Source: Jannaschia sp. Os4
GTDB taxonomy: Bacteria; Pseudomonadota; Alphaproteobacteria; Rhodobacterales; Rhodobacteraceae
DNA: 64,000 nucleotides
NCBI RefSeq assembly: GCF_016820245.1
Contig: NZ_JAFCAR010000005.1
Span: 1 to 64,000 of the forward strand
Reading direction: 5' to 3'
This document shows, one piece after another, positions 1 to 64,000 of the stretch; positions within the stretch are counted from its first letter, which is position 1; every line of letters begins with the position of its first letter. The notes under the pieces are model-generated. The model ran no database searches and was not told where the DNA came from. It saw nothing but the letters and a program-made list of their open reading frames with translations. The position numbers and the translations under genes were made by a program.

Positions 1-68
1 CGGGGGGCCCCCCGGCGGGGGGCTCCGCCCCCCGCACCCCCCGGGATATTTCCGGCAAGAGGAAGGGG
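1..68 (+). repeat. Intergenic hairpin repeat, copy 1
   Basis: A GC hairpin (GGGGGGC at 17-23, loop tcc, GCCCCCC at 27-33) is followed by a C-run and the tail GGGATATTTCCGGCAAGAGG. Two further copies with the same order (GGGGCTCYGCCCC hairpin, then CCCCSGRGTATTTSCGG, then a purine-rich end) occur at 27381-27443 on the minus strand and 37737-37797 on the plus strand. The shared layout outside coding sequence suggests a dispersed repeat that also acts as a terminator. This copy lies immediately upstream of the first gene. Confidence 0.7.
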
Positions 69-72
69 CGGG

Positions 73-1080
73 ATGCTCGACAACTTCCGCGAGGCGCTCT
101 GGCGCGGCGAGTTCGATGCGGCGCGCGGGGCCTTCGTCGCGGCGCACGCGGCGGATGCCACAATGCACCTGATGACCCCCTTGGGCACGGTCGGTGGCCC
201 CGAGGCGGCGTGGGAGGCGGCGTGGGCGCCGCTGGTCGCCGCGTGGCCCGATCTGGAGCGGCGGGACACGATCGTGCTGCGCGGGACCGCGCCGTCGGGG
301 GACTGGGTGGGCTGCTCCGGCACCTATGTCGGCACGTGGCGGCACCCGTTCCTCGGCATCCCCGCGACGGGGCATCTGGCGCATCTGCGCTTCGCGGAGT
401 TCTTCCGTCTGGAGGACGGGCGGGTCGTGGAGGCGCATGTCCTGTGGGACCTGCCGGAGGCGATGATGCAGGCGGGCGTCTGGCCGATGGGGCCGTCCTT
501 GGGCCGCGAGTGGGCGGTGCCCGCGCCCGCGACGCAGGACGGGCTGGGGCCGCATGGCGACGGGGCGGCGGCGCTGGCGGTCGTGCGGTCGATGCTCGAC
601 GGGTTGCAGAAGCACGACAGCGAGGGGCCGGACGCGATGGGCCTCGCGGATCACTGGCACCCGCACCTCACGTGGATGGGGCCGTCGGGGATCGGCACGG
701 CGCGGGGGATCGAGGGGTTCCGGCGCTGGCACCAGATCCCGTTCCTCGACGCGCTGCCCGACCGGGTGGGCGGCAACGGGCGGGGCGCGATGTTCGCGGC
801 GGGGGACTACGTCGCCTATACCGGCTGGCCGGGGATGGAGATGACGGTCACGGGGGACGGCTGGCTGGGGATCGTGCCGTCCGGTCGGCGGATCACGATG
901 CGGTCCTTGGACTTTTGGCGGGTGGAGCGCGGGCTGATCCGCGAGAACTGGGTGCTGATCGACCTGATCCACGTGTGGGACCAGCTGGGCGTCGACGTGT
1001 TCGCGCGGATGCGGCAGCTCGCCTCGGCGCGGGGCGTCGTGGCGGGCGGGTCGCCGGTGTTCCCCTACTCGGAGCGCTAG
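73..1080 (+). CDS. Double SnoaL-like (NTF2-fold) protein
   Basis: A 335-residue protein made of two NTF2/SnoaL-like halves, roughly residues 1-140 and 175-320. Each has the alternating helix and Trp/Asp-rich strand pattern of this fold (for example HLRFAEFFRLEDGRVVEAH in the first half and RSLDFWRVERGLIRENW in the second). SnoaL-like proteins include polyketide cyclases, isomerases and dehydratases acting on small hydrophobic or carbonyl compounds; no substrate can be assigned. A second two-domain protein of the same kind lies at 3523-4491, so both probably serve one local catabolic pathway. The start follows a gaggaagg ribosome-binding site. Its stop shares a CTAG with the convergent ExoD gene. 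Confidence 0.8.
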   Translation: MLDNFREALWRGEFDAARGAFVAAHAADATMHLMTPLGTVGGPEAAWEAAWAPLVAAWPDLERRDTIVLRGTAPSGDWVGCSGTYVGTWRHPFLGIPATGHLAHLRFAEFFRLEDGRVVEAHVLWDLPEAMMQAGVWPMGPSLGREWAVPAPATQDGLGPHGDGAAALAVVRSMLDGLQKHDSEGPDAMGLADHWHPHLTWMGPSGIGTARGIEGFRRWHQIPFLDALPDRVGGNGRGAMFAAGDYVAYTGWPGMEMTVTGDGWLGIVPSGRRITMRSLDFWRVERGLIRENWVLIDLIHVWDQLGVDVFARMRQLASARGVVAGGSPVFPYSER

Positions 1081-1655
1081 CGCAGCACGAAGGCCCAGAA
1101 CGCCACGCCCAAGGCGGCGAGGGACAGCGTCCACGCCAGTGCCATCAGCCGCCCGTCGCCCGTCAGCAGGCCCAGCCCGAACATCGCGATGGTGGCCATG
1201 GGGATGGTCGAGGCGAAGGGCACGATTTCGAGGAAGGGCACCGTCAGGCACAGCACGATGACCATCAGGGCCGCCGCCTGCTGCATCGGCGGCTTGGTCA
1301 GCGCGACGAGGTGGCGCCCGAGGTGGCGGTCCATCCAGTCGGTCAGGGGGCGCAGCTTCTCGGCGGCGGCCTCGACCTTGTCCTCGTGGATCGTGCGGCG
1401 GGCGAGGAAGCCGGGGAGCCACAGGTCCTCGCGTCCGATGGCGATCTGGACGGCCATGAGCGCGATGAACAGCGCCAGCGCGGTGGGCAGGCCGGGGATG
1501 CCGCCGATGGGCGTGATCTCGAGGAGGGCGGGCACCGCGATGAACGCGCCGATGGAGCGCCGGTCGAAATGATCGACGATGGTCGAGACGGCGACCGGGT
1601 CGCCCTCGCGCGCCGCCGCGCACAGCCCCTCCACGATGTCGCCCGCCTTCGCCAT
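1077..1655 (-). CDS. ExoD-family membrane protein
   Basis: A 192-residue protein with the ExoD (exopolysaccharide synthesis) layout: a soluble N-terminus, an early hydrophobic pair around residues 35-70 rich in Gly/Pro (ITPIGGIPGLPTAL), a charged middle containing PLTDWMDRH, and two or three C-terminal membrane helices. ExoD proteins are integral inner-membrane proteins linked genetically to exopolysaccharide production and alkali tolerance in rhizobia; their biochemical role is unknown. The ATG at 1655 has a GGGGGA Shine-Dalgarno. Longer readings upstream are rejected because they run through the divergent SDR gene. The final codon overlaps the end of the preceding gene. Confidence 0.85.
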   Translation of the reverse strand: MAKAGDIVEGLCAAAREGDPVAVSTIVDHFDRRSIGAFIAVPALLEITPIGGIPGLPTALALFIALMAVQIAIGREDLWLPGFLARRTIHEDKVEAAAEKLRPLTDWMDRHLGRHLVALTKPPMQQAAALMVIVLCLTVPFLEIVPFASTIPMATIAMFGLGLLTGDGRLMALAWTLSLAALGVAFWAFVLR

Positions 1656-1739
1656 GCCGTCCCCCGTCGCGTGTCGCACCTGAACGCCCGTCCCGCGCTT
1701 CGGTTCACGCGGGGCCTTGCGGCGGCGGCGGCGGAGGTG

Positions 1740-1755
1740 TTGCATAGGTATGCAA
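1740..1755. promoter_or_regulatory. Palindromic operator upstream of the SDR-LacI operon
   Basis: TTGCATA-GG-TATGCAA is a perfect inverted repeat with 7-base arms, 20 bases before the SDR start codon and 84 bases before the divergent exoD start. It is AT-rich in a very GC-rich setting and lies where it would block the promoter of the SDR-LacI-SnoaL operon. The LacI-type regulator encoded in that operon is the obvious candidate to bind it; binding by it or by a GntR protein is inference. Confidence 0.65.
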
Positions 1756-1775
1756 TCCTTCGCCGGAGTCCCCTG

Positions 1776-2531
1776 ATGCAATTGCCCCGCACGCCCTCGT
1801 TCCGCCTCGACGGGCGCCGTGCCCTCGTGCCGGGCGGCACGCGGGGGCTGGGCCTCGGCTGCGCGGTCGCCTTGGCGGAGGCGGGGGCGGAGGTGACCGT
1901 CTGCGCGCGCTCGGGCGATCAGGTGGAGGCGGCGGTGGCCGCGATGCGGGACGCGGGGCTGGAGGCCGAGGGGGGCGTGCTCGACGTCTCGGACCTCGAC
2001 GCGGTGGACGCCTTCCTCGCCGCGCGCGCCCCGTTCGAGGTGCTGTGCAACTCGGCGGGGATCGCGCGGCACGGGCCCGCGTCGGAGGCGCGGCCGGAGG
2101 ATTTCGACGCGGTGGTCGGGGTGAACCTGCGGGCGGCCTACTTCCTCGCGCAGAAGGTGGCGGCGGGGATGACGGGCGGCGGGTCCATCGTCCAGATCAG
2201 CAGCCAGATGGGCCATGTCGGCGGGATCGACCGCAGCGTCTACTGCGCGACGAAGCACGGCGTGGAGGGCATGACCAAGGCGATGGCGATCGAGTGGGGA
2301 CCGCGGAGCATCCGGGTCAACACGGTCTGCCCGACCTTCGTGCGCACGCCGCTGACGCAACCCACCTTCGACGACCCGGAGCGGCGGGCGTGGATCGAGG
2401 AGAAGATCAAGCTGCCCCGCGTGGGCGAGGTGGAGGACGTGATGGGCGCGGTGGTGTTCCTCGCCTCCGACGCCGCGGCGCTGGTCACGGGGACGTCGAT
2501 CCTCGTGGACGGCGGATGGACCGCCGGGTGA
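1776..2531 (+). CDS. SDR-family oxidoreductase
   Basis: A 251-residue classical short-chain dehydrogenase/reductase. The nucleotide-binding turn is GGTRGLGLG near residues 18-26 (TGxxxGxG type). NSAGIA replaces the usual NNAG, the catalytic Ser precedes YCATK with its Tyr and Lys, and the C-terminus ends in the usual ILVDGGW motif. Such enzymes oxidise or reduce alcohols and carbonyls with NAD(P)H; this subgroup resembles the gluconate 5-dehydrogenase/3-ketoacyl reductase type. A GGAG site nine bases before the ATG supports the start. It is the first gene of an overlapping operon with a LacI regulator and a SnoaL-like protein. Confidence 0.9.
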   Translation: MQLPRTPSFRLDGRRALVPGGTRGLGLGCAVALAEAGAEVTVCARSGDQVEAAVAAMRDAGLEAEGGVLDVSDLDAVDAFLAARAPFEVLCNSAGIARHGPASEARPEDFDAVVGVNLRAAYFLAQKVAAGMTGGGSIVQISSQMGHVGGIDRSVYCATKHGVEGMTKAMAIEWGPRSIRVNTVCPTFVRTPLTQPTFDDPERRAWIEEKIKLPRVGEVEDVMGAVVFLASDAAALVTGTSILVDGGWTAG

Positions 2532-3526
2532 GGCGGGCCACCGCCCTCGACGTCGCGCGCGCGGCGGGCGTGAGCCAGTCGGCGGTCAGCCGGGTGTTCG
2601 GCGACGGCTCGGCCTCCAAGGCGATGACGGAACGGGTGCGCGCGGCCGCCGACGCGCTGGGCTACCGGCCCGACGCGATGGCGCGGGGCCTCATCACGGG
2701 GCGGTCGCGGATCGTGGGGCTGGTGGTCGCGCATCTGGAGAACCCGTTCTTCGCCACGGCGATCGAGCGGCTGTCGCGCGCGCTGCAGGCGATGGACCAC
2801 CACCTGATGGTGTTCACCACCGGCAACCGCGCGGGGCCGGACCACGACGCCGCGATCCGCTCGATGATGGACTACCGGATCGACGCGCTGGTGGCGGCGT
2901 CGGTGAACCTGTCGGGCGACCTCGTGGCGCGGTGCGAGGCGATGGGCGTGCCCGTGGTGCTGTTTAACCGGGCGACGGACGGGGCGCTGCCCGCGGTGAC
3001 GTCGGACAACCTCGGCGGCGCGGCGGCGGTGGCGGACCTGCTCGTGGGGACGGGCCACCGGCGGATCGCGCACGTCGCGGGCTGGCGCGGCTCGTCCACG
3101 GGGCGGGAGCGGGCCGACGGGTTCCGCGAGGCCTTGGAGGCGGCGGGCGTGGGCCTGCACGCGGAGGTGGCGGGCGACTACGACCGCGCCACGGCTGCGG
3201 CGGCGGCGCGCGCGCTGATGGAGGGGGCGGACCCGCCCGACGCGATCTTCGCGGGCAACGACCACATGGCGCTCGCCGTGCTGGACGAGCTGCGGCACGT
3301 CATGGGGCTGGGCGTGCCCGAGGACGTTTCGGTGGTGGGCTTCGACGACGTGGCGATGGCGGCGTGGCCCGCCTACCGGCTGACGACCGTGCGGCAGGAC
3401 GTGGACGCGATGGTCGCGGCCTGCGTCGAGGGGGTGATGGCGCGGATCGCGGGGCGGCGGATGGCGCCGCGCACCTGCGTGCCCGCCCCGCTGGTGATCC
3501 GGGATACCGTGAGGGGGACGGCATGA
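2516..3526 (+). CDS. LacI-family transcriptional regulator
   Basis: A 336-residue LacI/GalR regulator. Residues about 8-55 form the helix-turn-helix and hinge (ALDVARAAGVSQSAVSRVF, then YRPDAMARGL). The rest is a periplasmic-binding-protein-like effector domain containing ENPFF, the conserved FNR segment, and DDVAMA near the end. The ATG at 2516 overlaps the SDR gene by 16 bases; a GTG at 2528 that forms GTGA with the SDR stop is an equally possible start. The gene also overlaps the next one by ATGA, so all three are translationally coupled. It probably autoregulates through the palindrome at 1740-1755. The inducer is unknown but likely a sugar-like or small polyhydroxylated compound. Confidence 0.9.
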   Translation: MDRRVRRATALDVARAAGVSQSAVSRVFGDGSASKAMTERVRAAADALGYRPDAMARGLITGRSRIVGLVVAHLENPFFATAIERLSRALQAMDHHLMVFTTGNRAGPDHDAAIRSMMDYRIDALVAASVNLSGDLVARCEAMGVPVVLFNRATDGALPAVTSDNLGGAAAVADLLVGTGHRRIAHVAGWRGSSTGRERADGFREALEAAGVGLHAEVAGDYDRATAAAAARALMEGADPPDAIFAGNDHMALAVLDELRHVMGLGVPEDVSVVGFDDVAMAAWPAYRLTTVRQDVDAMVAACVEGVMARIAGRRMAPRTCVPAPLVIRDTVRGTA

Positions 3527-4491
3527 AGGGCTTCTCGAACCGCTGGAAGGACTTTCCCGACTACATCATCGGGATCACCAAGGAGATCTGGGAGGATCGC
3601 GGCGTCTCGACGCTGCACGACTACTACGCGCCGGACATCGTGGTCCGCTCGCCCGCCTCGGTGGTGGTCGGCAACGCGGACGTGATCGGCGCGACCATGG
3701 CGACCTTGGCCGAGTTCCCGGACCGGAGGCTGCTGGGCGAGGACGTGATCTGGTCGGGCAGCGCGGATGCGGGGATGCTGTCGTCGCATCGGCTGCTCTC
3801 GACGGCGACCCATGCGGGTGACGGGGTCTACGGCCGGGCCACGGGGCGCAAGCTGCGCTACCGCATCCTCGCGGACTGCCACGCGCGCGACAACCGGATC
3901 GACGACGAGTGGCTGATCCGCGACCAAGGCGCGATCGTGCGCCAGATGGGCACCACGCCCGAGGCCTTCGCCGCCGACCTGATCGCCAAGGAGGGCGGGC
4001 CGGAGCGCTGCGTCAAGCCGCTCACCCCCGAGACCGACCGGCCCGGCCCGTATGCCGGCACCGGCAACGACGACCCCTTGGGCCACCGGCTGCGCGAGGT
4101 GATCGAGCGGATCATGTCCGCCGACCTGCGCGTCATCCCCGAGGCCTACGACCGCGCCGCGCAACTGGAGTATCCGGGCGGCGTCACGGGGCACAGCCAC
4201 GGGGACGCGGACCGCTTCTGGATGTCGCTACGGGCGGCCTTCCCCCGGGCGGAGTTCGAGATTCACCACGTCATCGGACGTGACGATCCCTTCATGCCGC
4301 CCCGCGCGGCGGTGCGCTGGTCGCTCTGGGGGCGCCACGACGGGTGGGGCGGGTTCGGGGTGCCCACCGGCGCGATGGTCTACGTGCTCGGGATCACCCA
4401 TGCGGAGTTCGGCCCGTGGGGCCTGCGGCGGGAGTGGACGCTGTTCGACGAGACGGCGGTCTGGAAGCAGATCCATCTGGGTTCGCGGTGA
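3523..4491 (+). CDS. Second double SnoaL-like (NTF2-fold) protein
   Basis: A 322-residue protein that divides into two NTF2/SnoaL-like halves at about residue 180. The first contains LHDYYAPDIVVRSPASVVVG, a typical opening of the fold, and the second has the Trp-rich strands of the family. The start overlaps the stop of the LacI gene (ATGA), so it belongs to the SDR-LacI operon. It is related in architecture, though not closely in sequence, to the protein at 73-1080. Two large SnoaL-like enzymes around one regulator suggest successive isomerisation, hydration or cyclisation steps on the same catabolite; the substrate is unknown. Confidence 0.75.
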   Translation: MKGFSNRWKDFPDYIIGITKEIWEDRGVSTLHDYYAPDIVVRSPASVVVGNADVIGATMATLAEFPDRRLLGEDVIWSGSADAGMLSSHRLLSTATHAGDGVYGRATGRKLRYRILADCHARDNRIDDEWLIRDQGAIVRQMGTTPEAFAADLIAKEGGPERCVKPLTPETDRPGPYAGTGNDDPLGHRLREVIERIMSADLRVIPEAYDRAAQLEYPGGVTGHSHGDADRFWMSLRAAFPRAEFEIHHVIGRDDPFMPPRAAVRWSLWGRHDGWGGFGVPTGAMVYVLGITHAEFGPWGLRREWTLFDETAVWKQIHLGSR

Positions 4492-4653
4492 CGCGCAACC
4501 TCCTGCAACGAGGACGAGAAGGCGAAAAGACCATCCTCAATGCAACCGAGTCGGGAGTCGCGGCGTTGATGAAAAGACAATCACCCCCCCTCGACCCGCC
4601 GACGCGTCAGACCCGCCGGCACCCCGGGTCCGGGAGCGGCGGAGGACGCGAGA

Positions 4654-5301
4654 ATGACCATCCGAACCCACATCCTCGATGCGGGCGGCCTGTTCGGTCG
4701 TCGGCTCCCGAAGGTGAACAGAACGGTGGACGCGGCAGTCACCTACGTCTGCAAGCGATCCCGGCTGACCAACGTCGACCTCGTGGTCCAGCCGACGGAC
4801 TTCGGGCGCGACCGGATGGCCGTCGACGCCTTCTGCATGAGCGGGCACAGCGTACACGTGGGGATCGAGCGCGAGGCGCTGACCTCCGACGACTGGGAGG
4901 ACGACCTCTACCGCGCGGTGGTGCACGAGCTGCACCACGCGCTCCGCTGGCGGCACGTCCGGCGCTGGACGGTGGGCGAGGCCTTGGTGCTGGAAGGGCT
5001 CGCGCTGCTGGCCGACCAAGCCGCCGCGGGGCCGCAGGACGTCACGCAGCGCCCGATGGAGGACTACGACGGCGCGCTGGACTACATCCACGTGCATCGC
5101 GACGCGCCGATCCACGGGCACCAGCGCTGGCTCTACTCACCCGAGCCCGAGCAGCCGGGCGCGGGGCACCGGATCTACACCGCCGGCCACCACCTGATGC
5201 GCGCGGCGCTGCGGGACCTGCACATCACGCCGTGGACGGCCGCCCGGCGCACGGGCTCGGAACTGCTGGACGCGGGCCTGTCGCGGCTGCGTCCGACCTG
5301 A
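4654..5301 (+). CDS. Putative zinc metalloprotease, DUF2268-like
   Basis: A 215-residue protein with an HELHHA motif at residues 91-96, satisfying HExxH, preceded by a hydrophobic strand (YRAVVHELHH) as in gluzincin-like proteases. A downstream segment (GEALVLEGLALLAD) supplies an acidic residue that could be the third ligand, as in the DUF2268 family of predicted Zn-dependent proteases. No signal peptide is visible, so it is probably cytoplasmic. The ATG follows GGAGGA. It stands alone, with 162 bases upstream and a separate operon downstream. Family membership is moderately secure; the substrate is unknown. Confidence 0.7.
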   Translation: MTIRTHILDAGGLFGRRLPKVNRTVDAAVTYVCKRSRLTNVDLVVQPTDFGRDRMAVDAFCMSGHSVHVGIEREALTSDDWEDDLYRAVVHELHHALRWRHVRRWTVGEALVLEGLALLADQAAAGPQDVTQRPMEDYDGALDYIHVHRDAPIHGHQRWLYSPEPEQPGAGHRIYTAGHHLMRAALRDLHITPWTAARRTGSELLDAGLSRLRPT

Positions 5302-5461
5302 CCGCACGGCCGGGCGCGCCGCGCCCTACGCACGACGCCTCTCGACGCGCCGCAGGCCGTCCCCGCCCGCGCGGGGGCGCGCCAGCGGCGCGTCCGCCGT
5401 CGCGACCGGGGGCGACCCCGCGGCCCGTCCATTCCCCTGCCGACCCCCAAGGAGCGATCCC

Positions 5462-6436
5462 ATGAGCCTCGACCAGACCTCCGCCGCGACCGTCCAGACC
5501 GTGCGCTACGGCGAACTCCAGCCCTGCAAGACGGCGTTCATCGACGCGCACACGCCCGGATCGGACCGCAAGGAGAACTTCACGATCATCGGCGGCGGCG
5601 TCAGCGAGTCGCCCGACCAGCACGTCCACATCACGACGCCGCACGGCTTCAACATCGGCGCGGCGGGCCAGCCGCCGCATTGCCGCAACTCGCTCCACTC
5701 CCACCGCACGGCGGAGGTGTTCTTCGTGCTGTCGGGGCGGTGGCGCTTCTTCTGGGGCCGCTGGGGCGACGCGGGCGAGGTGGTGCTGGAGAAGGGGGAC
5801 ATCATCAACATCCCCACCGGCATCTTCCGCGGGTTCGAGAACGTCGGCACCGACTACGGGATGATCATGGCGATCCTCGGCGGCGACGACGCGGGCGGCG
5901 GCGTGATCTGGGCGCCGCAGGTGATCGAGGAGGCGGGGGCGCATGGCCTGGTCCTCGCCGAGACGGGCAAGCTCTACGACACGAAGAAGGGGCAGGCGCT
6001 GCCGGAGGGCGTCTCGCCGATGGCGACGCTCACCGAGGAACAGCTGAAGGACTATCCCGAGCCCACGACCCGCGACGTGCTGCCCCGCCACGTGGCGCGC
6101 TACCTCGACCTCGTGGCCTTGGCGGACCGGACGCCCGTGCAGGTGATCGGGGAGCACGGCGTGCTGCCGGACAAGCCGGGCTTCGAGGTGGCGCTGCTGA
6201 CGCGGGGCTCGTCCACCGGCGAGAGGCACAGCCACGACCGCCCGTCGGTGCTCATGCCCGTGACCGGGCACTGGAGGGTCGAGTGGGACGGCGGGTCCGA
6301 CATCCTCGCGCCGGGCGACACGATGTCGGTGCCGGCGGGCCTGTCGCATGCGGCTTGGCCGTCGATGGAGGGTGACGCCGCGCTCTACCATGTCGTCGGG
6401 ACGGACGATCCGGCCGGGGCGACGTGGACGGGGTAG
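5462..6436 (+). CDS. Bicupin protein, possible ring-cleaving dioxygenase
   Basis: A 324-residue protein with two cupin barrels. The first, about residues 70-145, carries the metal-site pattern PPHCRNSLHSHRTAEVFFV followed by GDIINIPTG; the second, about 235-310, carries ERHSHDRPSVLMPV and PGDTMSVPAG. This two-barrel form is shared by gentisate/1-hydroxy-2-naphthoate dioxygenases and by non-catalytic bicupins. It is the first gene of a same-strand cassette with an FAD monooxygenase and a MetE-like protein, which fits degradation of an aromatic or methoxylated compound. AAGGAG eight bases upstream supports the ATG. The precise reaction is not determinable from sequence. Confidence 0.75.
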   Translation: MSLDQTSAATVQTVRYGELQPCKTAFIDAHTPGSDRKENFTIIGGGVSESPDQHVHITTPHGFNIGAAGQPPHCRNSLHSHRTAEVFFVLSGRWRFFWGRWGDAGEVVLEKGDIINIPTGIFRGFENVGTDYGMIMAILGGDDAGGGVIWAPQVIEEAGAHGLVLAETGKLYDTKKGQALPEGVSPMATLTEEQLKDYPEPTTRDVLPRHVARYLDLVALADRTPVQVIGEHGVLPDKPGFEVALLTRGSSTGERHSHDRPSVLMPVTGHWRVEWDGGSDILAPGDTMSVPAGLSHAAWPSMEGDAALYHVVGTDDPAGATWTG

Positions 6437-6502
6437 GGAACACACCCGCCCCGGTCGGGGGTTAGGGCGGAACACCGCACCCGATCCCGAGGAGGCCCGC
6501 CG

Positions 6503-7702
6503 ATGCGCGCCCTTATCGCCGGTGCCGGAGTCTCCGGCCCCATGACCGCCTATTGGCTTGCCAAGCACGGCTGGGACGTCGTCGTCATCGAGCGTGCGGA
6601 GCAGCTCCGGCTCGGCGGGCAGAACATCGACATCACCGACGCCGCCCGCGAGGTCGTCCGGATGATGGGGATCGAGGACACGATCCGCGCGCACCACACG
6701 GGCGAGAAGGGGGTGGCGTTCGTCGATGCGGAGGGGCGCGTCACCGCGCGGTTCCCGGTCGAGGAGAAGGGCTCGCTGACCCGGGAGATCGAGATCCTCC
6801 GCGGCGACCTCGTGAAGATCATCGTCGATGCGAACCCCGAGTCGGTCGAATACCGATACGGACGCAGCATCGACGCCCTCGGCAGGCGGGACGACGGCGT
6901 GACCGTCACGTTCGACGACGGGGCGACCGAGGACTTCGACGTGGTGATCGCCGCCGACGGCATGAACTCCCGCACGCGGGAGCTGGTGATCGGGCCGGAC
7001 GCGCGGCCGCGCGACTATCTCGGCTGCTGGTCCTCCTACTTCACCCTGCCGCGCCGCGAGGGCGACGACGACTGGTGGCGCTGGTACACCTCGGCCAACG
7101 GGATCGTCGCCTTCCTCCGCCCGGACAACGAGGGGACGATGCGGTCCAGCGTCAACTTCCTGTCGGACGACGACCACCCGCCGCACATGTCGCTCGACGA
7201 GAAGCGCAAGCGGCTTCAGGATCGCCTGCGGGGCTCGGGTTGGGAATGCGACCGCATCGCCGACGACCTCGAGGGGGTCGACGACATCTACCTGGGTCCC
7301 CTCCATCAGATAAAGGCCGACCGCTGGTCGGACGGGCGCTGCGTGCTCGCGGGGGACGCGGCCCATTGCCCGACGCCCTACACCGGAATGGGCACGACCT
7401 TGGCGATCATCGGCGCCTACGTGCTCGCCGGAGAGCTCGCGACCCATGACCGCCCCGAGGACGCCTTCGCCGCCTACGAGCGCCGGTTCCGCGACTTCGC
7501 GGAAACCAACCAGAAGCTGCCGCCCGGCGTGCCGGACATCGCCTACGCCCAGTCGGAGATGAAGCGCCGCCTCATCAACCTCGGGGCGAAGGTCGCGGCA
7601 TCGTCGCCGGTCCAGTCGGTCGCGTCGTTCTTCGACGGCGGCAAGAGGTCCGAGCAGGTCACGTTCGACCTGCCCGACTACGGGGGCCGGAAGGCGGCCT
7701 GA
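6503..7702 (+). CDS. FAD-dependent monooxygenase (PHBH-like)
   Basis: A 399-residue group A flavoprotein hydroxylase. It has the N-terminal dinucleotide fold GAGVSGPMTAYWLAKHG, the DG motif around residues 150-160 (VVIAADGMNSRTR) and the second FAD motif LAGDAAHCPTPYTGMG near residues 285-305. Such enzymes use NAD(P)H and O2 to hydroxylate, often aromatic, substrates. GAGGAGG precedes the ATG. It lies 66 bases after the bicupin gene and 60 bases before the MetE-like gene on the same strand, so co-transcription is likely and a shared catabolic route is inferred. Confidence 0.88.
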   Translation: MRALIAGAGVSGPMTAYWLAKHGWDVVVIERAEQLRLGGQNIDITDAAREVVRMMGIEDTIRAHHTGEKGVAFVDAEGRVTARFPVEEKGSLTREIEILRGDLVKIIVDANPESVEYRYGRSIDALGRRDDGVTVTFDDGATEDFDVVIAADGMNSRTRELVIGPDARPRDYLGCWSSYFTLPRREGDDDWWRWYTSANGIVAFLRPDNEGTMRSSVNFLSDDDHPPHMSLDEKRKRLQDRLRGSGWECDRIADDLEGVDDIYLGPLHQIKADRWSDGRCVLAGDAAHCPTPYTGMGTTLAIIGAYVLAGELATHDRPEDAFAAYERRFRDFAETNQKLPPGVPDIAYAQSEMKRRLINLGAKVAASSPVQSVASFFDGGKRSEQVTFDLPDYGGRKAA

Positions 7703-7762
7703 CCTCCGTTGCGTCATCCGCGGCCGCGTGGCACCCCCTCACGACCCCGTGAGGAGACCCCC

Positions 7763-8884
7763 ATGCCCATCCGCACCACCCATGCCGGCTCGCTTCCCCG
7801 CTCGCAGGAGGTGGTCGACCTGATCTTCGCGCGCGAGCGAGGCGAGCCCTACGACGCGGCCGCGTTCGAGGCCGTCATGGCCCGCAACGTGGACGAGGCC
7901 GTGCGGCGGCAGGTGGAGGCGGGGGTCACCGTCGTCTCGGACGGCGAGACGTCCAAGATCAGCTACGCGACCTACGTGAAGGACCGCTACACCGGCTTCG
8001 ACGGGGACTCACCGCGCAACGCGCCCGCCGACCTCAAGCGCTTCCCCACCTTCCTCAAGCGGCTGGCCGAGGGGGGCGGGACGCCGACCTACGCGCGGCC
8101 CATGTGCGTGGGGCCGGTGAAATCGAAGGGGACGACCGACCTCGCCGACGACATCCGGCACCTGAAGGAAGCGATGGCGGCGCACGGCGCGGCGGAGGGG
8201 TTCATGAACGCCGCCTCGCCGGGGGTCATCTCGCTCTTCCTGCAGAACGACCACTACGCCAGCCGCGAGGAATACCTCGCCGCCCTCGCGGACGCGATGG
8301 CCGAGGAGTACCGGACGATCGTGGACGCGGGCCTCTACCTGCAGCTCGACTGCCCCGACCTCGCGCTGTCGCGGCACATGCTCTTCAACGACCTGTCCGA
8401 CGCCGAGTTCGTGAAGATCGCCGAGACGCACGTGGAGGCCCTGAACGGCGCGCTCGCGGGGATCGACCCGTCCCGCGTGCGCGTCCACATCTGCTGGGGC
8501 AACTACGAGGGGCCGCATGTCTGCGACATCGCGATGGACACGGTCTTCTCGACCTTCCTCAAGGTCGGCGCAGACCAGTTGCTGTTCGAGACGTCGAACC
8601 CCCGCCACGCGCACGAGTGGCGCGTCTGGACGGACCGTGCGAACGAGGTGCCGGACTCGAAGATCCTCGTGCCCGGCGTGGTCGACACGACCACCAACTT
8701 CGTGGAGCATCCGCAGGTCGTGGCCGACCGGCTGGAGCGGTTCACGCGGGCCTACGGCACGGAACGGGTGATCGCGGGCAGCGACTGCGGCTTCGGCACC
8801 TTCGCGGGGTTCGGGGCCGTGGACCCCGAGATCGCCTACGCCAAGCTGGAGTCGCTGTCGGAGGGCGCGTCGCTCGTGCGCTGA
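7763..8884 (+). CDS. MetE C-terminal-like methyltransferase
   Basis: A 373-residue protein matching only the catalytic C-terminal barrel of cobalamin-independent methionine synthase; MetE itself is about twice as long. All four zinc ligands of that barrel are visible: H242 and C244 (HIC), E276 (LLFET) and C342 (SDCGFG). The N-terminus begins TTHAGSLPRS, typical of stand-alone MetE-like proteins. Stand-alone members include methylcobamide:CoM-type and epoxyalkane:CoM transferases, so it may transfer a methyl or alkyl group to a thiol. GAGGAG lies before the ATG. Its 3' end overlaps a convergent small gene by 49 bases. Confidence 0.82.
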   Translation: MPIRTTHAGSLPRSQEVVDLIFARERGEPYDAAAFEAVMARNVDEAVRRQVEAGVTVVSDGETSKISYATYVKDRYTGFDGDSPRNAPADLKRFPTFLKRLAEGGGTPTYARPMCVGPVKSKGTTDLADDIRHLKEAMAAHGAAEGFMNAASPGVISLFLQNDHYASREEYLAALADAMAEEYRTIVDAGLYLQLDCPDLALSRHMLFNDLSDAEFVKIAETHVEALNGALAGIDPSRVRVHICWGNYEGPHVCDIAMDTVFSTFLKVGADQLLFETSNPRHAHEWRVWTDRANEVPDSKILVPGVVDTTTNFVEHPQVVADRLERFTRAYGTERVIAGSDCGFGTFAGFGAVDPEIAYAKLESLSEGASLVR

Positions 8885-9054
8885 CGCCACGCGAGCGCGG
8901 CCACGGCGGCGAAGGCGGGGAGGGCGAGCGCGGCCGGCCCGAGCGGCCCCCACGCGAGCACCGTCACGAGCAGCGCGACCACCGCGAGGAACACGCCGGT
9001 GTCGCTGGCCTGACGGGGGGGACGGGCGCTGCGGCGGATGGTTCGGCTGGGCAT
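8836..9054 (-). CDS. Small two-helix membrane protein
   Basis: A 72-residue hypothetical protein with a basic N-terminus (MPSRTIRRSARPPR), one long hydrophobic stretch around residues 20-54 that can form two membrane helices, and an Asp/Ser-rich tail. A GAGGAG sits before the ATG, which supports translation. The 3' end overlaps the MetE-like gene on the opposite strand. No family was recognised. A second small membrane protein follows upstream on the same strand. Confidence 0.6.
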   Translation of the reverse strand: MPSRTIRRSARPPRQASDTGVFLAVVALLVTVLAWGPLGPAALALPAFAAVAALAWRQRTSDAPSDSDSSLA

Positions 9055-9116
9055 CGGCGATCTCCTCGTGTGCGCTGCGGACGGAGACGAAACGACGCCG
9101 GGACTCCCCGGTTCCC

Positions 9117-9320
9117 TCAATCGTCCGCGCGGGCGCGCACGGCTTGCCACCGGGTCAGCGCCGCGTGGAGGCCGGTGCAGATCAGCAGCGCGACTGGATA
9201 GCCCCAGAGGCCCCAGATCGTGATGAGGCTCATGAACAGCAGCAGGTACGCCATGCACAGGAAGGCGGCGGTGTAGTCCTCGGCGATGCCGGGATGGGCG
9301 CGGCGGTGGGGGTCGTGCAT
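9117..9320 (-). CDS. Small membrane protein, 67 aa
   Basis: A 67-residue protein with a charged, His-rich N-terminus (MHDPHRRAHPGIAEDY) followed by two hydrophobic helices around residues 18-50 and a basic C-terminus. GGAGG precedes the ATG. The N-terminus resembles small 2TM-type histidine-rich proteins common in this class, but no function is known. It lies between the other small membrane gene and the aminotransferase gene, all on the minus strand. Confidence 0.6.
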   Translation of the reverse strand: MHDPHRRAHPGIAEDYTAAFLCMAYLLLFMSLITIWGLWGYPVALLICTGLHAALTRWQAVRARADD

Positions 9321-9363
9321 GGGCGGGCCTCCGAACGTCAGGCTAGGGCAACCGCCCCGCATG

Positions 9364-10473
9364 TCACCCCGTTCCCGCCTCCGCTGCGGCGATCGCCTCG
9401 GGAAGCGTGGCGGCGAGGACGTCCATCTCCGCCGCAGGCCCGCAGGAGACGCGAATGCAGCGGTCGAGCGGCGCGACGCCGGGCATCCGCGCGAACACGC
9501 CGCGCGCTGCCAAGGCGGCGAGCAGGGCGCGCGCGAACGCGCCGTCCCGACCCGTGTCGAGGGCGACGAAGTTGGTGGCGGAGGGCAGGGGCGTCAGGCC
9601 ACCGTCGCGCGCGATGGCCCCGATGCGGTCGCGCGACGCGGCGACCCGCGCGCGGACGTCGTCCAGCCACCCCACCGCCCGCAGCGCGGCGAGCGCCCCC
9701 GCCTGCGCCACCCGGCCCAAGCCGAAGTGGTTCCGGACCTTGTCGAAGGCGGCGATCAGGTCCGGATGCCCGAGGGCGTAGCCCACCCGCAGCCCCGCCA
9801 GCCCATGCGCCTTGCTGAACGTCCGCATCCGGATCACGCGCGGGTCGGTCGGGTCGAGCGGCGGCAGCGCCCCGTCCGGGGCGAGGTCGGCATAGGCCTC
9901 GTCCAGCACGAGGGTCGCGCCCTCGGGCACCCGCTCGATCATGCGCTGCACGGTCGCCGCGTCGTGCCACGTGCCCATCGGGTTGTCGGGGTTGGACAGG
10001 TAGATCAGCCGGGCGCCGACCTCCGCCGCCGCGGCCAGCAGGGCGTCGGGATCCTCGTGGTCGCCCGCGTAGGGCACGGCGCGGAGCGCGCCCCCGTGGC
10101 CCGCGACGTGGTAGCCGAAGGTCGGATAGGCCCCCGCGCTGGTCACGACCGGGACGCCCTCCGAGACCGTGAGCCGCACGAGATCCCCCAAGAGGCCGTC
10201 GATCCCCTCGCCGAGGCGGACGTGCGACGCGTCGATCCCGTGCTGCGCGGCGATCGCTTGGCGCAGCTCGTGGGCCTCGGGGTCGCCGTACATCCATGCC
10301 TCCCCGGCGGCGGCGCGCATCGCGGCGAGCGCCTCCGGCGCGGGGCCGAACCCGGATTCGTTCGCGCCGAGCCGGGCGGCGAAGGGGCGACCGAGCGCGC
10401 GCTCCTGCGCCTCCGGCCCGACGAAGGGGACGGTGGAGGGCAGCGAGGCGGCGAGCGGCGTGAGGCGGGTCAT
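9364..10473 (-). CDS. HisC-like class I/II aminotransferase
   Basis: A 369-residue PLP-dependent aminotransferase of the histidinol-phosphate aminotransferase type. It has the N-terminal LGANESGFGP motif, YLSNPDNPMG (PLP-binding Asn), LVLDEAYAD, and the Schiff-base lysine in RTFSKAHGLAGLRVGY near residue 220. HisC converts histidinol phosphate and imidazole acetol-phosphate, but paralogues with other amino acids are common, and no other his gene is nearby. It precedes the reductase/glyoxalase pair only by strand, not by overlap. Enzyme class is certain, substrate is not. Confidence 0.9.
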   Translation of the reverse strand: MTRLTPLAASLPSTVPFVGPEAQERALGRPFAARLGANESGFGPAPEALAAMRAAAGEAWMYGDPEAHELRQAIAAQHGIDASHVRLGEGIDGLLGDLVRLTVSEGVPVVTSAGAYPTFGYHVAGHGGALRAVPYAGDHEDPDALLAAAAEVGARLIYLSNPDNPMGTWHDAATVQRMIERVPEGATLVLDEAYADLAPDGALPPLDPTDPRVIRMRTFSKAHGLAGLRVGYALGHPDLIAAFDKVRNHFGLGRVAQAGALAALRAVGWLDDVRARVAASRDRIGAIARDGGLTPLPSATNFVALDTGRDGAFARALLAALAARGVFARMPGVAPLDRCIRVSCGPAAEMDVLAATLPEAIAAAEAGTG

Positions 10474-10533
10474 GGGACGCGGTTACCCCCTGCCTCCGCG
10501 TTCGACAATCGAAGGTCTCGCGCGGGGCGCGCG

Positions 10534-11463
10534 CTACCGGTCCACCACCCCGATCAGCGCCTCGCCGCGCAGCCCGCGCGCCACGTTCTCCGCCACCGCC
10601 CGGCTCGCCGTCCCCACCCGCGTCGCGGAGGCGACGTGGGGCGTGACCGTCACGCGGGGATGCGCCCAGAACGGGTGGTCCTCGGGCAGCGGCTCGATCC
10701 GGAAGACGTCCAGCGTCGCGTGGCCGACCCGTCCGGCGTCCAAGGCCGCCAGCAGCGCGTCGTCGTCGATCACCGGCCCCCGCGCGGCGTTCACGATCAC
10801 CGCGCCCCTCGGAAGCCAGCCCAGCGTCTCGGCGTCGAGCAGGTCCTCGGTCTCGGCCGTATGCGGGACAAGGGCCACGACGACCTGCGCCCGCGAGAGC
10901 GCGTCCCGCAGGCCGTCGCGCCCCGTCACGGAGCGCACGCCCGCCACGTCCTTCGGCGCGCGCGACCATCCCGTCACGGGGAAGCCAAGCTGCGCCAGCA
11001 TCGACGCACAGGCGGACCCGAGCGTCCCCATCCCGAGGACCGCCACGGGCCGGTCCTTGGCCAAGGGTGGCGCGGTGTCGTCCCAGACGCGATCGGGGTT
11101 CGCGATGTGGGCGTCCATGCCGAGGTGGTGGCGCAGCACGTGGCCGGTCACCCACTCCACCATGCCCTGCGTCAGCCCCTCCTCGACCATCTTGCACAGC
11201 GGGATCCGCAGCGTCGGGTTGTGCTCCACCGCCTCGACCCCGGCCCACAGGTTCAGCACCGCGCGGGCGCGGTCGTAGGGCGCGAAGTCCTGCAGCTCGG
11301 AGTTCGGCGCGTAGACGATCCAGTCGATCCCCGCCGGATCGTGCGGCTCCCACAGCAGCGCGACCTCGGCCTCCACCCCCGCCGCGGCGAGGGCGGCGGG
11401 CAGGTGGCGGTCGTAGCCCTTCTCCCAGTCCTTCGGCTTCCCCGCGAACAGCACCGTGGTCAT
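10534..11463 (-). CDS. ghrA: Glyoxylate/hydroxypyruvate reductase A-type 2-hydroxyacid dehydrogenase
   Basis: A 309-residue D-isomer 2-hydroxyacid dehydrogenase of the GhrA subgroup. It shows the NAD(P)-binding GMGTLG motif near residues 141-146, the conserved ARGPVIDDDAL segment with the substrate Arg/Glu pair, and a terminal catalytic His (TPHVAS). GhrA reduces glyoxylate and hydroxypyruvate with NADPH. The ATG overlaps the stop of the glyoxalase-fold gene upstream (ATGA), so the two are translationally coupled. The match to the family is strong along the full length. Confidence 0.9.
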   Translation of the reverse strand: MTTVLFAGKPKDWEKGYDRHLPAALAAAGVEAEVALLWEPHDPAGIDWIVYAPNSELQDFAPYDRARAVLNLWAGVEAVEHNPTLRIPLCKMVEEGLTQGMVEWVTGHVLRHHLGMDAHIANPDRVWDDTAPPLAKDRPVAVLGMGTLGSACASMLAQLGFPVTGWSRAPKDVAGVRSVTGRDGLRDALSRAQVVVALVPHTAETEDLLDAETLGWLPRGAVIVNAARGPVIDDDALLAALDAGRVGHATLDVFRIEPLPEDHPFWAHPRVTVTPHVASATRVGTASRAVAENVARGLRGEALIGVVDR

Positions 11464-11873
11464 GTCGCGAAGGCCGAGCCGGCGGGATCGCGCATCCCCT
11501 TGACCTCGATCGGGTTCCCGAACGGGTCGAGCAGGAACATCGTCGCCTGCTCCCCCGGCTCGCCCTCGAAGCGGATCGTGGGCGCGATGACGAAGTCGGT
11601 GCCCGCCGCCTCCAGCCGGTCGGCGAGGAGGCGCCATTCCGACAGGCCGAGCAGCACGCCGAAATGGGGCATCGGCACCATATGGTCGCCGACCCGGCCG
11701 GTGGGCCGGTGGGCGAAGGGCTCGCCCAGGTGGAGGCTGATCTGGTGGCCGAAGAAGTCGAAATCGACCCACGTGTCCGTCGAGCGGCCCTCGCGGCAGC
11801 CCAGCAGGTCCCCGTAGAACCGCCGCGCGCCGTCGAGGTCGCCGACGTTGAAGGCGAGATGGAAGATGCTCAT
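11460..11873 (-). CDS. VOC-family (glyoxalase/bleomycin-resistance fold) protein
   Basis: A 137-residue vicinal-oxygen-chelate protein with two beta-alpha-beta-beta-beta modules. It opens FHLAFNVGDLDGARRFYGDLLG and ends FLLDPFGNPIEVKG; the His and Glu of these segments are the usual metal ligands. Substrates in the family range from methylglyoxal adducts to aromatic dioxygenase substrates. The stop overlaps the ghrA start. An in-frame upstream Met would add 12 residues without a better ribosome site, so the ATG at 11873 was chosen. It is divergent from ptsP. Confidence 0.85.
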   Translation of the reverse strand: MSIFHLAFNVGDLDGARRFYGDLLGCREGRSTDTWVDFDFFGHQISLHLGEPFAHRPTGRVGDHMVPMPHFGVLLGLSEWRLLADRLEAAGTDFVIAPTIRFEGEPGEQATMFLLDPFGNPIEVKGMRDPAGSAFAT

Positions 11874-12071
11874 GGCGCGGGCCTGCCACGGGGCGCCCGT
11901 CCTGTCCAATGACGGCGCGTGATGGCGGGGCGGGCGATCCGCGATGCGCCCCCGCGCGACCGCGGCGCCTCAATTCGCGGCGGTCGCGGCCCGGGCCCGC
12001 CCATCTCCCTGCCGCCCCCTTCCCCCGCCGCGCCCCGCCTGCCTATACCGCCCCCGAGGGGGACGACCGAC

Positions 12072-14303
12072 ATGCCCGCGCCGGACACCGAGAGCCGCAA
12101 GCTGCTGCGGCGCCTCCAAGCCGTCATGGCCGAGGCGGCGGCGGGACAGGAGCGCCTCGACCGCATCACCGGGCTGGTCAGCGAATCGATGGGCACGGAC
12201 GTGTGCTCCATCTACCTCCACCGCGATCCCGAGACCTTGGAGCTCTGCGCGACGACGGGCCTCAACCCCGAAGCGGTCCACGTCACGCGGATGCGGCTCG
12301 GCGAGGGGCTGGTGGGCCGGGTCGCGCGCAAGCGCCGCCCCGTCAACACCGCCGACGCGCCCGCCACCAAGGGCTTCCGCTACATGCCGGAGACGGGCGA
12401 GGAGGTGTTCACCTCCTTCCTCGGCGTGCCCGTGCAGAGGCTGGGGGAGCGGCTCGGCGTGCTGGTCGTGCAGTCCAAGGAGCCGCGCGAGTATTCCGAC
12501 GACGAGGTCTACGCCCTCGAGGTCGTCGCTATGGTCCTGGCCGAGATGGCGGAACTGGGCGCCTTCGTCGGCGAGGGCGAGGCCTTGGCCGCCCCGCACG
12601 CGGCGCAGGTCCTGCTGCGCGGCGTGATCGCGCAGGAGGGCGCCGCCGAGGGCGTCGTGCACCTCCACGACCCGCGCGTGGTGATCTCGCGTCCCGTGGC
12701 CGAGGACGCCGAGGCCGAGACGGCGCGGCTGCGCGAGGCGGTGGACCGCCTGCGGCTGAAGGTCGACGACATGCTCTCCTCGGCCGAGGGCGACTCCGAG
12801 CAGGCCGAGGTCTTCGAGGCGTTCCGGATGTTCGCCCATTCGCGCTCGTGGCTGCGCCGGATGGAGGCCGGGATCGAGGCGGGGCTCAGCGCCGAGGCCG
12901 CCGTCGAGAAGGAGCAGACCGCCGCCCGCGCCCGGATGGAGCAGGCGGGCGACGCCTACCTGCGCGACCGCCTCGCCGACCTCGACGACCTGTCGAACCG
13001 GCTGCTGCGGATGCTCACGGGGCAGGGGCGCGGCGGCGTGGTGCCCGAGGGCGCGGTGCTCGTCGCGCGCAACGTCGGGCCGGGGGAGTTGCTGGAGTAC
13101 GGGCAGGCCAAGCTCCGGGCCATCGTGCTGGAGGACGGGGCCGTCGGCAGCCACGCGGCGATCGTGGCGCGGGCGTGGGCCATCCCGCTGATCGTGCAGG
13201 CGCGGGGCGTCGTGCAGGAGGCGCTGTCGGGCGACCCGATCCTCGTGGACGGCGAGCAGGGGATCGTCCACCTGCGCCCCGACGAGCGGGTGCGCGACGC
13301 GTTCCGCGAGAAGCTCGCGATGCAGGCCGACGCCCAGACCCGCTACGCGGCGATCCGCGACACCAAGTGCCGGACGCGCGACGGGCATAGGATCGAGCTG
13401 ATGATGAACGCGGGGCTGATGGCGGACCTGCCCTCGCTGCCCTCCAGCGGGGCGGAGGGCGTCGGTCTGTTCCGTACGGAACTCCAGTTCCTCGTACGGA
13501 ACCAGATGCCGCGCCGCAGCGACCTCGCCGCCCTGTACAAGCGCGTCATGGACGCCGCCGGGGGCCTGCCGGTCACGTTCCGCACGCTCGACATCGGGTC
13601 GGACAAGGTGCTGCCCTACATGAAGCGCGACCACGAGCCGAACCCCGCGCTCGGCTGGCGCGCGATCCGGGTGGGCCTCGACAAGCGCGGCGTGATGCGG
13701 ATGCAGCTGCAGGCGCTGCTGCGCGCCGCAGAGGGGCGCCCCCTGCGCGTGATGTTCCCCTTCATCGCCCAGATGGAGGAGTTCCTCGAGGCGCGCGCCC
13801 ACCTCACCCGGGAGATGCACCGCGAGACCTCGCTCCGCCACGTCCTGCCCGAGACGGTGGAGGTGGGCGCGATGGTCGAGACGCCGTCGATGGCCTTCGC
13901 GCCCCGCCGCTTCTACCAGGAGGCGGAGTTCATCTCGATCGGCGGCAACGACCTCAAGCAGTTCTTCTTCGCCGCCGACCGGGAGAACGAGCGCGTGCGC
14001 CGCCGCTACGACACGCTCAACGTCAGCTTCCTGACCCTGATCGAGCAGATCGTCGCGCGCTGCGAGGAGACGGGCACGCCCGTCAGCTTCTGCGGAGAGG
14101 ACGCGGGTCGCCCGGTCGAGGCGCTGTGCTTCGCCGCGATGGGCCTGCGCTGCCTGTCGATGCGCCCCGCCAGCATCGGGCCGGTCAAGCACATCCTGCT
14201 GCGGAGCGACCTGTCGGAGGTGCGCGCGGTCATCGCCAAGGCCCGCGAGGCGGGCGAGCAGTCGGTGCGCGACGCCGTGATGGAGTACCTGCGGGCGCGG
14301 TAG
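12072..14303 (+). CDS. ptsP: PtsP, nitrogen-type phosphotransferase enzyme I
   Basis: A 743-residue EI-Ntr. Residues about 20-165 are a GAF domain (EEVFTSFLGVPVQ). These are followed by the PEP-utiliser N-terminal and swivelling domains with the phosphorylated His at residue 361 (GSHAAIVAR), and by the PEP-binding barrel (EGVGLFRTELQFL, VGAMVETPSMAF, FISIGGNDLKQFFFA, SFCGEDAG). It takes phosphate from PEP and passes it to NPr/EIIA-Ntr in the regulatory, non-sugar PTS branch. A GAGGGGG stretch precedes the ATG. Often this gene follows lysC in this group; here it is divergent from a VOC gene. A hairpin follows the stop. Confidence 0.95.
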   Translation: MPAPDTESRKLLRRLQAVMAEAAAGQERLDRITGLVSESMGTDVCSIYLHRDPETLELCATTGLNPEAVHVTRMRLGEGLVGRVARKRRPVNTADAPATKGFRYMPETGEEVFTSFLGVPVQRLGERLGVLVVQSKEPREYSDDEVYALEVVAMVLAEMAELGAFVGEGEALAAPHAAQVLLRGVIAQEGAAEGVVHLHDPRVVISRPVAEDAEAETARLREAVDRLRLKVDDMLSSAEGDSEQAEVFEAFRMFAHSRSWLRRMEAGIEAGLSAEAAVEKEQTAARARMEQAGDAYLRDRLADLDDLSNRLLRMLTGQGRGGVVPEGAVLVARNVGPGELLEYGQAKLRAIVLEDGAVGSHAAIVARAWAIPLIVQARGVVQEALSGDPILVDGEQGIVHLRPDERVRDAFREKLAMQADAQTRYAAIRDTKCRTRDGHRIELMMNAGLMADLPSLPSSGAEGVGLFRTELQFLVRNQMPRRSDLAALYKRVMDAAGGLPVTFRTLDIGSDKVLPYMKRDHEPNPALGWRAIRVGLDKRGVMRMQLQALLRAAEGRPLRVMFPFIAQMEEFLEARAHLTREMHRETSLRHVLPETVEVGAMVETPSMAFAPRRFYQEAEFISIGGNDLKQFFFAADRENERVRRRYDTLNVSFLTLIEQIVARCEETGTPVSFCGEDAGRPVEALCFAAMGLRCLSMRPASIGPVKHILLRSDLSEVRAVIAKAREAGEQSVRDAVMEYLRAR

Positions 14304-14330
14304 GCGCGACGCCGTCCGGCGCGGGGGGGC

Positions 14331-14348
14331 GCCGGGTCCGCACCCGGC
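14331..14348 (+). terminator. Hairpin downstream of ptsP
   Basis: GCCGGGT at 14331-14337 pairs with ACCCGGC at 14342-14348 across a four-base loop. It lies between the converging ptsP and SRPBCC genes. There is no T-tract, so termination is an inference from position. Confidence 0.5.
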
Positions 14349-14363
14349 GGATCGGGCGGCCCC

Positions 14364-14852
14364 TCAGATCACCCCGTCCCCCGGCCCGACGGTGCCCGCC
14401 TCCACGTTCCGCGCGAACCGCCGCAATCCCCGCGCCAGCCGGTCCTCGACTGGCCCGCGCGCCACCGAGAGCCCCTTGAGCAGCAGTTTGCCGGGAAGGC
14501 TCTCGCCCGTCATCTCGACCTCCACCTCGATCCGGCAGCGGTCCGGACCGAGCGGCACCGCCCGCGACAGCACGTCGGCTCGCACCCCCTGCGCGGTCCC
14601 GTCGAAGCGCAGCACCACGCCACCGTCGCCCGACCGCTCCACGGATCGCAGCGCGCTCTCGATGTGCCGCTCCGCGCCGAGGAGCGAAAGCGTCGTGCGC
14701 CACGCCGTGCCCTCGCGGATCGGCCCCTCCGTCACGCGCTCCATCGACGGGGCGCGGCGTCCGATGGCGGCCTCCCAGGCGTCGTAGGCGGTCATGGCGG
14801 CGACGGCGCGGTCCACGGGGACGGCGCAGGCCTCGGCGGCGGTGACGTGCAT
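14364..14852 (-). CDS. SRPBCC-family protein (copy B)
   Basis: A 162-residue START/SRPBCC-fold protein of the polyketide-cyclase/CoxG type, a helix-grip fold that binds hydrophobic ligands. It shares its pattern with the adjacent gene at 14927-15403: an N-terminal helix followed by IGRRA near residue 31, GTxW, a central pair of beta hairpins, and a basic C-terminal helix before VExGT. The two are best explained as a tandem duplication that has diverged. No signal peptide is present. Function is unknown. Confidence 0.75.
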   Translation of the reverse strand: MHVTAAEACAVPVDRAVAAMTAYDAWEAAIGRRAPSMERVTEGPIREGTAWRTTLSLLGAERHIESALRSVERSGDGGVVLRFDGTAQGVRADVLSRAVPLGPDRCRIEVEVEMTGESLPGKLLLKGLSVARGPVEDRLARGLRRFARNVEAGTVGPGDGVI

Positions 14853-14926
14853 CGGCGGGCTCCCCTGCAGGGAGGCGCGGCCCTCCCCCGCAGGGGGAGG
14901 TGGAGCGCGGCGGCGCGCAAGGCAAG

Positions 14927-15403
14927 TCAGCCGGGCAGCGTGCCCCGCTCGACATGGGCGGCGAAGGTCGCCACGCCCTGCCGGTAGCGCTTGGCCATCT
15001 GGCCGCGGGCGAGCTTGAGCGACTGCATCAGGATGCGGGTTCCCAAGGACTTCGCCTTGAGCTCGCTCGTGACCGTCAGCCGCGTGAGGTCCGGCCCGAG
15101 CGACTCGACCGCCGCCTCGACGACGACCTGCATACCGTCGGTCCCGCCGTCGACGCAGACGACGGACGGCCCGCCGCCGGAGGCGACGTCCAGCCGGGCC
15201 ATCTCCATGCCGACGTCGCGCATCTTGCCGCGCAGCTTGGCGCGACCCTCCCAGCGGGTGCCCTGCGACACGGGGCCGGGCGGGCGCCGCGTCAGGTCCT
15301 TGGCGCGACGTCCGATCATCCCTTCCCACCTGTCGAAGTCGGTGACGGCGGCGAGGACGGCCTCGGCGGGGGCGGCGATATCTTCGGAGGCGACGAACTT
15401 CAT
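14927..15403 (-). CDS. SRPBCC-family protein (copy A)
   Basis: A 158-residue SRPBCC-fold protein. It begins KFVASEDIAAPAEAVLAAVTD, the typical first strand and helix, and ends in a long basic helix (KLARGQMAKRYRQG). It parallels the downstream gene in positions such as WExxIGRRA, QGTRWEG and HVERGT, indicating duplication. The 74-base gap and common strand make co-transcription likely. It could bind a lipid, quinone or polyketide-like ligand; nothing more specific can be supported. Confidence 0.78.
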   Translation of the reverse strand: MKFVASEDIAAPAEAVLAAVTDFDRWEGMIGRRAKDLTRRPPGPVSQGTRWEGRAKLRGKMRDVGMEMARLDVASGGGPSVVCVDGGTDGMQVVVEAAVESLGPDLTRLTVTSELKAKSLGTRILMQSLKLARGQMAKRYRQGVATFAAHVERGTLPG

Positions 15404-15490
15404 CGGAACACTCGGTCTGGCAGGTCGGGTCGCCCTCCGCCTAGCCCGGCAATCGGGCGGAACCGTGGCGGCGGACGCGCCCGGATCGGC

Positions 15491-16432
15491 TCAATCCAGC
15501 CGATCCGCAAGCCATTCGCGCAGCAGGAAATGCGCGATGGCCCCGTCGCGCGGCGGGCCGAGGCGCGGATGGGTGCCCGCGAACACGTCCATCATCTCCG
15601 TGCGGTCGATCCAGATCGCCTCCGCGATCTCCTCGGGATCGATCGCGATCTCGTCCGACACGGCCTCGCCGTGGGCGCCGAGCATCAGCGAGGCGGGGAA
15701 GGGCCACGGCTGCGACGCGAGGTAGCGGACCGCGCCGACCTTCACGCCTGTCTCCTCCCAGACCTCGCGGCGCACGGCGGCCTCCATGGTCTCGCCGGGC
15801 TCCATGAAGCCCGCGAGGCAGGAGAAGAACCCCTCGGGCCAGTGCGGCGAGCGGCCCAGCAGGGCGCGGTCGCCACGCGTGACCAGCATGATGACCACGG
15901 GGTCCGTGCGCGGGAAGTGGTGGCGCCCGCAGGCGGGGCAGGCGCGCGCCCAGCCCGCCTTCTCGACCTCCGTGCGGTGGCCGCAATTCGCGCAGAACCC
16001 GTGGGTGCGGTGCCACTCCACAGCGCCGCGCGCGGTCGCCGCCAGCTCCGCGTCGAGGGGCGAGAGCCGCGTCATCACCGCGCGCAGCTCGGCGAAGGCG
16101 CTGCCGTCCGGCATCCCCGGCAGGGTCTGCTCCGTGGGGTCGAGGAAGGCGCCGAGCCCCTCCGTCTCCCCGTCGACCGTCAGCGCCGACACGTCGCGCG
16201 CGAACACCGCCGCCCCGTCGATCCGGCCCAGCAGGATCGGCTGGCCCGCATGGGCCACGACCGCGTCGTCCACCAGCGCGAGGCCCGTGCGCGCCGCATC
16301 CATCAGCGGCTTGCCCCGCCACAGCGGCAGGGTCCGGGCGGGCAGGGCGGCCAGCCGGTCGGGGTGGCGGCGCAGGTCCTCGGCGCGGTCGAGGCCCCCG
16401 CCGCCGAAGGTCACGGTCTCGGCATGTCGCAT
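15491..16432 (-). CDS. nudC: NAD(H) pyrophosphatase NudC
   Basis: A 313-residue NudC. It has a variable N-terminal domain, a four-cysteine zinc ribbon around residues 145-165 (CANC...CPAC) followed by the FPRTDPVVI signature, and a Nudix box reading GFMEPGETMEAAVRREVWEE from near residue 205. The SQPWPFPASLM motif downstream specifies NAD-type substrates. It hydrolyses NADH to NMNH and AMP, and NudC also removes NAD caps from RNA. It is divergent from the ABC binding-protein gene, and a strong hairpin lies just upstream of its start. Confidence 0.93.
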   Translation of the reverse strand: MRHAETVTFGGGGLDRAEDLRRHPDRLAALPARTLPLWRGKPLMDAARTGLALVDDAVVAHAGQPILLGRIDGAAVFARDVSALTVDGETEGLGAFLDPTEQTLPGMPDGSAFAELRAVMTRLSPLDAELAATARGAVEWHRTHGFCANCGHRTEVEKAGWARACPACGRHHFPRTDPVVIMLVTRGDRALLGRSPHWPEGFFSCLAGFMEPGETMEAAVRREVWEETGVKVGAVRYLASQPWPFPASLMLGAHGEAVSDEIAIDPEEIAEAIWIDRTEMMDVFAGTHPRLGPPRDGAIAHFLLREWLADRLD

Positions 16433-16452
16433 CGGCGCTCCTCGCGGTGGGT

Positions 16453-16481
16453 CGGCCCGTTCTTCGCCAAGAACGGGGCCG
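16453..16481. promoter_or_regulatory. Strong inverted repeat in the nudC leader
   Basis: CGGCCCGTTCTT at 16453-16464 pairs with AAGAACGGGGCCG at 16469-16481 around a CGCC loop, with one bulged G. It lies 20 bases upstream of the nudC start codon in the nudC/ABC divergent region. A partial copy (CCAAGAACGAGGC) recurs at about 16509-16521. It could be a leader hairpin for nudC or a protein-binding palindrome. Confidence 0.5.
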
Positions 16482-16646
16482 AGTCGATTCCCCCTCGGAT
16501 GCGCGCTGCCCAAGAACGAGGCACCTGCGCCCACGTCAGCCTCGACGCTCCGCACGGGCCGCGCCATCTATCCCCCACGACCGGCACCTGCTGGCCCCCG
16601 CGGGAGAGGGGCCGCATCACCTGCCGGGCCAACTGGGGAGAGACAC

Positions 16647-17654
16647 ATGTTCGCACGCTTGACCGCCGCCCTCGCGCTCGCGGCCACGCCGGTCCTGGCC
16701 GACGGCCACGCCACCGCCGTGCCCTTCGCGCTGGACTGGAAGTTCGAGGGGCCGTCCGCCGCCTACTTCGCCGCCGTCGACAACGGCCACTTCGAGGCCG
16801 AGGGCCTGTCCGTGGAGATCGCGGCGGGGCAGGGGTCGCTCGACGCCATCCCGAAGGTCGCCACCGGCGCCTTCCCGATGGGCTTCGCCGACATCAACAG
16901 CCTGATGAAGTTCCTCGACCAGAACCCCGGCGCGCCGGTCACCGCCGTGATGATGGTCTACGACAAGCCGCCCTTCGCCGTGGTGGGCCGCAGGAGCCAA
17001 GGCGTGTGCGAGGTGACAGACCTCGAAGGCTCGACGCTGGGCGCGCCGCCGCCCGACGGCGCGTGGGCGCAGTTTCCCATATTCGCGCAGGCCAACGAAA
17101 TCGACATGGGCTCGATCACCGTCGAGCCGGTGGGCTTCCCCACGCGCGAGCCGATGCTGGCTGAGGGCGAGGTCGATTCGGTCACGGGCTTCAGCTTCAG
17201 CAGCTACCTCAACCTCGTGCGCCTCGGGGTGCCGGAGGACGACATCTGCACGATCCTGATGGCCGACCACGGCGTCGACCTCTACGGCAACGCGATCATC
17301 GCCAACACGGACTTCGCCGCCGAGAACCCCGAGAAGGTGACGGGCTTCCTACGCGCGGTCGCCAAGGGCTGGAAGGACGTGATCGCCGACCCCGCGATGG
17401 GCGCGCAGGCCGTGATCGACCGCAACCCGGCGGGCGACGTCGACCTCGAGCAGCGGCGCCTGCAACTCGCGATCGACGCCAACGTGGCCACGCCCTACGC
17501 GATGGAGAACGGCCTCGGCGGGATCGACGCGGACCGCCTCGCGCGGGCCATCGAGCAGACCCGGCTGGTCTACGAGTTCCAGAACGAGCCCGACGCGGGC
17601 GCGATCTTCGACGACGGCTACCTGCCCGACGCCTCCGAGCGGATGCTGAACTGA
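16647..17654 (+). CDS. ABC transporter periplasmic binding protein, NitT/TauT (SsuA/ThiY) type
   Basis: A 335-residue solute-binding protein with a signal peptide cleaved near residue 18 (TPVLA/DGH). The mature start LDWKFEGPSAAYFAAVDNG resembles the NMT1/SsuA-like superfamily that binds pyrimidine precursors, sulfonates or nitrate-type anions. It captures substrate in the periplasm and delivers it to the permease at 19832-20590. A strong hairpin terminator follows the stop, and a LOV kinase gene sits between it and the ATPase gene. No TPP riboswitch motif was found upstream, so a thiamine precursor role is not favoured. Confidence 0.88.
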   Translation: MFARLTAALALAATPVLADGHATAVPFALDWKFEGPSAAYFAAVDNGHFEAEGLSVEIAAGQGSLDAIPKVATGAFPMGFADINSLMKFLDQNPGAPVTAVMMVYDKPPFAVVGRRSQGVCEVTDLEGSTLGAPPPDGAWAQFPIFAQANEIDMGSITVEPVGFPTREPMLAEGEVDSVTGFSFSSYLNLVRLGVPEDDICTILMADHGVDLYGNAIIANTDFAAENPEKVTGFLRAVAKGWKDVIADPAMGAQAVIDRNPAGDVDLEQRRLQLAIDANVATPYAMENGLGGIDADRLARAIEQTRLVYEFQNEPDAGAIFDDGYLPDASERMLN

Positions 17655-17660
17655 CCGGGG

Positions 17661-17698
17661 CGCGGCCCGCCGTCCCCCGATAGGGACGACGGGTCGCG
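17661..17698 (+). terminator. Terminator hairpin after the binding-protein gene
   Basis: A long stem formed by 17661-17676 and 17683-17698 (16 positions with one mismatch and one G-U pair) around a six-base loop, followed by a short T-run. It starts seven bases after the stop. It probably stabilises or ends the binding-protein transcript, allowing higher expression than the ATPase and permease. Confidence 0.7.
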
Positions 17699-17804
17699 TT
17701 TGCGGACGCCGCCGCGACCGCATAGGTTGCGGCGGCGTCGCCCGCACCGGGTCCGCAGCGTCCGCGGCCCGCCGGCCCCGGCGGAGGAGACGGAGGACGG
17801 ACCC

Positions 17805-18908
17805 ATGACGCTGCCCGACGACGAGGACCGGCTCCGCCCGACCGCGCAGTCCGACCTCGAACTCGACCCGCGCGCGGACGACGCCTCCGAGAACGCCGAT
17901 CCCGGCGCGCTGCGCCTCGCCGCCGGCCGCCTCTACGAGCAGTCGCTCGAGCAGACGCGCATGGCCGTCGTCCTCAGCGACCCGCACCAGCCCGACAGCC
18001 CGATCATCTACTGCAACCGGGCCTTCACCGAGCTGACCGGCTACGACCGCGACGAGGTGCTGGGCCGCAACTGCCGCTTCCTGCAGGGCCCCGAGACCGA
18101 CCCCGCCGCCGTCGCGAAGGTCCGCGCGGCCATCGCCGCCGAGGAGGTGCGCGTGGTCGAGATGCTGAACTACCGCCGCGACGGCTCGACCTTCTGGAAC
18201 TCGCTCCACGTCGGGCCGGTCTACGACGAGGCGGGGCGGCTGACCCACTACTACGGCTCGCAGTGGGACGTGACCGAGGAGGTGTCCGAGCGCGCCCGGT
18301 CCATCCTGCAGGCGCAGGTCGCCGAGGAGCTGCAGCACCGCACCGGCAACCTCTTCGCGGTGATCGGCTCGATCCTGCGGGTGACCGCCCGCAACGAGGA
18401 CGACATCGGCACCTTCGTCGCCAAGGTCGAGGGGCGGCTGCACGCGATGGACCGCGCCCACCGCATCTCGATCGAGGAGGCACGCGAGGGCGCGGAGCGC
18501 GCCGACCTGCACGAGCTGGTGTCCACCATCCTCGAGCCCTACCGCACCGCGCGGGCGGACCGGGTCCGCCTGACCGGCGATCCCGTGGGCGTGCCGCGCG
18601 GCTCGGTCACGCCGCTGGGGCTGATGCTGCACGAACTGGCGACGAACGCGCAAAAATACGGTGCCTTCAGCACCGGCGAGGGCCGCGTGGCCATCGCGTG
18701 GGAGCGGGAGGGCGACGACCTCCTGCTGCGCTGGATCGAGACCGGCGGCCCCCGCGTCGCCCCGCCCGAGCGGGTCGGCACCGGCTCGCGCATCACCGAA
18801 GGCGTGCTCGGCGCCATCGGGGCGAGCCTCGCCTACGGCTGGCCGCCCGAGGGGCTGCAGGCCACGCTGCGGATGCCGATCTCCGAGGAGCGGGCCGCCG
18901 ACGCTTGA
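17805..18908 (+). CDS. LOV-domain HWE-type histidine kinase
   Basis: A 367-residue soluble blue-light receptor kinase. Residues about 45-160 are a LOV/PAS domain containing GRNCRFLQG, with the flavin-adduct cysteine at C90, and the downstream Asn/Gln flavin contacts (NYRRDGSTFWN, YYGSQWD). The transmitter is of the HWE/HisKA_2 type: H178 in LQHRTGNLFAVI, the N-box MLHELATNAQKYGAFS, and a late glycine-rich segment (GTGSRITEGVLGAIG). It lacks transmembrane helices and its own receiver. It sits between the binding-protein and ATPase genes of an ABC importer. Its response regulator is not adjacent; a receiver at 42289-42636 has the form usually paired with this kinase class. Confidence 0.92.
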   Translation: MTLPDDEDRLRPTAQSDLELDPRADDASENADPGALRLAAGRLYEQSLEQTRMAVVLSDPHQPDSPIIYCNRAFTELTGYDRDEVLGRNCRFLQGPETDPAAVAKVRAAIAAEEVRVVEMLNYRRDGSTFWNSLHVGPVYDEAGRLTHYYGSQWDVTEEVSERARSILQAQVAEELQHRTGNLFAVIGSILRVTARNEDDIGTFVAKVEGRLHAMDRAHRISIEEAREGAERADLHELVSTILEPYRTARADRVRLTGDPVGVPRGSVTPLGLMLHELATNAQKYGAFSTGEGRVAIAWEREGDDLLLRWIETGGPRVAPPERVGTGSRITEGVLGAIGASLAYGWPPEGLQATLRMPISEERAADA

Positions 18909-18941
18909 CGTCGCCCGCGGCCTCGCGTTCCCGTCCCGCCC

Positions 18942-19835
18942 ATGTCGCAGCCCATCGCCCTCCGGAACGTCACCCACGCCTACCGCACCGACGCGGGGCC
19001 GCTGCCGGTGCTCGACGACCTCTCGATCGAGATGCCCGAGGGCAGCTTCACCGCCGTGGTCGGCCCGTCGGGCTGCGGCAAGTCCACGCTCACCCGCCTT
19101 GTCGCGGGGCTGATGAAGCCCGACGAGGGCACCGTCCTCTTGGGCGGCGATCCGGTGAAGGGGCCGCGCAAGACGGTGGGGATGGCGTTCCAGAACCCAG
19201 TCCTGCTGGAATGGCGCACGATCCTCGACAACGTGATCCTGCCCCTCGAGATCGTGGGCGGCATGTCCCGGACCCAGCGCGAGGCGCGGGCGCGGGAGCT
19301 GCTCGCGCTGGTGGGGCTGGAGGGCTACGAGCACAACCGCCCCTCCGAGCTGTCGGGCGGGATGCGCCAGCGCGCGTCGCTCTGCCGCTCGATCGTGCAC
19401 CGCCCCGAGGTGCTGATCCTCGACGAGCCGTTCGGCGCGCTCGACGCCTTCACCCGCGAGGACCTGTGGCAGACCATGCGCGACCTCCGGCAGGTCGAGC
19501 GGTTCACCACCGTCCTCATCACCCACGACCTGCGCGAAAGCGTGTTCCTCGGCGACCGCGTGGTGGTGTTCTCCGCCCGCCCCGCCCGCGCCCAGCGGGT
19601 GGTCGAGGTGGACCTGCCCGAGGACCGCGACCTCGAGAGCCTCTACACGCCCCGCGCCACCGAACTGCTCGCCGTGCTGCGGCGCGAGATCCAGATCGCG
19701 CAGGGCCGCGAGGTGGAGGCCGCGGCGCCCGCGCGGGCGGGCGAGCCTTTCACCCCCGCGCCCGGTGCCGCCGAGCCGCCGGTCGAGGATCCCGCCGCCT
19801 CCGCGTCCGACCCCTCCGTGGAGGCCCCCCGATGA
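18942..19835 (+). CDS. ABC transporter ATP-binding protein (SsuB/TauB type)
   Basis: A 297-residue ATPase with Walker A GPSGCGKST near residue 45, signature LSGGMRQRASLCRS, Walker B VLILDEPFGALD and the switch His in ITHDLRES. It belongs to the nitrate/sulfonate/taurine family. Compared with usual members (about 250-265 residues) it has an extra Ala/Pro-rich C-terminal tail of roughly 40 residues, ending in a disordered stretch with no recognisable domain. Its stop overlaps the permease start (ATGA). It energises import of the substrate bound by the protein at 16647-17654. Confidence 0.92.
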   Translation: MSQPIALRNVTHAYRTDAGPLPVLDDLSIEMPEGSFTAVVGPSGCGKSTLTRLVAGLMKPDEGTVLLGGDPVKGPRKTVGMAFQNPVLLEWRTILDNVILPLEIVGGMSRTQREARARELLALVGLEGYEHNRPSELSGGMRQRASLCRSIVHRPEVLILDEPFGALDAFTREDLWQTMRDLRQVERFTTVLITHDLRESVFLGDRVVVFSARPARAQRVVEVDLPEDRDLESLYTPRATELLAVLRREIQIAQGREVEAAAPARAGEPFTPAPGAAEPPVEDPAASASDPSVEAPR

Positions 19836-20590
19836 TCCGCAAGGTCGCCGTCCCGGTCGCCGCGATGGCGATATTTCTCGCGCTGTGGGAACTGCTCGTC
19901 TGGGCCAACGGCTGGCCCAACTTCGTGATGGCCTCGCCCTCGGACCTCCCCCCCGCCTACGTTCGCTACTGGGAGCTGTTCCTCACGGGCGGCTGGCAGA
20001 CGCTATGGCGCACCATCGCGGGCTTGGCGCTGGCGGTCGTGGTGGGCGTCCTGCTCGGTATGGTCATGGGCTTCTCGCGATTGGCGCGGGAGGGGCTCTA
20101 CCCGCTGCTCGTGGGCTTCAACGCGGTGCCCAAGGCCACCGTCGTGCCGATCCTCGCGCTGCTCTTCGTGGGCGAGCACGACTTCAACACGGTCATGCTG
20201 GCCTTCATGATCTCCTTCTTCCCCATCGCCGTCTCGGTCTCGATCGGCCTGTCAACGCTGGAGCCGGAGTATCGCGACATCCTGCGCAGCCTCGGCGCCT
20301 CCAAGCTCACGATCTTCTGGAAGATCGCCCTGCCTAAGACCCTGCCAGAGTTCTTCGGCGCCCTGAAGGTCGCCGTGACGCTGGCCTTCATCGGCACCAA
20401 CCTGATGGAGATCGTGTCGCCCCACGGGCGGGGCCTCGGCGCGCTCTTCGACTCGGGGCGCACGAACGCGGACTACCCGCTGATGTTCGCCGTTCTGATC
20501 GCGCTGGCGGGGCTGGGGATCGTGCTGTTCTACGTGGTCGTCGCCTTGGAGCGGATCTTCGCGGGCTGGGCGGAGCGATCCGCGACCTGA
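19832..20590 (+). CDS. ABC transporter permease (SsuC/TauC type)
   Basis: A 252-residue inner-membrane permease with about six transmembrane helices. The cytoplasmic EAA loop is seen around residues 145-175 (YRDILRSLGASKLTIFWKIA, then LP), which docks on the ATPase. Translation is coupled to the ATPase gene by a four-base overlap. Together with the binding protein upstream it makes a complete importer of the NitT/TauT family. The permeant cannot be told from sequence; sulfonates, pyrimidine-type compounds and carboxylates are family possibilities. Confidence 0.9.
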   Translation: MIRKVAVPVAAMAIFLALWELLVWANGWPNFVMASPSDLPPAYVRYWELFLTGGWQTLWRTIAGLALAVVVGVLLGMVMGFSRLAREGLYPLLVGFNAVPKATVVPILALLFVGEHDFNTVMLAFMISFFPIAVSVSIGLSTLEPEYRDILRSLGASKLTIFWKIALPKTLPEFFGALKVAVTLAFIGTNLMEIVSPHGRGLGALFDSGRTNADYPLMFAVLIALAGLGIVLFYVVVALERIFAGWAERSAT

Positions 20591-20663
20591 CCGGGGCAGG
20601 TTGACGTTAGTTCCCCCGCCGCGCGCCTTCTCTCCGCCGCATCCGGGGGCTAGCTCCGCCCCC

Positions 20664-21377
20664 ATGACACTGCGCGCCGCCCTCGTCCTGGTCCTGTCGG
20701 TCCTCTTCGCCGCCTCCGCCTTCGTGTGGCGGTTCTCCGGCTACGAGGAGGGGCAACTGCCCGTGATCCTCGCCGATCCGCCGATGCAGCCCGCCGGCTG
20801 GGCCTTCGCGATCTGGGGGCCGATCTACGTCTGGCTCGTCGCCTCCGCCGCGTGGGGCGTCTGGCGGCGGCGCGACGACCCGGCGTGGGACGCCACCCGC
20901 GCGCCGCTGATCGTGAGCCTCGGGGCGGGCGTGCCGTGGCTCGCCGTGGCCTCGGCGCCGGGGCAATGGGCGCCCCTCGCCGCGACCGGCCTGATCCTCG
21001 TGATGCTCTGGGGCGCCGTCCGCGCCACCCTCGCCGCGCCCCGGACCGAGCGGCTGCAGCTGCGCGGGGCGCTCGGCCTCTACGCGGGCTGGCTCACGGC
21101 GGCGAGCGCGGTGAGCGTCGGCCTGCTGGGGGCCGGCTACGGCCTGCTGCTCCCGCCCGCGGGCTGGGCGCTCGTGGTCGCGGGCCTCGCCACCGCCGTG
21201 GCGGTGGGCGTCCTGCTCCGGCGCGGCGTGGGCACCTACGCCGCCGCCGTGGCGTGGGCGCTGGTCGCGGTGGGCGCGCGCAACGACTGGTCCGGCCCGG
21301 GCCTCGCGGCGCTGGCCTGCGCGCTGGTCGTGATGGCCGTCTGGGGTTGGGCGCGGACGCGGCCTCAGCCGTCGTAG
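20664..21377 (+). CDS. TspO/MBR-related membrane protein
   Basis: A 237-residue polytopic protein with seven or eight hydrophobic helices. PAGWAFAIWGPIYVWL near residues 38-53 resembles the conserved P-x-W-x-F-x-x-W-x-x-I/L-Y region of tryptophan-rich TspO proteins. Ordinary TspO is about 160 residues with five helices, so this is the longer related family. TspO proteins bind porphyrins and in Rhodobacter modulate pigment gene expression with oxygen; whether that holds here is unknown. Its 3' end overlaps the convergent DUF1330 gene by 13 bases. Confidence 0.72.
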   Translation: MTLRAALVLVLSVLFAASAFVWRFSGYEEGQLPVILADPPMQPAGWAFAIWGPIYVWLVASAAWGVWRRRDDPAWDATRAPLIVSLGAGVPWLAVASAPGQWAPLAATGLILVMLWGAVRATLAAPRTERLQLRGALGLYAGWLTAASAVSVGLLGAGYGLLLPPAGWALVVAGLATAVAVGVLLRRGVGTYAAAVAWALVAVGARNDWSGPGLAALACALVVMAVWGWARTRPQPS

Positions 21378-21658
21378 CCCTCGACGATCACGAGGTCCGA
21401 CTCGCTGATCCCGCGGCGCAGCTCGATCGCCGCCTGGTAGTCCTCCGACCGGTAGCAGGCGAGCGCGGACGCGTAGTCGGGGAACTCGATCACCACCGTG
21501 CGCGGCTTGGCGTCCCCCTCGGCCACCTCCCGCGTGCCGCCCCGCACGAGGAACCGTCCGCCATGCGCCGCGAGCGGCGCGGCGTTGGCACGGCGGTAGA
21601 GGTCGTAGGCCTCCGGGTCGTCCACCCGTCCGTGCGCGATCCAGTATCCCTTGGCCAT
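21365..21658 (-). CDS. DUF1330-family protein
   Basis: A 97-residue protein that opens KGYWIAHGRVDDPEAYDLYR and includes VVIEFPDYASALACYRSEDY, both hallmarks of DUF1330, a dimeric alpha/beta ferredoxin-like fold. Members are small, cytosolic and of unknown biochemical role. It overlaps the end of the TspO-like gene and is divergent from the OmpV-like gene. Confidence 0.88.
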   Translation of the reverse strand: MAKGYWIAHGRVDDPEAYDLYRRANAAPLAAHGGRFLVRGGTREVAEGDAKPRTVVIEFPDYASALACYRSEDYQAAIELRRGISESDLVIVEGYDG

Positions 21659-21763
21659 GCTCTCGCCTCCTTCCCGATCTCGTCAGGAGGATGCGGAACC
21701 GCTTGCGCGGAATGCAAGGGAGGTGCAGACCGATGGCACCCCTCCTCCCCGGATGCCCTGCCC

Positions 21764-22519
21764 ATGATCCGCCTGCTCGCCACCGCCGCCGCCCTCGCCA
21801 TCGCGGCCCCCGCCGCCGCGCAGGAGGGGCCCGCCCTGTCCTTCACCCTGAAGGGCGGCGTCACCGCCGCGCCGGAGTACTTCGGCGCCGACGACGTCGA
21901 GGCGGGGCCGCTGCTTGGGTTCTCGCTGCAGGCCGCCCGCCTCGGGCCGCTCGAGTTCGGGAACCCCGACCCGCTCTACCGCCCGCAGGGCTTCGGCGTG
22001 ATCGGCTCGGTCCGCTACATCGGCGAGCGCACGGCCGGCGACGCCGACGAGCTCGCGGGGACGGACGACGTGGACGCCACGCTGGAGCTGGGCGCCGGCC
22101 TGCGCTACGCGACCGACGACTGGCAGGCCTACGGCGCGCTGCGCTACGGGATCGGCGGCCACGAGACGTGGGTCGGCGAGCTGGGCGCGGACGTGTTCGC
22201 GCGGCCCACGGACCGCCTGACGCTGCGCGCCGGGCCCCGCGCGCTCTTCGGCACGGACGACTACGCGGCGACCTACTTCGGCGTGACCGCGGCGGAGTCG
22301 GCGGCCTCGGGCCTCGCCGCGTTCGACCCGGACGGCGGCCTCATCTCGACCGGGGCGGAGTTCGGGGCGGGCTACCGGCTCGGCGGCGGGTGGGGGATCG
22401 ACGCGGCCATCCGGTACGAGCGGCTGCGCGGCGACGCCAAGGACAGCCCGATCACCTTGGACGACGAGCAGGTCTCGGCCTCCATCGGCGTGACCCGGCG
22501 CTTCACCTTCGGCTTCTGA
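21764..22519 (+). CDS. MipA/OmpV-family outer-membrane protein
   Basis: A 251-residue protein with a signal peptide (cleavage after APAAA near residue 19) and alternating beta strands ending in RRFTFGF, the terminal Phe typical of outer-membrane barrels. The opening FTLKGGVTAAPEYFGADDV and the strand spacing fit MipA/OmpV, a barrel family implicated in scaffold interaction with murein synthesis or in small-molecule passage. It stands as a single gene, ending four bases before the convergent phzF-like gene. Confidence 0.85.
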   Translation: MIRLLATAAALAIAAPAAAQEGPALSFTLKGGVTAAPEYFGADDVEAGPLLGFSLQAARLGPLEFGNPDPLYRPQGFGVIGSVRYIGERTAGDADELAGTDDVDATLELGAGLRYATDDWQAYGALRYGIGGHETWVGELGADVFARPTDRLTLRAGPRALFGTDDYAATYFGVTAAESAASGLAAFDPDGGLISTGAEFGAGYRLGGGWGIDAAIRYERLRGDAKDSPITLDDEQVSASIGVTRRFTFGF

Positions 22520-22522
22520 CCG

Positions 22523-23377
22523 TCAGGCGGGCGGCACCCGCGTCCGCCCGGCCATCACCGGCACCGCGCGTCCCGTGATCCGCACGCGGACCAGCGCGCC
22601 GTCCCGCACCTCCGCCGCGAGCCCGATCTCCGAGCGGCGGCCCATGTCCTCGCCCTGCACGAGCGTCCGCTCCGTCACCCCCTCGGCCAGCCTCCCCGCC
22701 GCCAGCAGCGGGCCTGCGAGGATCGCCGAGGCCGACCCCGTGGCTGGATCCTCGGGGATGCCGTCCTGCGGCGCGAACATCCGCGCGTTGCCGTCCGGGT
22801 CGTGCAGGTAGGCCCCCGTCGCGCCGAGGCGGCGGAGCACCGACGTCAACGCGAACTCGCGGGCCGCCGCGCGCGCCAGCGCCTCTCGCGACGCCACCGG
22901 CACGAAGAGGAAGCACGGCCCGCCCGACCACGCCTCGCACGGCCCGGCCACGTCGCCCGGCTCGAGCGAGACGGCCTCGGCGACTTCGGCCGCGTCCGCG
23001 GCTCCCGCGCGGGCGGGCAGGACGGGGGCGTCGAACGTCGCCGCCGCCCCGTCGATCTCGACCGGCACCAGACCCGCCTCCTCCTCGAGGACGACACGGT
23101 CCAAGCCGTCGCGCCCGGCGAGGAGCAGGGCCGCCCCCACCGTGGGATGCCCCGCGAAGGGGATCTCCGCCGTAGGGAAGAAGATGCGCGCCCGCGCCGT
23201 GTGCGCCGGGTCGCGCGGGGCCATCAGGAAGATCGTCTCGCTCAGGTTGAATTGCCGCGCGAGGGTCTGCATCTGCGCCGTCGAGAGGTCGTCCGCCCCC
23301 GTCACGACGGCGAGCGGGTTCCCCGCGAAGGGCCGGTCGGTGAACACGTCCCAGATCTCGAACTCGAGCTGCGTCAT
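22523..23377 (-). CDS. PhzF-family isomerase-like protein
   Basis: A 284-residue PhzF-family protein with the diaminopimelate-epimerase-like double fold. Visible motifs are VFTDRPFAGNPLAVV at the N-terminus, FNLSETIF with the catalytic Glu near residue 46, EIPFAGHPTVG, and DPATGSA in the second half. In phenazine producers PhzF isomerises a dihydro-hydroxyanthranilate, but most family members, including those with no other phz gene nearby, have unknown substrates. No phenazine genes are in the window. The ATG has only a weak ribosome site. Confidence 0.85.
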   Translation of the reverse strand: MTQLEFEIWDVFTDRPFAGNPLAVVTGADDLSTAQMQTLARQFNLSETIFLMAPRDPAHTARARIFFPTAEIPFAGHPTVGAALLLAGRDGLDRVVLEEEAGLVPVEIDGAAATFDAPVLPARAGAADAAEVAEAVSLEPGDVAGPCEAWSGGPCFLFVPVASREALARAAAREFALTSVLRRLGATGAYLHDPDGNARMFAPQDGIPEDPATGSASAILAGPLLAAGRLAEGVTERTLVQGEDMGRRSEIGLAAEVRDGALVRVRITGRAVPVMAGRTRVPPA

Positions 23378-23470
23378 CGAATCGCCTTCGGCATGGAGGT
23401 GGACCGGGATTGCATCCGAATGGCCCTCCGGCGCGTTGGCAAGGCGGACCCTTCGACCGGACCTGCCCAC

Positions 23471-23575
23471 ATGACCGCCCGACTCGCCATCATCGCGCTC
23501 GCCGCGCTCTTCTCGTGGCCCATCACCTTCGGCGGCGAGGACGCGCCCGCCGCGCCCGCCCAAGCGAGCCCCTAG
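23471..23575 (+). CDS. Possible small hydrophobic peptide, 34 aa
   Basis: A 34-residue reading frame with one hydrophobic N-terminal segment (MTARLAIIALAALFSWPITF) and an Ala/Pro-rich tail. It lies in the space between phzF and the convergent fdsB-like gene. No clear ribosome-binding site precedes it, so translation is uncertain. Confidence 0.3.
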   Translation: MTARLAIIALAALFSWPITFGGEDAPAAPAQASP

Positions 23576-23599
23576 CCCGAGGGCCGCGTCGCGGCGGCC

Positions 23600-25339
23600 T
23601 CAGGTGGTGGTCCCGTACCCGTCGCTCGGCGGCGCGCCGTCCGTCGCCCCCACCTCATCCGGGAAATGCTTCAGCGTCAGACGGATCGGGTTCGGCGCCG
23701 CTTGGCCCAGCCCGCAGATCGAGGCGTCGGCCATCGCTTGGCACAGCTCCTCCAGCAGCCCGCCGTCCCACCTCTCCGCCTGCATCAGCTTCACCGCCTT
23801 CTCGCAGCCCACGCGGCAGGGCGTGCACTGCCCGCAGGACTCGCTCTCGAAGAAGCGCAGCATGTTCAGCGCCGCGTCACGCGCGCTGTCTTGATCCGAC
23901 AGCACCACCACCGCGGCCGATCCGATGAACGTGCCGTGCGGCTGCAGCGTGTCGAAGTCGAGCGGCACGTCGTCCAGCGAGGCGGGCAGCAGCCCCGAGG
24001 ACGGCCCCCCCGGTTGGTAGGCCTTGAACACGTGCCCCTCCGCCATGCCTCCGGCGGCCGCGATGACGTCGGTGATCGTGGACCCGGCGGGCAGGACGTG
24101 GACCCCCGGTTGCGCCACGCGCCCCGAGACGGAGTAGGAGCGCAGGCCCGTCCGCCCGTTCCGCTCGTGGGCCGACAGCACCTCCGGCCCCTCCCGCACG
24201 ATCCGCGCGATCCAGTGCAGCGTCTCGACGTTGTGGACGAGCGTCGGACGCCCGAAGAGCCCCACCTGCGCCACGTAGGGCGGGCGGTGCCGGGGCAGGC
24301 CGCGCTTGCCCTCGATCGACTCGATCATCGCGGACTCCTCGCCGCAGATGTAGGCCCCCGCGCCCCGCCGCAGCTCGACGTAGCCCGCCTCGATCAGCCC
24401 CGCCGCTTCCAGCGCCGCGATCTCCCGCCGCAGGATCTCCAGCACCGCCGGATACTCATCGCGCATATAGAGATAGACCCGCTCCGCCTCGACGGCCCAC
24501 GCCGCGATCAGCATCCCCTCGAGGAACAGGTGCGGGGTGCGCTCGAGGTAGAAGCGGTCCTTGAACGTCCCCGGCTCGCCCTCGTCGCCGTTCACGGCCA
24601 TCAGGCGTGGCCCCGGATTGCCCCGCACGAAGCCCCATTTCCTACCCGACGGGAAGCCCGCGCCGCCCAAGCCCCGCAGCCCCGAGGCCGCGACCGTCTC
24701 CTGCACCGCCGCCCAGTCCCCGCCGTCCCGCAGCTCGGCCAGCTTCTCGTAGCCCCCGCCCGCGCGGTAGGCGTCCAAGCCCTCGTAGTCCGGCACGATC
24801 GCATGGGTCGCGCCCGCCTCAACCGCCCGCATCACCAGATCGGGCGTCGCGTGGTCCACGTGCCCGTGCCCCACCTCGGCCACCGGCGCCGTGTCGCAGC
24901 GGCCCATGCAGGGCGCACGCAGCACGCGCACAGCGGCCGGATCGACGCCCTCCTCCAGCGCGGCCATCAGCGCCTCCGACCCCGCCAGCTCGCAAGACAG
25001 CGAGTCGCAGACCCGGATCGTCAGGGCAGGGGGGACGGGGTCGTCCTTCCGCAGCGGGTCGAAATGGTCGTAGAAGGTCGCCACCTCCCAGACCTCTGCC
25101 ATCGACAGGCGCATCTCCTCGGCCAGCGCCCGCAGGTGGCGCGCCGACAGGTGCCCGTGCGCGTCCTGGATCAGGTGCAGGTGCTCGATCAGCAGGTCGC
25201 GCCGCCGGGGCCGGTCGCCCAGCAGGGCCCGCACCTCGGCCAGCGCGCCGTCCTCGTATTGCCGCCCCTTGGGCGTGCGCCGCCCGCGCCCGCGGCCGGA
25301 CTTCCAGACGCCCTTCGGCGGTGTGCGATCGTCGAGCAT
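23600..25339 (-). CDS. Fused NuoE-NuoF (FdsB-like) NADH-dependent flavoprotein
   Basis: A 579-residue protein. Residues about 30-165 are a thioredoxin-like [2Fe-2S] domain (CDSLSC then APCMGRC, giving four cysteines), and about 190-560 are a NuoF-type module. The latter has the FMN/NADH loops GLRGLGGAGFPSGRKWG and GAGAYICGEESAMIESIEGK, a SLBB-like segment, and the [4Fe-4S] motif ESCGQCTPC with a later Cys (SICGLG). This is the diaphorase half of NAD-linked formate dehydrogenases, hydrogenases and complex I. No catalytic molybdenum or hydrogenase subunit is adjacent, so its electron partner is unknown. The domain fusion is itself a known form among FdsB-like proteins. Confidence 0.88.
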   Translation of the reverse strand: MLDDRTPPKGVWKSGRGRGRRTPKGRQYEDGALAEVRALLGDRPRRRDLLIEHLHLIQDAHGHLSARHLRALAEEMRLSMAEVWEVATFYDHFDPLRKDDPVPPALTIRVCDSLSCELAGSEALMAALEEGVDPAAVRVLRAPCMGRCDTAPVAEVGHGHVDHATPDLVMRAVEAGATHAIVPDYEGLDAYRAGGGYEKLAELRDGGDWAAVQETVAASGLRGLGGAGFPSGRKWGFVRGNPGPRLMAVNGDEGEPGTFKDRFYLERTPHLFLEGMLIAAWAVEAERVYLYMRDEYPAVLEILRREIAALEAAGLIEAGYVELRRGAGAYICGEESAMIESIEGKRGLPRHRPPYVAQVGLFGRPTLVHNVETLHWIARIVREGPEVLSAHERNGRTGLRSYSVSGRVAQPGVHVLPAGSTITDVIAAAGGMAEGHVFKAYQPGGPSSGLLPASLDDVPLDFDTLQPHGTFIGSAAVVVLSDQDSARDAALNMLRFFESESCGQCTPCRVGCEKAVKLMQAERWDGGLLEELCQAMADASICGLGQAAPNPIRLTLKHFPDEVGATDGAPPSDGYGTTT

Positions 25340-25386
25340 GTCGGTCCCCCGGTCGTTGCGCCGACGCTACCGCGCCCGCGCCCCGG

Positions 25387-25764
25387 TTACGAGGGAGGGG
25401 GCGACCGCTCGGCGCCCAGTCGCGACGCCGCCGCCAGCGCGAGGCAGCCGCCCGCGATGGCCCAGTTCTTGACGAAGATCGACATCTGCCACGGGTCGTC
25501 GGGGATCAGGTGGAACACGCTCGTGGCCGCGCAATAGGCCGCGAGGCTCGTCGCCCACCCCGCCACCCGCCACCCGGCCAGCAGCGCGGCGGCCGCCGCC
25601 GCGTTGTAGGCCGCCGCCACCCACACCAGCCCGCCCGGCAGGCCCCGCCCGGCCAGCAGCCCCGCGGCCGCGTCCGGGTCCAGCGCCTTCTGCACCGCCC
25701 CCGCCGCGAAGAGCGCCGCGATCAGGGTCCGGGCGGCGATGAGCGCGGGGCGGGTCCAGTCCAT
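25387..25764 (-). CDS. DoxX-family membrane protein
   Basis: A 125-residue protein with four hydrophobic helices and the DoxX-like pattern: ARTLIAALFAAGAVQKALDP at the start, GLVWVAAAYNAAAAAALLAG in the middle, and KNWAIAGGCLALA near the end. DoxX-like proteins are small inner-membrane proteins, some linked to quinone or thiol oxidation. It lies 47 bases upstream of the fdsB-like gene on the same strand, so it may be co-transcribed with it, but a shared role is unproven. Confidence 0.75.
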   Translation of the reverse strand: MDWTRPALIAARTLIAALFAAGAVQKALDPDAAAGLLAGRGLPGGLVWVAAAYNAAAAAALLAGWRVAGWATSLAAYCAATSVFHLIPDDPWQMSIFVKNWAIAGGCLALAAASRLGAERSPPPS

Positions 25765-25808
25765 GCCCCACCCTTCCGCCCGGCGGCGCGGCGGTGCAAG
25801 GTCGCCCC

Positions 25809-26192
25809 ATGCGCGCCCTCGTCCTCGCCCTCTGCCTCGCCGCGCCCGCCGCCGCGCAGGACCGCCTCTCCCCGGAGGAGTTCCTCGACTTCGCCTTGGG
25901 CCAGACGCTGACGTTCAGCGTCCCCGAGACGGGCGACGTCGTCGGCGTCGAGTGGTTCGCCCGCCGCGACCTGTCGCTGTGGTCCCGCGCGCCCGACCAT
26001 TGCGTCGACGGCACCGTCTGGGTCGAGGGGGCGACCGTGTGCTTCGCCTATCCCGACCGCCCGGGCGAGGAGTTCTGCTGGTGGCCCATGCGCGTGGACG
26101 GCGACCTCCACGTCATGTCGACGACCGACTTCGAGATGCAGCGCGTGACCGTCGCCGAAGGGCCCCCGGCCTGCGGCTCGCACATGTCCTAG
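25809..26192 (+). CDS. Secreted hypothetical protein
   Basis: A 127-residue protein with a short signal peptide (ALCLAAPAAA/QDR, cleavage near residue 16). The mature part contains four cysteines (in DHCVDG, TVCFAY, EFCWWP and PACGSH), suggesting two disulfides in the periplasm. The tryptophan-rich WFARRDLSLWSRAPD and FCWWPMRVDGDLHVM segments suggest a compact beta domain. No family was recognised. Its stop shares a CTAG with the convergent oxidoreductase gene. Confidence 0.65.
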   Translation: MRALVLALCLAAPAAAQDRLSPEEFLDFALGQTLTFSVPETGDVVGVEWFARRDLSLWSRAPDHCVDGTVWVEGATVCFAYPDRPGEEFCWWPMRVDGDLHVMSTTDFEMQRVTVAEGPPACGSHMS

Positions 26193-27346
26193 GGCCGGGC
26201 CGCCCAACGCCCCGCGAAGTCCGTGGCGTAGCCTTCGCCATCCAGCGACCCGCCCCGCGCGACCGCCGCGCCGAGGCGCCCGAGCTCGTCCCCGCACTTC
26301 GCCGCCGCCCCGTTTCCGCCCACCAGCGCCGTCAGCCGCTCCCCGATGCGCTCGACATACGGAAACCCCGTCTCCGTCCAGACCACCGCGCAGGCCGCCG
26401 TCCGCGTCTCCGCCGCCGCCAGCCCCGGCAGCACGGCGCGCATCTCCGCCAGCAGGCGGTCGCCCACCTCCGCCGAGCCGGTCCCGGCATACCAGTCCCG
26501 CATCTCCGCGTCCGACGCGAGGCGGGGCGAATCCACCTGCCCGCCGAGCTTCAGCCACGTCCCGCCGTCCGGGTAGCAGACCGGCGGCGTCATGTAGAGG
26601 TCGTGGTCCCACCCCTCCGGCACCCAGATCACCGTCGGCATCCCCGCCAGCCGCGCGGCCTCCTCGTCGGGCACCCGGGCCAGCGCGATGGTCCGCGCCC
26701 ACACCGTCATCGCGGGCCGCCGGGGCAGCAGGCGGTCCGTCCCCGCATGCGGCCCGGTCGCTACGACGACCTGCCCGGCCTCCACGACGGAGCCGTCCGC
26801 GAGGGCGACCCGCCCGTCCGCCACCGCGACGGCGGGGCCGTGGGCCACGACCGCCCCCGCCGCGACCGCCAACCGTGTCTGCGCCGCCTTCATCGCCCGA
26901 GGCGCGATCCAGCCTCCGCCCGCCTCCACCGACACCGCGTCGTCGGGGGCCAGCCCGAAGCCGAACCGCGCGTTCGCTTCCCGCCCGTTCGTCACCTCGG
27001 TCCCCGGGACGGCGGCGGCGACCGACAGGAACCCCTCGGTCCAGCCCGCGAGCGGTCCCGTCCGCGGGCCCGCCATCACCGCGCCCGACGGCGTGAACAC
27101 CTCCACCCCCGACCGCGCCGCGATGTCCGCGTACCGGTCGATCGACCGCCGCGAGAGCGTCGCCCAATCCGCGTCCGCCGCCACCCGGCGCGTGATCCGC
27201 GCCGCGTCCCAATGCGACGCCACGACCCCGCCCTCGCCCTCGGGCGGCTGGACCAGCACGACGGACGACCCGCCCTCCGCCAGCCAGCGCGCGCAGGCGC
27301 TCCCCATCATGCCGCCGCCGACGACGCAGAACTCGAACCGATCCAT
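26189..27346 (-). CDS. FAD-dependent oxidoreductase (DAO family)
   Basis: A 385-residue D-amino-acid-oxidase/sarcosine-oxidase-like flavoprotein. The FAD fold starts CVVGGGMMGSACARWLAEGG, and the C-terminal flavin site reads ALVGGNGAAAKCGDELGRL. The central part contains the usual substrate-domain strands (GGGWIAPRAMKAAQ, VVVATGPHAG). Members oxidise amino acids or N-methyl amino acids. The nearest relatives are unassigned oxidoreductases. The start at 27346 matches the conserved N-terminus; upstream Met codons would add non-homologous sequence. A dispersed repeat lies upstream of it. Confidence 0.85.
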   Translation of the reverse strand: MDRFEFCVVGGGMMGSACARWLAEGGSSVVLVQPPEGEGGVVASHWDAARITRRVAADADWATLSRRSIDRYADIAARSGVEVFTPSGAVMAGPRTGPLAGWTEGFLSVAAAVPGTEVTNGREANARFGFGLAPDDAVSVEAGGGWIAPRAMKAAQTRLAVAAGAVVAHGPAVAVADGRVALADGSVVEAGQVVVATGPHAGTDRLLPRRPAMTVWARTIALARVPDEEAARLAGMPTVIWVPEGWDHDLYMTPPVCYPDGGTWLKLGGQVDSPRLASDAEMRDWYAGTGSAEVGDRLLAEMRAVLPGLAAAETRTAACAVVWTETGFPYVERIGERLTALVGGNGAAAKCGDELGRLGAAVARGGSLDGEGYATDFAGRWAARP

Positions 27347-27380
27347 GGACGCGACGCTGCGCCGGAGGCGGCGCACCGTC

Positions 27381-27443
27381 CACCCCCTCATCTTGCCGGA
27401 AATACCTCGGGGGAGGCCCGTCAGGGCCGGGGGCAGAGCCCCC
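27381..27443 (-). repeat. Intergenic hairpin repeat, copy 2, serving as hemE terminator
   Basis: Read on the minus strand, GGGGGC-tct-GCCCCC (27443-27429) starts immediately after the hemE stop. It is followed by a second weaker inverted pair (GGCCCTGACGGGCC) and CCCCCGAGGTATTTCCGG, then CAAGATGAGGGGGTG. The order matches the copies at 1-68 and 37737-37797. Position directly after the stop suggests it terminates hemE transcripts. Confidence 0.72.
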
Positions 27444-28481
27444 TCAGGCGTCCACCGTCTCGCGCAGCGTGTCGATCATCAGCGCCACGTTGTCCGGGTC
27501 CGCGTCCGGCGTGATCCCGTGCCCGAGGTTGAACACGTGCGGCCCCCCCGAGAACGCCTCGCGGATGCGCCGCACCTCCCGCACGAGCGCCGCGCCCCCC
27601 GTCACCATGTGCGACGAGGCGAGGTTGCCCTGCACGCAGCCCCCCGTCTGGACGTGCTTCGCTGCCCAGTCCGGCGTCACGCCGTCGTCCAAGGCGATGC
27701 AGTCCGCCCCCGTCGCCGCATGCGCGCCCTCGTAGGCCGTGCCCGCCCCGCGCGGGAAGGCGATGACCGGCAGCCCCGCATGCCTGTCCTTCAGCGCGGC
27801 CGTGATCCGCTTCATCGGCGCCAGTGACCAGCGCTCGAACGCCTCGCCCGACAGCGACCCGGCCCACGAATCGAACAGCTTCACGCATTCCGCGCCCGCC
27901 TCGACCTGGCGGGACAGGTATTCGACCGTCGCCGCCTCGATCCGCTCCATGAGGGCGGCGAAGGCCTCCGGGTCGTCGCGCATCAACGCATGCGCCGGCG
28001 CTTGGTCCGGCGTGCCGCGCCCCGCGATCATGTAGGTGGCGACGGTCCACGGCGCGCCCGCGAAGCCGATCAGCGCCGTCTCCGGGGGCAGGTCGCGCGA
28101 CAGGCGCCGCACCGTCTCGTAGATCGGGGCCAGCGTGTCGTGGATCGCGTCCGGCGCCTTCAGCTTGGCCACCTCCGCGCCGTCGGTGATCGTCGACAGG
28201 CGCGGCCCCTCGCCGGTCACGAACCACAGGTCCGCGCCCAAGGCCTGAGGCACCAGGAGGATGTCCGCGAACAGGATCGCGGCGTCGAAGCGAAAGCGCC
28301 GGATCGGCTGCAGCGTGACCTCGGCGGCCAGCTCAGGGTTGTAGCACAGCGACAGGAAGTCCCCCGCCTCGGCCCGCGTCGCTCGATACTCCGGCAGGTA
28401 GCGGCCCGCCTGCCGCATCATCCAGATCGGCGGGACGGGCAGCGTCTCGCCCGCCAGCGCGCGCAGCAGCAGCTTGGTCAT
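27444..28481 (-). CDS. hemE: Uroporphyrinogen decarboxylase HemE
   Basis: A 345-residue HemE. The family signature [18 protein letters not shown] lies at residues 17-34, [15 protein letters not shown] follows near 70-85, and the second signature is [13 protein letters not shown]. It decarboxylates uroporphyrinogen III to coproporphyrinogen III in haem and bacteriochlorophyll synthesis. The ATG has a GGAGAGG site. It is divergent from hemC, with a TTGACA hexamer on its strand inside the TGT-N12-ACA site at 28549-28566. The stop is followed by a hairpin repeat. Confidence 0.96.
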
Positions 28482-28548
28482 GTGGTCCCCTCTCCCGGTC
28501 TGGACTTCCGGTAGCCCGATGGTGTCAGACTGTCGAGCGCGGGCCGGG

Positions 28549-28566
28549 TGTCAACCCAGCCTGACA
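28549..28566. promoter_or_regulatory. CrtJ/PpsR-type TGT-N12-ACA site between hemE and hemC
   Basis: TGTCAACCCAGCCTGACA fits the CrtJ/PpsR consensus TGT-N12-ACA with extended half-sites TGTCA/TGACA. On the minus strand a perfect TTGACA (28554-28549) lies inside it as a candidate hemE -35 hexamer; no good -10 box is seen. CrtJ/PpsR sites control several hem genes in phototrophic Rhodobacteraceae, so light/oxygen control of both genes is a reasonable inference. Confidence 0.5.
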
Positions 28567-28593
28567 GGACGACCGCGAGAGGGACGACCCGCA

Positions 28594-29538
28594 ATGCAGA
28601 TGCCCACCCCCGACGCGCCGCTGCGCATCGGCACCCGCGGCTCGCCGCTCGCCTTGGCCCAAGCCCACGAGACCCGCGACCGGCTCATGGCGGCGCATGG
28701 GCTGGAGGGGGCGTGCTTCGAGGTGGTGGTCATCTCCACGGCGGGCGACCGCATCCTCGACCGCCCCCTCAAGGAGGTGGGCGGCAAGGGCCTCTTCACC
28801 CGCGAGATCGAGGAGCGCCTAATCGACGGGGCAATTGACCTCGCCGTGCACTCGACCAAGGACATGCCCACGCTCCAGCCCGAGGGGCTGGTCCTCGACA
28901 CGTTCCTCCCGCGCGAGGACGTGCGCGACGCCTTCGTCACCCTCACCGGCGGGACGCTGGCCGACCTGCCCGAGGGGGCGACCGTCGGCTCCTCCTCTCT
29001 GCGCCGCCGCGCGCAGATGGCCCTGCGCCGTCCCGACCTCGAGCTCGTGGAGTTCCGCGGCAACGTGCAGACGCGCATGGGCAAGCTGCGCGACGGGGTC
29101 GCCCACGCCACCTTCCTCGCCATGGCGGGCCTGTCCCGGCTTGGGATGTCCGACGTGCCCCGCACGCCCGTGGACCCGTCCGACATGCTCCCCGCCGTGG
29201 GGCAGGGCGCCATCGGCATCGAGCGCCGCGCGGACGACGCCCGCGTCCGCGACCTCCTCGCGCCGATCCACCACCGCGACACCGCCACCCGCCTCGCCTG
29301 CGAGCGGACCTTCCTCGAGGTGCTCGACGGCTCCTGCGAGACGCCGATCGCGGGCCTCGCCGAGTTGACCGGCGACGGCACGCTGCGCTTCCGGGGCGAG
29401 ATCCTGCGCCCCGATGGCTCCGACGTGCTGGAGGACGGCGGCGAGGGCGCGCCCGAGGACGCCGCCGAGATCGGCCGCGCCGCCGCGCAGCGCCTGCTCG
29501 ACCGCGCGCCGGAGGGGTTCTTCGACTGGCGGACCTGA
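28594..29538 (+). CDS. hemC: Hydroxymethylbilane synthase HemC
   Basis: A 314-residue porphobilinogen deaminase. It shows [14 protein letters not shown] at the N-terminus, [35 protein letters not shown], and the cofactor loop [11 protein letters not shown] whose Cys carries the dipyrromethane. It condenses four porphobilinogens to hydroxymethylbilane. The ATG at 28594 is followed closely by another (28600), and either could be used. Its divergence from hemE with a shared intergenic operator suggests coordinate control. It converges on the TPR-sulfotransferase gene. Confidence 0.96.
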
Positions 29539-29566
29539 CGGTCCGTCCGCGCGCGGCGGACGCGCG

Positions 29567-31549
29567 CTAGTCGGCCCCCGCGACCCCCAGCCGCGCCATC
29601 TCGTCCAGCATCTCCGTCAGGTGCGCCGCGTGGCGGCGCCATCCGCCCTTGGACGTCGCGTAGAGCGGCCTGCGGACCTGGTCGAAGGACAGCGTCTGCA
29701 CCCGCCCCGCCGCCTCGTGGAAGCGCAGCACCGCCGGATCCCAGTCCAGCCCGCAGGCGTCGAGAAGCGCCCGCGACACCCCCTCGGGGTCGGCCAGCAG
29801 CTCCTCGTAGGACAGCTCGTGGAACGCCCCCTCCGGCAGCGCGCCGCGCCAGTGGTCCACCGCGTCCCGGAACAGCTTCGCGTGATGGGCGATGCCGGCC
29901 TGCGTCGCGGCGTAGCGGTGCGTCCCGTCCGGGAACGCGTTGCGCCACATCGACAGCCCCACGTCCCGCGGGTCGCGGTGCACGACCACGATCCGCGCGC
30001 GGGGCAGCACCTTCAGGATCGCCCCGATCGACGCGAAGGAGTGGATCGACTTGTCCGTGACCCGCCCCGCGCCGGGACGCAGCGCCTCGACGCGCCGGGC
30101 GTAGCGCGCGGCGGCGGCGTCCAGCGCGCCCTCCGGCAGCACCCCGTGGTCCAAGGCGGTCTCGACCGGCTGCAGGGCGGGGCCGAGGACCGCCAGTTCG
30201 CCCCCCGCGCGCACCCCCGGATGGGCGGACAGGATCGCCTCCACCAGCGTCGTCCCCGAGCGCGGCAGCCCGGTCACGAGGATCGGGTCGAAGGCCGAGC
30301 CCGAGGCCACGTCGACCGCCGCCCACCGGTCGACGATCCGCTCGAACGCGGTCCGGTCGGCGGCGGGGTCGTAGGGATGCGCGGCCGCCTGCGCCGCCTT
30401 CGCCGCCGCGAGGTGGGCGAAGGCGCGCGCGGGGTCGGTCCGCTCCAAGGCCCGCGCCAGCGCGAAGTCGCGGGGCGGGGACGGGGGCAGGGCCTCCATC
30501 GCGGCCACGTCCGCCGCGGTGGCATGGCCACCCTGCGCCAAGGCGTGCCACGCGGGCGCATGGCCCGGTTCGTCCTCGAGCACCGCGCGCAGCCGGGCCT
30601 CCGCGTCCGCCTCCGCGCCCGCCGTGCGCATGGCCTGCGCCGCCGTCACCCGCGCGCCGGGATCGGTCGCCCCGGCCAGCAGCGCCGCCGCCGCCTCGTC
30701 CCGTCCCAGCCGGATCAGCGCCCGCGCCTCCGCCGCGCCGCCGTCCCCGACCGCCCGCGCGTGATTAAGCGCCGCCGGATCGCCCAGCGCCAGCGCCGCC
30801 CGCACGGCGAGCCGCCGGGCGCGCGCCTCGCGGGGGGCGAGGCGGACGGCCCGATCCGCTTGGGCGAGCGCCTCTTCCGATCGCCCTGCCGCGAGCGCCA
30901 GATCCCCGCGCAGGAGCCGTGCCGCGACCGAGAGCGGGGCCACCGCCACCGCCATCCGCGCCTCGCGCAGCGCGTGGGGGTGGCCCGCCGCCCGCAGCGC
31001 CTCGGCGAAGGCGAGCCGCAGGTCCAGCGCGAACGGCTCGGCCTTCACGCCCGCCGCCAAGGCCTCCGCCGCGCCCCGCCGGTCGCCCCGCGCGGCCCGC
31101 GCGCGGCCCAGCAGCAGCGCGGGCACACCGCCGGGGCGCCCCGCGAGGGCGGCCTCGACGTCGGACGGCGCGGCCTTGGCCAGCCGGGCCCGGTCCTTCG
31201 GGGACAGCCCGCCCCGCGCGGCGCTCCCCCGCCCGGTCGCGAGATCGGCCACCACCTGCGCGGCGGCGGCGGGCAGGGCGTCCTTGGCCTTGCGGGGCAG
31301 GCCCCCGGCGCGTCCCGCGAGGGCGAGGAGCGGGGCCGCCTCGGCCCAGAGCGCGGGCGCGGCGCCGTCGAGAAGCGGCTCGGCCAGCGCCGCCGCGCCC
31401 GCCGCGTCGCCCGTCTCGGCCAGCGCCCGCGCCCGCAGCAGCGTGGCCGGGGCGGAGGGCGCGGCCCGGTCCAGCCATTCGAGCGCGGCGTCGGGCGCCC
31501 CGTCGGCGAGGGCGGCGGCGGCGCGCTGGAAGGGGGTGGGATCGGCCAT
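29567..31549 (-). CDS. TPR-sulfotransferase
   Basis: A 660-residue protein. The N-terminal 400 or so residues are Ala-rich helical repeats of TPR type, with repeated A-x-x-L-x-x-x-G-x-x-x-x-A patterns. The C-terminal part is a PAPS-dependent sulfotransferase with the 5'-phosphosulfate loop TGLPRSGTTLVEAIL around residues 424-438 and the 3'-phosphate element RIVVVHRDPRDVGLSMW. Such proteins transfer sulfate to carbohydrates or proteins. The nearby gene for PAPS synthesis (sat-cysC, 35554-37617) could supply the donor. No signal peptide was seen, so it acts in the cytoplasm or on the inner membrane face. Confidence 0.88.
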   Translation of the reverse strand: MADPTPFQRAAAALADGAPDAALEWLDRAAPSAPATLLRARALAETGDAAGAAALAEPLLDGAAPALWAEAAPLLALAGRAGGLPRKAKDALPAAAAQVVADLATGRGSAARGGLSPKDRARLAKAAPSDVEAALAGRPGGVPALLLGRARAARGDRRGAAEALAAGVKAEPFALDLRLAFAEALRAAGHPHALREARMAVAVAPLSVAARLLRGDLALAAGRSEEALAQADRAVRLAPREARARRLAVRAALALGDPAALNHARAVGDGGAAEARALIRLGRDEAAAALLAGATDPGARVTAAQAMRTAGAEADAEARLRAVLEDEPGHAPAWHALAQGGHATAADVAAMEALPPSPPRDFALARALERTDPARAFAHLAAAKAAQAAAHPYDPAADRTAFERIVDRWAAVDVASGSAFDPILVTGLPRSGTTLVEAILSAHPGVRAGGELAVLGPALQPVETALDHGVLPEGALDAAAARYARRVEALRPGAGRVTDKSIHSFASIGAILKVLPRARIVVVHRDPRDVGLSMWRNAFPDGTHRYAATQAGIAHHAKLFRDAVDHWRGALPEGAFHELSYEELLADPEGVSRALLDACGLDWDPAVLRFHEAAGRVQTLSFDQVRRPLYATSKGGWRRHAAHLTEMLDEMARLGVAGAD

Positions 31550-31701
31550 GTCCCCGCGCGGGTAGCACGGGGCGGGGGCCCGTTCCACGGGACAGGCGAC
31601 GTGCGCGTCAACCGACTGTTTCCCGCCCCGGCGTTGCCTTGCGCCCCCATCCTCGGGCACACCGGGCGCAGCGGTGGGGGCCGCAAACGGACCGTTCGTG
31701 C

Positions 31702-32406
31702 ATGACAGTGCATCCGCGCCACCTCGCTCCGGGCCTGCCGGAGCGGACACGCCCCTACGACGTCGCATGGGTCGACGGCGCCCAACCCACGTGGGAGGTC
31801 CGGGACCTGCCCGCGCTCCCCGCCTTGGAGGCGGCGGTCTCGATCCTCGGGCGCGGCGCGCATGTGGACGTCCCCGGCGGCACCCGCGCGATCGAGGACC
31901 TCGCGCCTGGCGATCTCGTGGAGGGCTTGGACGGCCCCGTGCCGCTGGACTGGATCGGCACCTGCGACTTCGAGCCGGACGACGACCGGCCCGCGCTCTT
32001 CCGCATCGAGTCCCACGCCTTCGGGGCCGGGCGCCCGGCCGCGCCGACCCTGCTCGGCGGCGGCGCGCACGTGCTGGTCGAGGGCGAGGCGACCCGCGCC
32101 ATGATCGGCGCGCCCCGCGCCTTCGCGCCCGTCGAGGCCGGCGAGGACGGCATGGCCGTCACGCGCCTCCAGCCCGCGGGCGTGGTCACCCTCTACGGGC
32201 TGGCCTGCGCGGGCACGGAGGCGGTGCGCGTCGGCGGGCTCGCGGTGGCGACGTGGCATCCGGCCCGCGCCGCAGCGTCGCGGCTGTCGTCCAGCGGCCT
32301 CTCGGACCTCGCCCGGCTCTGCCCGCCCGTGGCGCGGGAGGGGTTCGGCCCCGCCCGCATCCCGCAGATGACGCTGACGGAGGCGCGCGAGGTGCTGCTC
32401 GCCTAG
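31702..32406 (+). CDS. Hint-like (Hedgehog/intein fold) domain protein
   Basis: A 234-residue protein resembling the Hint domains common in Rhodobacteraceae. It has [27 protein letters not shown] near residues 61-87, like the VExLxxGDxVxTxDG...WIG core, then a GAHVLVEGE strand and a late TLYGLACAG strand. In active Hint domains the block opens with a Cys or Ser nucleophile before GTxIxTPxG. Here the matching segment reads SILGRGAHVDVPGG, with no convincing nucleophile at that place. It may be an inactive or structural member. Its stop shares a CTAG with the Lrp gene. Confidence 0.65.
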   Translation: MTVHPRHLAPGLPERTRPYDVAWVDGAQPTWEVRDLPALPALEAAVSILGRGAHVDVPGGTRAIEDLAPGDLVEGLDGPVPLDWIGTCDFEPDDDRPALFRIESHAFGAGRPAAPTLLGGGAHVLVEGEATRAMIGAPRAFAPVEAGEDGMAVTRLQPAGVVTLYGLACAGTEAVRVGGLAVATWHPARAAASRLSSSGLSDLARLCPPVAREGFGPARIPQMTLTEAREVLLA

Positions 32407-32903
32407 GGCGTCACCGCCAGCCGCGCCTCCAGCACGTCGAAGGGCACCCCCGGCTCGTCCTTGGCGCCGCGGATCACGAGCGAGGTCTTCACCCCCGCCA
32501 CGTTCTCCGCCGTCAGCAGCTCGCCGGTCAGGAAGGACTGGAAGGTCGACAGGTCCGGCGCCACGCATTTCAGCAGGAAGTCGATCTCCCCGTTGAGCAT
32601 GTGGCACTCCCGGACGAGCGGCCAGTCGCGGCACCGCGCCTCGAAGGCGCTGAGGTCGCTCTCGTGCTGGCGCTCCAAGGACACCATCGCGAAGACCTGC
32701 ACCTCGAAGCCCAGCGCGCGGGCGTCCACCTCGGCGTGGTAGGCGCGGATGTAGCCCGCCTCCTCCAGCGCGCGGACCCGCCGCAGGCAGGGCGGCGCGG
32801 AGATGCCGACGCGGCGCGCGAGCTCGACGTTGGTCATGCGCCCGTCGGCCTGCAGTTCGGCGAGGATCTTGCGGTCGATGGCGTCGAGTCGGGCGAGGGG
32901 CAT
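32403..32903 (-). CDS. Lrp/AsnC-family regulator
   Basis: A 166-residue Lrp/AsnC protein. LDAIDRKILAELQADGRMTNVELARRVGIS is the winged helix-turn-helix (split here across residues 5-34), and the C-terminal RAM domain follows with the conserved GEIDFLLKCVAPD segment. It probably senses an amino acid. It is divergent from an Hsp70-like gene with trxB beyond; the 146-base divergent region has an unusually AT-rich stretch at about 32954-32971 between two GCGCAA-GAT/GCGCAACGAT repeats, a plausible binding site. Confidence 0.93.
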   Translation of the reverse strand: MPLARLDAIDRKILAELQADGRMTNVELARRVGISAPPCLRRVRALEEAGYIRAYHAEVDARALGFEVQVFAMVSLERQHESDLSAFEARCRDWPLVRECHMLNGEIDFLLKCVAPDLSTFQSFLTGELLTAENVAGVKTSLVIRGAKDEPGVPFDVLEARLAVTP

Positions 32904-33049
32904 GAGCGATCCGTTCCGGTTCGCGTTCCGTGTCCCATCCAAAGCGGTTCCGCGCAAGATTGTTTCTCACATGCGCAACGATCCGTCGCGGGGCTTGACC
33001 GGAACGCGGGCGCGGGGCACCCGGCGCGCCCCGCCGCAGGACCTCGCCC

Positions 33050-34261
33050 ATGCCCACGCTCGCCCTCGACTACGGCACGTCCAACACCGCCGCCGCGTGG
33101 TAGGACGGCGGCGTGCGCCGCCTGTCGCTGGAGGCGGGCGACACGCTGCCCACCGCCGTGTTCTTCCCGCCCAAGGGCGCGATGCGGATCGGCGCGGCAG
33201 CGGGCGCGGCGCTCGTGGCGGGCGAGGAGGGGCGCTACATGCGCGCGCTCAAGTCGGTGCTGGGCCAGCCGCTCCTGCACGAGGCCCGGCTGATCGGCGG
33301 TCGACGGCGCAGCTTGGCCGAGGTCACGGCGGCGTTCCTCGCCGAGGCCAAGGCGCGGGCCGAGCGCGCGGCGGGGGTGCGGTTCGACGCGGTGCTGTCG
33401 GGCCGCCCGGTGCGGTTCCACCCCGACCCGGAGGCGGACGCGCGCGCCGAGCGGGACCTGCGGGACGCCTATGCCGCCGCAGGGTTCGAGGCGGTGGACT
33501 TCCTTCCGGAGCCGGAGGCGGCGGCCCGCGCGGCGGGCGACCCGGAGGTGCCGGGCCTCGGGCTCGTGGTCGACATCGGCGGCGGCACGTCGGACTTCAC
33601 GGCGTTCCGCGCCGGGCGGGGCGTCGCGGTCCTCGCCTCCCACGGCCTGCGGCTCGGCGGGACCGACTTCGACCACGCGCTCTCGATGGCCCGCGCGATG
33701 CCGCATCTCGGCCTCGGCGGGCGGCTGCGGCGCGAGATGGGGGCGGGCTCGCTGCCCGTGCCGCGCGCGCCCTACGTCGATCTCAGCACGTGGGCGCGCA
33801 TCCCGTTCCTCTACGGCCCCGACGCGCGGCGGATGGCGGCGGGGATGGCCAAGCTGGCGGAGGATCCAGCGGCGATGGGCCGGCTCGCCACGGTCCTGGA
33901 GGACGAGACGGGGCACGACGTGGCCTTCGCGGTGGAGCGCGGGAAGATCGAGGCCAACGACCGGGGTGCGGGGCGGATCGACCTGTCGGTGGTGGAGCGG
34001 GGGCTGTCGGCGGATCTGGACCGGGCGGGGATGGACGCGATCCTCTCGGACGCGCGCGAGGCGCTGGCGGACGCGGCGGACGAGACGCTCGCGCGGGCGG
34101 GGGTCGCGCCGGGGGCGGTGGACCGGGTGGTGCTGGTGGGCGGGTCGTCGCGGATGGGCTTCGTGGCCGAGGCGATGCGGGCGGCGATGCCGAACGCGGC
34201 GATGCGCCGGGCGGAGGCGTTCACGGCGGTCGTCGACGGTCTGGCCATCGCGTCACGCTGA
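33050..34261 (+). pseudogene. Hsp70-family (YegD-like) protein with in-frame amber codon
   Basis: The reading frame from the ATG at 33050 gives MPTLALDYGTSNTAAAW, a perfect phosphate-1 loop (DxGTSN) of an Hsp70/actin-fold ATPase. It then meets TAG at 33101-33103 and continues uninterrupted in the same frame to 34261. Downstream motifs are intact: VVDIGGGTSDFTAF (phosphate-2), LRLGGTDFD, and VVLVGGSSRMGFV (adenosine). The total would be about 403 residues, the usual YegD-like length without a substrate-binding tail. Starting at the GTG at 33113 would delete the phosphate-1 loop, so it cannot make a normal ATPase. The rest shows no decay, so a very recent nonsense change or sequence error is likely. 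Confidence 0.7.
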
Positions 34262-35353
<1,092 letters not shown>

Positions 35354-35386
35354 GGCGTGACTCCGCCACGGCCGCGGCGGGCGGCT

Positions 35387-35432
35387 GTTACGGTGTAACG
35401 GGAACCGCGCCCGACGCCCGTTACAAGGTAAC
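35387..35432. promoter_or_regulatory. Two GTTAC-N3-GTAAC inverted repeats
   Basis: GTTACggtGTAAC at 35387-35399 and GTTACaagGTAAC at 35420-35432 are perfect 5-base inverted repeats with the same three-base spacer. Their centres are 33 bases apart, about three helical turns. They lie upstream of the winged-helix-Sat-CysC gene. Identical arms with different spacers and helical phasing favour cooperative binding by a dimeric regulator. Confidence 0.65.
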
Positions 35433-35465
35433 GAAACCGACCATCGGCCTTTGCGCGCGCAGAAA

Positions 35466-35535
35466 CACTGTTCTGCAGTGAACGCACTTGCGCGCCGGCC
35501 CGCGGCGCGGCAGATGCGTTCACGATTGAACGCAT
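35466..35535. promoter_or_regulatory. TGAACGCAT palindrome, extra half-site and CACTG repeat
   Basis: ATGCGTTCA (35514-35522) and TGAACGCAT (35527-35535) form a perfect 9-base inverted repeat around CGAT, 18 bases before the start codon at 35554. A further half-site TGAACGCA lies at 35479-35486, overlapping another inverted repeat, CACTG-ttctg-CAGTG at 35466-35480. This is the expected form of an autoregulatory operator for the winged-helix domain encoded just downstream. Confidence 0.65.
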
Positions 35536-35553
35536 CCGAGCCGCCCCGACCCC

Positions 35554-37617
35554 ATGCCGACCCCCGCCCTCTCCGCCGACGCCGCCGCGCGGTTCCAGCT
35601 GCTCCGCCAGCTGGACCGCGCGCCCGAGGCGTCGCAGCGCGCGACGGCGGCGGCGGTGGGCGTGTCGCTGGGGCGGCTCAACACGATGCTGCGCGCGGCG
35701 ACCGAGGCCGGGTGGGTGCGGGTCGATCCGCGCGCGTCCGAGACGGACCGCCGGGCGCGCTTCTCCTACGCGCTGACGCCGAAGGGGGCCGCCGAGAAGC
35801 GGCGGCTGGCGGATGCGTTCCTTGCCGCGAAGCTCGCGGAATACGACGCCCTCCACGCCGAACTGACCGGAACGACCTCCGGCCTCGCCATGAATGGATC
35901 CCGACCGATGCAGGACAACCTGAGCCCGATCCCCGAACTATACGTCAGCCACGAGAGCGCGCAGAAGCTGAAGCGCGAGGCGGCGGAGCTGGTCTCGTGG
36001 GACCTGACGCCGCGCCAGATCTGCGATCTGGAGTTGCTGATGAACGGCGGGTTCAACCCGCTGAAGGGCTTCCTCGACCAAGCCGACTACGAGGGCGTGG
36101 TCGAGAACATGCGCCTCGCGGACGGGACGCTCTGGCCGATGCCGATCACGCTGGACGTGTCGGAAAAGTTCGCCGAGGGGATCGAGGCGGGGCAGGACAT
36201 CGCCCTGCGCGACCAGGAGGGGGTGATCCTCGCCACACTGTCGGTGTCGTCGATCTACCGGCCCGACAAGGCGCACGAGGCCGAGAAGGTGTTCGGGGCC
36301 GACGACCTCGCCCATCCGGCGGTGAACTACCTGCACAACGTGGCGGGGCCGGTCAACCTGGGCGGGGCGATCACGGGCATCCAGCAGCCGGTCCACTACG
36401 ACTTCCGGGCGCGCCGGGACACGCCCAACGAGCTGCGCGCCTACTTCCGCAAGCTGGGCTGGCGGCGCGTCGTCGCGTTCCAGACGCGCAACCCGCTGCA
36501 CCGCGCGCACCAGGAGCTGACCTTCCGCGCCGCGCGCGAGGCGCAGGCCAACCTGCTGATCCATCCGGTCGTGGGCATGACCAAGCCGGGCGACGTGGAC
36601 CACTTCACGCGCGTGCGCTGCTACGAGGCGGTGCTGGACAAGTATCCGCAGGCCACCACGACCATGTCGCTGCTCAACCTCGCCATGCGGATGGCGGGCC
36701 CGCGCGAGGCGGTGTGGCACGGGATCATCCGCCGCAACCACGGCTGCACCCACATGATCGTGGGTCGCGACCATGCGGGGCCGGGCAAGAACAGCGCGGG
36801 CGAGGACTTCTACGGCCCCTACGACGCGCAGGACCTGTTCCGCGAGCACGAGTCCGAGATCGGCGTCGAGATGGTCGACTTCAAGCACATGGTCTACGTG
36901 CAGGAGCGCGCGCAGTACGAGCCCGCCGACGAGATCGAGGACCGCGACGACGTCACGATCTTGAACATCTCCGGAACGGAGCTGCGCCGCCGCCTGCGCG
37001 AGGGGCTGGAGATCCCCGAGTGGTTCTCCTTCCCGGAGGTCGTAAAGGAGCTGCGCCGCACCTCGCCGCCGCGCGCGCAGCAGGGCTTCACGGTGTTCTT
37101 CACGGGGCTGTCGGGGTCGGGCAAGTCGACCATCGCGAACGCGATCATGGTCAAGCTGATGGAGATGGGCGGGCGTCCCGTCACGCTGCTGGACGGGGAC
37201 ATCGTGCGCAAGCACCTGTCGAGCGAGCTGACCTTCTCGAAGGAGCACCGGGACATCAACATCCGGCGCATCGGCTACGTCGCCTCCGAGATCACCAAGA
37301 ACGGCGGCATCGCCATCTGCGCGCCCATCGCGCCCTACACCGCCACGCGGCGCGCGGCGCGCGAGATGATCGAGGCCTACGGCGCCTTCGTGGAGGTCCA
37401 TGTCGCCACCTCGCTGGAGGAGTGCGAGCGGCGCGACCGCAAGGGGCTCTACGCGCTGGCGCGGGCCGGCAAGATCCCGGAGTTCACGGGCATCTCCGAT
37501 CCCTACGAGGCGCCGACGCAGGCGGAACTGGTGGTCGACACCGAGGGGGCCGAGGTCGACAACTGCGCGCAGCAGGTGCTGCTGAAGCTGGAGTCGATGG
37601 GGCTGATCTCGGGCTAG
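35554..37617 (+). CDS. Winged-helix (MarR-type) domain fused to sulfate adenylyltransferase/APS kinase
   Basis: One uninterrupted 687-residue frame. Residues 1-110 are a MarR-like winged helix of the 'EPS-associated' type (QRATAAAVGVSLGRLNTML; LTPKGAAEKRRL). From about residue 119 comes a full bifunctional Sat-CysC: PIPELYVSHESAQKLK, PLKGFL, the ATP-sulfurylase QTRNPLHRAHQEL and GRDHAGPGK loops, then APS kinase with GLSGSGKST, LLDGDIVRKHLS, and VATSLEECERRDRKGLY. Together these convert sulfate and ATP to PAPS. An internal ATG at 35908 would yield exactly the normal 569-residue enzyme, and ATG 35890 is another option. In relatives the regulator and enzyme are normally separate genes; here no stop divides them. 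Either a fused product, two nested products, or both are possible. Operator-like repeats lie upstream. Confidence 0.9.
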   Translation: MPTPALSADAAARFQLLRQLDRAPEASQRATAAAVGVSLGRLNTMLRAATEAGWVRVDPRASETDRRARFSYALTPKGAAEKRRLADAFLAAKLAEYDALHAELTGTTSGLAMNGSRPMQDNLSPIPELYVSHESAQKLKREAAELVSWDLTPRQICDLELLMNGGFNPLKGFLDQADYEGVVENMRLADGTLWPMPITLDVSEKFAEGIEAGQDIALRDQEGVILATLSVSSIYRPDKAHEAEKVFGADDLAHPAVNYLHNVAGPVNLGGAITGIQQPVHYDFRARRDTPNELRAYFRKLGWRRVVAFQTRNPLHRAHQELTFRAAREAQANLLIHPVVGMTKPGDVDHFTRVRCYEAVLDKYPQATTTMSLLNLAMRMAGPREAVWHGIIRRNHGCTHMIVGRDHAGPGKNSAGEDFYGPYDAQDLFREHESEIGVEMVDFKHMVYVQERAQYEPADEIEDRDDVTILNISGTELRRRLREGLEIPEWFSFPEVVKELRRTSPPRAQQGFTVFFTGLSGSGKSTIANAIMVKLMEMGGRPVTLLDGDIVRKHLSSELTFSKEHRDINIRRIGYVASEITKNGGIAICAPIAPYTATRRAAREMIEAYGAFVEVHVATSLEECERRDRKGLYALARAGKIPEFTGISDPYEAPTQAELVVDTEGAEVDNCAQQVLLKLESMGLISG

Positions 37618-37680
37618 CCGCGTAGCGGCTGGCTCGACTTGGAGCGGTTGGTCGATGCACGACCTAGGTTTTCTTTTGGT

Positions 37681-37702
37681 CCGCCGCGCGTCCGCGCGGT
37701 GG
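37681..37702 (+). terminator. Hairpin downstream of the sat-cysC gene
   Basis: CCGCCGCGC (37681-37689) pairs with GCGCGGTGG (37694-37702) around GTCC with one G-U pair. It is about 60 bases after the sat-cysC stop, between the converging sat-cysC and kdsA genes. A T-rich run (TTTTCTTTT) precedes it on the plus strand, which reads as an A-rich run following it on the minus strand, so it may serve kdsA transcripts. Confidence 0.5.
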
Positions 37703-37736
37703 ATCGAAAGACAACCCACGACCGACGGCGCAGCTT

Positions 37737-37797
37737 CGGGGTACGGACCGGGGCTCCGCCCCGGACCCCGGAGTATTTGCGGAACATCGAAGGGGGC
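37737..37797 (+). repeat. Intergenic hairpin repeat, copy 3
   Basis: A two-stage hairpin (outer CGGGGT/ACCCCG, inner CCGGGGC-tcc-GCCCCGG at 37748-37764) runs into CCCCGGAGTATTTGCGG and a GAAGGGGGCGGG end. It matches the copies at 1-68 and 27381-27443. Here it lies in the convergent space between the sat-cysC and kdsA genes. Confidence 0.72.
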
Positions 37798-37825
37798 GGG
37801 CCGTGGCGGTCCGCCCTTTCGCCGT

Positions 37826-38644
37826 TCAGGACTTGGCGAGGTCGTCGAAGGCCTTGAGGCGGGCGATCACGGCCGGCATCTCGTCGAGCGGGATCATGTT
37901 GGGGCCGTCCGAGGGGGCCCGGTCGGGATCCTCGTGCGCCTCCATGAAGATGGCCGCCACGCCCACGGCGAGGGCCGCGCGGGCGAGGACGGGCGCGTAT
38001 TCGCGCTGGCCGCCGGAGGACGTGCCTTGGCCGCCGGGCTGCTGGACGGAGTGGGTGGCGTCGAACACCACCGGGTAGCCGGTCCGGGCCATGCGGGGCA
38101 GGGCGCGCATGTCGGACACCAGCGTGTTGTAGCCGAAGGAGGTGCCGCGCTCGCAGAGCAGGATGCGCGCGTTGCCCGTCGACGCGATCTTGGCGGCGAC
38201 GTTGTCCATGTCCCACGGGGCGAGGAACTGGCCCTTCTTGACGTTGATGGCCGCGCCGGTCGAGCCCGCCGCGAGCAGGAGGTCGGTCTGGCGGGAGAGG
38301 AAGGCGGGAATCTGGAGGACGTCGACGGCCTCGGCCGCCGGGGCGCAGTGGTCGGGGAGGTGGACGTCCGTCAGGGTGGGGACGCCGTAGTCGGCGCCGA
38401 TGTCCTGCAGGATGCGGAGCCCCTCCTCCATGCCGATGCCGCGCTGGGCCGCGCCCGAGGAGCGGTTCGCCTTGTCGTAGGACGACTTGTAGATCAGCGG
38501 GACGCCGAGCCCCTCGCAGATCTCCTTGAGGCGGGCGGCGGTGGCGCGGGCGTGGTCGCGCGACTCGATCTGGCAGGGGCCGGCGATGAGGGCGAAGGGC
38601 CGGTCCTGCGCGATCTCGACGTCGCGGATGGTGACGGTGGTCAT
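37826..38644 (-). CDS. kdsA: 3-deoxy-8-phosphooctulonate synthase KdsA
   Basis: A 272-residue KdsA. It contains [14 protein letters not shown], the [11 protein letters not shown] substrate loop, [21 protein letters not shown] and [11 protein letters not shown]. It condenses arabinose-5-phosphate with PEP to Kdo-8-phosphate for lipopolysaccharide or capsule. The ATG overlaps the kdsB stop (ATGA), so the two are translationally coupled. It is the last gene of a three-gene Kdo operon on the minus strand; no kdsC phosphatase gene is included. Confidence 0.96.
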
Positions 38645-39435
38645 CGGTTCAGGACCTCCTCGATGCGGGCCACGTCGGCGGGGTTGTTGAGCTCCCAGAA
38701 CACGCGGCCCGCGCCGTCCACCTCGACGCAGCGGATGGTGCGGCCGTGCTCGAGGAAGCGGAGCTGCTCGAGCCCCTCGTGGGCCTCCAGCGCGCCGGGG
38801 GGCAGGGCGGCGTAGGCGGCGAGCGCGGCGGGGGTGTAGGCGTAGAGGCCGACGTGATGGAATACGTCCCTCCACCCGTCCGCCGCGATGGCGGCGTCCG
38901 AGAGGTAGGGGACGACCTCCTTGGAGAAGTAGAGGGCGCGGTAGTCGGCGCCGAACACCGCCGTGGTACCGCCGACGCGGCCCGCCGCGCGGTCCTCGCG
39001 GAAGTGGCGGTAGGTGGTGGCGTCGCAGCGCAGCACAGGGGTGGCGACGTCGGCCTCGCCGTCGCGCATGGCGTCCACGAGGGCGGTGACGAAGCCGGGG
39101 GGCGTCAGCGGGGCGTCGCCTTGGAGGTTGACGACGAGGTCGACGTCCATGGCCGCCGCCGCCTCGGCGCAGCGCTCGGTGCCGTTGGCCGCGTCGGGGG
39201 AGGTCATGGCGACGGCGGCGCCGAAGCCCCTCGCGTGCTCGGCGATGCCGTCGTGGTCGGTGGCGACGGCGACGGTGACCTCGTCGTCCGGCAGGCGGGC
39301 GGCGGCCTGCCGCGCGGCCTCCCATGCGCGGCGGATCAGGGACTTGGCGCCGTCGGGGCCGCGCAGCTCGACCAGCGGCTTGCCGGGGTAGCGGGTGGAG
39401 GCGTGGCGGGCGGGGATCAGGATGGCGACGCGCAT
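38641..39435 (-). CDS. kdsB: CMP-Kdo synthetase KdsB
   Basis: A 264-residue nucleotidyltransferase with [20 protein letters not shown] at the start, VNLQGDAPL carrying the metal-binding Asp, and [16 protein letters not shown] in the C-terminal half. It activates Kdo as CMP-Kdo. The usual QGDEP is QGDAP here, a minor deviation. The start forms a TGATG overlap with the stop of the isomerase gene upstream, and its own stop overlaps kdsA. The gene order isomerase - kdsB - kdsA makes one pathway unit. Confidence 0.92.
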
Positions 39436-40445
39436 CACACGACCCCCGCGCGGAGGCAGTCGAGGATGCGGATGAGGCCCACGGGGCGCCCCGCCTCGGC
39501 AACGATCAGCACGGTGATCTTGCGCTCCTGCATCAGCCGCACGGCGTCGGCGGCGAGGGTGTCGGGGGTCACGGTGACGGGGTCGCGGGTGGCGACCTCG
39601 CCGGCGGTGCGGTCGAGCAGGCCGTCGATGCGGCGGCGCAGGTCGCCGTCGGTTATGACCCCAGCGAGGGTGCCGTCGGGGGCGGCGACGATGGCGATGC
39701 CGAAGCCCTTGGCCGAGACCTCGACGATGGTGTCGCCCATGGGCGCGTCCTCGCCGACGACGGGGGACTCGGCGGCGGGGATCATCAGGTCGCCCACCCG
39801 CTTGAGCCGGGCGCCGAGCTTGCCGCCGGGGTGGAACGTGCCGAAGTCCTCGGGGCGCATGCCGCGCCGCTCCATCACCGCGACGGCGAGGGCGTCGCCG
39901 AGGGCGAGGGTCATGGTCGTCGACGTGGTGGGCGCCATGCCGATGGGGCAGGCCTCCGGCGCGTCGGGGAGCAGCAGGAGGTGGGTCGCCGCGCGCGCCA
40001 AGGTGCTGTCGGGGCGGCGGCAGATCGCGACGATGGGCACGTCGAAGCGGCGGCAATGGGCGATCAGGTCGCCCAGCTCCGTGGTCTCGCCGGAATTGGA
40101 GATCAGCACGCAGACGTCGCGCGATGTCACCATGCCGAGGTCGCCGTGGGACGCCTCGCCGGGGTGGACGAACTGCGCGGGCGTGCCGGTGGAGGCCAAG
40201 GTGGCGGCGATCTTGCGGCCGACATGGCCGGACTTGCCCATGCCCGAGACGATGGCGCGGCCCCCGGCCTCGACGCCGAGCAGCAGGTCGACCGCGTCCG
40301 CGAAGGCAGGCGGGATCCGGTCCGCGAGGGCGAGCACGGCCTCCCCCTCGGTCCGCAGGACGCGGGCGGCGGCGGCCTCGGCCATCCGGGCGTCCGACGG
40401 GGGGCCGGACGGCATCTCGGACGGGGACGGGGCGGGTCGGGCCAT
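39435..40445 (-). CDS. kdsD: Arabinose-5-phosphate isomerase (KdsD/KpsF)
   Basis: A 336-residue protein with an N-terminal SIS sugar-isomerase domain, about residues 45-190 ([31 protein letters not shown]), and two C-terminal CBS domains (for example [12 protein letters not shown]). It interconverts ribulose-5-phosphate and arabinose-5-phosphate, the first step to Kdo. An Ala/Pro-rich leader of about 15 residues precedes the conserved part. The gene begins the Kdo operon. Whether it serves lipid A-core or a capsule (KdsD versus KpsF) cannot be told here. Confidence 0.94.
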
Positions 40446-40606
40446 CGGGCACCTCCGTGGGAGCGGTGGCGCGCGGGTAGCAGGCGGGCCGGAGCGTGGG
40501 AAGGGCGCGGTCGCGCCGGCCCCGCGGCGGACGGCCCCCGGCGTTCACACCCCGTTAACCACTTTGGGGCGAACGTGACGGGTCCGAGTCGCCCCGGAGC
40601 CGTCCG

Positions 40607-42121
40607 ATGCCCCCTGCCGCCCCGCCTGCCGCCCGCCCCTCCGCCCCGCGTCCGCCGGTCGCCCGGCCCTCCGCCGTCCGCGCGGATCTCGGGCGGATCG
40701 TGCCCGTGATCCTCGCCGGGGGGGCGGGGACGCGGCTCTGGCCCGCGTCGCGCGCGGCGCGGCCCAAGCCGGTCGCGGCGCCGATGGGCGAGGGGCCGAC
40801 CCTGCTGCAGCGGACCGCGTCGCGGCTGGCTGCGGCGGGGCTGGCCGCGCCGGTGGTGGTCGCCCCCGAGGCGGTGCGCTTCGTGGTGGCGGGGCAGCTG
40901 GCCGCCGCCGGTCACGCGCCGCGCGCCCTGCTGGTGGAGCCCGACCCGCGGGGCACGGCGGCGGCGGCGCTGGCGGGGACGCTGCGCGCCGTGGCGGACG
41001 ACCCGGAGGCGGTGGTGCTGATCGCGCCGTCGGACCATGCGGTGCGCGACCCGGACGCCTTCGCGGCGGCGCTCGCGGCGGCGCTGCCCTCGGCGGAGGC
41101 GGGCGAGGTGGTGTGCTTCGGCGTCCGCCCCGACCGGGCGGAGACGGGATACGGCTACCTCGCGCTGCGCCGGGGCGCGACGGAGGGGGTGGCCGCCGCG
41201 CTGGCGGGGTTCGTGGAGAAGCCCGGCGCGGCGGACGCGGCGCGCATGGCGGCGGACGGGCGCCACCTGTGGAACGCGGGGCTGTTCCTCGCCTCGGGGC
41301 GGGCGCTGGCCGACGCCTTCGCGCGGCACGCGCCGGACCTGCGGGCGGGCGTGGGCGCGGCGGTGGGCGGGGCGCGCGCCGAGCAGGGGTTCGAGCGGCT
41401 GCCGGACGGGACGTGGCGCGCGCTGCGCGACCCGTCGATCGACGTCGCGGTGATGGAGCCGCTGGCAGCCGCGGGCGGCGTGTCGGCGGTGCCGCTCGAC
41501 GCCGGCTGGAGCGACCTGGGCGACTGGGACGCCGTCTGGCGGACGGAGCGCCACGACGCCGACGGGGTCGCCATGGTGGGCGACGCGCTGGCGGTCGATT
41601 GCCGCGACACGCTGCTGCGCGCCGAGGGGACCGGGCAGCGGATCGTGGCGCTGGGCCTGCGGGACGCGGTGGTGGTGACGACGCCGGACGCGGTGCTCGT
41701 GGCGGACCGGTCCCGCGCGCAGGAGGTCCGCGGCGTGGTCGAGGCGCTGCGGGCGGAGGGCGCGGCGGAGGCCGACGCCTTCCCGCGCGACGAGCGGCCG
41801 TGGGGCCATTTCGAGCGGGTCGCCGCCGGCCCCCGCTTCCAGGTGAAGCGGATCGTGGTCGCGCCGGGGGCGGTGCTGTCGCTGCAGTCGCACCATCACC
41901 GCGCGGAGCACTGGATCGTGGTGCAGGGCACCGGGCGCGTCACGGTGGGGGACGCGGTGCGGCTGGTGTCGGAGGGGGAGTCCGCCCACGTGCCGCTGGG
42001 CGCGGTGCACCGCTTGGAGAACCCGGGCCGCGTCGAGCTGGTCCTGATCGAGGTGCAGACCGGGGCCTATCTGGGCGAGGACGACATCGTCCGCCACGCG
42101 GACGTTTACGCAAGGGACTAG
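40607..42121 (+). CDS. manC: Mannose-1-phosphate guanylyltransferase / mannose-6-phosphate isomerase
   Basis: A 504-residue type II GMP-PMI. It has the nucleotidyltransferase motif ILAGGAGTRLWPASR near residues 35-49, IAPSDHAV, TGYGYL, FVEKPG and NAGLF, then a C-terminal cupin (ERPWGHFE, LQSHHHRAEHW, PLGAVHRLEN). It makes GDP-mannose for surface polysaccharide. Two oddities are a 30-residue Pro/Ala N-terminal extension, and RPKPVAAPMG where the family usually reads PKQFxxLxG after the SR motif. A GTG at 40699 would remove the extension. It is divergent from the Kdo operon, in keeping with envelope synthesis. Confidence 0.9.
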   Translation: MPPAAPPAARPSAPRPPVARPSAVRADLGRIVPVILAGGAGTRLWPASRAARPKPVAAPMGEGPTLLQRTASRLAAAGLAAPVVVAPEAVRFVVAGQLAAAGHAPRALLVEPDPRGTAAAALAGTLRAVADDPEAVVLIAPSDHAVRDPDAFAAALAAALPSAEAGEVVCFGVRPDRAETGYGYLALRRGATEGVAAALAGFVEKPGAADAARMAADGRHLWNAGLFLASGRALADAFARHAPDLRAGVGAAVGGARAEQGFERLPDGTWRALRDPSIDVAVMEPLAAAGGVSAVPLDAGWSDLGDWDAVWRTERHDADGVAMVGDALAVDCRDTLLRAEGTGQRIVALGLRDAVVVTTPDAVLVADRSRAQEVRGVVEALRAEGAAEADAFPRDERPWGHFERVAAGPRFQVKRIVVAPGAVLSLQSHHHRAEHWIVVQGTGRVTVGDAVRLVSEGESAHVPLGAVHRLENPGRVELVLIEVQTGAYLGEDDIVRHADVYARD

Positions 42122-42288
42122 GGCGGTTTTTCAATCCGCGAAAGGAACCGCCCGCCGGAGGGGGGGGTTCCTCCGGTGTAGCCCCGCCGACGACCGGAGG
42201 ACGGGGCGCCGAAGCGGCGCTGCCCTATGGCGGCCCCTTCCGATCCCGGACCGGCGATGGTGCGTCAATGGCGCGTGCGGAGAAACCG

Positions 42289-42636
42289 ATGCTCGACGAC
42301 GTCAACGTCATGTTGGTGGAGGACGAGGTCCTGATCGCGATGGACCTGACCGACCACCTCGAGGAGATGGGGGCCACCGTCGTGGGGCCCTACGTCACCC
42401 TCGACGACGCGTTGGCGGCCGAGGGGTCGGCGGACGTCGCGGTGCTGGACGTGGACCTCCACGGGCAGCAGGTGTTCCCCTTGGCGGACGCGCTGCTGAA
42501 GCGGGGCGTGCCCTTCGTGTTCCACACGGGACGCGGCGACGTGGGCGAGTTGCGCGACCGCTACGGCGACGTGCCTGTGGTGCCGAAGCCCTGCCTGCCC
42601 GACGAGCTGGCCAAGACGATCACCGCGGTGGTGTGA
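42289..42636 (+). CDS. Single-domain response regulator
   Basis: A 115-residue CheY-like receiver. The acidic pair is E11/D12, the phosphoacceptor D54 (AVLDVDLHG), the switch Thr lies in FHTGRG, and the Lys in PKPC. The form VEDEVLIAMDLTDHLEEMGATVVGP is typical of receivers served by HWE kinases. A GGAG seven bases before the ATG at 42289 favours it over an upstream in-frame ATG at 42268, which adds seven residues. Its stop forms TGATG with the STAS-like gene. The LOV-HWE kinase at 17805-18908 is a possible partner. Confidence 0.88.
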   Translation: MLDDVNVMLVEDEVLIAMDLTDHLEEMGATVVGPYVTLDDALAAEGSADVAVLDVDLHGQQVFPLADALLKRGVPFVFHTGRGDVGELRDRYGDVPVVPKPCLPDELAKTITAVV

Positions 42637-43019
42637 TGCTGCGCGCGGGTGCGATCCGCGAGGTCGGGACCGACCGGGCGGACCTCTTCGCGTTCCGCAT
42701 CGACGGCGAGGTGTCGCGCGACGACATGGCCGCGATGGGCGAGCGGATGCTGGCCGTGTTCGAGGCCGCCCCGGGTCCGGTGGACATGCTCCTGATCTTC
42801 GACCGCTACGAGGGGTCCGAGACCTTCGCGGGCCTGTCGTGGCCCGCCGTGCGATCGCGCGTCGAGTCGCTGGGCCACGTGCGGCGCTACGTGGTGGCGG
42901 GGGCGCCGGACGGCGCGGCCCGGATGGTCGAGGCGATGGGCGCGCTGATCCCGGTCGAGGCGGACGCCGTGGCGGACGAGGCGGCGGCGTGGGCGCTGCT
43001 GGGCGCGCGGCCCGTCTGA
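42636..43019 (+). CDS. STAS/SpoIIAA-like protein
   Basis: A 127-residue SpoIIAA-like (CRAL/TRIO-STAS type) protein: FAFRIDGEVSRDDMAAMGERML is the first strand and helix, then MLLIFDRYEGSETF, and a closing helix before RRYVVAGAPDGAARMVEAM. Proteins of this group are small, cytosolic and usually of unknown function, sometimes part of stress signalling. The start overlaps the stop of the receiver gene (TGATG), so the two are co-translated. A GC-rich hairpin follows it. Confidence 0.8.
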   Translation: MLRAGAIREVGTDRADLFAFRIDGEVSRDDMAAMGERMLAVFEAAPGPVDMLLIFDRYEGSETFAGLSWPAVRSRVESLGHVRRYVVAGAPDGAARMVEAMGALIPVEADAVADEAAAWALLGARPV

Positions 43020-43061
43020 GCGGGTGCGCCGGTCCCCGATGATCGCCCTGACGGATGGATG

Positions 43062-43084
43062 CGGCGCGCCGGAGGGGCGCGCCG
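43062..43084. terminator. Bidirectional hairpin terminator
   Basis: CGGCGCGCC (43062-43070) pairs with GGCGCGCCG (43076-43084) around GGAGG. It lies between the converging STAS-like (+) and DUF1150 (-) genes and can serve both strands. Confidence 0.6.
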
Positions 43085-43089
43085 TCGTC

Positions 43090-43320
43090 TCAGTGCACGC
43101 TGACCGGGTCGAGGTCGTTCTGCCGCGCGAGGTTGAAGGCGAGGCTGCGGTCGCCCACGAGGGCCACCTGCTCGCCGTCGGCGCGGTGCAGCGCGTAGAG
43201 TTCGTCGAGGCCGCCTTCGCGAGCCTCGGCCTTGATGCGCTCGGGCAGGGTGTCGATCTCGACCTTGCGGACGTAGACCAACGAGCCGCCGACGCGCTCG
43301 ATATCCTGATGATACGCCAT
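43090..43320 (-). CDS. DUF1150-family protein
   Basis: A 76-residue protein that fits DUF1150: VGGSLVYVRKVEID, then LYALHRADGEQVALVGDRSLAFNLARQNDL. The family is short, restricted largely to alphaproteobacteria, and frequently encoded directly after a small heat-shock gene, as here (11-base gap). It is probably co-transcribed with hsp20 and heat-inducible. No function is known. Confidence 0.9.
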   Translation of the reverse strand: MAYHQDIERVGGSLVYVRKVEIDTLPERIKAEAREGGLDELYALHRADGEQVALVGDRSLAFNLARQNDLDPVSVH

Positions 43321-43331
43321 GTGCGTCTCCT

Positions 43332-43757
43332 TCAGCCTTCGTCCCTTGATCCGGTCTCGATGCGGATCGTTCGGACAACGTTCTCGGGGACGGATCGTTG
43401 CAGGTCGACGTGAAGGAGGCCGTTCTCGAGGGACGCGCCCCCCACCTCCACCCCGTCGCCGAGGACGAAGGCGCGCTGGAACTGGCGCGCCGCGATGCCC
43501 CGGTGCAGGAAGGTGCGGCCCTCGGGCTCGGCCTGGCGTCCGCGCACCATCAGCTGGCGGTCCTCCAGCGTGATCGAGAGGTCGGATTCGGCGAAGCCCG
43601 CCACCGCGAGGGTGATGCGGAACCCCTCCGAGCCGGTCTGCTCGATGTTGTAGGGCGGATACCCGTCGGAGGCGCGCGCGGTGCGCTCCACGAGGCGTTC
43701 GAGATCCTCGAAGCCCAGGAGGAACGGGTGCGTCCCGAAGGTCGGCTTGGTCGTCAT
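43332..43757 (-). CDS. Small heat-shock protein Hsp20
   Basis: A 141-residue IbpA-type small heat-shock protein. Residues about 35-125 are the alpha-crystallin domain: YPPYNIEQTGSEGFRITLAV, ITLEDRQLMVRGRQ, and GASLENGLLHVDL before the conserved RTIRIETG. It holds unfolding proteins for refolding. It is the first gene of a pair with DUF1150. A heat-shock-sigma-like promoter lies upstream on the same strand. Confidence 0.93.
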   Translation of the reverse strand: MTTKPTFGTHPFLLGFEDLERLVERTARASDGYPPYNIEQTGSEGFRITLAVAGFAESDLSITLEDRQLMVRGRQAEPEGRTFLHRGIAARQFQRAFVLGDGVEVGGASLENGLLHVDLQRSVPENVVRTIRIETGSRDEG

Positions 43758-43824
43758 GGCTCGGGTCCTGCTGTAGCGATCCGATGTGGTCCCGGCCCGT
43801 GCATCGGCACCGGGGTCGCCCATC

Positions 43825-43854
43825 GATGTGGGGGTGCGGGGCATACGCCGCAAG
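43825..43854 (-). promoter_or_regulatory. Candidate RpoH promoter for hsp20
   Basis: On the minus strand CTTGCGG (43854-43848) and CCCCCACATC (43834-43825) are separated by 13 bases, resembling the RpoH pattern CTTGAAA-N(11-16)-CCCCATNT. Transcription would begin about 60 bases before the hsp20 start, leaving a leader with a possible CCGATG...CATCGG stem. The match is partial. Confidence 0.4.
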
Positions 43855-43923
43855 ATGGCGGGGTTTGCGGGGGGCGGCGGGGGGTGTAGGAGCGGGGCGC
43901 AGTCGCCGGGAGTCGCCCCTCGC

Positions 43924-44142
43924 ATGAAGCCGCCCGCCGAGATGGACACCGAGGAGGTGCTGCGGGCCAAGCTGGGCCTGCTGCGGCAGGAGCACCGCGA
44001 CCTCGACGACGCCATCGCCGCCTTGGAGGAGGCCCCGCGCCCCGACCAGTTGGCGGTGCGGCGGCTGAAGAAGCGCAAGCTGGCGCTGAAGGACGAGATC
44101 GCGCGCGTGGAGGATCGCTTGACCCCGGACATCATCGCATGA
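43924..44142 (+). CDS. DUF465 (YdcH-like) protein
   Basis: A 72-residue helical protein with two amphipathic coils and the family signature [16 protein letters not shown] at the C-terminus. The N-terminal helix reads [22 protein letters not shown]. YdcH-like proteins are small and of unknown role. GGGAG precedes the ATG. Its stop overlaps purE (ATGA), so it is the first gene of a short operon. Confidence 0.88.
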
Positions 44143-44624
44143 GCGCCGCCGACGACCCCGTCGTGGGCATCGTGATGGGATCGACCTCGGACTGGCCCAC
44201 GATGAAGGCGGCCGCCGAGGTGCTGGACGAGCTGGGCGTGGCCCACGAGGCGCGGATCGTCTCGGCGCACCGGACGCCGGACCGACTGTGGTCCTATGGG
44301 ACCGAGGCGGCCGGGCGGGGCATCCGCGTGATCGTGGCGGGCGCGGGCGGGGCGGCCCACCTGCCGGGGATGCTGGCCTCGAAGACGGTGCTGCCCGTGG
44401 TCGGCGTGCCGGTGCGGACGGAGGCGCTGGGGGGCGTCGATAGCCTGCATTCGATCGTGCAGATGCCGCGCGGCTATCCGGTGGCGACGATGGCCATCGG
44501 CGGCGCGGCGAACGCGGGGCTGATGGCGGCGCAGATCCTCGCGTTGTCCGATCCCGGGCTGGCGGAGCGGCTGGCGCGGTGGCGGGCGGACCTGTCGGCC
44601 TCGATCCCGGAGGCGCCGGAGTGA
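44139..44624 (+). CDS. purE: N5-carboxyaminoimidazole ribonucleotide mutase PurE
   Basis: A 161-residue class I PurE with the near-complete family motifs [43 protein letters not shown], and the GVPVRTEAL loop. It converts N5-CAIR to CAIR in purine synthesis using the product of purK. It is translationally coupled to DUF465 upstream (ATGA) and to purK downstream (GTGA). Confidence 0.97.
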
Positions 44625-45655
44625 GGCTGGGCATCCTCGGCGGCGGGCAGTTGGGCCGGATGCTGTCGCTGGCGGCGGCGCGGCTAGGGATCGACTGCCA
44701 CGTCTACGAGCCGGCGGACGCGCCCGCCGCGCGGGTGAGCGCGGACTGGACGCGGGCCAGATGGGACGACGCGGACGCGCTGGCCGCCTTCGGGGCGTCG
44801 GTCGACGTCGTGACCTACGAGTGGGAGAACGTGCCGCTCGCCGCGCTCGACGCGCTGGGCGATGTGCCGGTGCGGCCGGGGCGGCGGGCCTTGGAGGTCG
44901 CGCAGGACCGGTTGCCGGAGAAGGACTTCCTGTCGGGGCTGGGCCTGCGGACGGCGCCCTATGCAGACGTACCGGACCGGGCCGCGCTGGACGCGGCGCT
45001 GGCGGAGATCGGGGCGCCCGCGATCCTGAAGACGCGGCGCATGGGATACGACGGCAAGGGGCAGGCGCGGATCATGTCCCCCGGCGATGCCGACGCCGCA
45101 TGGGAGGCGATGGCGGGCGCGCCGGCGATCCTGGAGGGGTTCGTGGACTTCTCGGCGGAGGTGTCGGTGATCGCGGCGCGGTCGGTGGACGGGGCGGTCT
45201 CCGCCTACGACCCCGGCGCGAACGTGCACGAGGGCGGCATCCTCCGGACGACGACGGTGCCCGCCGACCTGCCCGCGCGGCTGCGGACGGACGCGGCGCT
45301 GCTCGCGGGGCAGGTGCTCAACGCGCTGGACTACGTGGGCGTGGTGGGGGTGGAGCTGTTCGTCACGCCGGGGGGCCTCGTGGTCAACGAGATCGCGCCA
45401 CGGGTCCACAACTCGGGGCACTGGACGCAGCTCGGCTGCGCGGTGGACCAGTTCGAGCAGCACGTGCGCGCGGTCTGCGGCCTGCCCTTGGGCGACGGGG
45501 CGCGGCACGCGGACGTGGAGATGGAGAACCTGATCGGCGACGACATGGACCGCATCGAGGCGATCCGGGCCGAGGCGGGCGCGCAGGTCCACCTCTACGG
45601 CAAGGCCGAGGTCAGGCCCGGCCGCAAGATGGGCCACGTCAACCGGCTGCGCTGA
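44621..45655 (+). CDS. purK: N5-carboxyaminoimidazole ribonucleotide synthase PurK
   Basis: A 344-residue ATP-grasp enzyme. It begins [18 protein letters not shown] at a GTG codon that overlaps the purE stop; an upstream ATG in frame would lie inside purE and add non-homologous residues. Other motifs are [28 protein letters not shown], and [14 protein letters not shown]. It forms N5-CAIR from AIR, ATP and bicarbonate, feeding PurE. Confidence 0.95.
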
Positions 45656-45683
45656 CCCGCTCGCCCGCGCCCTGCCGCGCGGG

Positions 45684-46583
45684 CTACTGGCCGAGGGCGC
45701 GGCGCAGGGCGCGGCGCTGGCGCGGGTCGGCGAGGTTGAGGCCCCCGATGGTGCCGGACCGCTGGCCCGCGCGGATCGCCGCGAGGGCGGCGGCCGCTTG
45801 CGCGCGGCTCAGGCGGATGACGGGCTGGGACCGCTGGCGCTGGGGCTGCGGGCGGGCGCGCTGCGGCGCGGCCTGGCGGGTGGCGGCCGGGCGCGACCGC
45901 ACGACCGAGGGGCGCGGCGGGGTGCCGAGGTTGGTGGTGATCGGGAAGGGCGGCACCTGCGCGGCGAGGGCGGGGTCGTAGGGGTTCACGGGCGCGCCGA
46001 TGCCGCTGGGCGCGACGGCGGCCACGACCGGGCCGGGGGCGGCGGGCGCGGCGGGCGTGCCTGGCGCGTCGGGCACCGCGTCGAGGATCGCGTCGGGCAG
46101 CGGCGTCGCGCCCACGACGGTGGGGGCCGTGGGCCGCAGGTCGTCGCCCGCCGCCGTGTCGGTCACCGCCCCGAGGCCCACCTCGGCGGGCAGGGGCGTG
46201 GTCTGGATCGCGCCCGTGGCGCTGGACGGGGCGGCCGCGAGGGTCGGCGCGGGCGTGCCGCCGAGGGCCGGGTCCGGCTCGTCCGGGGCGAGCTCGATCC
46301 ACGACAGGAACGGCCCCGCGCCGTCCGGGTCGGGCGGGCGGTTGCCCGGCAGGCCGGGCAGCACCGCATTGGGGTCGATGGTCAGCGCTTGGCCCACCGC
46401 CATCCGATAGGGGTCCACGAGCGGGTTGGCAGCTTGGATGCTCTCGGTCGTGACGCCGCAGCGGGCGGCGATCTTGTTCATGGTGTCGCCCGGCGCGACC
46501 ACCACGGACGGGCCGCAGATGCTGGCGGCGGCGGGCACCCCCCAGAGGCAGGCGAGGGTCAGGGCGGGCAGCGAGCGGAACAT
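45684..46583 (-). CDS. Secreted LysM-domain protein
   Basis: A 299-residue protein with a signal peptide (cleavage near residue 21, VPAAA/SIC). A LysM module follows at about residues 30-68: VVVAPGDTMNKIAARCGVTTES, then ANPLVDPYRMAVGQALTI. The remainder is Pro/Ala-rich and disordered, ending in a short conserved helical tail with RLSRAQAAAALAAIRAGQRS. LysM binds peptidoglycan, so it is probably periplasmic and cell-wall-attached. GGGAG precedes the ATG at 46583; upstream Met codons lack support. It is convergent with purK. Confidence 0.82.
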   Translation of the reverse strand: MFRSLPALTLACLWGVPAAASICGPSVVVAPGDTMNKIAARCGVTTESIQAANPLVDPYRMAVGQALTIDPNAVLPGLPGNRPPDPDGAGPFLSWIELAPDEPDPALGGTPAPTLAAAPSSATGAIQTTPLPAEVGLGAVTDTAAGDDLRPTAPTVVGATPLPDAILDAVPDAPGTPAAPAAPGPVVAAVAPSGIGAPVNPYDPALAAQVPPFPITTNLGTPPRPSVVRSRPAATRQAAPQRARPQPQRQRSQPVIRLSRAQAAAALAAIRAGQRSGTIGGLNLADPRQRRALRRALGQ

Positions 46584-46767
46584 CTTGATCTCCCGGGGGA
46601 CGGGGTGTGACGAAATCGACTGGACCATGGCGCAGGGTGCGGGGAATGGCGACCGGAGGCACCGTGTCATCGGATGACCGGCGCGGAGTTGCCACAGTGG
46701 AGCACGGAGCGGGGTCGCCCGGCCCCTTGCCAAGCAGCCCGGCGGGACGTTACGGGAGCGATGCCGG

Positions 46768-46838
46768 GCGGGTATAGCTTAATGGTAAAGCCCCTGCCTT
46801 CCAAGCAGGTTATGTCGGTTCGATTCCGTCTACCCGCT
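46768..46838 (+). tRNA. tRNA-Gly (anticodon TCC)
   Basis: GCGGGTA (46768-46774) pairs with TACCCGC (46831-46837), followed by discriminator T; CCA is not encoded. The anticodon arm is CCTGC-CTTCCAA-GCAGG with TCC, and the T arm contains GTTCGATTCC. It reads GGA (and GGG) codons. A GNAT gene begins 11 bases after it, so the two may be co-transcribed. No integrase is nearby. Confidence 0.95.
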
Positions 46839-46849
46839 CCGCCCGCCGC

Positions 46850-47281
46850 ATGCCCGAACCCTGTCGCATCACCACGCTCCGTCCCGCGGATCCGGCATTG
46901 GATCCGCTGATCGAGGCCTCCGTCGCGGAGGGCTATCGCTTCCTCGCGCGGATGCGGACGGGGGGCACGGGGTTCGACGCGCCGGGCGCGGTCCTGCTGG
47001 CCGCGTGGTCGGGTGCCGCGCTCGTCGGCTGTGGCGGCCTGAGCGTCGATCCCTATCTGGAGGACGCCCGCGTGGGGCGGATGCGGCACGTCTACGTCCT
47101 GACGGAGCATCGTCGCGCGGGCATCGGGACGGCGTTGGCGAAGGCCCTTCTGCGGCGGGCGCGTGGCCGCTTCGACGTGCTGCGCCTGCGGGCTGCCGAC
47201 GCCCGCGCGGCGTCCTTCTGGGAGGGCCACGGCTTCGCCGCCCGCGCGGAGGAGGGCGCGACGCACCGGCGCGTGGGATGA
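46850..47281 (+). CDS. GNAT-family acetyltransferase
   Basis: A 143-residue GNAT. The acetyl-CoA motif A is RMRHVYVLTEHRRAGIGTALAKAL around residues 79-102, preceded by a beta strand carrying ALVGCGGLSVDPYLED. The C-terminus has the ARAASFWEGHGF motif. The substrate is unknown. It starts 11 bases after tRNA-Gly, and its stop overlaps an in-frame ATG of the ABC exporter gene. Confidence 0.87.
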   Translation: MPEPCRITTLRPADPALDPLIEASVAEGYRFLARMRTGGTGFDAPGAVLLAAWSGAALVGCGGLSVDPYLEDARVGRMRHVYVLTEHRRAGIGTALAKALLRRARGRFDVLRLRAADARAASFWEGHGFAARAEEGATHRRVG

Positions 47282-47346
47282 CGCCGCGCAACGCCGCGTT
47301 GCACGATCCCTCCGCCGGCTATACCTCCGGGGCCGGGGAGGACCGC

Positions 47347-49134
47347 ATGGCCGACATCGCGCGCGAGCAGGACCGGGAGGGGTCCAAGGAGGTCGGCAAC
47401 CTCACGCGGCTGATCCCGTTCTTCCGGCCCTACCTGCCGTGGGTGGTGGCGGCGCTGGCGGCGCTGGTGCTGACGGCCGTGGTCTCGCTGATCCTGCCCT
47501 TGGCCGTGCGGCGCGTGGTGGACGGGTTCGACACGGGCGCGGAGGCGCTGCTGGACGGCTACTTCGGCGCGGCCTTGGCCATCGCGGGCGCGCTCGCGAT
47601 CGGGACGGGGCTGCGCTACTACCTCGTGACCCGGCTGGGCGAGCGGGTGGTGGCCGACATCCGCAAGGCGGCGTTCGCCCGGATGATCCGCATGAGCCCC
47701 GACTTCTTCGACGGCATCCTGACGGGCGAGGTGCTGTCGCGCATCACAACGGACACGACGCTGCTGCTGTCGGTGATCGGCTCGAGCGTGTCCGTCGCGC
47801 TGCGCAACGTGCTGATCCTGGCGGGCGGGATGGTGCTGATGATCTGGACCGCGCCCAAGCTGGCGGGGCTGGTGCTGCTGATCGTGCCGGCGGTGATCCT
47901 GCCCATCGTGATCCTCGGGCGCAGGCTGCGGAAGCTGAGCCGCGAGAACCAGGACTGGATCGCGGAATCGTCCGGGCGGGCCTCCGAGTGGCTGCTCTCG
48001 GCGCAGACGGTGCAGGCCTACACGTTCGAGGGCGAGGCGGCGAAGCGGTTCGACTCCGTCACGGAGGACAGCTTCCGCTCGGCCCAGACGCGGATCGGGG
48101 TGCGCGCGGTGATGACGGTGATCGTCATCGCGCTGGTGTTCGCGGGGATCGTCGGCGTGCTCTGGATCGGGGCGCGGGACGTGCGGGCCGAGGTAATGAC
48201 CATCGGCGAGCTGATCCAGTTCCTGATCTACGCGATCATGGTGGCGGGCAGCGTCGGCGCCCTGTCGGAGATCTGGGGCGAGCTGCAGCGCGCGACGGGC
48301 GCGACCGAGCGGCTGATCGAGCTGCTGGAGGTGGAGGACGCGGTGCGCGACCCCGCCGCCGCGGCGCCGGTGCCCGCGCTGCGGGAGGGCGTGGCCTTCG
48401 AGGGGGTGACGTTCCGCTATCCGACGCGGCCCGAGACCAAGGCGCTGGACGACGTGACGCTGCGGGTGCGTCCCGGCGAGACCGTCGCGCTGGTCGGGCC
48501 GTCGGGGGCGGGCAAGTCGACGGTGATCCAGTTGCTGCAGCGGTTCTACGACCCGGACGCGGGGCGGATCGCCTTGGACGGGGTGGACCTGCGCGACATC
48601 CGCCGCGACGACTTCCGGCGGCTGATGGCGCTCGTGCCGCAGGATCCGGTGATCTTCGCCGCGTCCGCGCGGGACAACATCGCGTTCGGCAACCCCGACG
48701 CCACGGACGGCCAGATCGTGGCGGCGGCCAAGGCGGCGGCGGCGCACGATTTCCTGACGCGGCTGCCCGAGGGCTACGACACCTACGTGGGCGAGCGCGG
48801 CGTGATGCTCTCTGGCGGGCAGAAGCAGCGCATCGCCATCGCGCGCGCCATCCTGCGCGACGCGCCGATCCTGCTGCTGGACGAGGCGACGAGCGCGCTG
48901 GACGCGGAATCCGAGCGCGACGTGCAGCGGGCGGTCGAGCGGCTGGCCGAGGACCGCACGACGATCATCGTGGCGCACCGGCTGGCGACGGTGAAGGCGG
49001 CGGACCGGATCGTGGTGATGCAGGATGGGCGCATCGTGGCCGAGGGCACGCATGACGAGCTGGTGGCGCAGGGCGGGCTGTATGCGCGCCTCGCGCGGCT
49101 GCAGTTCACGGCGGGGCTGGAGGCGGCGGAGTAG
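47347..49134 (+). CDS. ABC exporter, fused permease-ATPase (MsbA-like)
   Basis: A 595-residue half-transporter. About six transmembrane helices span residues 25-320, with an ABC domain after residue 350: Walker A VGPSGAGKSTVI, signature MLSGGQKQRIAIARAI, Walker B ILLLDEATSALD and the H-loop VAHRLAT. It acts as a homodimer exporting lipids, drugs or peptides. GGGGAGG before the ATG at 47347 supports this start, although an ATG at 47278 overlapping the GNAT stop would add 23 residues. It is the MsbA/multidrug type; the substrate is unknown. Confidence 0.92.
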   Translation: MADIAREQDREGSKEVGNLTRLIPFFRPYLPWVVAALAALVLTAVVSLILPLAVRRVVDGFDTGAEALLDGYFGAALAIAGALAIGTGLRYYLVTRLGERVVADIRKAAFARMIRMSPDFFDGILTGEVLSRITTDTTLLLSVIGSSVSVALRNVLILAGGMVLMIWTAPKLAGLVLLIVPAVILPIVILGRRLRKLSRENQDWIAESSGRASEWLLSAQTVQAYTFEGEAAKRFDSVTEDSFRSAQTRIGVRAVMTVIVIALVFAGIVGVLWIGARDVRAEVMTIGELIQFLIYAIMVAGSVGALSEIWGELQRATGATERLIELLEVEDAVRDPAAAAPVPALREGVAFEGVTFRYPTRPETKALDDVTLRVRPGETVALVGPSGAGKSTVIQLLQRFYDPDAGRIALDGVDLRDIRRDDFRRLMALVPQDPVIFAASARDNIAFGNPDATDGQIVAAAKAAAAHDFLTRLPEGYDTYVGERGVMLSGGQKQRIAIARAILRDAPILLLDEATSALDAESERDVQRAVERLAEDRTTIIVAHRLATVKAADRIVVMQDGRIVAEGTHDELVAQGGLYARLARLQFTAGLEAAE

Positions 49135-49270
49135 GGCGCGGCGGCGGCGATGCCACCGGAACGCCACGTCCCCCGCGCCCGCCCCGGCTTGCGCCCGCAC
49201 CCCGCGCGGCGCAAAACCCTTGTCCAAAGCGGGTTGGGAGGCCCGGCCGCGCCAAGGGGAGGACACGACC

Positions 49271-51169
49271 ATGGCGACCTTCGCCAGCCGACAGGACATC
49301 ATCGACATCGCCGCGAAGGAGCCGTGGCCGGACATCCAGCCCGCCGCCACGATCTACGAGCTGCTGACGCGCACCCGCGACGCGCACGGCCAGCGGCCGG
49401 CCCTGTCCTACCAGCTGTTCTCCGACCCCAAGGCGCCCGCCGAGACGCTCACGTGGGCGGAGCTGCACGCGCGGGTCACCCAGACGGCGAACCTGTTCCG
49501 CAGCCTCGGCGTCGGTCCCGACGACGTGGTGGCCTACGTGCTGCCCAACGCGACCGAGACGGCGGCGGTGCTCTTGGGCGGGGCGGTGGCGGGGATCGCG
49601 AACCCTATCAACCCGCTGCTGGAGCCCGAGCAGATCGGCGCCATCCTGCGGGAGACGAACGCCAAGGTCGTCGTGACCCTGCGCGCCTTCCCCAAGACGG
49701 ACGTGGCGCAGAAGGTCGCGAAGGCGGTCGAGCTGGCGCCCAACGTGCGGACGGTGCTGGAGGTGGACCTCCACCGCTACCTGACGGGCGCGAAGAAGTT
49801 CATCGTGCCGCTGATCCGGCCCAAGGTGGACGTGCGGCACGACGCGAAGGTGCTGAACTTCACCAAGGAGGTGATCAAGCAGCCCACCTCGCTCGCCTTC
49901 GAGGACCACGGCGACCCGCAGCGTGTGGGCGCCTACTTCCACACCGGCGGCACCACGGGGATGCCCAAGGTCGCGCAGCACACCCACGAGGGGATGATCT
50001 ACAACGGCTGGATCGGCCACCGCCTGCTGTTCTCCGAGCGGGACGTGGTGATCTGCCCGCTGCCGCTGTTCCACGTCTTCGCCTGCCACGTGATCCTGAT
50101 GGCGATGGTGGCGTCGGGCGCGCACGTCGTCTTCCCGACGCCGCAGGGCTACCGGGGCGACGGCGTGTTCGACAACTTCTGGAAGCTCTGCGAGCGGTGG
50201 GGCGTGACCTTCATCATCACGGTGCCGACCGCGATGGCCGCGCTGATGCAGCGGCCCGTCGACGCGGACGTCTCGACGGTGAAGACCGCGTTCTCCGGTT
50301 CCTCGCCGCTGCCGCTGGAGCTGTTCAAGCGGTTCGAGCGGGACACGCAGGTCACGGTGGTCGAGGGCTACGGCCTGACCGAGGCGACCTGCCTCGTGTC
50401 GTGCAACCCGGTCGAGGGCGAGAAGAAGGTCGGCTCCGTGGGCATCCCCTTCATGCACACGGACGTGAAGATCCTGATGGGGACGGACGGCGACATCCGG
50501 GAGTGCGGCACGGACGAGACCGGCGAGATCTGCGTCTCCAACCCGGGCGTGAACGCGCCGCAGACCTACACGGAGGCCGAGAAGAACCGCGACCTCTACC
50601 ACGTGGTCGACGGGCGCCACTACCTGCGGACCGGCGACCTCGGGCGGATGGACGAGGACGGCTACCTGTGGATCACGGGCCGGGCCAAGGACCTGATCAT
50701 CCGGGGCGGCCACAACATCGACCCCGCGCTGATCGAGGAGGCGCTGGCGGGCCACGACGCGGTGGCGATGGCGGGCGCGATCGGCCAGCCCGACGCCTTC
50801 GCGGGCGAGCTGCCCTGCGCCTACGTGGAGCTGGTTGCGGGGGCCTCGGCCACGCCGGAGGAGCTGCTGGCGTGGTGCAAGGAGAAGGTGCCCGAGCGCG
50901 CCGCCGTGCCCAAGCACGTCGTGATCATGGACGAGCTGCCGAAGACGGCGGTGGGCAAGGTGTTCAAGCCCGACCTGCGCCGCGAGGCGATCAAGCGCGT
51001 CTACGACGCCGCGCTGTCGGAGGCGGGCGTGAGCGCCCACGTCGTCGAGGTGGTCGAGGACAAGAAGCGCGGGCTGGTGGCCAAGCTGGAGAAGACCGGC
51101 GAGGCCGAGGACCGCGACGTGGCCGCCGTGATGGGCAACTACACCCGCCCGTGGGAATGGGCCGCCTGA
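49271..51169 (+). CDS. Acyl-CoA synthetase (AMP-forming)
   Basis: A 632-residue ANL-family enzyme: AMP-binding motif YFHTGGTTGMPKVAQHTH near residues 222-239, VEGYGLTEATCLVS, the TGDLGRMDEDGYLWITGR hinge, and GKVFKPDLRR with the catalytic Lys near the C-terminus. It activates a carboxylic acid to the CoA thioester through an acyl-AMP. Its length and the PNATETAAVLLGGAVAGIANPINPLL segment fit a medium/long-chain acyl-CoA ligase. It is a single gene, with the convergent hairpin at 51180-51201 behind it. Confidence 0.93.
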   Translation: MATFASRQDIIDIAAKEPWPDIQPAATIYELLTRTRDAHGQRPALSYQLFSDPKAPAETLTWAELHARVTQTANLFRSLGVGPDDVVAYVLPNATETAAVLLGGAVAGIANPINPLLEPEQIGAILRETNAKVVVTLRAFPKTDVAQKVAKAVELAPNVRTVLEVDLHRYLTGAKKFIVPLIRPKVDVRHDAKVLNFTKEVIKQPTSLAFEDHGDPQRVGAYFHTGGTTGMPKVAQHTHEGMIYNGWIGHRLLFSERDVVICPLPLFHVFACHVILMAMVASGAHVVFPTPQGYRGDGVFDNFWKLCERWGVTFIITVPTAMAALMQRPVDADVSTVKTAFSGSSPLPLELFKRFERDTQVTVVEGYGLTEATCLVSCNPVEGEKKVGSVGIPFMHTDVKILMGTDGDIRECGTDETGEICVSNPGVNAPQTYTEAEKNRDLYHVVDGRHYLRTGDLGRMDEDGYLWITGRAKDLIIRGGHNIDPALIEEALAGHDAVAMAGAIGQPDAFAGELPCAYVELVAGASATPEELLAWCKEKVPERAAVPKHVVIMDELPKTAVGKVFKPDLRREAIKRVYDAALSEAGVSAHVVEVVEDKKRGLVAKLEKTGEAEDRDVAAVMGNYTRPWEWAA

Positions 51170-51179
51170 TCCCGCGCGC

Positions 51180-51201
51180 GCCCCGGCCTGCGGGCCGGGG
51201 C
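51180..51201. terminator. Bidirectional hairpin terminator
   Basis: GCCCCGGCC (51180-51188) pairs perfectly with GGCCGGGGC (51193-51201) around TGCG. It fills the 33-base gap between the convergent acyl-CoA synthetase and BchE-like genes. Confidence 0.65.
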
Positions 51202-51202
51202 G

Positions 51203-52717
51203 TCACTCGGCCGCGACGTGCCTGACCCGGACCGGGTCCATCGCCTGCTCGGGGAGCGGGTCCGCGCCGGCGACCTCGGCCACCGTCGCCGCGCCGCGGC
51301 GGGCGGGCACGCGCCAGAGCGCGTCGGCGAACTCCGACAGCCAGACCCGCCGCCCCATCCGCGCGTACCAGCGCATCGCGTGGCGCAGGCGCCGGTCGGG
51401 CTGGAGGTAGGTGCGCCAGAGCGACCGGGGCCGCAGCTGCAGCGCCGCCTCGATCAGCTTGACCCACAGGAACACGCGCCACGGCGGCACGGCCGGCACG
51501 TCCATCACCTGATGCTTGTAGTCCCAGCGGCGGAGGTCCGGCTGGACCACGCGCCGCCGCTTGGCCTCGGCGAAGAAGGGGGTCCAGCGGTGGGGGGTGG
51601 CGTGGACGGACATGACCTGGTCGGGGTCGTAGGCCAACAGGGTCCGCAGGAGGCGCCAGTAGTCGGCGTCCGTCTCCTCCTCGAAGCCCACCGCGAAGGT
51701 GGCCAGCCCGATCATGCCGTGGGCGCGCAGGAGGCGGATCGCCTCGCGGTCCTTGGAGCGGGTACCGCCCTTCCGCAGCGCGGTCAGCGTCGTCTCGTCC
51801 GTGCCTTCCAGGCCGAGAAGGAAGCGCGTCACGCCCGCGCGGCGGTAGAGCGGCAGGAGGTCCGAGTCGCGCACGATGTCGTCCGCGCGGGTGGAGCCGA
51901 CGATCTGCACGTCGACGCCCTCGGCCACCATCGCCTCGAGGAAAGCCTTCCATGCCCTGCGCGAGGAGGTCGGGTTCTCGTCGGCGAGGTTGACCAGCTC
52001 GACCCCGTCCTCGCGGACGAGCCGCGCGATCTCGGCGGCGAAGCGGACGGGGTCGCGATGGCGCCAGCGGGTCCAGAAGCCGCGCTGGCCGCAATAGGTG
52101 CAGAGATGCGGGCAGCCGCGCGAGAACTGGAGGATCACGCTGCGCAGTCCGCCCCAGTAGGTGTGGCGCGCGACGTCGATCAGCTCCCACCCGATGCGGG
52201 CGGCGTCGAGATCCTCCAGCATCCGCGCGGGCGGGCCGGAGCGCGGCGTCCCGGCCGCCCGGCCCGCGACGCCGGGCAGCCCGATCGGATCCGTGCCGTC
52301 GCGCAGGGCGGCCATCAGCGACGGCGCCGTCGCCTCGCCCTCGCCCCGCACGATCCAGTCGATGCCGGGACAGGCCTCGAGCACCTCGCGCCAGTGGTAG
52401 GACGGATGCACGCCGCCGTAGACCTGCACCGCGCCGGGCAGCGCGGCGCGGAGGCGGCGGGACAGGTCCGCCACGGTCGGGTGCGCTGTGGACGAGCCGG
52501 AATGGCCCATCAGCACCGCGTCGGGGGCGTGGGCCGCGACGGCGGCGACGGTCGCGTCGGGGCACAGGTCGTCGAGGTCGGCGTTGACGAGGCGGCAGTC
52601 GAACCCCGCGTCGATCAGAGGCCCGCCGACGGCGAGCAGGCCGAGCGGCGGCAGCAGCTCGCCCGGCACCCGGCTGCCGATCGCCGTGTGCCGCGGGTTG
52701 AGGAGGACGACGCGCAC
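51203..52717 (-). CDS. B12-binding radical-SAM protein resembling BchE
   Basis: A 504-residue protein. Residues 1-150 form a cobalamin-binding-like Rossmann domain (LLPPLGLLAVGGPLIDAGF; GGVHPSYHWREVL), and about 190-420 a radical-SAM barrel with RGCPHLCTYCGQRGFW (CxxxCxxC near 201-208). The stretch around RWRHRDP, LADENPTSS, GSTRADDIVRDSDLL, TPHRWTPFF and WDYKHQVMD closely resembles, from memory, anaerobic Mg-protoporphyrin monomethyl ester cyclase BchE, with a shorter C-terminus. BchE forms ring E of bacteriochlorophyll without oxygen. It starts at a GTG eight bases after the 1002-residue protein, so it is probably co-transcribed with that. A different radical-SAM role remains possible. Confidence 0.8.
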   Translation of the reverse strand: MRVVLLNPRHTAIGSRVPGELLPPLGLLAVGGPLIDAGFDCRLVNADLDDLCPDATVAAVAAHAPDAVLMGHSGSSTAHPTVADLSRRLRAALPGAVQVYGGVHPSYHWREVLEACPGIDWIVRGEGEATAPSLMAALRDGTDPIGLPGVAGRAAGTPRSGPPARMLEDLDAARIGWELIDVARHTYWGGLRSVILQFSRGCPHLCTYCGQRGFWTRWRHRDPVRFAAEIARLVREDGVELVNLADENPTSSRRAWKAFLEAMVAEGVDVQIVGSTRADDIVRDSDLLPLYRRAGVTRFLLGLEGTDETTLTALRKGGTRSKDREAIRLLRAHGMIGLATFAVGFEEETDADYWRLLRTLLAYDPDQVMSVHATPHRWTPFFAEAKRRRVVQPDLRRWDYKHQVMDVPAVPPWRVFLWVKLIEAALQLRPRSLWRTYLQPDRRLRHAMRWYARMGRRVWLSEFADALWRVPARRGAATVAEVAGADPLPEQAMDPVRVRHVAAE

Positions 52718-52725
52718 GGCGCCTG

Positions 52726-55700
52726 TCAGACGCGCGGCATCCGCAGCACGACGTTCCGTCCGCCGCGCTGATACTGGAGCTGCCGGTCGCCGATGGCCAC
52801 CACGCGGCCCCGGTCGAGCCGGTCGCCCACCTCGACCTTGACGTAGCGCCCGTTCGCCAGCCGCACGAGCGCGCGCCGCGCGGACGGGCGCCCGTAGACG
52901 CCGATCAGATTGATCTGGTTGAGGCGCAGGACGTTCCGCTCGGTCGCGGCGCGGGCCACGGAGGTGGGCGCGGCGCGAGTCTGCTGGCGGCCCCGGTCGG
53001 CCTGCGTCGCCTGCTGGGCGGGCGCGGTCTCGGTGCGGGTGGCGGCCTCGCGGCTCTCTTGGCGCCGCTGGACGATGCGGGCGGCGGCCCGCTCGACGCT
53101 GCGGGGGCGGCTGTCGGGCCGCTCGGAGCCGGGGATGGCCAGCGGCGACACGGGCTGGATCGCGGCGGCGGCCGCGGCGCGGGCGGCGGCCGCCGCGGCC
53201 TCCTCGTCGGCGGCCTCGGCCTCGGCGGCGGCCCGCGCGGCGGCGGCGGCCTCGGCCCGCTCGCCCTGCTGCGCGGAGGCGGCGGCGGCGGCTTGGAGCG
53301 CGGCGGCGACGGCCTGCGCGCTCTCCGGACGCTCTTGGGGCCGGACGCGGGCCAGCTCGCTGCGCAGGAGGCCGCCGTTCTGGGCGCGCTCGATCCGCTC
53401 GACGGCGTCCGCAGGGCGCTGGCGCGGAACGACGCGGCGCAACTCCGCGCGCGCGGCGGCGGCCTCGGGGTCGAGGGTCCCTGCGGCGTCCGAAGCGTCC
53501 GGCGCATCGGCGGTGGTCTCCGGCCCTTGGGCCTGCGGTCCGGTCCCGGCCTCGGTCCCGCCGGGACGCGGCGCGGTCAGGATCGCGGGCCGTCCCGCGA
53601 CGACGGTGTAGCCCTCGGCCGCGGTCCCGTCGGGCGCGGGCACGGGGAGGGGATTGGCGGACGGGGCCGTCCGCGCGGCGGGCGCGGTGCCGCCCGGCAG
53701 CGCGTCGGCGGCCGGCGCGCGGGGGAGGGCGACGGCGTCGCCCTGCGGCACGGCCGGGTCGATGGAGGCGACGTAGAGCGTCTCGAGGTCGTCCGCGGAG
53801 GGGGCCGCGGGTCCGTTGGGCCCGTCCGTCACGGTCGGGCCGTCGCCGGCCGGCTCGGGCGTGGCTGCGGGCTCGGGCGCGGCCTCGGGCCCCGGGAGCG
53901 CCGCGGCGGGGTCGATGGCGGCGAGCTCCACCTCGGGGGCGCCCGCGGGCACGGAGGGCAGCGCGAGCGGCTCCGGCGGGGCAATGACGTCGCCGTCGGT
54001 GCGCGGCGGCGCGGCGCCCTCGGGCAGCAGCGCCACGGTCGTCGAGGCCTCCGCCTGCGGCGGTGCCTCGGAGGCGGGGACGAGGGCGGGCGCGATCACG
54101 CGCCCGGCCTCCGCCTCGGGCGGCTCGACCGGCGCGAGGGCGACGATCTCGGCGTCATCGGGATCGTCGCGCCACAGCCCGGCGAGCTGCGCGCCGGGCA
54201 GGAAGAGCACCGACCAGATCGCCACGAGCAGGAGCGCCACGAGCAGGCCGACGGTGAGCCAGAGCCCGAGCTTGGGCCGAGCGGCGGATTTCGGCGTCCG
54301 CGCCTTCTCGCGGGCGTAGCCGGGCAGCGCGAGCGCCTCAGCCTCGGTGGCGGGGGGCGCCGCCAAGGTCGGCTCGGTCCCCTTCGCGCGGATGTCGCTC
54401 CCGGCGGCGCGGGCGCGGGCGATCTGGGCGACGAGCTTGGCCCGGCCCGCGGCGCCGTCCTCGGCGGGCGGGCGGGCGGACGGCGCGGGGGCGGACGCCG
54501 TGGCACGGGGCGCGGGGGCACGGGACGGCGCGGCGAGGCCCGGCACGGCGGCCGGGGGAGACGTCTTGGCGCCGCCGCCGAGCTTCGGCTCGGCGCGGGG
54601 CGCGTCGGACGCGCCGGACAGCGCGCCGAGACGGGGCCGCAGGCGCCCCATCGCGCCCGCCGCCGTCGCCGCGGCGCCGCGCTTGCTCCGCCGGGTGGAG
54701 AAGGCCGGGGCGGACGCGTCGTCCCCCTCCGCCGCCGCCCGGCCCTTCGTCGCGACGAGCGGGCGCGGCGCCGCGGTGGCGGAGGGGGACGGCGCAGGCT
54801 CGGGCGACCGGCCGGTGCCGAGCCCGGCCGCCGCGGCGAGGGGCGGCAGGCCGGGTTCCGTCGGCGTCTCCGCGGGCGCGTCGTCCATCGCGGGGTCGGC
54901 GTCGTCCGGCTCGGCGGAAGGTTCGCTTTCGGCCTCCGGTTCCGGCCCGGCTTCCGGCGCGACGTCGATCGCCAAGGGCGCGGCTTCGACGGGCTCGACC
55001 GGCGCGGGGGGGGCGGCGACATCCGCCTCGGCGGCAGGTGCGGGCGCCGCCGGGGCGGCGGGCGCGGGGGTCTCTTCGGGCCGTGCCGCCTCGACCGCAT
55101 CGGGCTCCGGCGCGGCAGCGGCCTCGGGCGCGGCGGCGGCCTCGGGGGACGCCTGCGGCTCCGGCGCGGGGTCCGGCTCGGGCAGGGGCGGGGCGGGGAC
55201 GATCCGCATCTCCTCGCGCGGCAGGTCCAGTTCCAGCACGTCGCCGTCGAGGAAGGTCTCCGCGACGCCGGTCTGCCCGAAGCGGGCGACGGCGGGGAAG
55301 GCCGCGTCGCGTGGCGCGGCGGCGAAGCCCACGGGGCGCATCCCGTGGTCGAGCGCGAAGGTCTCGGCCTCCAAGAGCGTCTCGAGCGCCACCACGGCGA
55401 CGTGCAGCCGGTCGCCCCGCTCGACGTAGTCGAATGCGAGGTCCTCGACCGGGTAGGGCGTGCGTCCCGCGAGCAGGGCGCGGATCGTCGCCTGCGGCGG
55501 GCGGTCGTCCCGTTCGAGGACCGTCAGGAGCAGCTGGGATTCGGGCAGGACGAGGATGGAGGTGAAGTCGGGGCCGTGGCGCAGTTCGGCCCGATCGCGC
55601 AGGCGGGCCAGCCCCTCGGCGAGGGCGGGGTCGTCGAGACGGACCGCCCCTTCCCGCCACCACGCGCCGTCGGGCGCGCGGGACAGGAGGGCGATGCCGT

Positions 55701-55734
55701 CCTGCGAGAGATCTAGTGCGACCTGCGGTGTCAT
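52726..55734 (-). CDS. Large single-pass membrane protein with GspL/PilM-like and GspC/PilP-like ends
   Basis: A 1002-residue protein. Residues 1-175 look like a GspL/PilM-type cytoplasmic domain (SILVLPESQLLLTVLERDD; GRTPYPVEDLAFDYVERGD). A disordered Ala/Pro/Glu-rich stretch runs to about residue 480. One transmembrane helix follows at about 488-514 (LWLTVGLLVALLLVAIWSVL), then a long periplasmic Ala/Arg-rich region with coiled-coil-like repeats around residues 760-870. The last 75 residues form a beta domain (LNQINLIGVYGRPSARRALV; GDRLDRGRVVAIGDRQLQYQ) like GspC/PilP. GGAGGGG precedes the ATG. No other secretion or pilus gene adjoins. The domain calls are by pattern and moderate. Confidence 0.7.
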   Translation of the reverse strand: MTPQVALDLSQDGIALLSRAPDGAWWREGAVRLDDPALAEGLARLRDRAELRHGPDFTSILVLPESQLLLTVLERDDRPPQATIRALLAGRTPYPVEDLAFDYVERGDRLHVAVVALETLLEAETFALDHGMRPVGFAAAPRDAAFPAVARFGQTGVAETFLDGDVLELDLPREEMRIVPAPPLPEPDPAPEPQASPEAAAAPEAAAAPEPDAVEAARPEETPAPAAPAAPAPAAEADVAAPPAPVEPVEAAPLAIDVAPEAGPEPEAESEPSAEPDDADPAMDDAPAETPTEPGLPPLAAAAGLGTGRSPEPAPSPSATAAPRPLVATKGRAAAEGDDASAPAFSTRRSKRGAAATAAGAMGRLRPRLGALSGASDAPRAEPKLGGGAKTSPPAAVPGLAAPSRAPAPRATASAPAPSARPPAEDGAAGRAKLVAQIARARAAGSDIRAKGTEPTLAAPPATEAEALALPGYAREKARTPKSAARPKLGLWLTVGLLVALLLVAIWSVLFLPGAQLAGLWRDDPDDAEIVALAPVEPPEAEAGRVIAPALVPASEAPPQAEASTTVALLPEGAAPPRTDGDVIAPPEPLALPSVPAGAPEVELAAIDPAAALPGPEAAPEPAATPEPAGDGPTVTDGPNGPAAPSADDLETLYVASIDPAVPQGDAVALPRAPAADALPGGTAPAARTAPSANPLPVPAPDGTAAEGYTVVAGRPAILTAPRPGGTEAGTGPQAQGPETTADAPDASDAAGTLDPEAAAARAELRRVVPRQRPADAVERIERAQNGGLLRSELARVRPQERPESAQAVAAALQAAAAASAQQGERAEAAAAARAAAEAEAADEEAAAAAARAAAAAAIQPVSPLAIPGSERPDSRPRSVERAAARIVQRRQESREAATRTETAPAQQATQADRGRQQTRAAPTSVARAATERNVLRLNQINLIGVYGRPSARRALVRLANGRYVKVEVGDRLDRGRVVAIGDRQLQYQRGGRNVVLRMPRV

Positions 55735-55882
55735 GGCCCCTCCGCTACCACCGGCTCCGCCGGGGCGCGACGGACACCCGGAGGCTGCGCCGAGGTTAAG
55801 GCGGGAAGCCGCCGGTGCCTAGGGGGCGGGCGGGACGCCGCCGCGCGGACGGGGCAGGGTGGCGGCAAACCGGAGGACCGCC

Positions 55883-56557
55883 ATGACCCTGCTTCGCCCG
55901 TTCGCCCTGATGCTCGCGTTGCTCGGCGCGCCGGCCGCCGCGCAGACGACGCTGACCGTGACCGGGGCGGGCACGGTGGCCGCCGCGCCGGACATGGCGA
56001 CCCTGCGGGTGTCGGTGGCGCGCGAGGCGGCGACGGCGCAGGCGGCGCTGGCCGCGATGTCGGGCGCGGCGGAGACGGTGGCCGACCGGCTGCGCGCGGC
56101 GGGCGTGGAGGGGCGCGACCTGCAAACGGGGCGGCTCTCGCTCGGCCCGCGCTGGGACCGTGGCGACGAGGCGCGGATCGCGGGCTACGTGGCGGAGACG
56201 GTGCTGACGGTGCGCGTGCGGGACCTCGACGGGCTGGGCGCGCTGATCGACGCCGCCGTGGGGGACGGGGCCAACGGGCTGTCGGGTCCGGAGTTCGGCC
56301 TGTCCGCGCCGCGTGCCGCGGAGGACGAGGCGCGCCGCGCGGCCTTCGCGGACGCGATGGCGAAGGCCCGGCTCTACGCCGGGGCGGCGGGGCTGGAGGT
56401 GGGGCCCGTGGTCTCGATCACCGAAGGGCCCGTCGACGCCGCGCCGGGTCCGGTGATGATGGAGGCGCGCATGGCGGGCGTTCCCGTCGAGCGGGGCGAG
56501 GTCGAGACCCGCGTCTCGGTTCAGGTCGTGGTCGAGCTGAACGGGTCCGACGGGTAG
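55883..56557 (+). CDS. SIMPL-domain (DUF541) periplasmic protein
   Basis: A 224-residue protein with a signal peptide (cleavage after GAPAAA, near residue 20) and a SIMPL domain: [22 protein letters not shown] at the start and a paired C-terminal segment rich in beta strands. The family is widespread and implicated in oxidative-stress protection and signalling; biochemistry is unclear. CGGAGGA precedes the ATG. Its 3' end overlaps the convergent truA by 37 bases. Confidence 0.87.
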
Positions 56558-57300
56558 CCCACGCCGGTCAGGGTCAGCCCGTCCGGCGGGGCGACCGGGC
56601 CGCAGGCGGCGCGGTCCCGCGCGGCCAGCGCCTCCGCAACGCGTCCGGGAGGCCACGCGCCCGCGCCGACCCGCTCGAGGGTGCCCGCGATCGAGCGGAC
56701 CTGGTTGTGCAGGAACGACCGGGCGCGCAGGTGGAGGCGGATCTCCTGCCCGTCGGGGCGGTCCACGGCCTCGACGGCGATCTCGTCCATCGTCTTGACG
56801 GGCGAGGCGGACTGGCAATGGACGGCGCGGAAGGTCGTGAAGTCGTGCAGGCCGATCAGGTGCCCGGCCGCCTCGGCCATCGCGCGCGGGTCGAGCGGTC
56901 CGGGGACGCGCCACGCCAGCCCCCGCTCGGTGGTCAGCGGGGCGCGGCGGGCGATGATCCGGTAGGTGTAGCGCCGCTCAGTCGCGGAGAAGCGCGCGTG
57001 CCAGTCGTCGGGGACGCGCGCGCAGGCGGTCACGGCGACGGGCGCGGGCTTCAGGTGCCAGTTCGCCGCGCCCATCAGGCGGTCAGCGCGCCATGCCTTG
57101 CCCATGTCGGCCTGCGCCACCTGCCCGGTCGCGTGCACGCCCGCGTCGGTGCGGCCCGCCGCCGCGACGGAGGGGACGTCCGGCTCCAGCGCGCGCAGGG
57201 CCGCCTCCAGGCGCGCCTGCACGGTGTCGGGGCCGTCTTGGCGCTGCCACCCGGCGAAGGGGCCGCCGTCGTATTCCACGCGCATCGCGTATCGGGGCAT
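56521..57300 (-). CDS. truA: tRNA pseudouridine synthase TruA
   Basis: A 259-residue TruA with [13 protein letters not shown] at the N-terminus, the catalytic Asp in [14 protein letters not shown], and [15 protein letters not shown] near residue 200. It modifies uridines 38-40 of the tRNA anticodon arm. Its 3' end lies within the SIMPL gene on the other strand. The ycjX gene starts 88 bases away, divergently. Confidence 0.96.
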
Positions 57301-57388
57301 GGCGCGCGGGCTAGCGGGGGCGGGACGCGCCTGCAACCTTGCCCCCGCCTCCCGCCTCGCCCATGTCCGGGGCAACGGGAGGACGCGC

Positions 57389-58789
57389 ATGATCGGACGG
57401 CTGGCGGATGCGGTGACGCGGGGCGCCGAGGGGATCGTGCAGGGCGTGGGCGAGGTGTTCGAGCCGACGCTCCGCCTGGGCGTGACGGGGCTGTCCCGCT
57501 CGGGGAAGACGGTGTTCACCACGTCGCTCGTGGCCAACCTCTTGGAGCGCGGGCGGATGCCCGGCCTCTCCGCCGCCGACCGGATCGAGGCGGCGTTCCT
57601 GCAGCCCCAGCCCGACGACACCGTGCCGCGCTTCGCCTACGAGCGGCACCTCGCGGACATGACCGGGCCGGCGCCGCGCTGGCCCGACGGCACGCGGGCG
57701 ACGTCGGAGCTGCGCCTGTCGATGCGCGTGCGGCCCACGGGGCTGCTCGGCGGGGTGACGGGCGCGCGGGTGCTGCATGTCGACATCCTCGACTACCCCG
57801 GCGAATGGCTGCTGGACGTCGCGCTCCTCGACCGGTCGTGGGACGAATGGTCGGCCCACGTGCTCGCGCGGCTGGAAGGGTGGCCCGATGCGGCGGCGCC
57901 GTTCCTGGACGCGGCTCGCGCGGCGCAGGCCGCGGCGAAGTTCGACGAGCCGGAGGCGGCACGGCTCGCCGCGCTCTACGCCGACGCCCTGCAGGCGGCG
58001 CGGGACGCGGGGGCCTACGACCTGACGCCGGGGCGGTTCCTCCTGCCCGGCGACCTTGCCGGGTCGCCCGCCCTGACCTTCGCGCCGCTGCCGCCCGGCG
58101 ACGCCCCGCGGGGATCGCTCCGGGCCGAGATGGCGCGGCGGTTCGAGGCCTACAAGCGCGGCGTCGCGCGGCCCTTCTTCCGCGACCACTTCGCCCGGAT
58201 CGACCGGCAGGTCGTGCTGCTCGACGTGCTGGGCGCGCTGCAGCGGGGGCCGCGGGCCTTGGAGGAGATGCGCGGGGCGGTCACGGACATCCTGCGCGCG
58301 TTCCGTCCCGGGCGGGCGGGGTGGCTGGCGTCGCTGGTGGGGCTCAAGCGCACCGATCGCATCCTCTTCGCGGCGACCAAGGCGGACCACCTGCACCACG
58401 CGCAGCACGCGCGGCTGCAGGCGATCCTCGACGCGATGGTGCGGGACGCCAAGTCGCGGGCCGACTTCGCGGGCGCGGAGACGAAGACGCTGGCGCTCGC
58501 CTCGCTCCGCGCCACGACGGAGGAGGAGCGCGCGCATGGCGGCGCGACCGTGGGGCTGGTGCGGGGGCGGCTGACGGACGGGCGGGCCGTGTCGCTCGAT
58601 CCCGGCGCGCTGCCCGGCGACCCGTCGGCCCTGCTGGCGGCGGCCGCGCGCGGGGACGCGGAGTGGCCCGGCGGGGCGTTCGGCGTGGAGGCCTTCGCGC
58701 CCGCGCCCTCGACGCTGCGGGCCGGATCGGGCCCGCCGCACATCCGGCTCGACCGGGCGGCGGAGTTCCTGCTGGGCGACCGCCTCTAG
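57389..58789 (+). CDS. YcjX-family P-loop protein (DUF463)
   Basis: A 466-residue YcjX-like GTPase-fold protein. The P-loop is [20 protein letters not shown] around residues 31-50. Later come [18 protein letters not shown], where the YPGEW motif stands at the Walker B region, and [14 protein letters not shown] near the C-terminal third, a TKxD-like guanine-specificity motif. YcjX-like proteins are conserved in proteobacteria and can be stress-induced. GGGAGGA precedes the ATG. It is monocistronic and convergent with the acyltransferase gene. Confidence 0.9.
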
Positions 58790-58793
58790 CCGT

Positions 58794-59666
58794 TCAGGCG
58801 GTGCGCCGCCCGCCGATCCGCAGGCCGGGGCGGTGGCGCGTCAGGTCGATCTCGCCGTGCCGCTCGCCCGGCAGGCGCAGCACCGCCTCGCGCAGCACCT
58901 CGATCCCGTCCTCGGCCGACTTCGGCAGCGCCGCCCCGTCGATCGGGCGCCCGAAGCGGATGTGGTAGGGCTGGACGTCCTTGTTCAGGGTCTCGTGGAA
59001 CAGGGTGATGTCGCGCAGCGTCGGGTGCATCGCGTCGAAGGCGTAGAACAGCGCCGAGTTGCGCGCGCGGATGTGGACCGGCACGACCGGCAGCGCGAAC
59101 TTGCGCGCGATCATCGCGGCGGAGGCCATCCACGGGCGCTCGTGCAGCGACAGGCCCCGCCGCTTTGCGAGGCGGCCCGACGGGAAGATCACGCCGAGGC
59201 GGCCCGCGTCGAGCGCCTTGCGGGTCAGGGCCATCGTCTCGCGCGTCTTGGAGACCGTGCGCCGCTCCTCGCGCCATTCGACGGGGACGACGATGTCGGA
59301 GAACTGCGGCAGGACGCGCAGGATGTCCGAGTTGGCGTAGTAGAACGCGTCCTCGCGCACGTCGCGGAGGACGTGGTGCAGGACGATCCCGTCCGCGATG
59401 CCGGTCGGGTGGTTCGCCACGATCAGCGCGGGTCCGGTGGCCGGCAGGTTGCCCCGCCCCTCCCACGTGACGCGCCGCGCGATGCGGCGGGCCATGTCGG
59501 CCATGATCTCGGGCACGGGCTTGTCGACGTAGTGCGCGCCGATCTCGACCGAGCGCTCGTAGGCCAAGAGCTTCCCGAGGCCGGTCCATGCGGCCTTGGC
59601 GGCGAGCGTTTCGCGGAAGAGCCACGGGGCCCGTTCGGCGATCAGCGGGTCGAGGCGGTCGCGCAT
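58794..59666 (-). CDS. Lysophospholipid acyltransferase (PlsC-like)
   Basis: A 290-residue acyltransferase. The acceptor motif is NHPTGIADG near residues 85-93, a variant of HX4D with one more residue. FPSGRLAKRRG is the block III element, and PVVPVHIRARN the block IV element. The protein transfers acyl groups to lysophosphatidate or a related lipid acceptor at the membrane. No membrane helix is obvious. GGAGGG precedes the ATG. Substrate specificity is unresolved. Confidence 0.85.
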   Translation of the reverse strand: MRDRLDPLIAERAPWLFRETLAAKAAWTGLGKLLAYERSVEIGAHYVDKPVPEIMADMARRIARRVTWEGRGNLPATGPALIVANHPTGIADGIVLHHVLRDVREDAFYYANSDILRVLPQFSDIVVPVEWREERRTVSKTRETMALTRKALDAGRLGVIFPSGRLAKRRGLSLHERPWMASAAMIARKFALPVVPVHIRARNSALFYAFDAMHPTLRDITLFHETLNKDVQPYHIRFGRPIDGAALPKSAEDGIEVLREAVLRLPGERHGEIDLTRHRPGLRIGGRRTA

Positions 59667-59837
59667 GGCGGCCCTCCATCCTTGTCCGTGGACGACCGCC
59701 CCACATCCGTCGGGCGAGTCGCGCTTTCCGCACAACGCCGCAGATAGTGGCGGCGTTGCCCGCGATCCAGACGATTCCGGGCGGGGGCGGGGTTCGGGCA
59801 GCGCCCTGCCGGCGGACCCGGGCGGAGCGGCGGGTTC

Positions 59838-60569
59838 CTACCGACCGCCCGAGACGTCGAGCACCGCGTCCGTGACGTAGGAGGCGTGCGGCGACAGCAG
59901 CCAGAGGATCGCGCGGGCGATCTCGTCCGCCGTGCCCGCGCGGCCCATCGGCACGGTGGGGCCGAGGCGGTCGATGCGGTCGGGCTGGCCGCCCTTGGCG
60001 TGGATCGGGGTGGCGACGATGCCGGGGCGCACGGCGGCCACGCGGATGCCGCGCGGGGCCAGCTCCTGCGCAAGGCCCTTGGAGAACACCTCCAGGCCGC
60101 CCTTGGTCGCCGCGTAGTCCGCGTATTGCCCCGGCGCGCCGTGCTTCGCCGCCGCCGAGGAGACGTTCACGATGGCCCCGCCCTCCCGCATCCGCCGCGC
60201 GGCCTGTCCGGCGACGAGGATGGGGGAGGTGAGGTTGACGGCCACCATGCGGGCCACGCGGTCCGCCCCGTAGGCGGTGGCCTCCGCCGCCTCGGCGACG
60301 ATCCCCGCGTTGTTGACCAAGCCGTCGAGGCGGGGATGCGCCTCGTCGAAGGCGGCGAATAGCTCCTCCACGCAGGACGGGTCGGACAGGTCGGCGCGGT
60401 GGGTGGTCACGCGGGCACCCGCGTCGCGGCAGGCCCGCGCCGTCTCCTCCATCCCGGCGTGGTTGGCGTTGAAGTGCAGCGCGAGGTCGTGGTCGGTGGC
60501 CGCCATGATCGCGGTGGCGGCGCCGATCCCGGAGGATGCGCCGGTGACGAGGAGGGTCTTGCGGGTCAT
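59838..60569 (-). CDS. SDR-family oxidoreductase
   Basis: A 243-residue classical SDR with LVTGASSGIGAATA at the start, NNAGI in the middle, catalytic Ser in NVSSAAAK, YAATKGG with Tyr and Lys, and VLDVSGGR at the end. Preference for NADP is suggested by HFNANHAGMEE in place of an acidic residue after the second strand. The enzyme reduces or oxidises a small alcohol/carbonyl. It is alone between the acyltransferase gene and the small gene pair. Confidence 0.9.
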   Translation of the reverse strand: MTRKTLLVTGASSGIGAATAIMAATDHDLALHFNANHAGMEETARACRDAGARVTTHRADLSDPSCVEELFAAFDEAHPRLDGLVNNAGIVAEAAEATAYGADRVARMVAVNLTSPILVAGQAARRMREGGAIVNVSSAAAKHGAPGQYADYAATKGGLEVFSKGLAQELAPRGIRVAAVRPGIVATPIHAKGGQPDRIDRLGPTVPMGRAGTADEIARAILWLLSPHASYVTDAVLDVSGGR

Positions 60570-60664
60570 GCCCCCGTTTCGGCGCTCGGACCGGAACCCG
60601 CAAGGCGGTCGCGGGCAGTCGCGTCACGAACGGCCGGACGGAACGGCGCGCACCCCCCCCCGCC

Positions 60665-60898
60665 TCAGCGGCGGCGATACACCCCTTCGGGCAGGTCGAG
60701 GGCGGCGGCGAGGTCGCGGGCCTGCCCGGCGGTGAGCGTGATCGTCACGGGCTCGCCCGAGCGCGGATCGAGCTGCACGAGCGTCACGCATTCCTCGAAC
60801 AGCGAGACGATCACGTCCTCGCCCGGCGGGGTGTCCCTCTCGCCCTCGTCGACCAAGGTGACGACGGTGGCGTCGAACGTGTGCTCGACCGAGAACAT
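60665..60898 (-). CDS. Hypothetical protein, 77 aa
   Basis: A 77-residue acidic protein with beta-rich sequence (HTFDATVVTLVDEG; VTITLTAGQARDLAAALDLPEG) and no signal or membrane segment. The C-terminal helix resembles a regulatory domain of small alphaproteobacterial proteins, but no family is assigned. Its start overlaps the stop of the DUF393 gene by a single base, indicating coupling. Confidence 0.6.
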   Translation of the reverse strand: MFSVEHTFDATVVTLVDEGERDTPPGEDVIVSLFEECVTLVQLDPRSGEPVTITLTAGQARDLAAALDLPEGVYRRR

Positions 60899-61296
60899 CA
60901 GCCCCTCCCCTGCCGCCGGAGGTGGGAGCGGTAGAGCAGCGGCGCGCCCACGCGTTCGTAGAGCCAGTCGAGCCCCTGCCGCAGACCCGGCCAGCCGGCG
61001 GCGCGGGCGGCCCAGCGCATGTGCGGCATCTCGGACCAGAGCGCGCGGAACGCGTCCATGCCCGCGAGCACGCGGCCGTCCCGCACCACGTGGAGGCGGC
61101 GCGCGGCGGCGTCGGCGTCGATCCCCCAGCGGGCGAGCGCGTCCGCGTCGTTGAGGTCGTCGAACCCGACCCCGAGCCCGTCGCGCTCGACGCGCCCGCG
61201 GTAGTGGTCGATCTCGAACCTGCAGACCGGGCATTCGGCGTTGTAGAGCACGCGGACCGCCGGATCGCCGCCATCGCCCGACACATGACCTGACAT
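60898..61296 (-). CDS. DUF393 (DCC-type thiol) protein
   Basis: A 132-residue DCC-family protein. YNAECPVCRFEIDHYR near residues 18-33 is the DxxCxxC-type motif (Asp replaced by Asn-Ala-Glu context), and GMDAFRALWSEMP follows. DCC proteins are predicted thiol-disulfide oxidoreductases. GGAGG precedes the ATG at 61296. It is divergent from the M48 lipoprotein gene and coupled to the 77-residue gene downstream. Confidence 0.83.
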   Translation of the reverse strand: MSGHVSGDGGDPAVRVLYNAECPVCRFEIDHYRGRVERDGLGVGFDDLNDADALARWGIDADAAARRLHVVRDGRVLAGMDAFRALWSEMPHMRWAARAAGWPGLRQGLDWLYERVGAPLLYRSHLRRQGRG

Positions 61297-61352
61297 GGCG
61301 CGCCTCCGTGCTACTGTCCGGGGACATATGTGATCCCCCACGAGGAAATGCC

Positions 61353-62066
61353 ATGCGCCGCACCTTGGTTTCCCCCGTGGCCGTGATCGTCGCCGTCGCG
61401 CTGCTCGTCTCGGGCTGCGTGGTCACGCCGACGCCCACGGCCCCGACCGCACCACAGCCGACCACCGACCGCATCGACCGGTCGAACGCACAAGCCAACT
61501 TCCGCACCGCCGTCGCCCGGGTCGAGCCGGTCGCCGAGCAGGTCTGCCGCCAGTCGCGGCAAGGGAACTGCGACTTCCTGATCCGCGTCGATCCCAACCC
61601 GCGCGCGCCGGCCAACGCGTTCCAGAGCCTCGCGCCGAACGGGCGACCGCTCCTGACCTTCACGCAGGCGCTGATCGCGGACACCCGCAACATCGACGAG
61701 ATCGCCTTCGTCATCGCCCACGAGGCCGCGCACCACATCGCCGACCACATCGCCCGGCAGCGCAACAACGCGGCGACGGGCGCGATCATCGGGACGGTGA
61801 TCGGCGCGGCCTCCGGCCTTGACCGGGGCACGGCGGACCAGCTCGCGCGCGCGGGCGCGCAGGTGGGCGCGCGGCGCTACTCCAAGGACTTCGAGCTGGA
61901 GGCCGATGCCTTGGGCACGCGGATCGCGGCGCGGGCGGGCTTCGACCCCGTGCGCGGCGCCGCCTACTTCGCGCGCATCCCCGATCCGGGCGACCGCTTC
62001 CTCGGGACGCACCCGCCCAACGCCCAGCGCGTCGAGATCGTGCGACGCACGGCCGCCTCGCTGTAG
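61353..62066 (+). CDS. M48-family metalloprotease, lipoprotein
   Basis: A 237-residue peptidase. The lipobox LLVSGC puts the lipidated Cys at residue 22, so it is membrane-anchored and probably periplasmic. The zinc motif is H123-E124-A-A-H127 (IAHEAAHHIADH), with the third ligand in ELEADALG, typical of M48 (Loi/BepA-like). Such proteins remove damaged or misassembled envelope proteins. THPPN near the C-terminus is a further family mark. It is about 60 bases from the divergent DUF393 gene. Confidence 0.92.
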   Translation: MRRTLVSPVAVIVAVALLVSGCVVTPTPTAPTAPQPTTDRIDRSNAQANFRTAVARVEPVAEQVCRQSRQGNCDFLIRVDPNPRAPANAFQSLAPNGRPLLTFTQALIADTRNIDEIAFVIAHEAAHHIADHIARQRNNAATGAIIGTVIGAASGLDRGTADQLARAGAQVGARRYSKDFELEADALGTRIAARAGFDPVRGAAYFARIPDPGDRFLGTHPPNAQRVEIVRRTAASL

Positions 62067-62184
62067 CATGCGCGCGGGACGCGGGGTGCGGGCCGAGCCG
62101 GCCCCCGCGTCCACCGCCCACGGGCGCGCGCGGGTGACGGATCCGTCATTGGACCGCGCGCGCCCGTCGGAGCAGGAACGGGGG

Positions 62185-62961
62185 ATGCGAACGCTCCTGC
62201 TGCTGCTGGCCCTGACCCTCCCGACGCCCGTCCTCGCCTGCGTGGGCCTGCAGGAATGCCCCGGCCCGCCGGGCTTCGAGGCGCGGGGCTACCACGTGGT
62301 GCCGCCCGAAGGCTGGGACGGCGCGACGCCGCTGCCGGTGATGCTGCACTTCCACGGCTGGGGGCGGCAGGGCGAGACGATCGTCAACCATCCGCGCATC
62401 GCCGGGGCGACGCGCCCGCGCGGCGTGCTGCTCGTGGCGCCCGACGGGCTCGGGCGGTCGTGGGACTTCCGCGCGCCCGGCTCGCGCGACACGTCGTTCG
62501 CGACCGCCGTGCTGGCCGAGGTCGCGGCCCGCTACCCGACGGACGGGCGGCTCTTCGTGTCGGGCTACTCGTGGGGCGCGCTGATGGCCGCGCGCTTCGC
62601 CTGCGAGGGGCCTGCGGTGGAGGCGCTGCTCCTCGTGGCCGGGGCGTTCCCCGGCGGGATGGCGTGCGACGCCACGGTGGGACGGGTGTCCCACGTCCAC
62701 GGCACGGACGACACCGTGCTCGGCTTCCCCTACGGACCGGATGGCGAGGAGACGGCGGCGGTGGACCTGTGGCGACGCGACATGGGCTGCGGCGTGCAGG
62801 ACCGCTCATTCAAATGGCAGGCGGTGTCCTGGCTCACCCATACCCGGCACGAGTGGGACTGCGCGGCGGGGCTGGTGACGATGGACGTGCATCCGGCCAG
62901 CCACCTGATCCCGCGCGGCTGGTTCGCCCGGATACTGGACGAGGTGCTCGCGGCGGGCTGA
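62185..62961 (+). CDS. Secreted alpha/beta hydrolase, polyhydroxybutyrate-depolymerase-like
   Basis: A 258-residue hydrolase with a signal peptide (cleavage near residue 18, PVLA/CVG). It has VMLHFHGWG (oxyanion strand), the nucleophile elbow SGYSWGALMA, an Asp in HGTDDTVL, and the His in HPASHLIP. The layout matches the esterase family that includes secreted polyhydroxybutyrate depolymerases and feruloyl esterases. Paired cysteines (CVGLQEC) follow cleavage. Export to the periplasm or outside is likely. Confidence 0.85.
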   Translation: MRTLLLLLALTLPTPVLACVGLQECPGPPGFEARGYHVVPPEGWDGATPLPVMLHFHGWGRQGETIVNHPRIAGATRPRGVLLVAPDGLGRSWDFRAPGSRDTSFATAVLAEVAARYPTDGRLFVSGYSWGALMAARFACEGPAVEALLLVAGAFPGGMACDATVGRVSHVHGTDDTVLGFPYGPDGEETAAVDLWRRDMGCGVQDRSFKWQAVSWLTHTRHEWDCAAGLVTMDVHPASHLIPRGWFARILDEVLAAG

Positions 62962-62978
62962 CCCGCCGCGCCGCGCGG

Positions 62979-63203
62979 TCAGACCCGGCGGTGCTCGGCC
63001 TCGGTCTCGCCCTTGGGCGGATAGACCTCGGCGTGGGACGGCTCGACCTCGGTCCCCGTGGTGACGGAGTTCGGGTCGTGGGTCGTGCCCTGCGGGCCGT
63101 GGGTGTGGACGCCTGCCGCCACGCGCGCGCCGGGAGAGGCGGGATGGGCGGCGGTGACGGGCTTCGGCGTGGGCGTGTAGGGGTCGCGGTCGGTATGGGC
63201 CAT
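62979..63203 (-). CDS. Hypothetical hydrophilic protein, 74 aa
   Basis: A 74-residue polar protein rich in Pro, Thr, His and Glu with no hydrophobic segment, so likely disordered. GGAG precedes the ATG (GAAGGAGACCTCGA), supporting translation. No family was recognised. It sits between the hydrolase gene and rimO. Confidence 0.55.
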   Translation of the reverse strand: MAHTDRDPYTPTPKPVTAAHPASPGARVAAGVHTHGPQGTTHDPNSVTTGTEVEPSHAEVYPPKGETEAEHRRV

Positions 63204-63261
63204 TCGAGGTCTCCTTCGGGGCGTGAATCCCCGAAGGCCGCCGTTCGTTCCGATCCCCCCC

Positions 63262-64000
63262 CTACCGGACCGGCGTCCCCCAGAGGTCGTAGTCGGACGC
63301 CTCGTCCACCTCGACCTCGACCAGATCGCCGGGGGCGAGGCCGTCCGCGTCCGCGGCGTCGACGAAGAGGTTGCCGTCGATCTCGGGGGCGTCCTTGGCC
63401 GTGCGGCAGGTCGCCCCGTCCTCGTCCACGGCGTCCACGATCACCGTCTCGCGCCCGCCGACCCGCGCGGCCAGCTTCTCGGCGGAGATGCGCTGCGACA
63501 CCTCCATGAAGCGGGCGTAGCGCTCCTGCTTCACCTCGTCGGGCACGTGGTCGGGCAGGGCGTTGGAGCGCGCGCCGGCCACGTCCTCGTAGGTGAAGGC
63601 GCCCACCCGGTCCAAGCGCGCCTCCTCCAGCCAGTCGAGCAGGGTCCGGAACTCGGCCTCCGTCTCGCCGGGATAGCCGACGATGAAGGTCGAGCGGATC
63701 GCCATGTCAGGGCAGATCGAGCGCCACTCTGCGATGCGGTCCAAGGTCTTCTCGGCGGCGGCGGGGCGGGCCATGCGCCGCAGCGTGTCGGGATGGGCGT
63801 GCTGGAACGGCACGTCGAGATACGGGAGCACCAGCCCCTCGGCCATGAGCGGCACGAGGTCGCGCACGAACGGGTAGGGATAAACGTAGTGCAGCCGCAC
63901 CCACGCCCCGAGCGAGCCGAGGTCGCGGGCGAGCGGCACGATGGCCCGCGCGTCGCCCCGGTCGACGCCGTAGGCCGACGTGTCCTGGCTGATGACGAGC
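63262..64000 (-). CDS. rimO: RimO, ribosomal protein S12 methylthiotransferase (3' part)
   Basis: The C-terminal 245 or so residues; the gene continues beyond the window end. The visible part begins at [16 protein letters not shown], then [30 protein letters not shown], and [15 protein letters not shown] of the radical-SAM barrel, and a C-terminal TRAM domain ([22 protein letters not shown]). These match RimO, which methylthiolates Asp of ribosomal protein S12. The cluster-binding cysteines lie in the missing part. Confidence 0.93.

Follow-up and report, generated by a model that had tools for sequence, protein, structure and literature searches.

A MarR_EPS-like DNA-binding head fused to the PAPS-forming enzyme Sat-CysC in Rhodobacteraceae: a candidate self-regulating enzyme with a conserved internal start

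The locus and its product

The window, by which we mean the whole stretch of DNA analysed, comprises 64,000 nt of Jannaschia sp. Os4 (assembly GCF_016820245.1, contig NZ_JAFCAR010000005.1, positions 1 to 64,000, forward strand). Positions 35554-37617 on the plus strand form a single open frame of 687 codons followed by a stop, in which a winged-helix head, a short linker and a complete Sat-CysC succeed one another. The features of the locus are listed in Table 1. A preliminary description of this DNA had proposed that a regulator is fused in frame to Sat-CysC, and the uninterrupted frame together with matches to TIGR04176, HTH_24 and NF004040 bears this out. The start and length that it gave for the enzyme are correct, the full product being 687 residues long.

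Table 1. Features of the fused locus, in window coordinates
Feature	Position	Strand	Basis
trxB-like gene, conserved upstream neighbour	34337..35353	+	ORF; named by eye
Distal operator-like box GTTCTGCAGTGAAC	35470..35483		box pattern in upstream region
Proximal operator GTTCACGATTGAAC	35518..35531		exact GTTCANNNNTGAAC; arms reach TGCGTTCA....TGAACGCA
MarR_EPS-like winged-helix head, residues 1-106	35554..35871	+	TIGR04176, HTH_24, AlphaFold head, pN/pS
Linker, residues 107-118, 12 codons	35872..35907	+	alignment; model pLDDT
GGA where relatives have the AGG of the hidden Shine-Dalgarno	35896..35898	+	alignment; anti-SD energy
Sat-CysC, 569 aa, from internal ATG	35908..37617	+	NF004040, PF14306, PF01747, PF01583
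ATP sulfurylase part of Sat-CysC	about 35929-37059	+	family matches
APS kinase part of Sat-CysC	about 37081-37539	+	family matches

The TIGR04176 (MarR_EPS) profile covers residues 11-105 of the window protein with a score of 82.3 bits (E 2e-23) and Pfam HTH_24 covers residues 13-56. The former score lies below the curated cut-off of 88 bits and for this reason we describe the head as MarR_EPS-like and do not file it as a member of TIGR04176. All 47 aligned fused proteins match the same profile, with E values of up to 0.001 and a best value of 3e-27. In the AlphaFold model the head consists of helices at residues 8-22, 28-35 and 39-51, strands at 55-59 and 70-74 that create a two-strand wing, and a last helix of 30 residues (76-105). 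The block-mean pLDDT is 73-92 over residues 11-110, except for a value of 58 at 61-70, the wing loop. The head is thus predicted to be a winged helix-turn-helix domain. Four residues located at the predicted recognition helix, Ser38, Leu39, Gly40 and Asn43, are invariant in the 47 aligned proteins. The linker is disordered in the model, with pLDDT below 50 at residues 113-134. Since the model of the whole protein is poor (mean pLDDT 71.3, pTM 0.43), the body included, the predicted structure was used for the head only.

The Sat-CysC family model NF004040 covers residues 118-686, the body being residues 119-687, and scores 1041 bits against a cut-off of 669; the match runs over positions 5-571 of the 572 in the model, and the body is by score a family member over nearly the full length. 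By eye the P-loop, GLSGSGKST, is intact and so the kinase is probably active. Matches to solved structures (2gks, 3cr8 and 1i2d) are confined to this body, the best by sequence being the ATP sulfurylase 1i2d, which we take to be the fungal enzyme.

On the minus strand of the window KdsA-, KdsB- and KpsF-like genes, named by eye, occupy about 37826-40445 and run towards the fused gene. Among the loci searched, the window alone has a KdsA homologue near sat.

Comparative samples

The family survey covered 394 Rhodobacteraceae genomes from 393 genera, the window genome included. A first set of relatives held the best 80 of 558 loci, a selection that favours fused loci. The headless set derives from 62 lower-scoring loci among the matches listed, 61 of which encode Sat-CysC with no head, the remaining one (G296) being a fusion. 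Classification of loci is based on n = 230 (169 fused, 61 headless), which are related and do not represent independent cases. Internal starts and a looser operator pattern were counted in 153 unique fused loci, whilst the exact operator was compared in approximately one genome per genus, 88 fused versus 61 headless loci. Codon and pN/pS statistics refer to 143 aligned fused genes, with pN/pS calculated over 400 random pairs.

Distribution and history of the fusion

The fusion occurs in 91 of the 394 genomes, comprising 88 canonical cases (the window included), G296, and two genomes (G032 and G381) where it runs into a contig end. Read-through is in frame in 80 of 80 loci of the first set, the best 80 of 558 and a list that favours fused loci; genera represented there include Nioella, Shimia, Phaeobacter, Leisingera, Roseovarius and Tateyamaria. 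An overlapping sample of the order has the fusion in 47 of 121 genomes. In a sample of the class (337 genomes) only two heads were found in frames longer than 600 aa among the matches listed, both in Rhodobacteraceae. The arrangement is therefore widespread, and as detailed below under selection, where it had been presented as unusual among relatives. The preliminary description had also suggested alignment with homologues to see whether the regulator's stop is missing elsewhere, and had named a frameshift or missed stop as a refutation; no such slip is indicated. With the same fusion in 91 of 394 genomes and no point found in its favour, a sequencing or assembly artefact is refuted by the comparative data and its probability is negligible.

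The head is dispensable, as within the window's genus only two of five genomes carry the fusion (G000 and G418) and the other three (G310, G429 and G416) are headless. As judged from flanks of limited length, 109 of 169 fused and 36 of 61 headless loci have a trxB homologue, and every trxB match is placed upstream in the same orientation. It follows that fused and headless states occupy one shared locus, a relationship that extends to the window's genus (fused G418, headless G310 and G429).

Are the two parts adjacent but separate genes in related organisms, as had been stated? No head homologue was detected within 0.7-1.7 kb upstream of the headless Sat-CysC in any of the 61 loci. A head-only search of the 394 genomes gave, among the matches listed, 90 heads of at least 93 bits, of which 88 are in frames of at least 690 aa and two are those cut by contig ends; heads of at most 84 bits among the matches listed belong to frames of 119-335 aa, apart from G296. 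One adjacent but separate pair was seen, in G405 (L267, 5997-8291). There a separate MarR_EPS-like gene of 107 aa, with its own GTTCAACTGTGAAC box upstream, precedes an additional sat-cysC copy located away from trxB. The regulator of this pair is a more distant paralogue (47% identical). For close relatives we reject the statement on the evidence of the 61 headless loci and of the close heads among the matches listed, although the G405 pair is a possible picture of the state before fusion.

In a tree of heads (72 fused, 24 free) the fused heads tested fall on one side with support of 96. On the enzyme tree the head state requires 37 changes, as against 47 when labels are shuffled; at least seven of the 37 are imposed by supported branches. 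The simplest account of the distribution is one gain and many losses, with transfer as an alternative. G296 (L295, from about position 2098) is probably a second, separate fusion. A distant MarR_EPS-like head is joined to Sat-CysC in a protein of 702 aa and the familiar order recurs: two operator boxes, the head, GAGAGGA before an internal ATG, then Sat-CysC. The contig, 4.7 kb long, showed no trxB homologue. The G296 head is distant from the others on a long branch, but in the tree this branch groups with the fused heads, so that an independent origin is probable rather than certain.

An operator that accompanies the head

The inverted repeat GTTCANNNNTGAAC precedes the head start, with a median gap of 19 nt between its end and the start codon. 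The exact sequence is present in 87 of 88 fused loci and in none of the 61 headless loci; the single fused exception, L108, has GTTCG instead of GTTCA. A looser pattern is found in 152 of 153 unique fused loci, the miss being at a contig edge, as opposed to 2 of 61 headless loci. Comparison of seven independent pairs on supported branches shows the operator tracking the head or tying, and never doing the opposite (median p 0.016). On account of this near-perfect co-occurrence and of the position just before the head start, self-targeting of the head is well supported at the level of sequence.

Of 151 fused loci, 38 have a second GTTCN6GAAC box no more than 90 nt upstream, with 32 or 47-49 nt the commonest spacing; in the window the distal box is 48 nt from the proximal operator. 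Common to the relatives are TG..ATGT immediately in front of the left operator arm and, farther upstream, a CTTT block. The TG..AT block resembles a -10 element, and the region may be read as a promoter under the box. A sigma-70 consensus promoter was sought at 35340-35620 of the window and none was detected. Since the operator abuts the -10-like block in relatives, repression of the gene appears likely. The preliminary description had suggested a metabolic sensor that represses its own promoter; the self-targeting part stands, the sign of the effect is likely as proposed, and the enzyme may act as a sensor.

The box appears tied to the MarR_EPS family of regulators rather than to Sat-CysC, because the exact sequence also precedes free-standing members. 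It lies within 250 nt upstream of 10 of 24 such genes and is absent from 14; a further gene, in G265, has an exact box 116 nt before its start, making 11 of 25 in total.

Does the fused head control more than its own gene? Two exact sites are present in the window genome, one of them at the sat promoter, and the sat promoter holds the sole exact site in 5 of 30 fused genomes; these figures, which refer to exact sites only, bear on whether the fused protein is a single-target regulator. The other site in the window genome (G000:C1:103349-103362; L232 1501-1514) falls between rluD-like and rpoH-like genes, named by eye. As the headless congener G310 has a similar site, we do not count it as a regulatory target. 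Genome-wide there are 105 exact sites in 30 fused and 111 in 30 headless genomes, with 26 and 21, respectively, for a reversed control pattern. Both groups of genomes hold sites above the control level that the fused head does not explain, and a regulon beyond the head's own promoter was rejected as exact sites are not in excess in fused genomes.

Two GTTACNNNGTAAC inverted repeats are placed between trxB and the operator of the window, at 35387-35399 and 35420-35432. Six such sites occur in the genome and none in four congener stretches. The repeats were left out of the system since, of 144 fused loci, only the window has them; they are perhaps sites of another regulator.

A second start hidden in the linker

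In 150 of 153 unique fused loci an AGG codon is positioned exactly 9 nt before the internal start, which is ATG in 141 of these, GTG in eight and TTG in one; an A follows the AGG in 148 of the 150. AGG is a rare arginine codon, accounting for 46 of 7465 other arginine codons in the 143 fused genes, and it appears to supply a Shine-Dalgarno core inside the linker. The exceptions are the window, with GGA in the same place, L216 (CGG then A) and the separate fusion L160 (GAGAGGA nearby). A match of at least 4 nt to the Shine-Dalgarno sequence precedes 8 of 146 head starts as against 150 of 153 internal starts. A conserved start codon with a Shine-Dalgarno sequence in front of it, the mark of a gene with an in-frame internal start, is thus present in 150 of 153 unique fused loci, the window being one of the three exceptions.

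Median anti-SD energies are -4.0 kcal/mol at the internal start, -2.2 at the head start and -3.0 at the Sat starts of headless loci. The median for 2015 other in-frame ATGs is -1.8 kcal/mol, and 17% of these score equally well. In the window the internal start has -3.1 kcal/mol, compared to the median of -4.0. The second start thus seems to be a feature of the family that is weakened in the window genome. The conservation of these signals suggests that both the long and the plain products are made from fused genes, and with a weaker internal site the short form may be scarcer in the window lineage. The preliminary description had offered peptides only from the enzyme starting at 35908 as a refutation; given the conserved internal start, detecting the short form would not on its own disprove the fusion.

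Proposed mechanism and alternatives

The fusion, its spread, the link between operator and head and the conserved internal start signals are results computed from the sequences compared. Our interpretation, to which we assign a probability of about 0.7, is that the locus encodes a self-regulating PAPS-forming 'trigger enzyme', most likely an autorepressor, made with and without its DNA-binding head. With an enzyme and a DNA-binding domain in one polypeptide the product has, as far as sequence can tell, the make-up of a trigger enzyme. The 687-aa product would dimerize through the MarR_EPS-like head, which would bind the GTTCANNNNTGAAC boxes overlapping its own promoter and most likely repress the gene at the level of transcription. 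What the Sat-CysC body has bound, whether substrate, APS or PAPS, probably tunes DNA binding, such that the body would report on sulfate activation. The ribosome-binding site in the linker probably starts plain Sat-CysC from 35908 and would provide enzyme without adding repressor. In filamentous fungi, according to the excerpts of PMC3779200 available, the kinase-like domain of ATP sulfurylase binds PAPS as an allosteric inhibitor, and on this analogy PAPS is a reasonable candidate for the ligand.

Selection on the parts of the gene informs on whether the fusion itself matters. Values of pN/pS are 0.30 for the head core (residues 14-106), 0.58 for the linker and 0.15 for the body (400 random pairs of the 143 genes), which points to purifying selection on the head. 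It might be argued that the gene is a relic of two, the head having lost its stop codon, with the long protein tolerated as a by-product and the working enzyme translated from the internal start only; the head might then still regulate, and the fusion would have no purpose. Such an origin fits the two ribosome-binding sites, of which the internal one is the stronger, the variable linker implied by its pN/pS, the headless relatives and the adjacent but separate pair of MarR_EPS and sat-cysC genes in G405. Yet in none of the 230 loci classified is there a nearby head with a stop or a shifted frame before Sat, despite heavy divergence at synonymous sites of the linker (pS 0.63), and shuffled linkers remain open in only 61% of cases. 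The linker is also 14 codons long in 141 of 143 aligned genes (12 in the window). We judge a purposeless relic unlikely. A stop-free linker is too weak to serve as proof of fusion on its own, since 51 of 61 headless loci are open over the 14 codons upstream as well.

Activation in place of repression is a little less probable again. The sign of regulation is unreadable from sequence, and the distal box in 38 of 151 fused loci could suit an activator. Against it, the proximal box abuts the -10-like block at a median of 19 nt before the start, where binding normally blocks polymerase, and the headless orthologues possess neither head nor box. That the head has lost DNA binding to become a structural or allosteric domain of the enzyme we regard as improbable. 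The C-terminal helix of the head (residues 96-106, EYDALHAELTG) is very conserved and, in the part of PMC3779200 available, it is suggested that plant ATP sulfurylase has a longer N-terminal arm which influences oligomers; but the invariance of Ser38, Leu39, Gly40 and Asn43 at the predicted recognition helix, and the absence of the operator wherever the head is missing, argue for a head that binds DNA. An attempt to identify residues of the body in contact with the head, by comparing fused and headless bodies, was abandoned. The greatest contrast between the two groups comes from an alignment gap in the start region, and the two that follow (0.372 and 0.360) are barely above the maximum of 0.349 obtained by shuffling labels.

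Returning to the self-regulating enzyme, we can extend the proposal, although the extended form is tentative and on balance we would not bet on it. One gene might make two products in balance, enzyme with a repressor head from the first start and free enzyme from the internal start, and the two could co-assemble. How many heads an oligomer carries would then depend on translation and on the binding of APS or PAPS to the body, and would give direct feedback on sulfate activation. Rhodobacteraceae would have acquired this system once or twice and lost it, operator included, on many occasions.

If the interpretation is correct, control of sulfate activation lies with the enzyme itself, acting at a defined operator, in many roseobacters and related bacteria. 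The many lineages that lack head and operator alike would then offer a natural experiment on how feedback is gained and lost. With a conserved ribosome-binding site hidden in the gene, annotation with a single start would miss one of two likely products.

Comparison with known systems

Among the matches listed, the titles and opening lines of abstracts of openly licensed PMC papers contain no description of a MarR-Sat-CysC fusion, and in the part of PMC5343134 available neither 'sat' nor 'cysC' occurs.

MarR_EPS regulators, as their name implies, would usually lie near polysaccharide genes. The fused heads resemble the TIGR04176 regulators in matching that model (47 of 47) and in sharing the exact operator with 11 of 25 free-standing members. 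The model, of about 105 positions, describes a stand-alone regulator whereas here the head is attached to an enzyme. With bifunctional Sat-CysC (NF004040) the protein shares a full-length body, and it is this body alone that the solved structures 2gks and 3cr8 match.

Enzymes that double as transcription factors include BirA, which represses the bio operon, and NadR (PMC6978683, PMC8249747). In the excerpts of these papers available they are described as multi-target regulators, whereas the site seen to recur with the fused Sat-CysC is at its own promoter. The closest described case is PutA of E. coli, a trigger enzyme that, as given in the excerpts available, binds only the spacer at its own gene and is a single-target regulator (PMC8249747). 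Common to both is the combination of an enzyme and a DNA-binding domain in one polypeptide. Unlike PutA, the fused Sat-CysC serves sulfate activation, draws its DNA-binding domain from a MarR_EPS-like family and has a conserved internal start that would yield a head-free enzyme.
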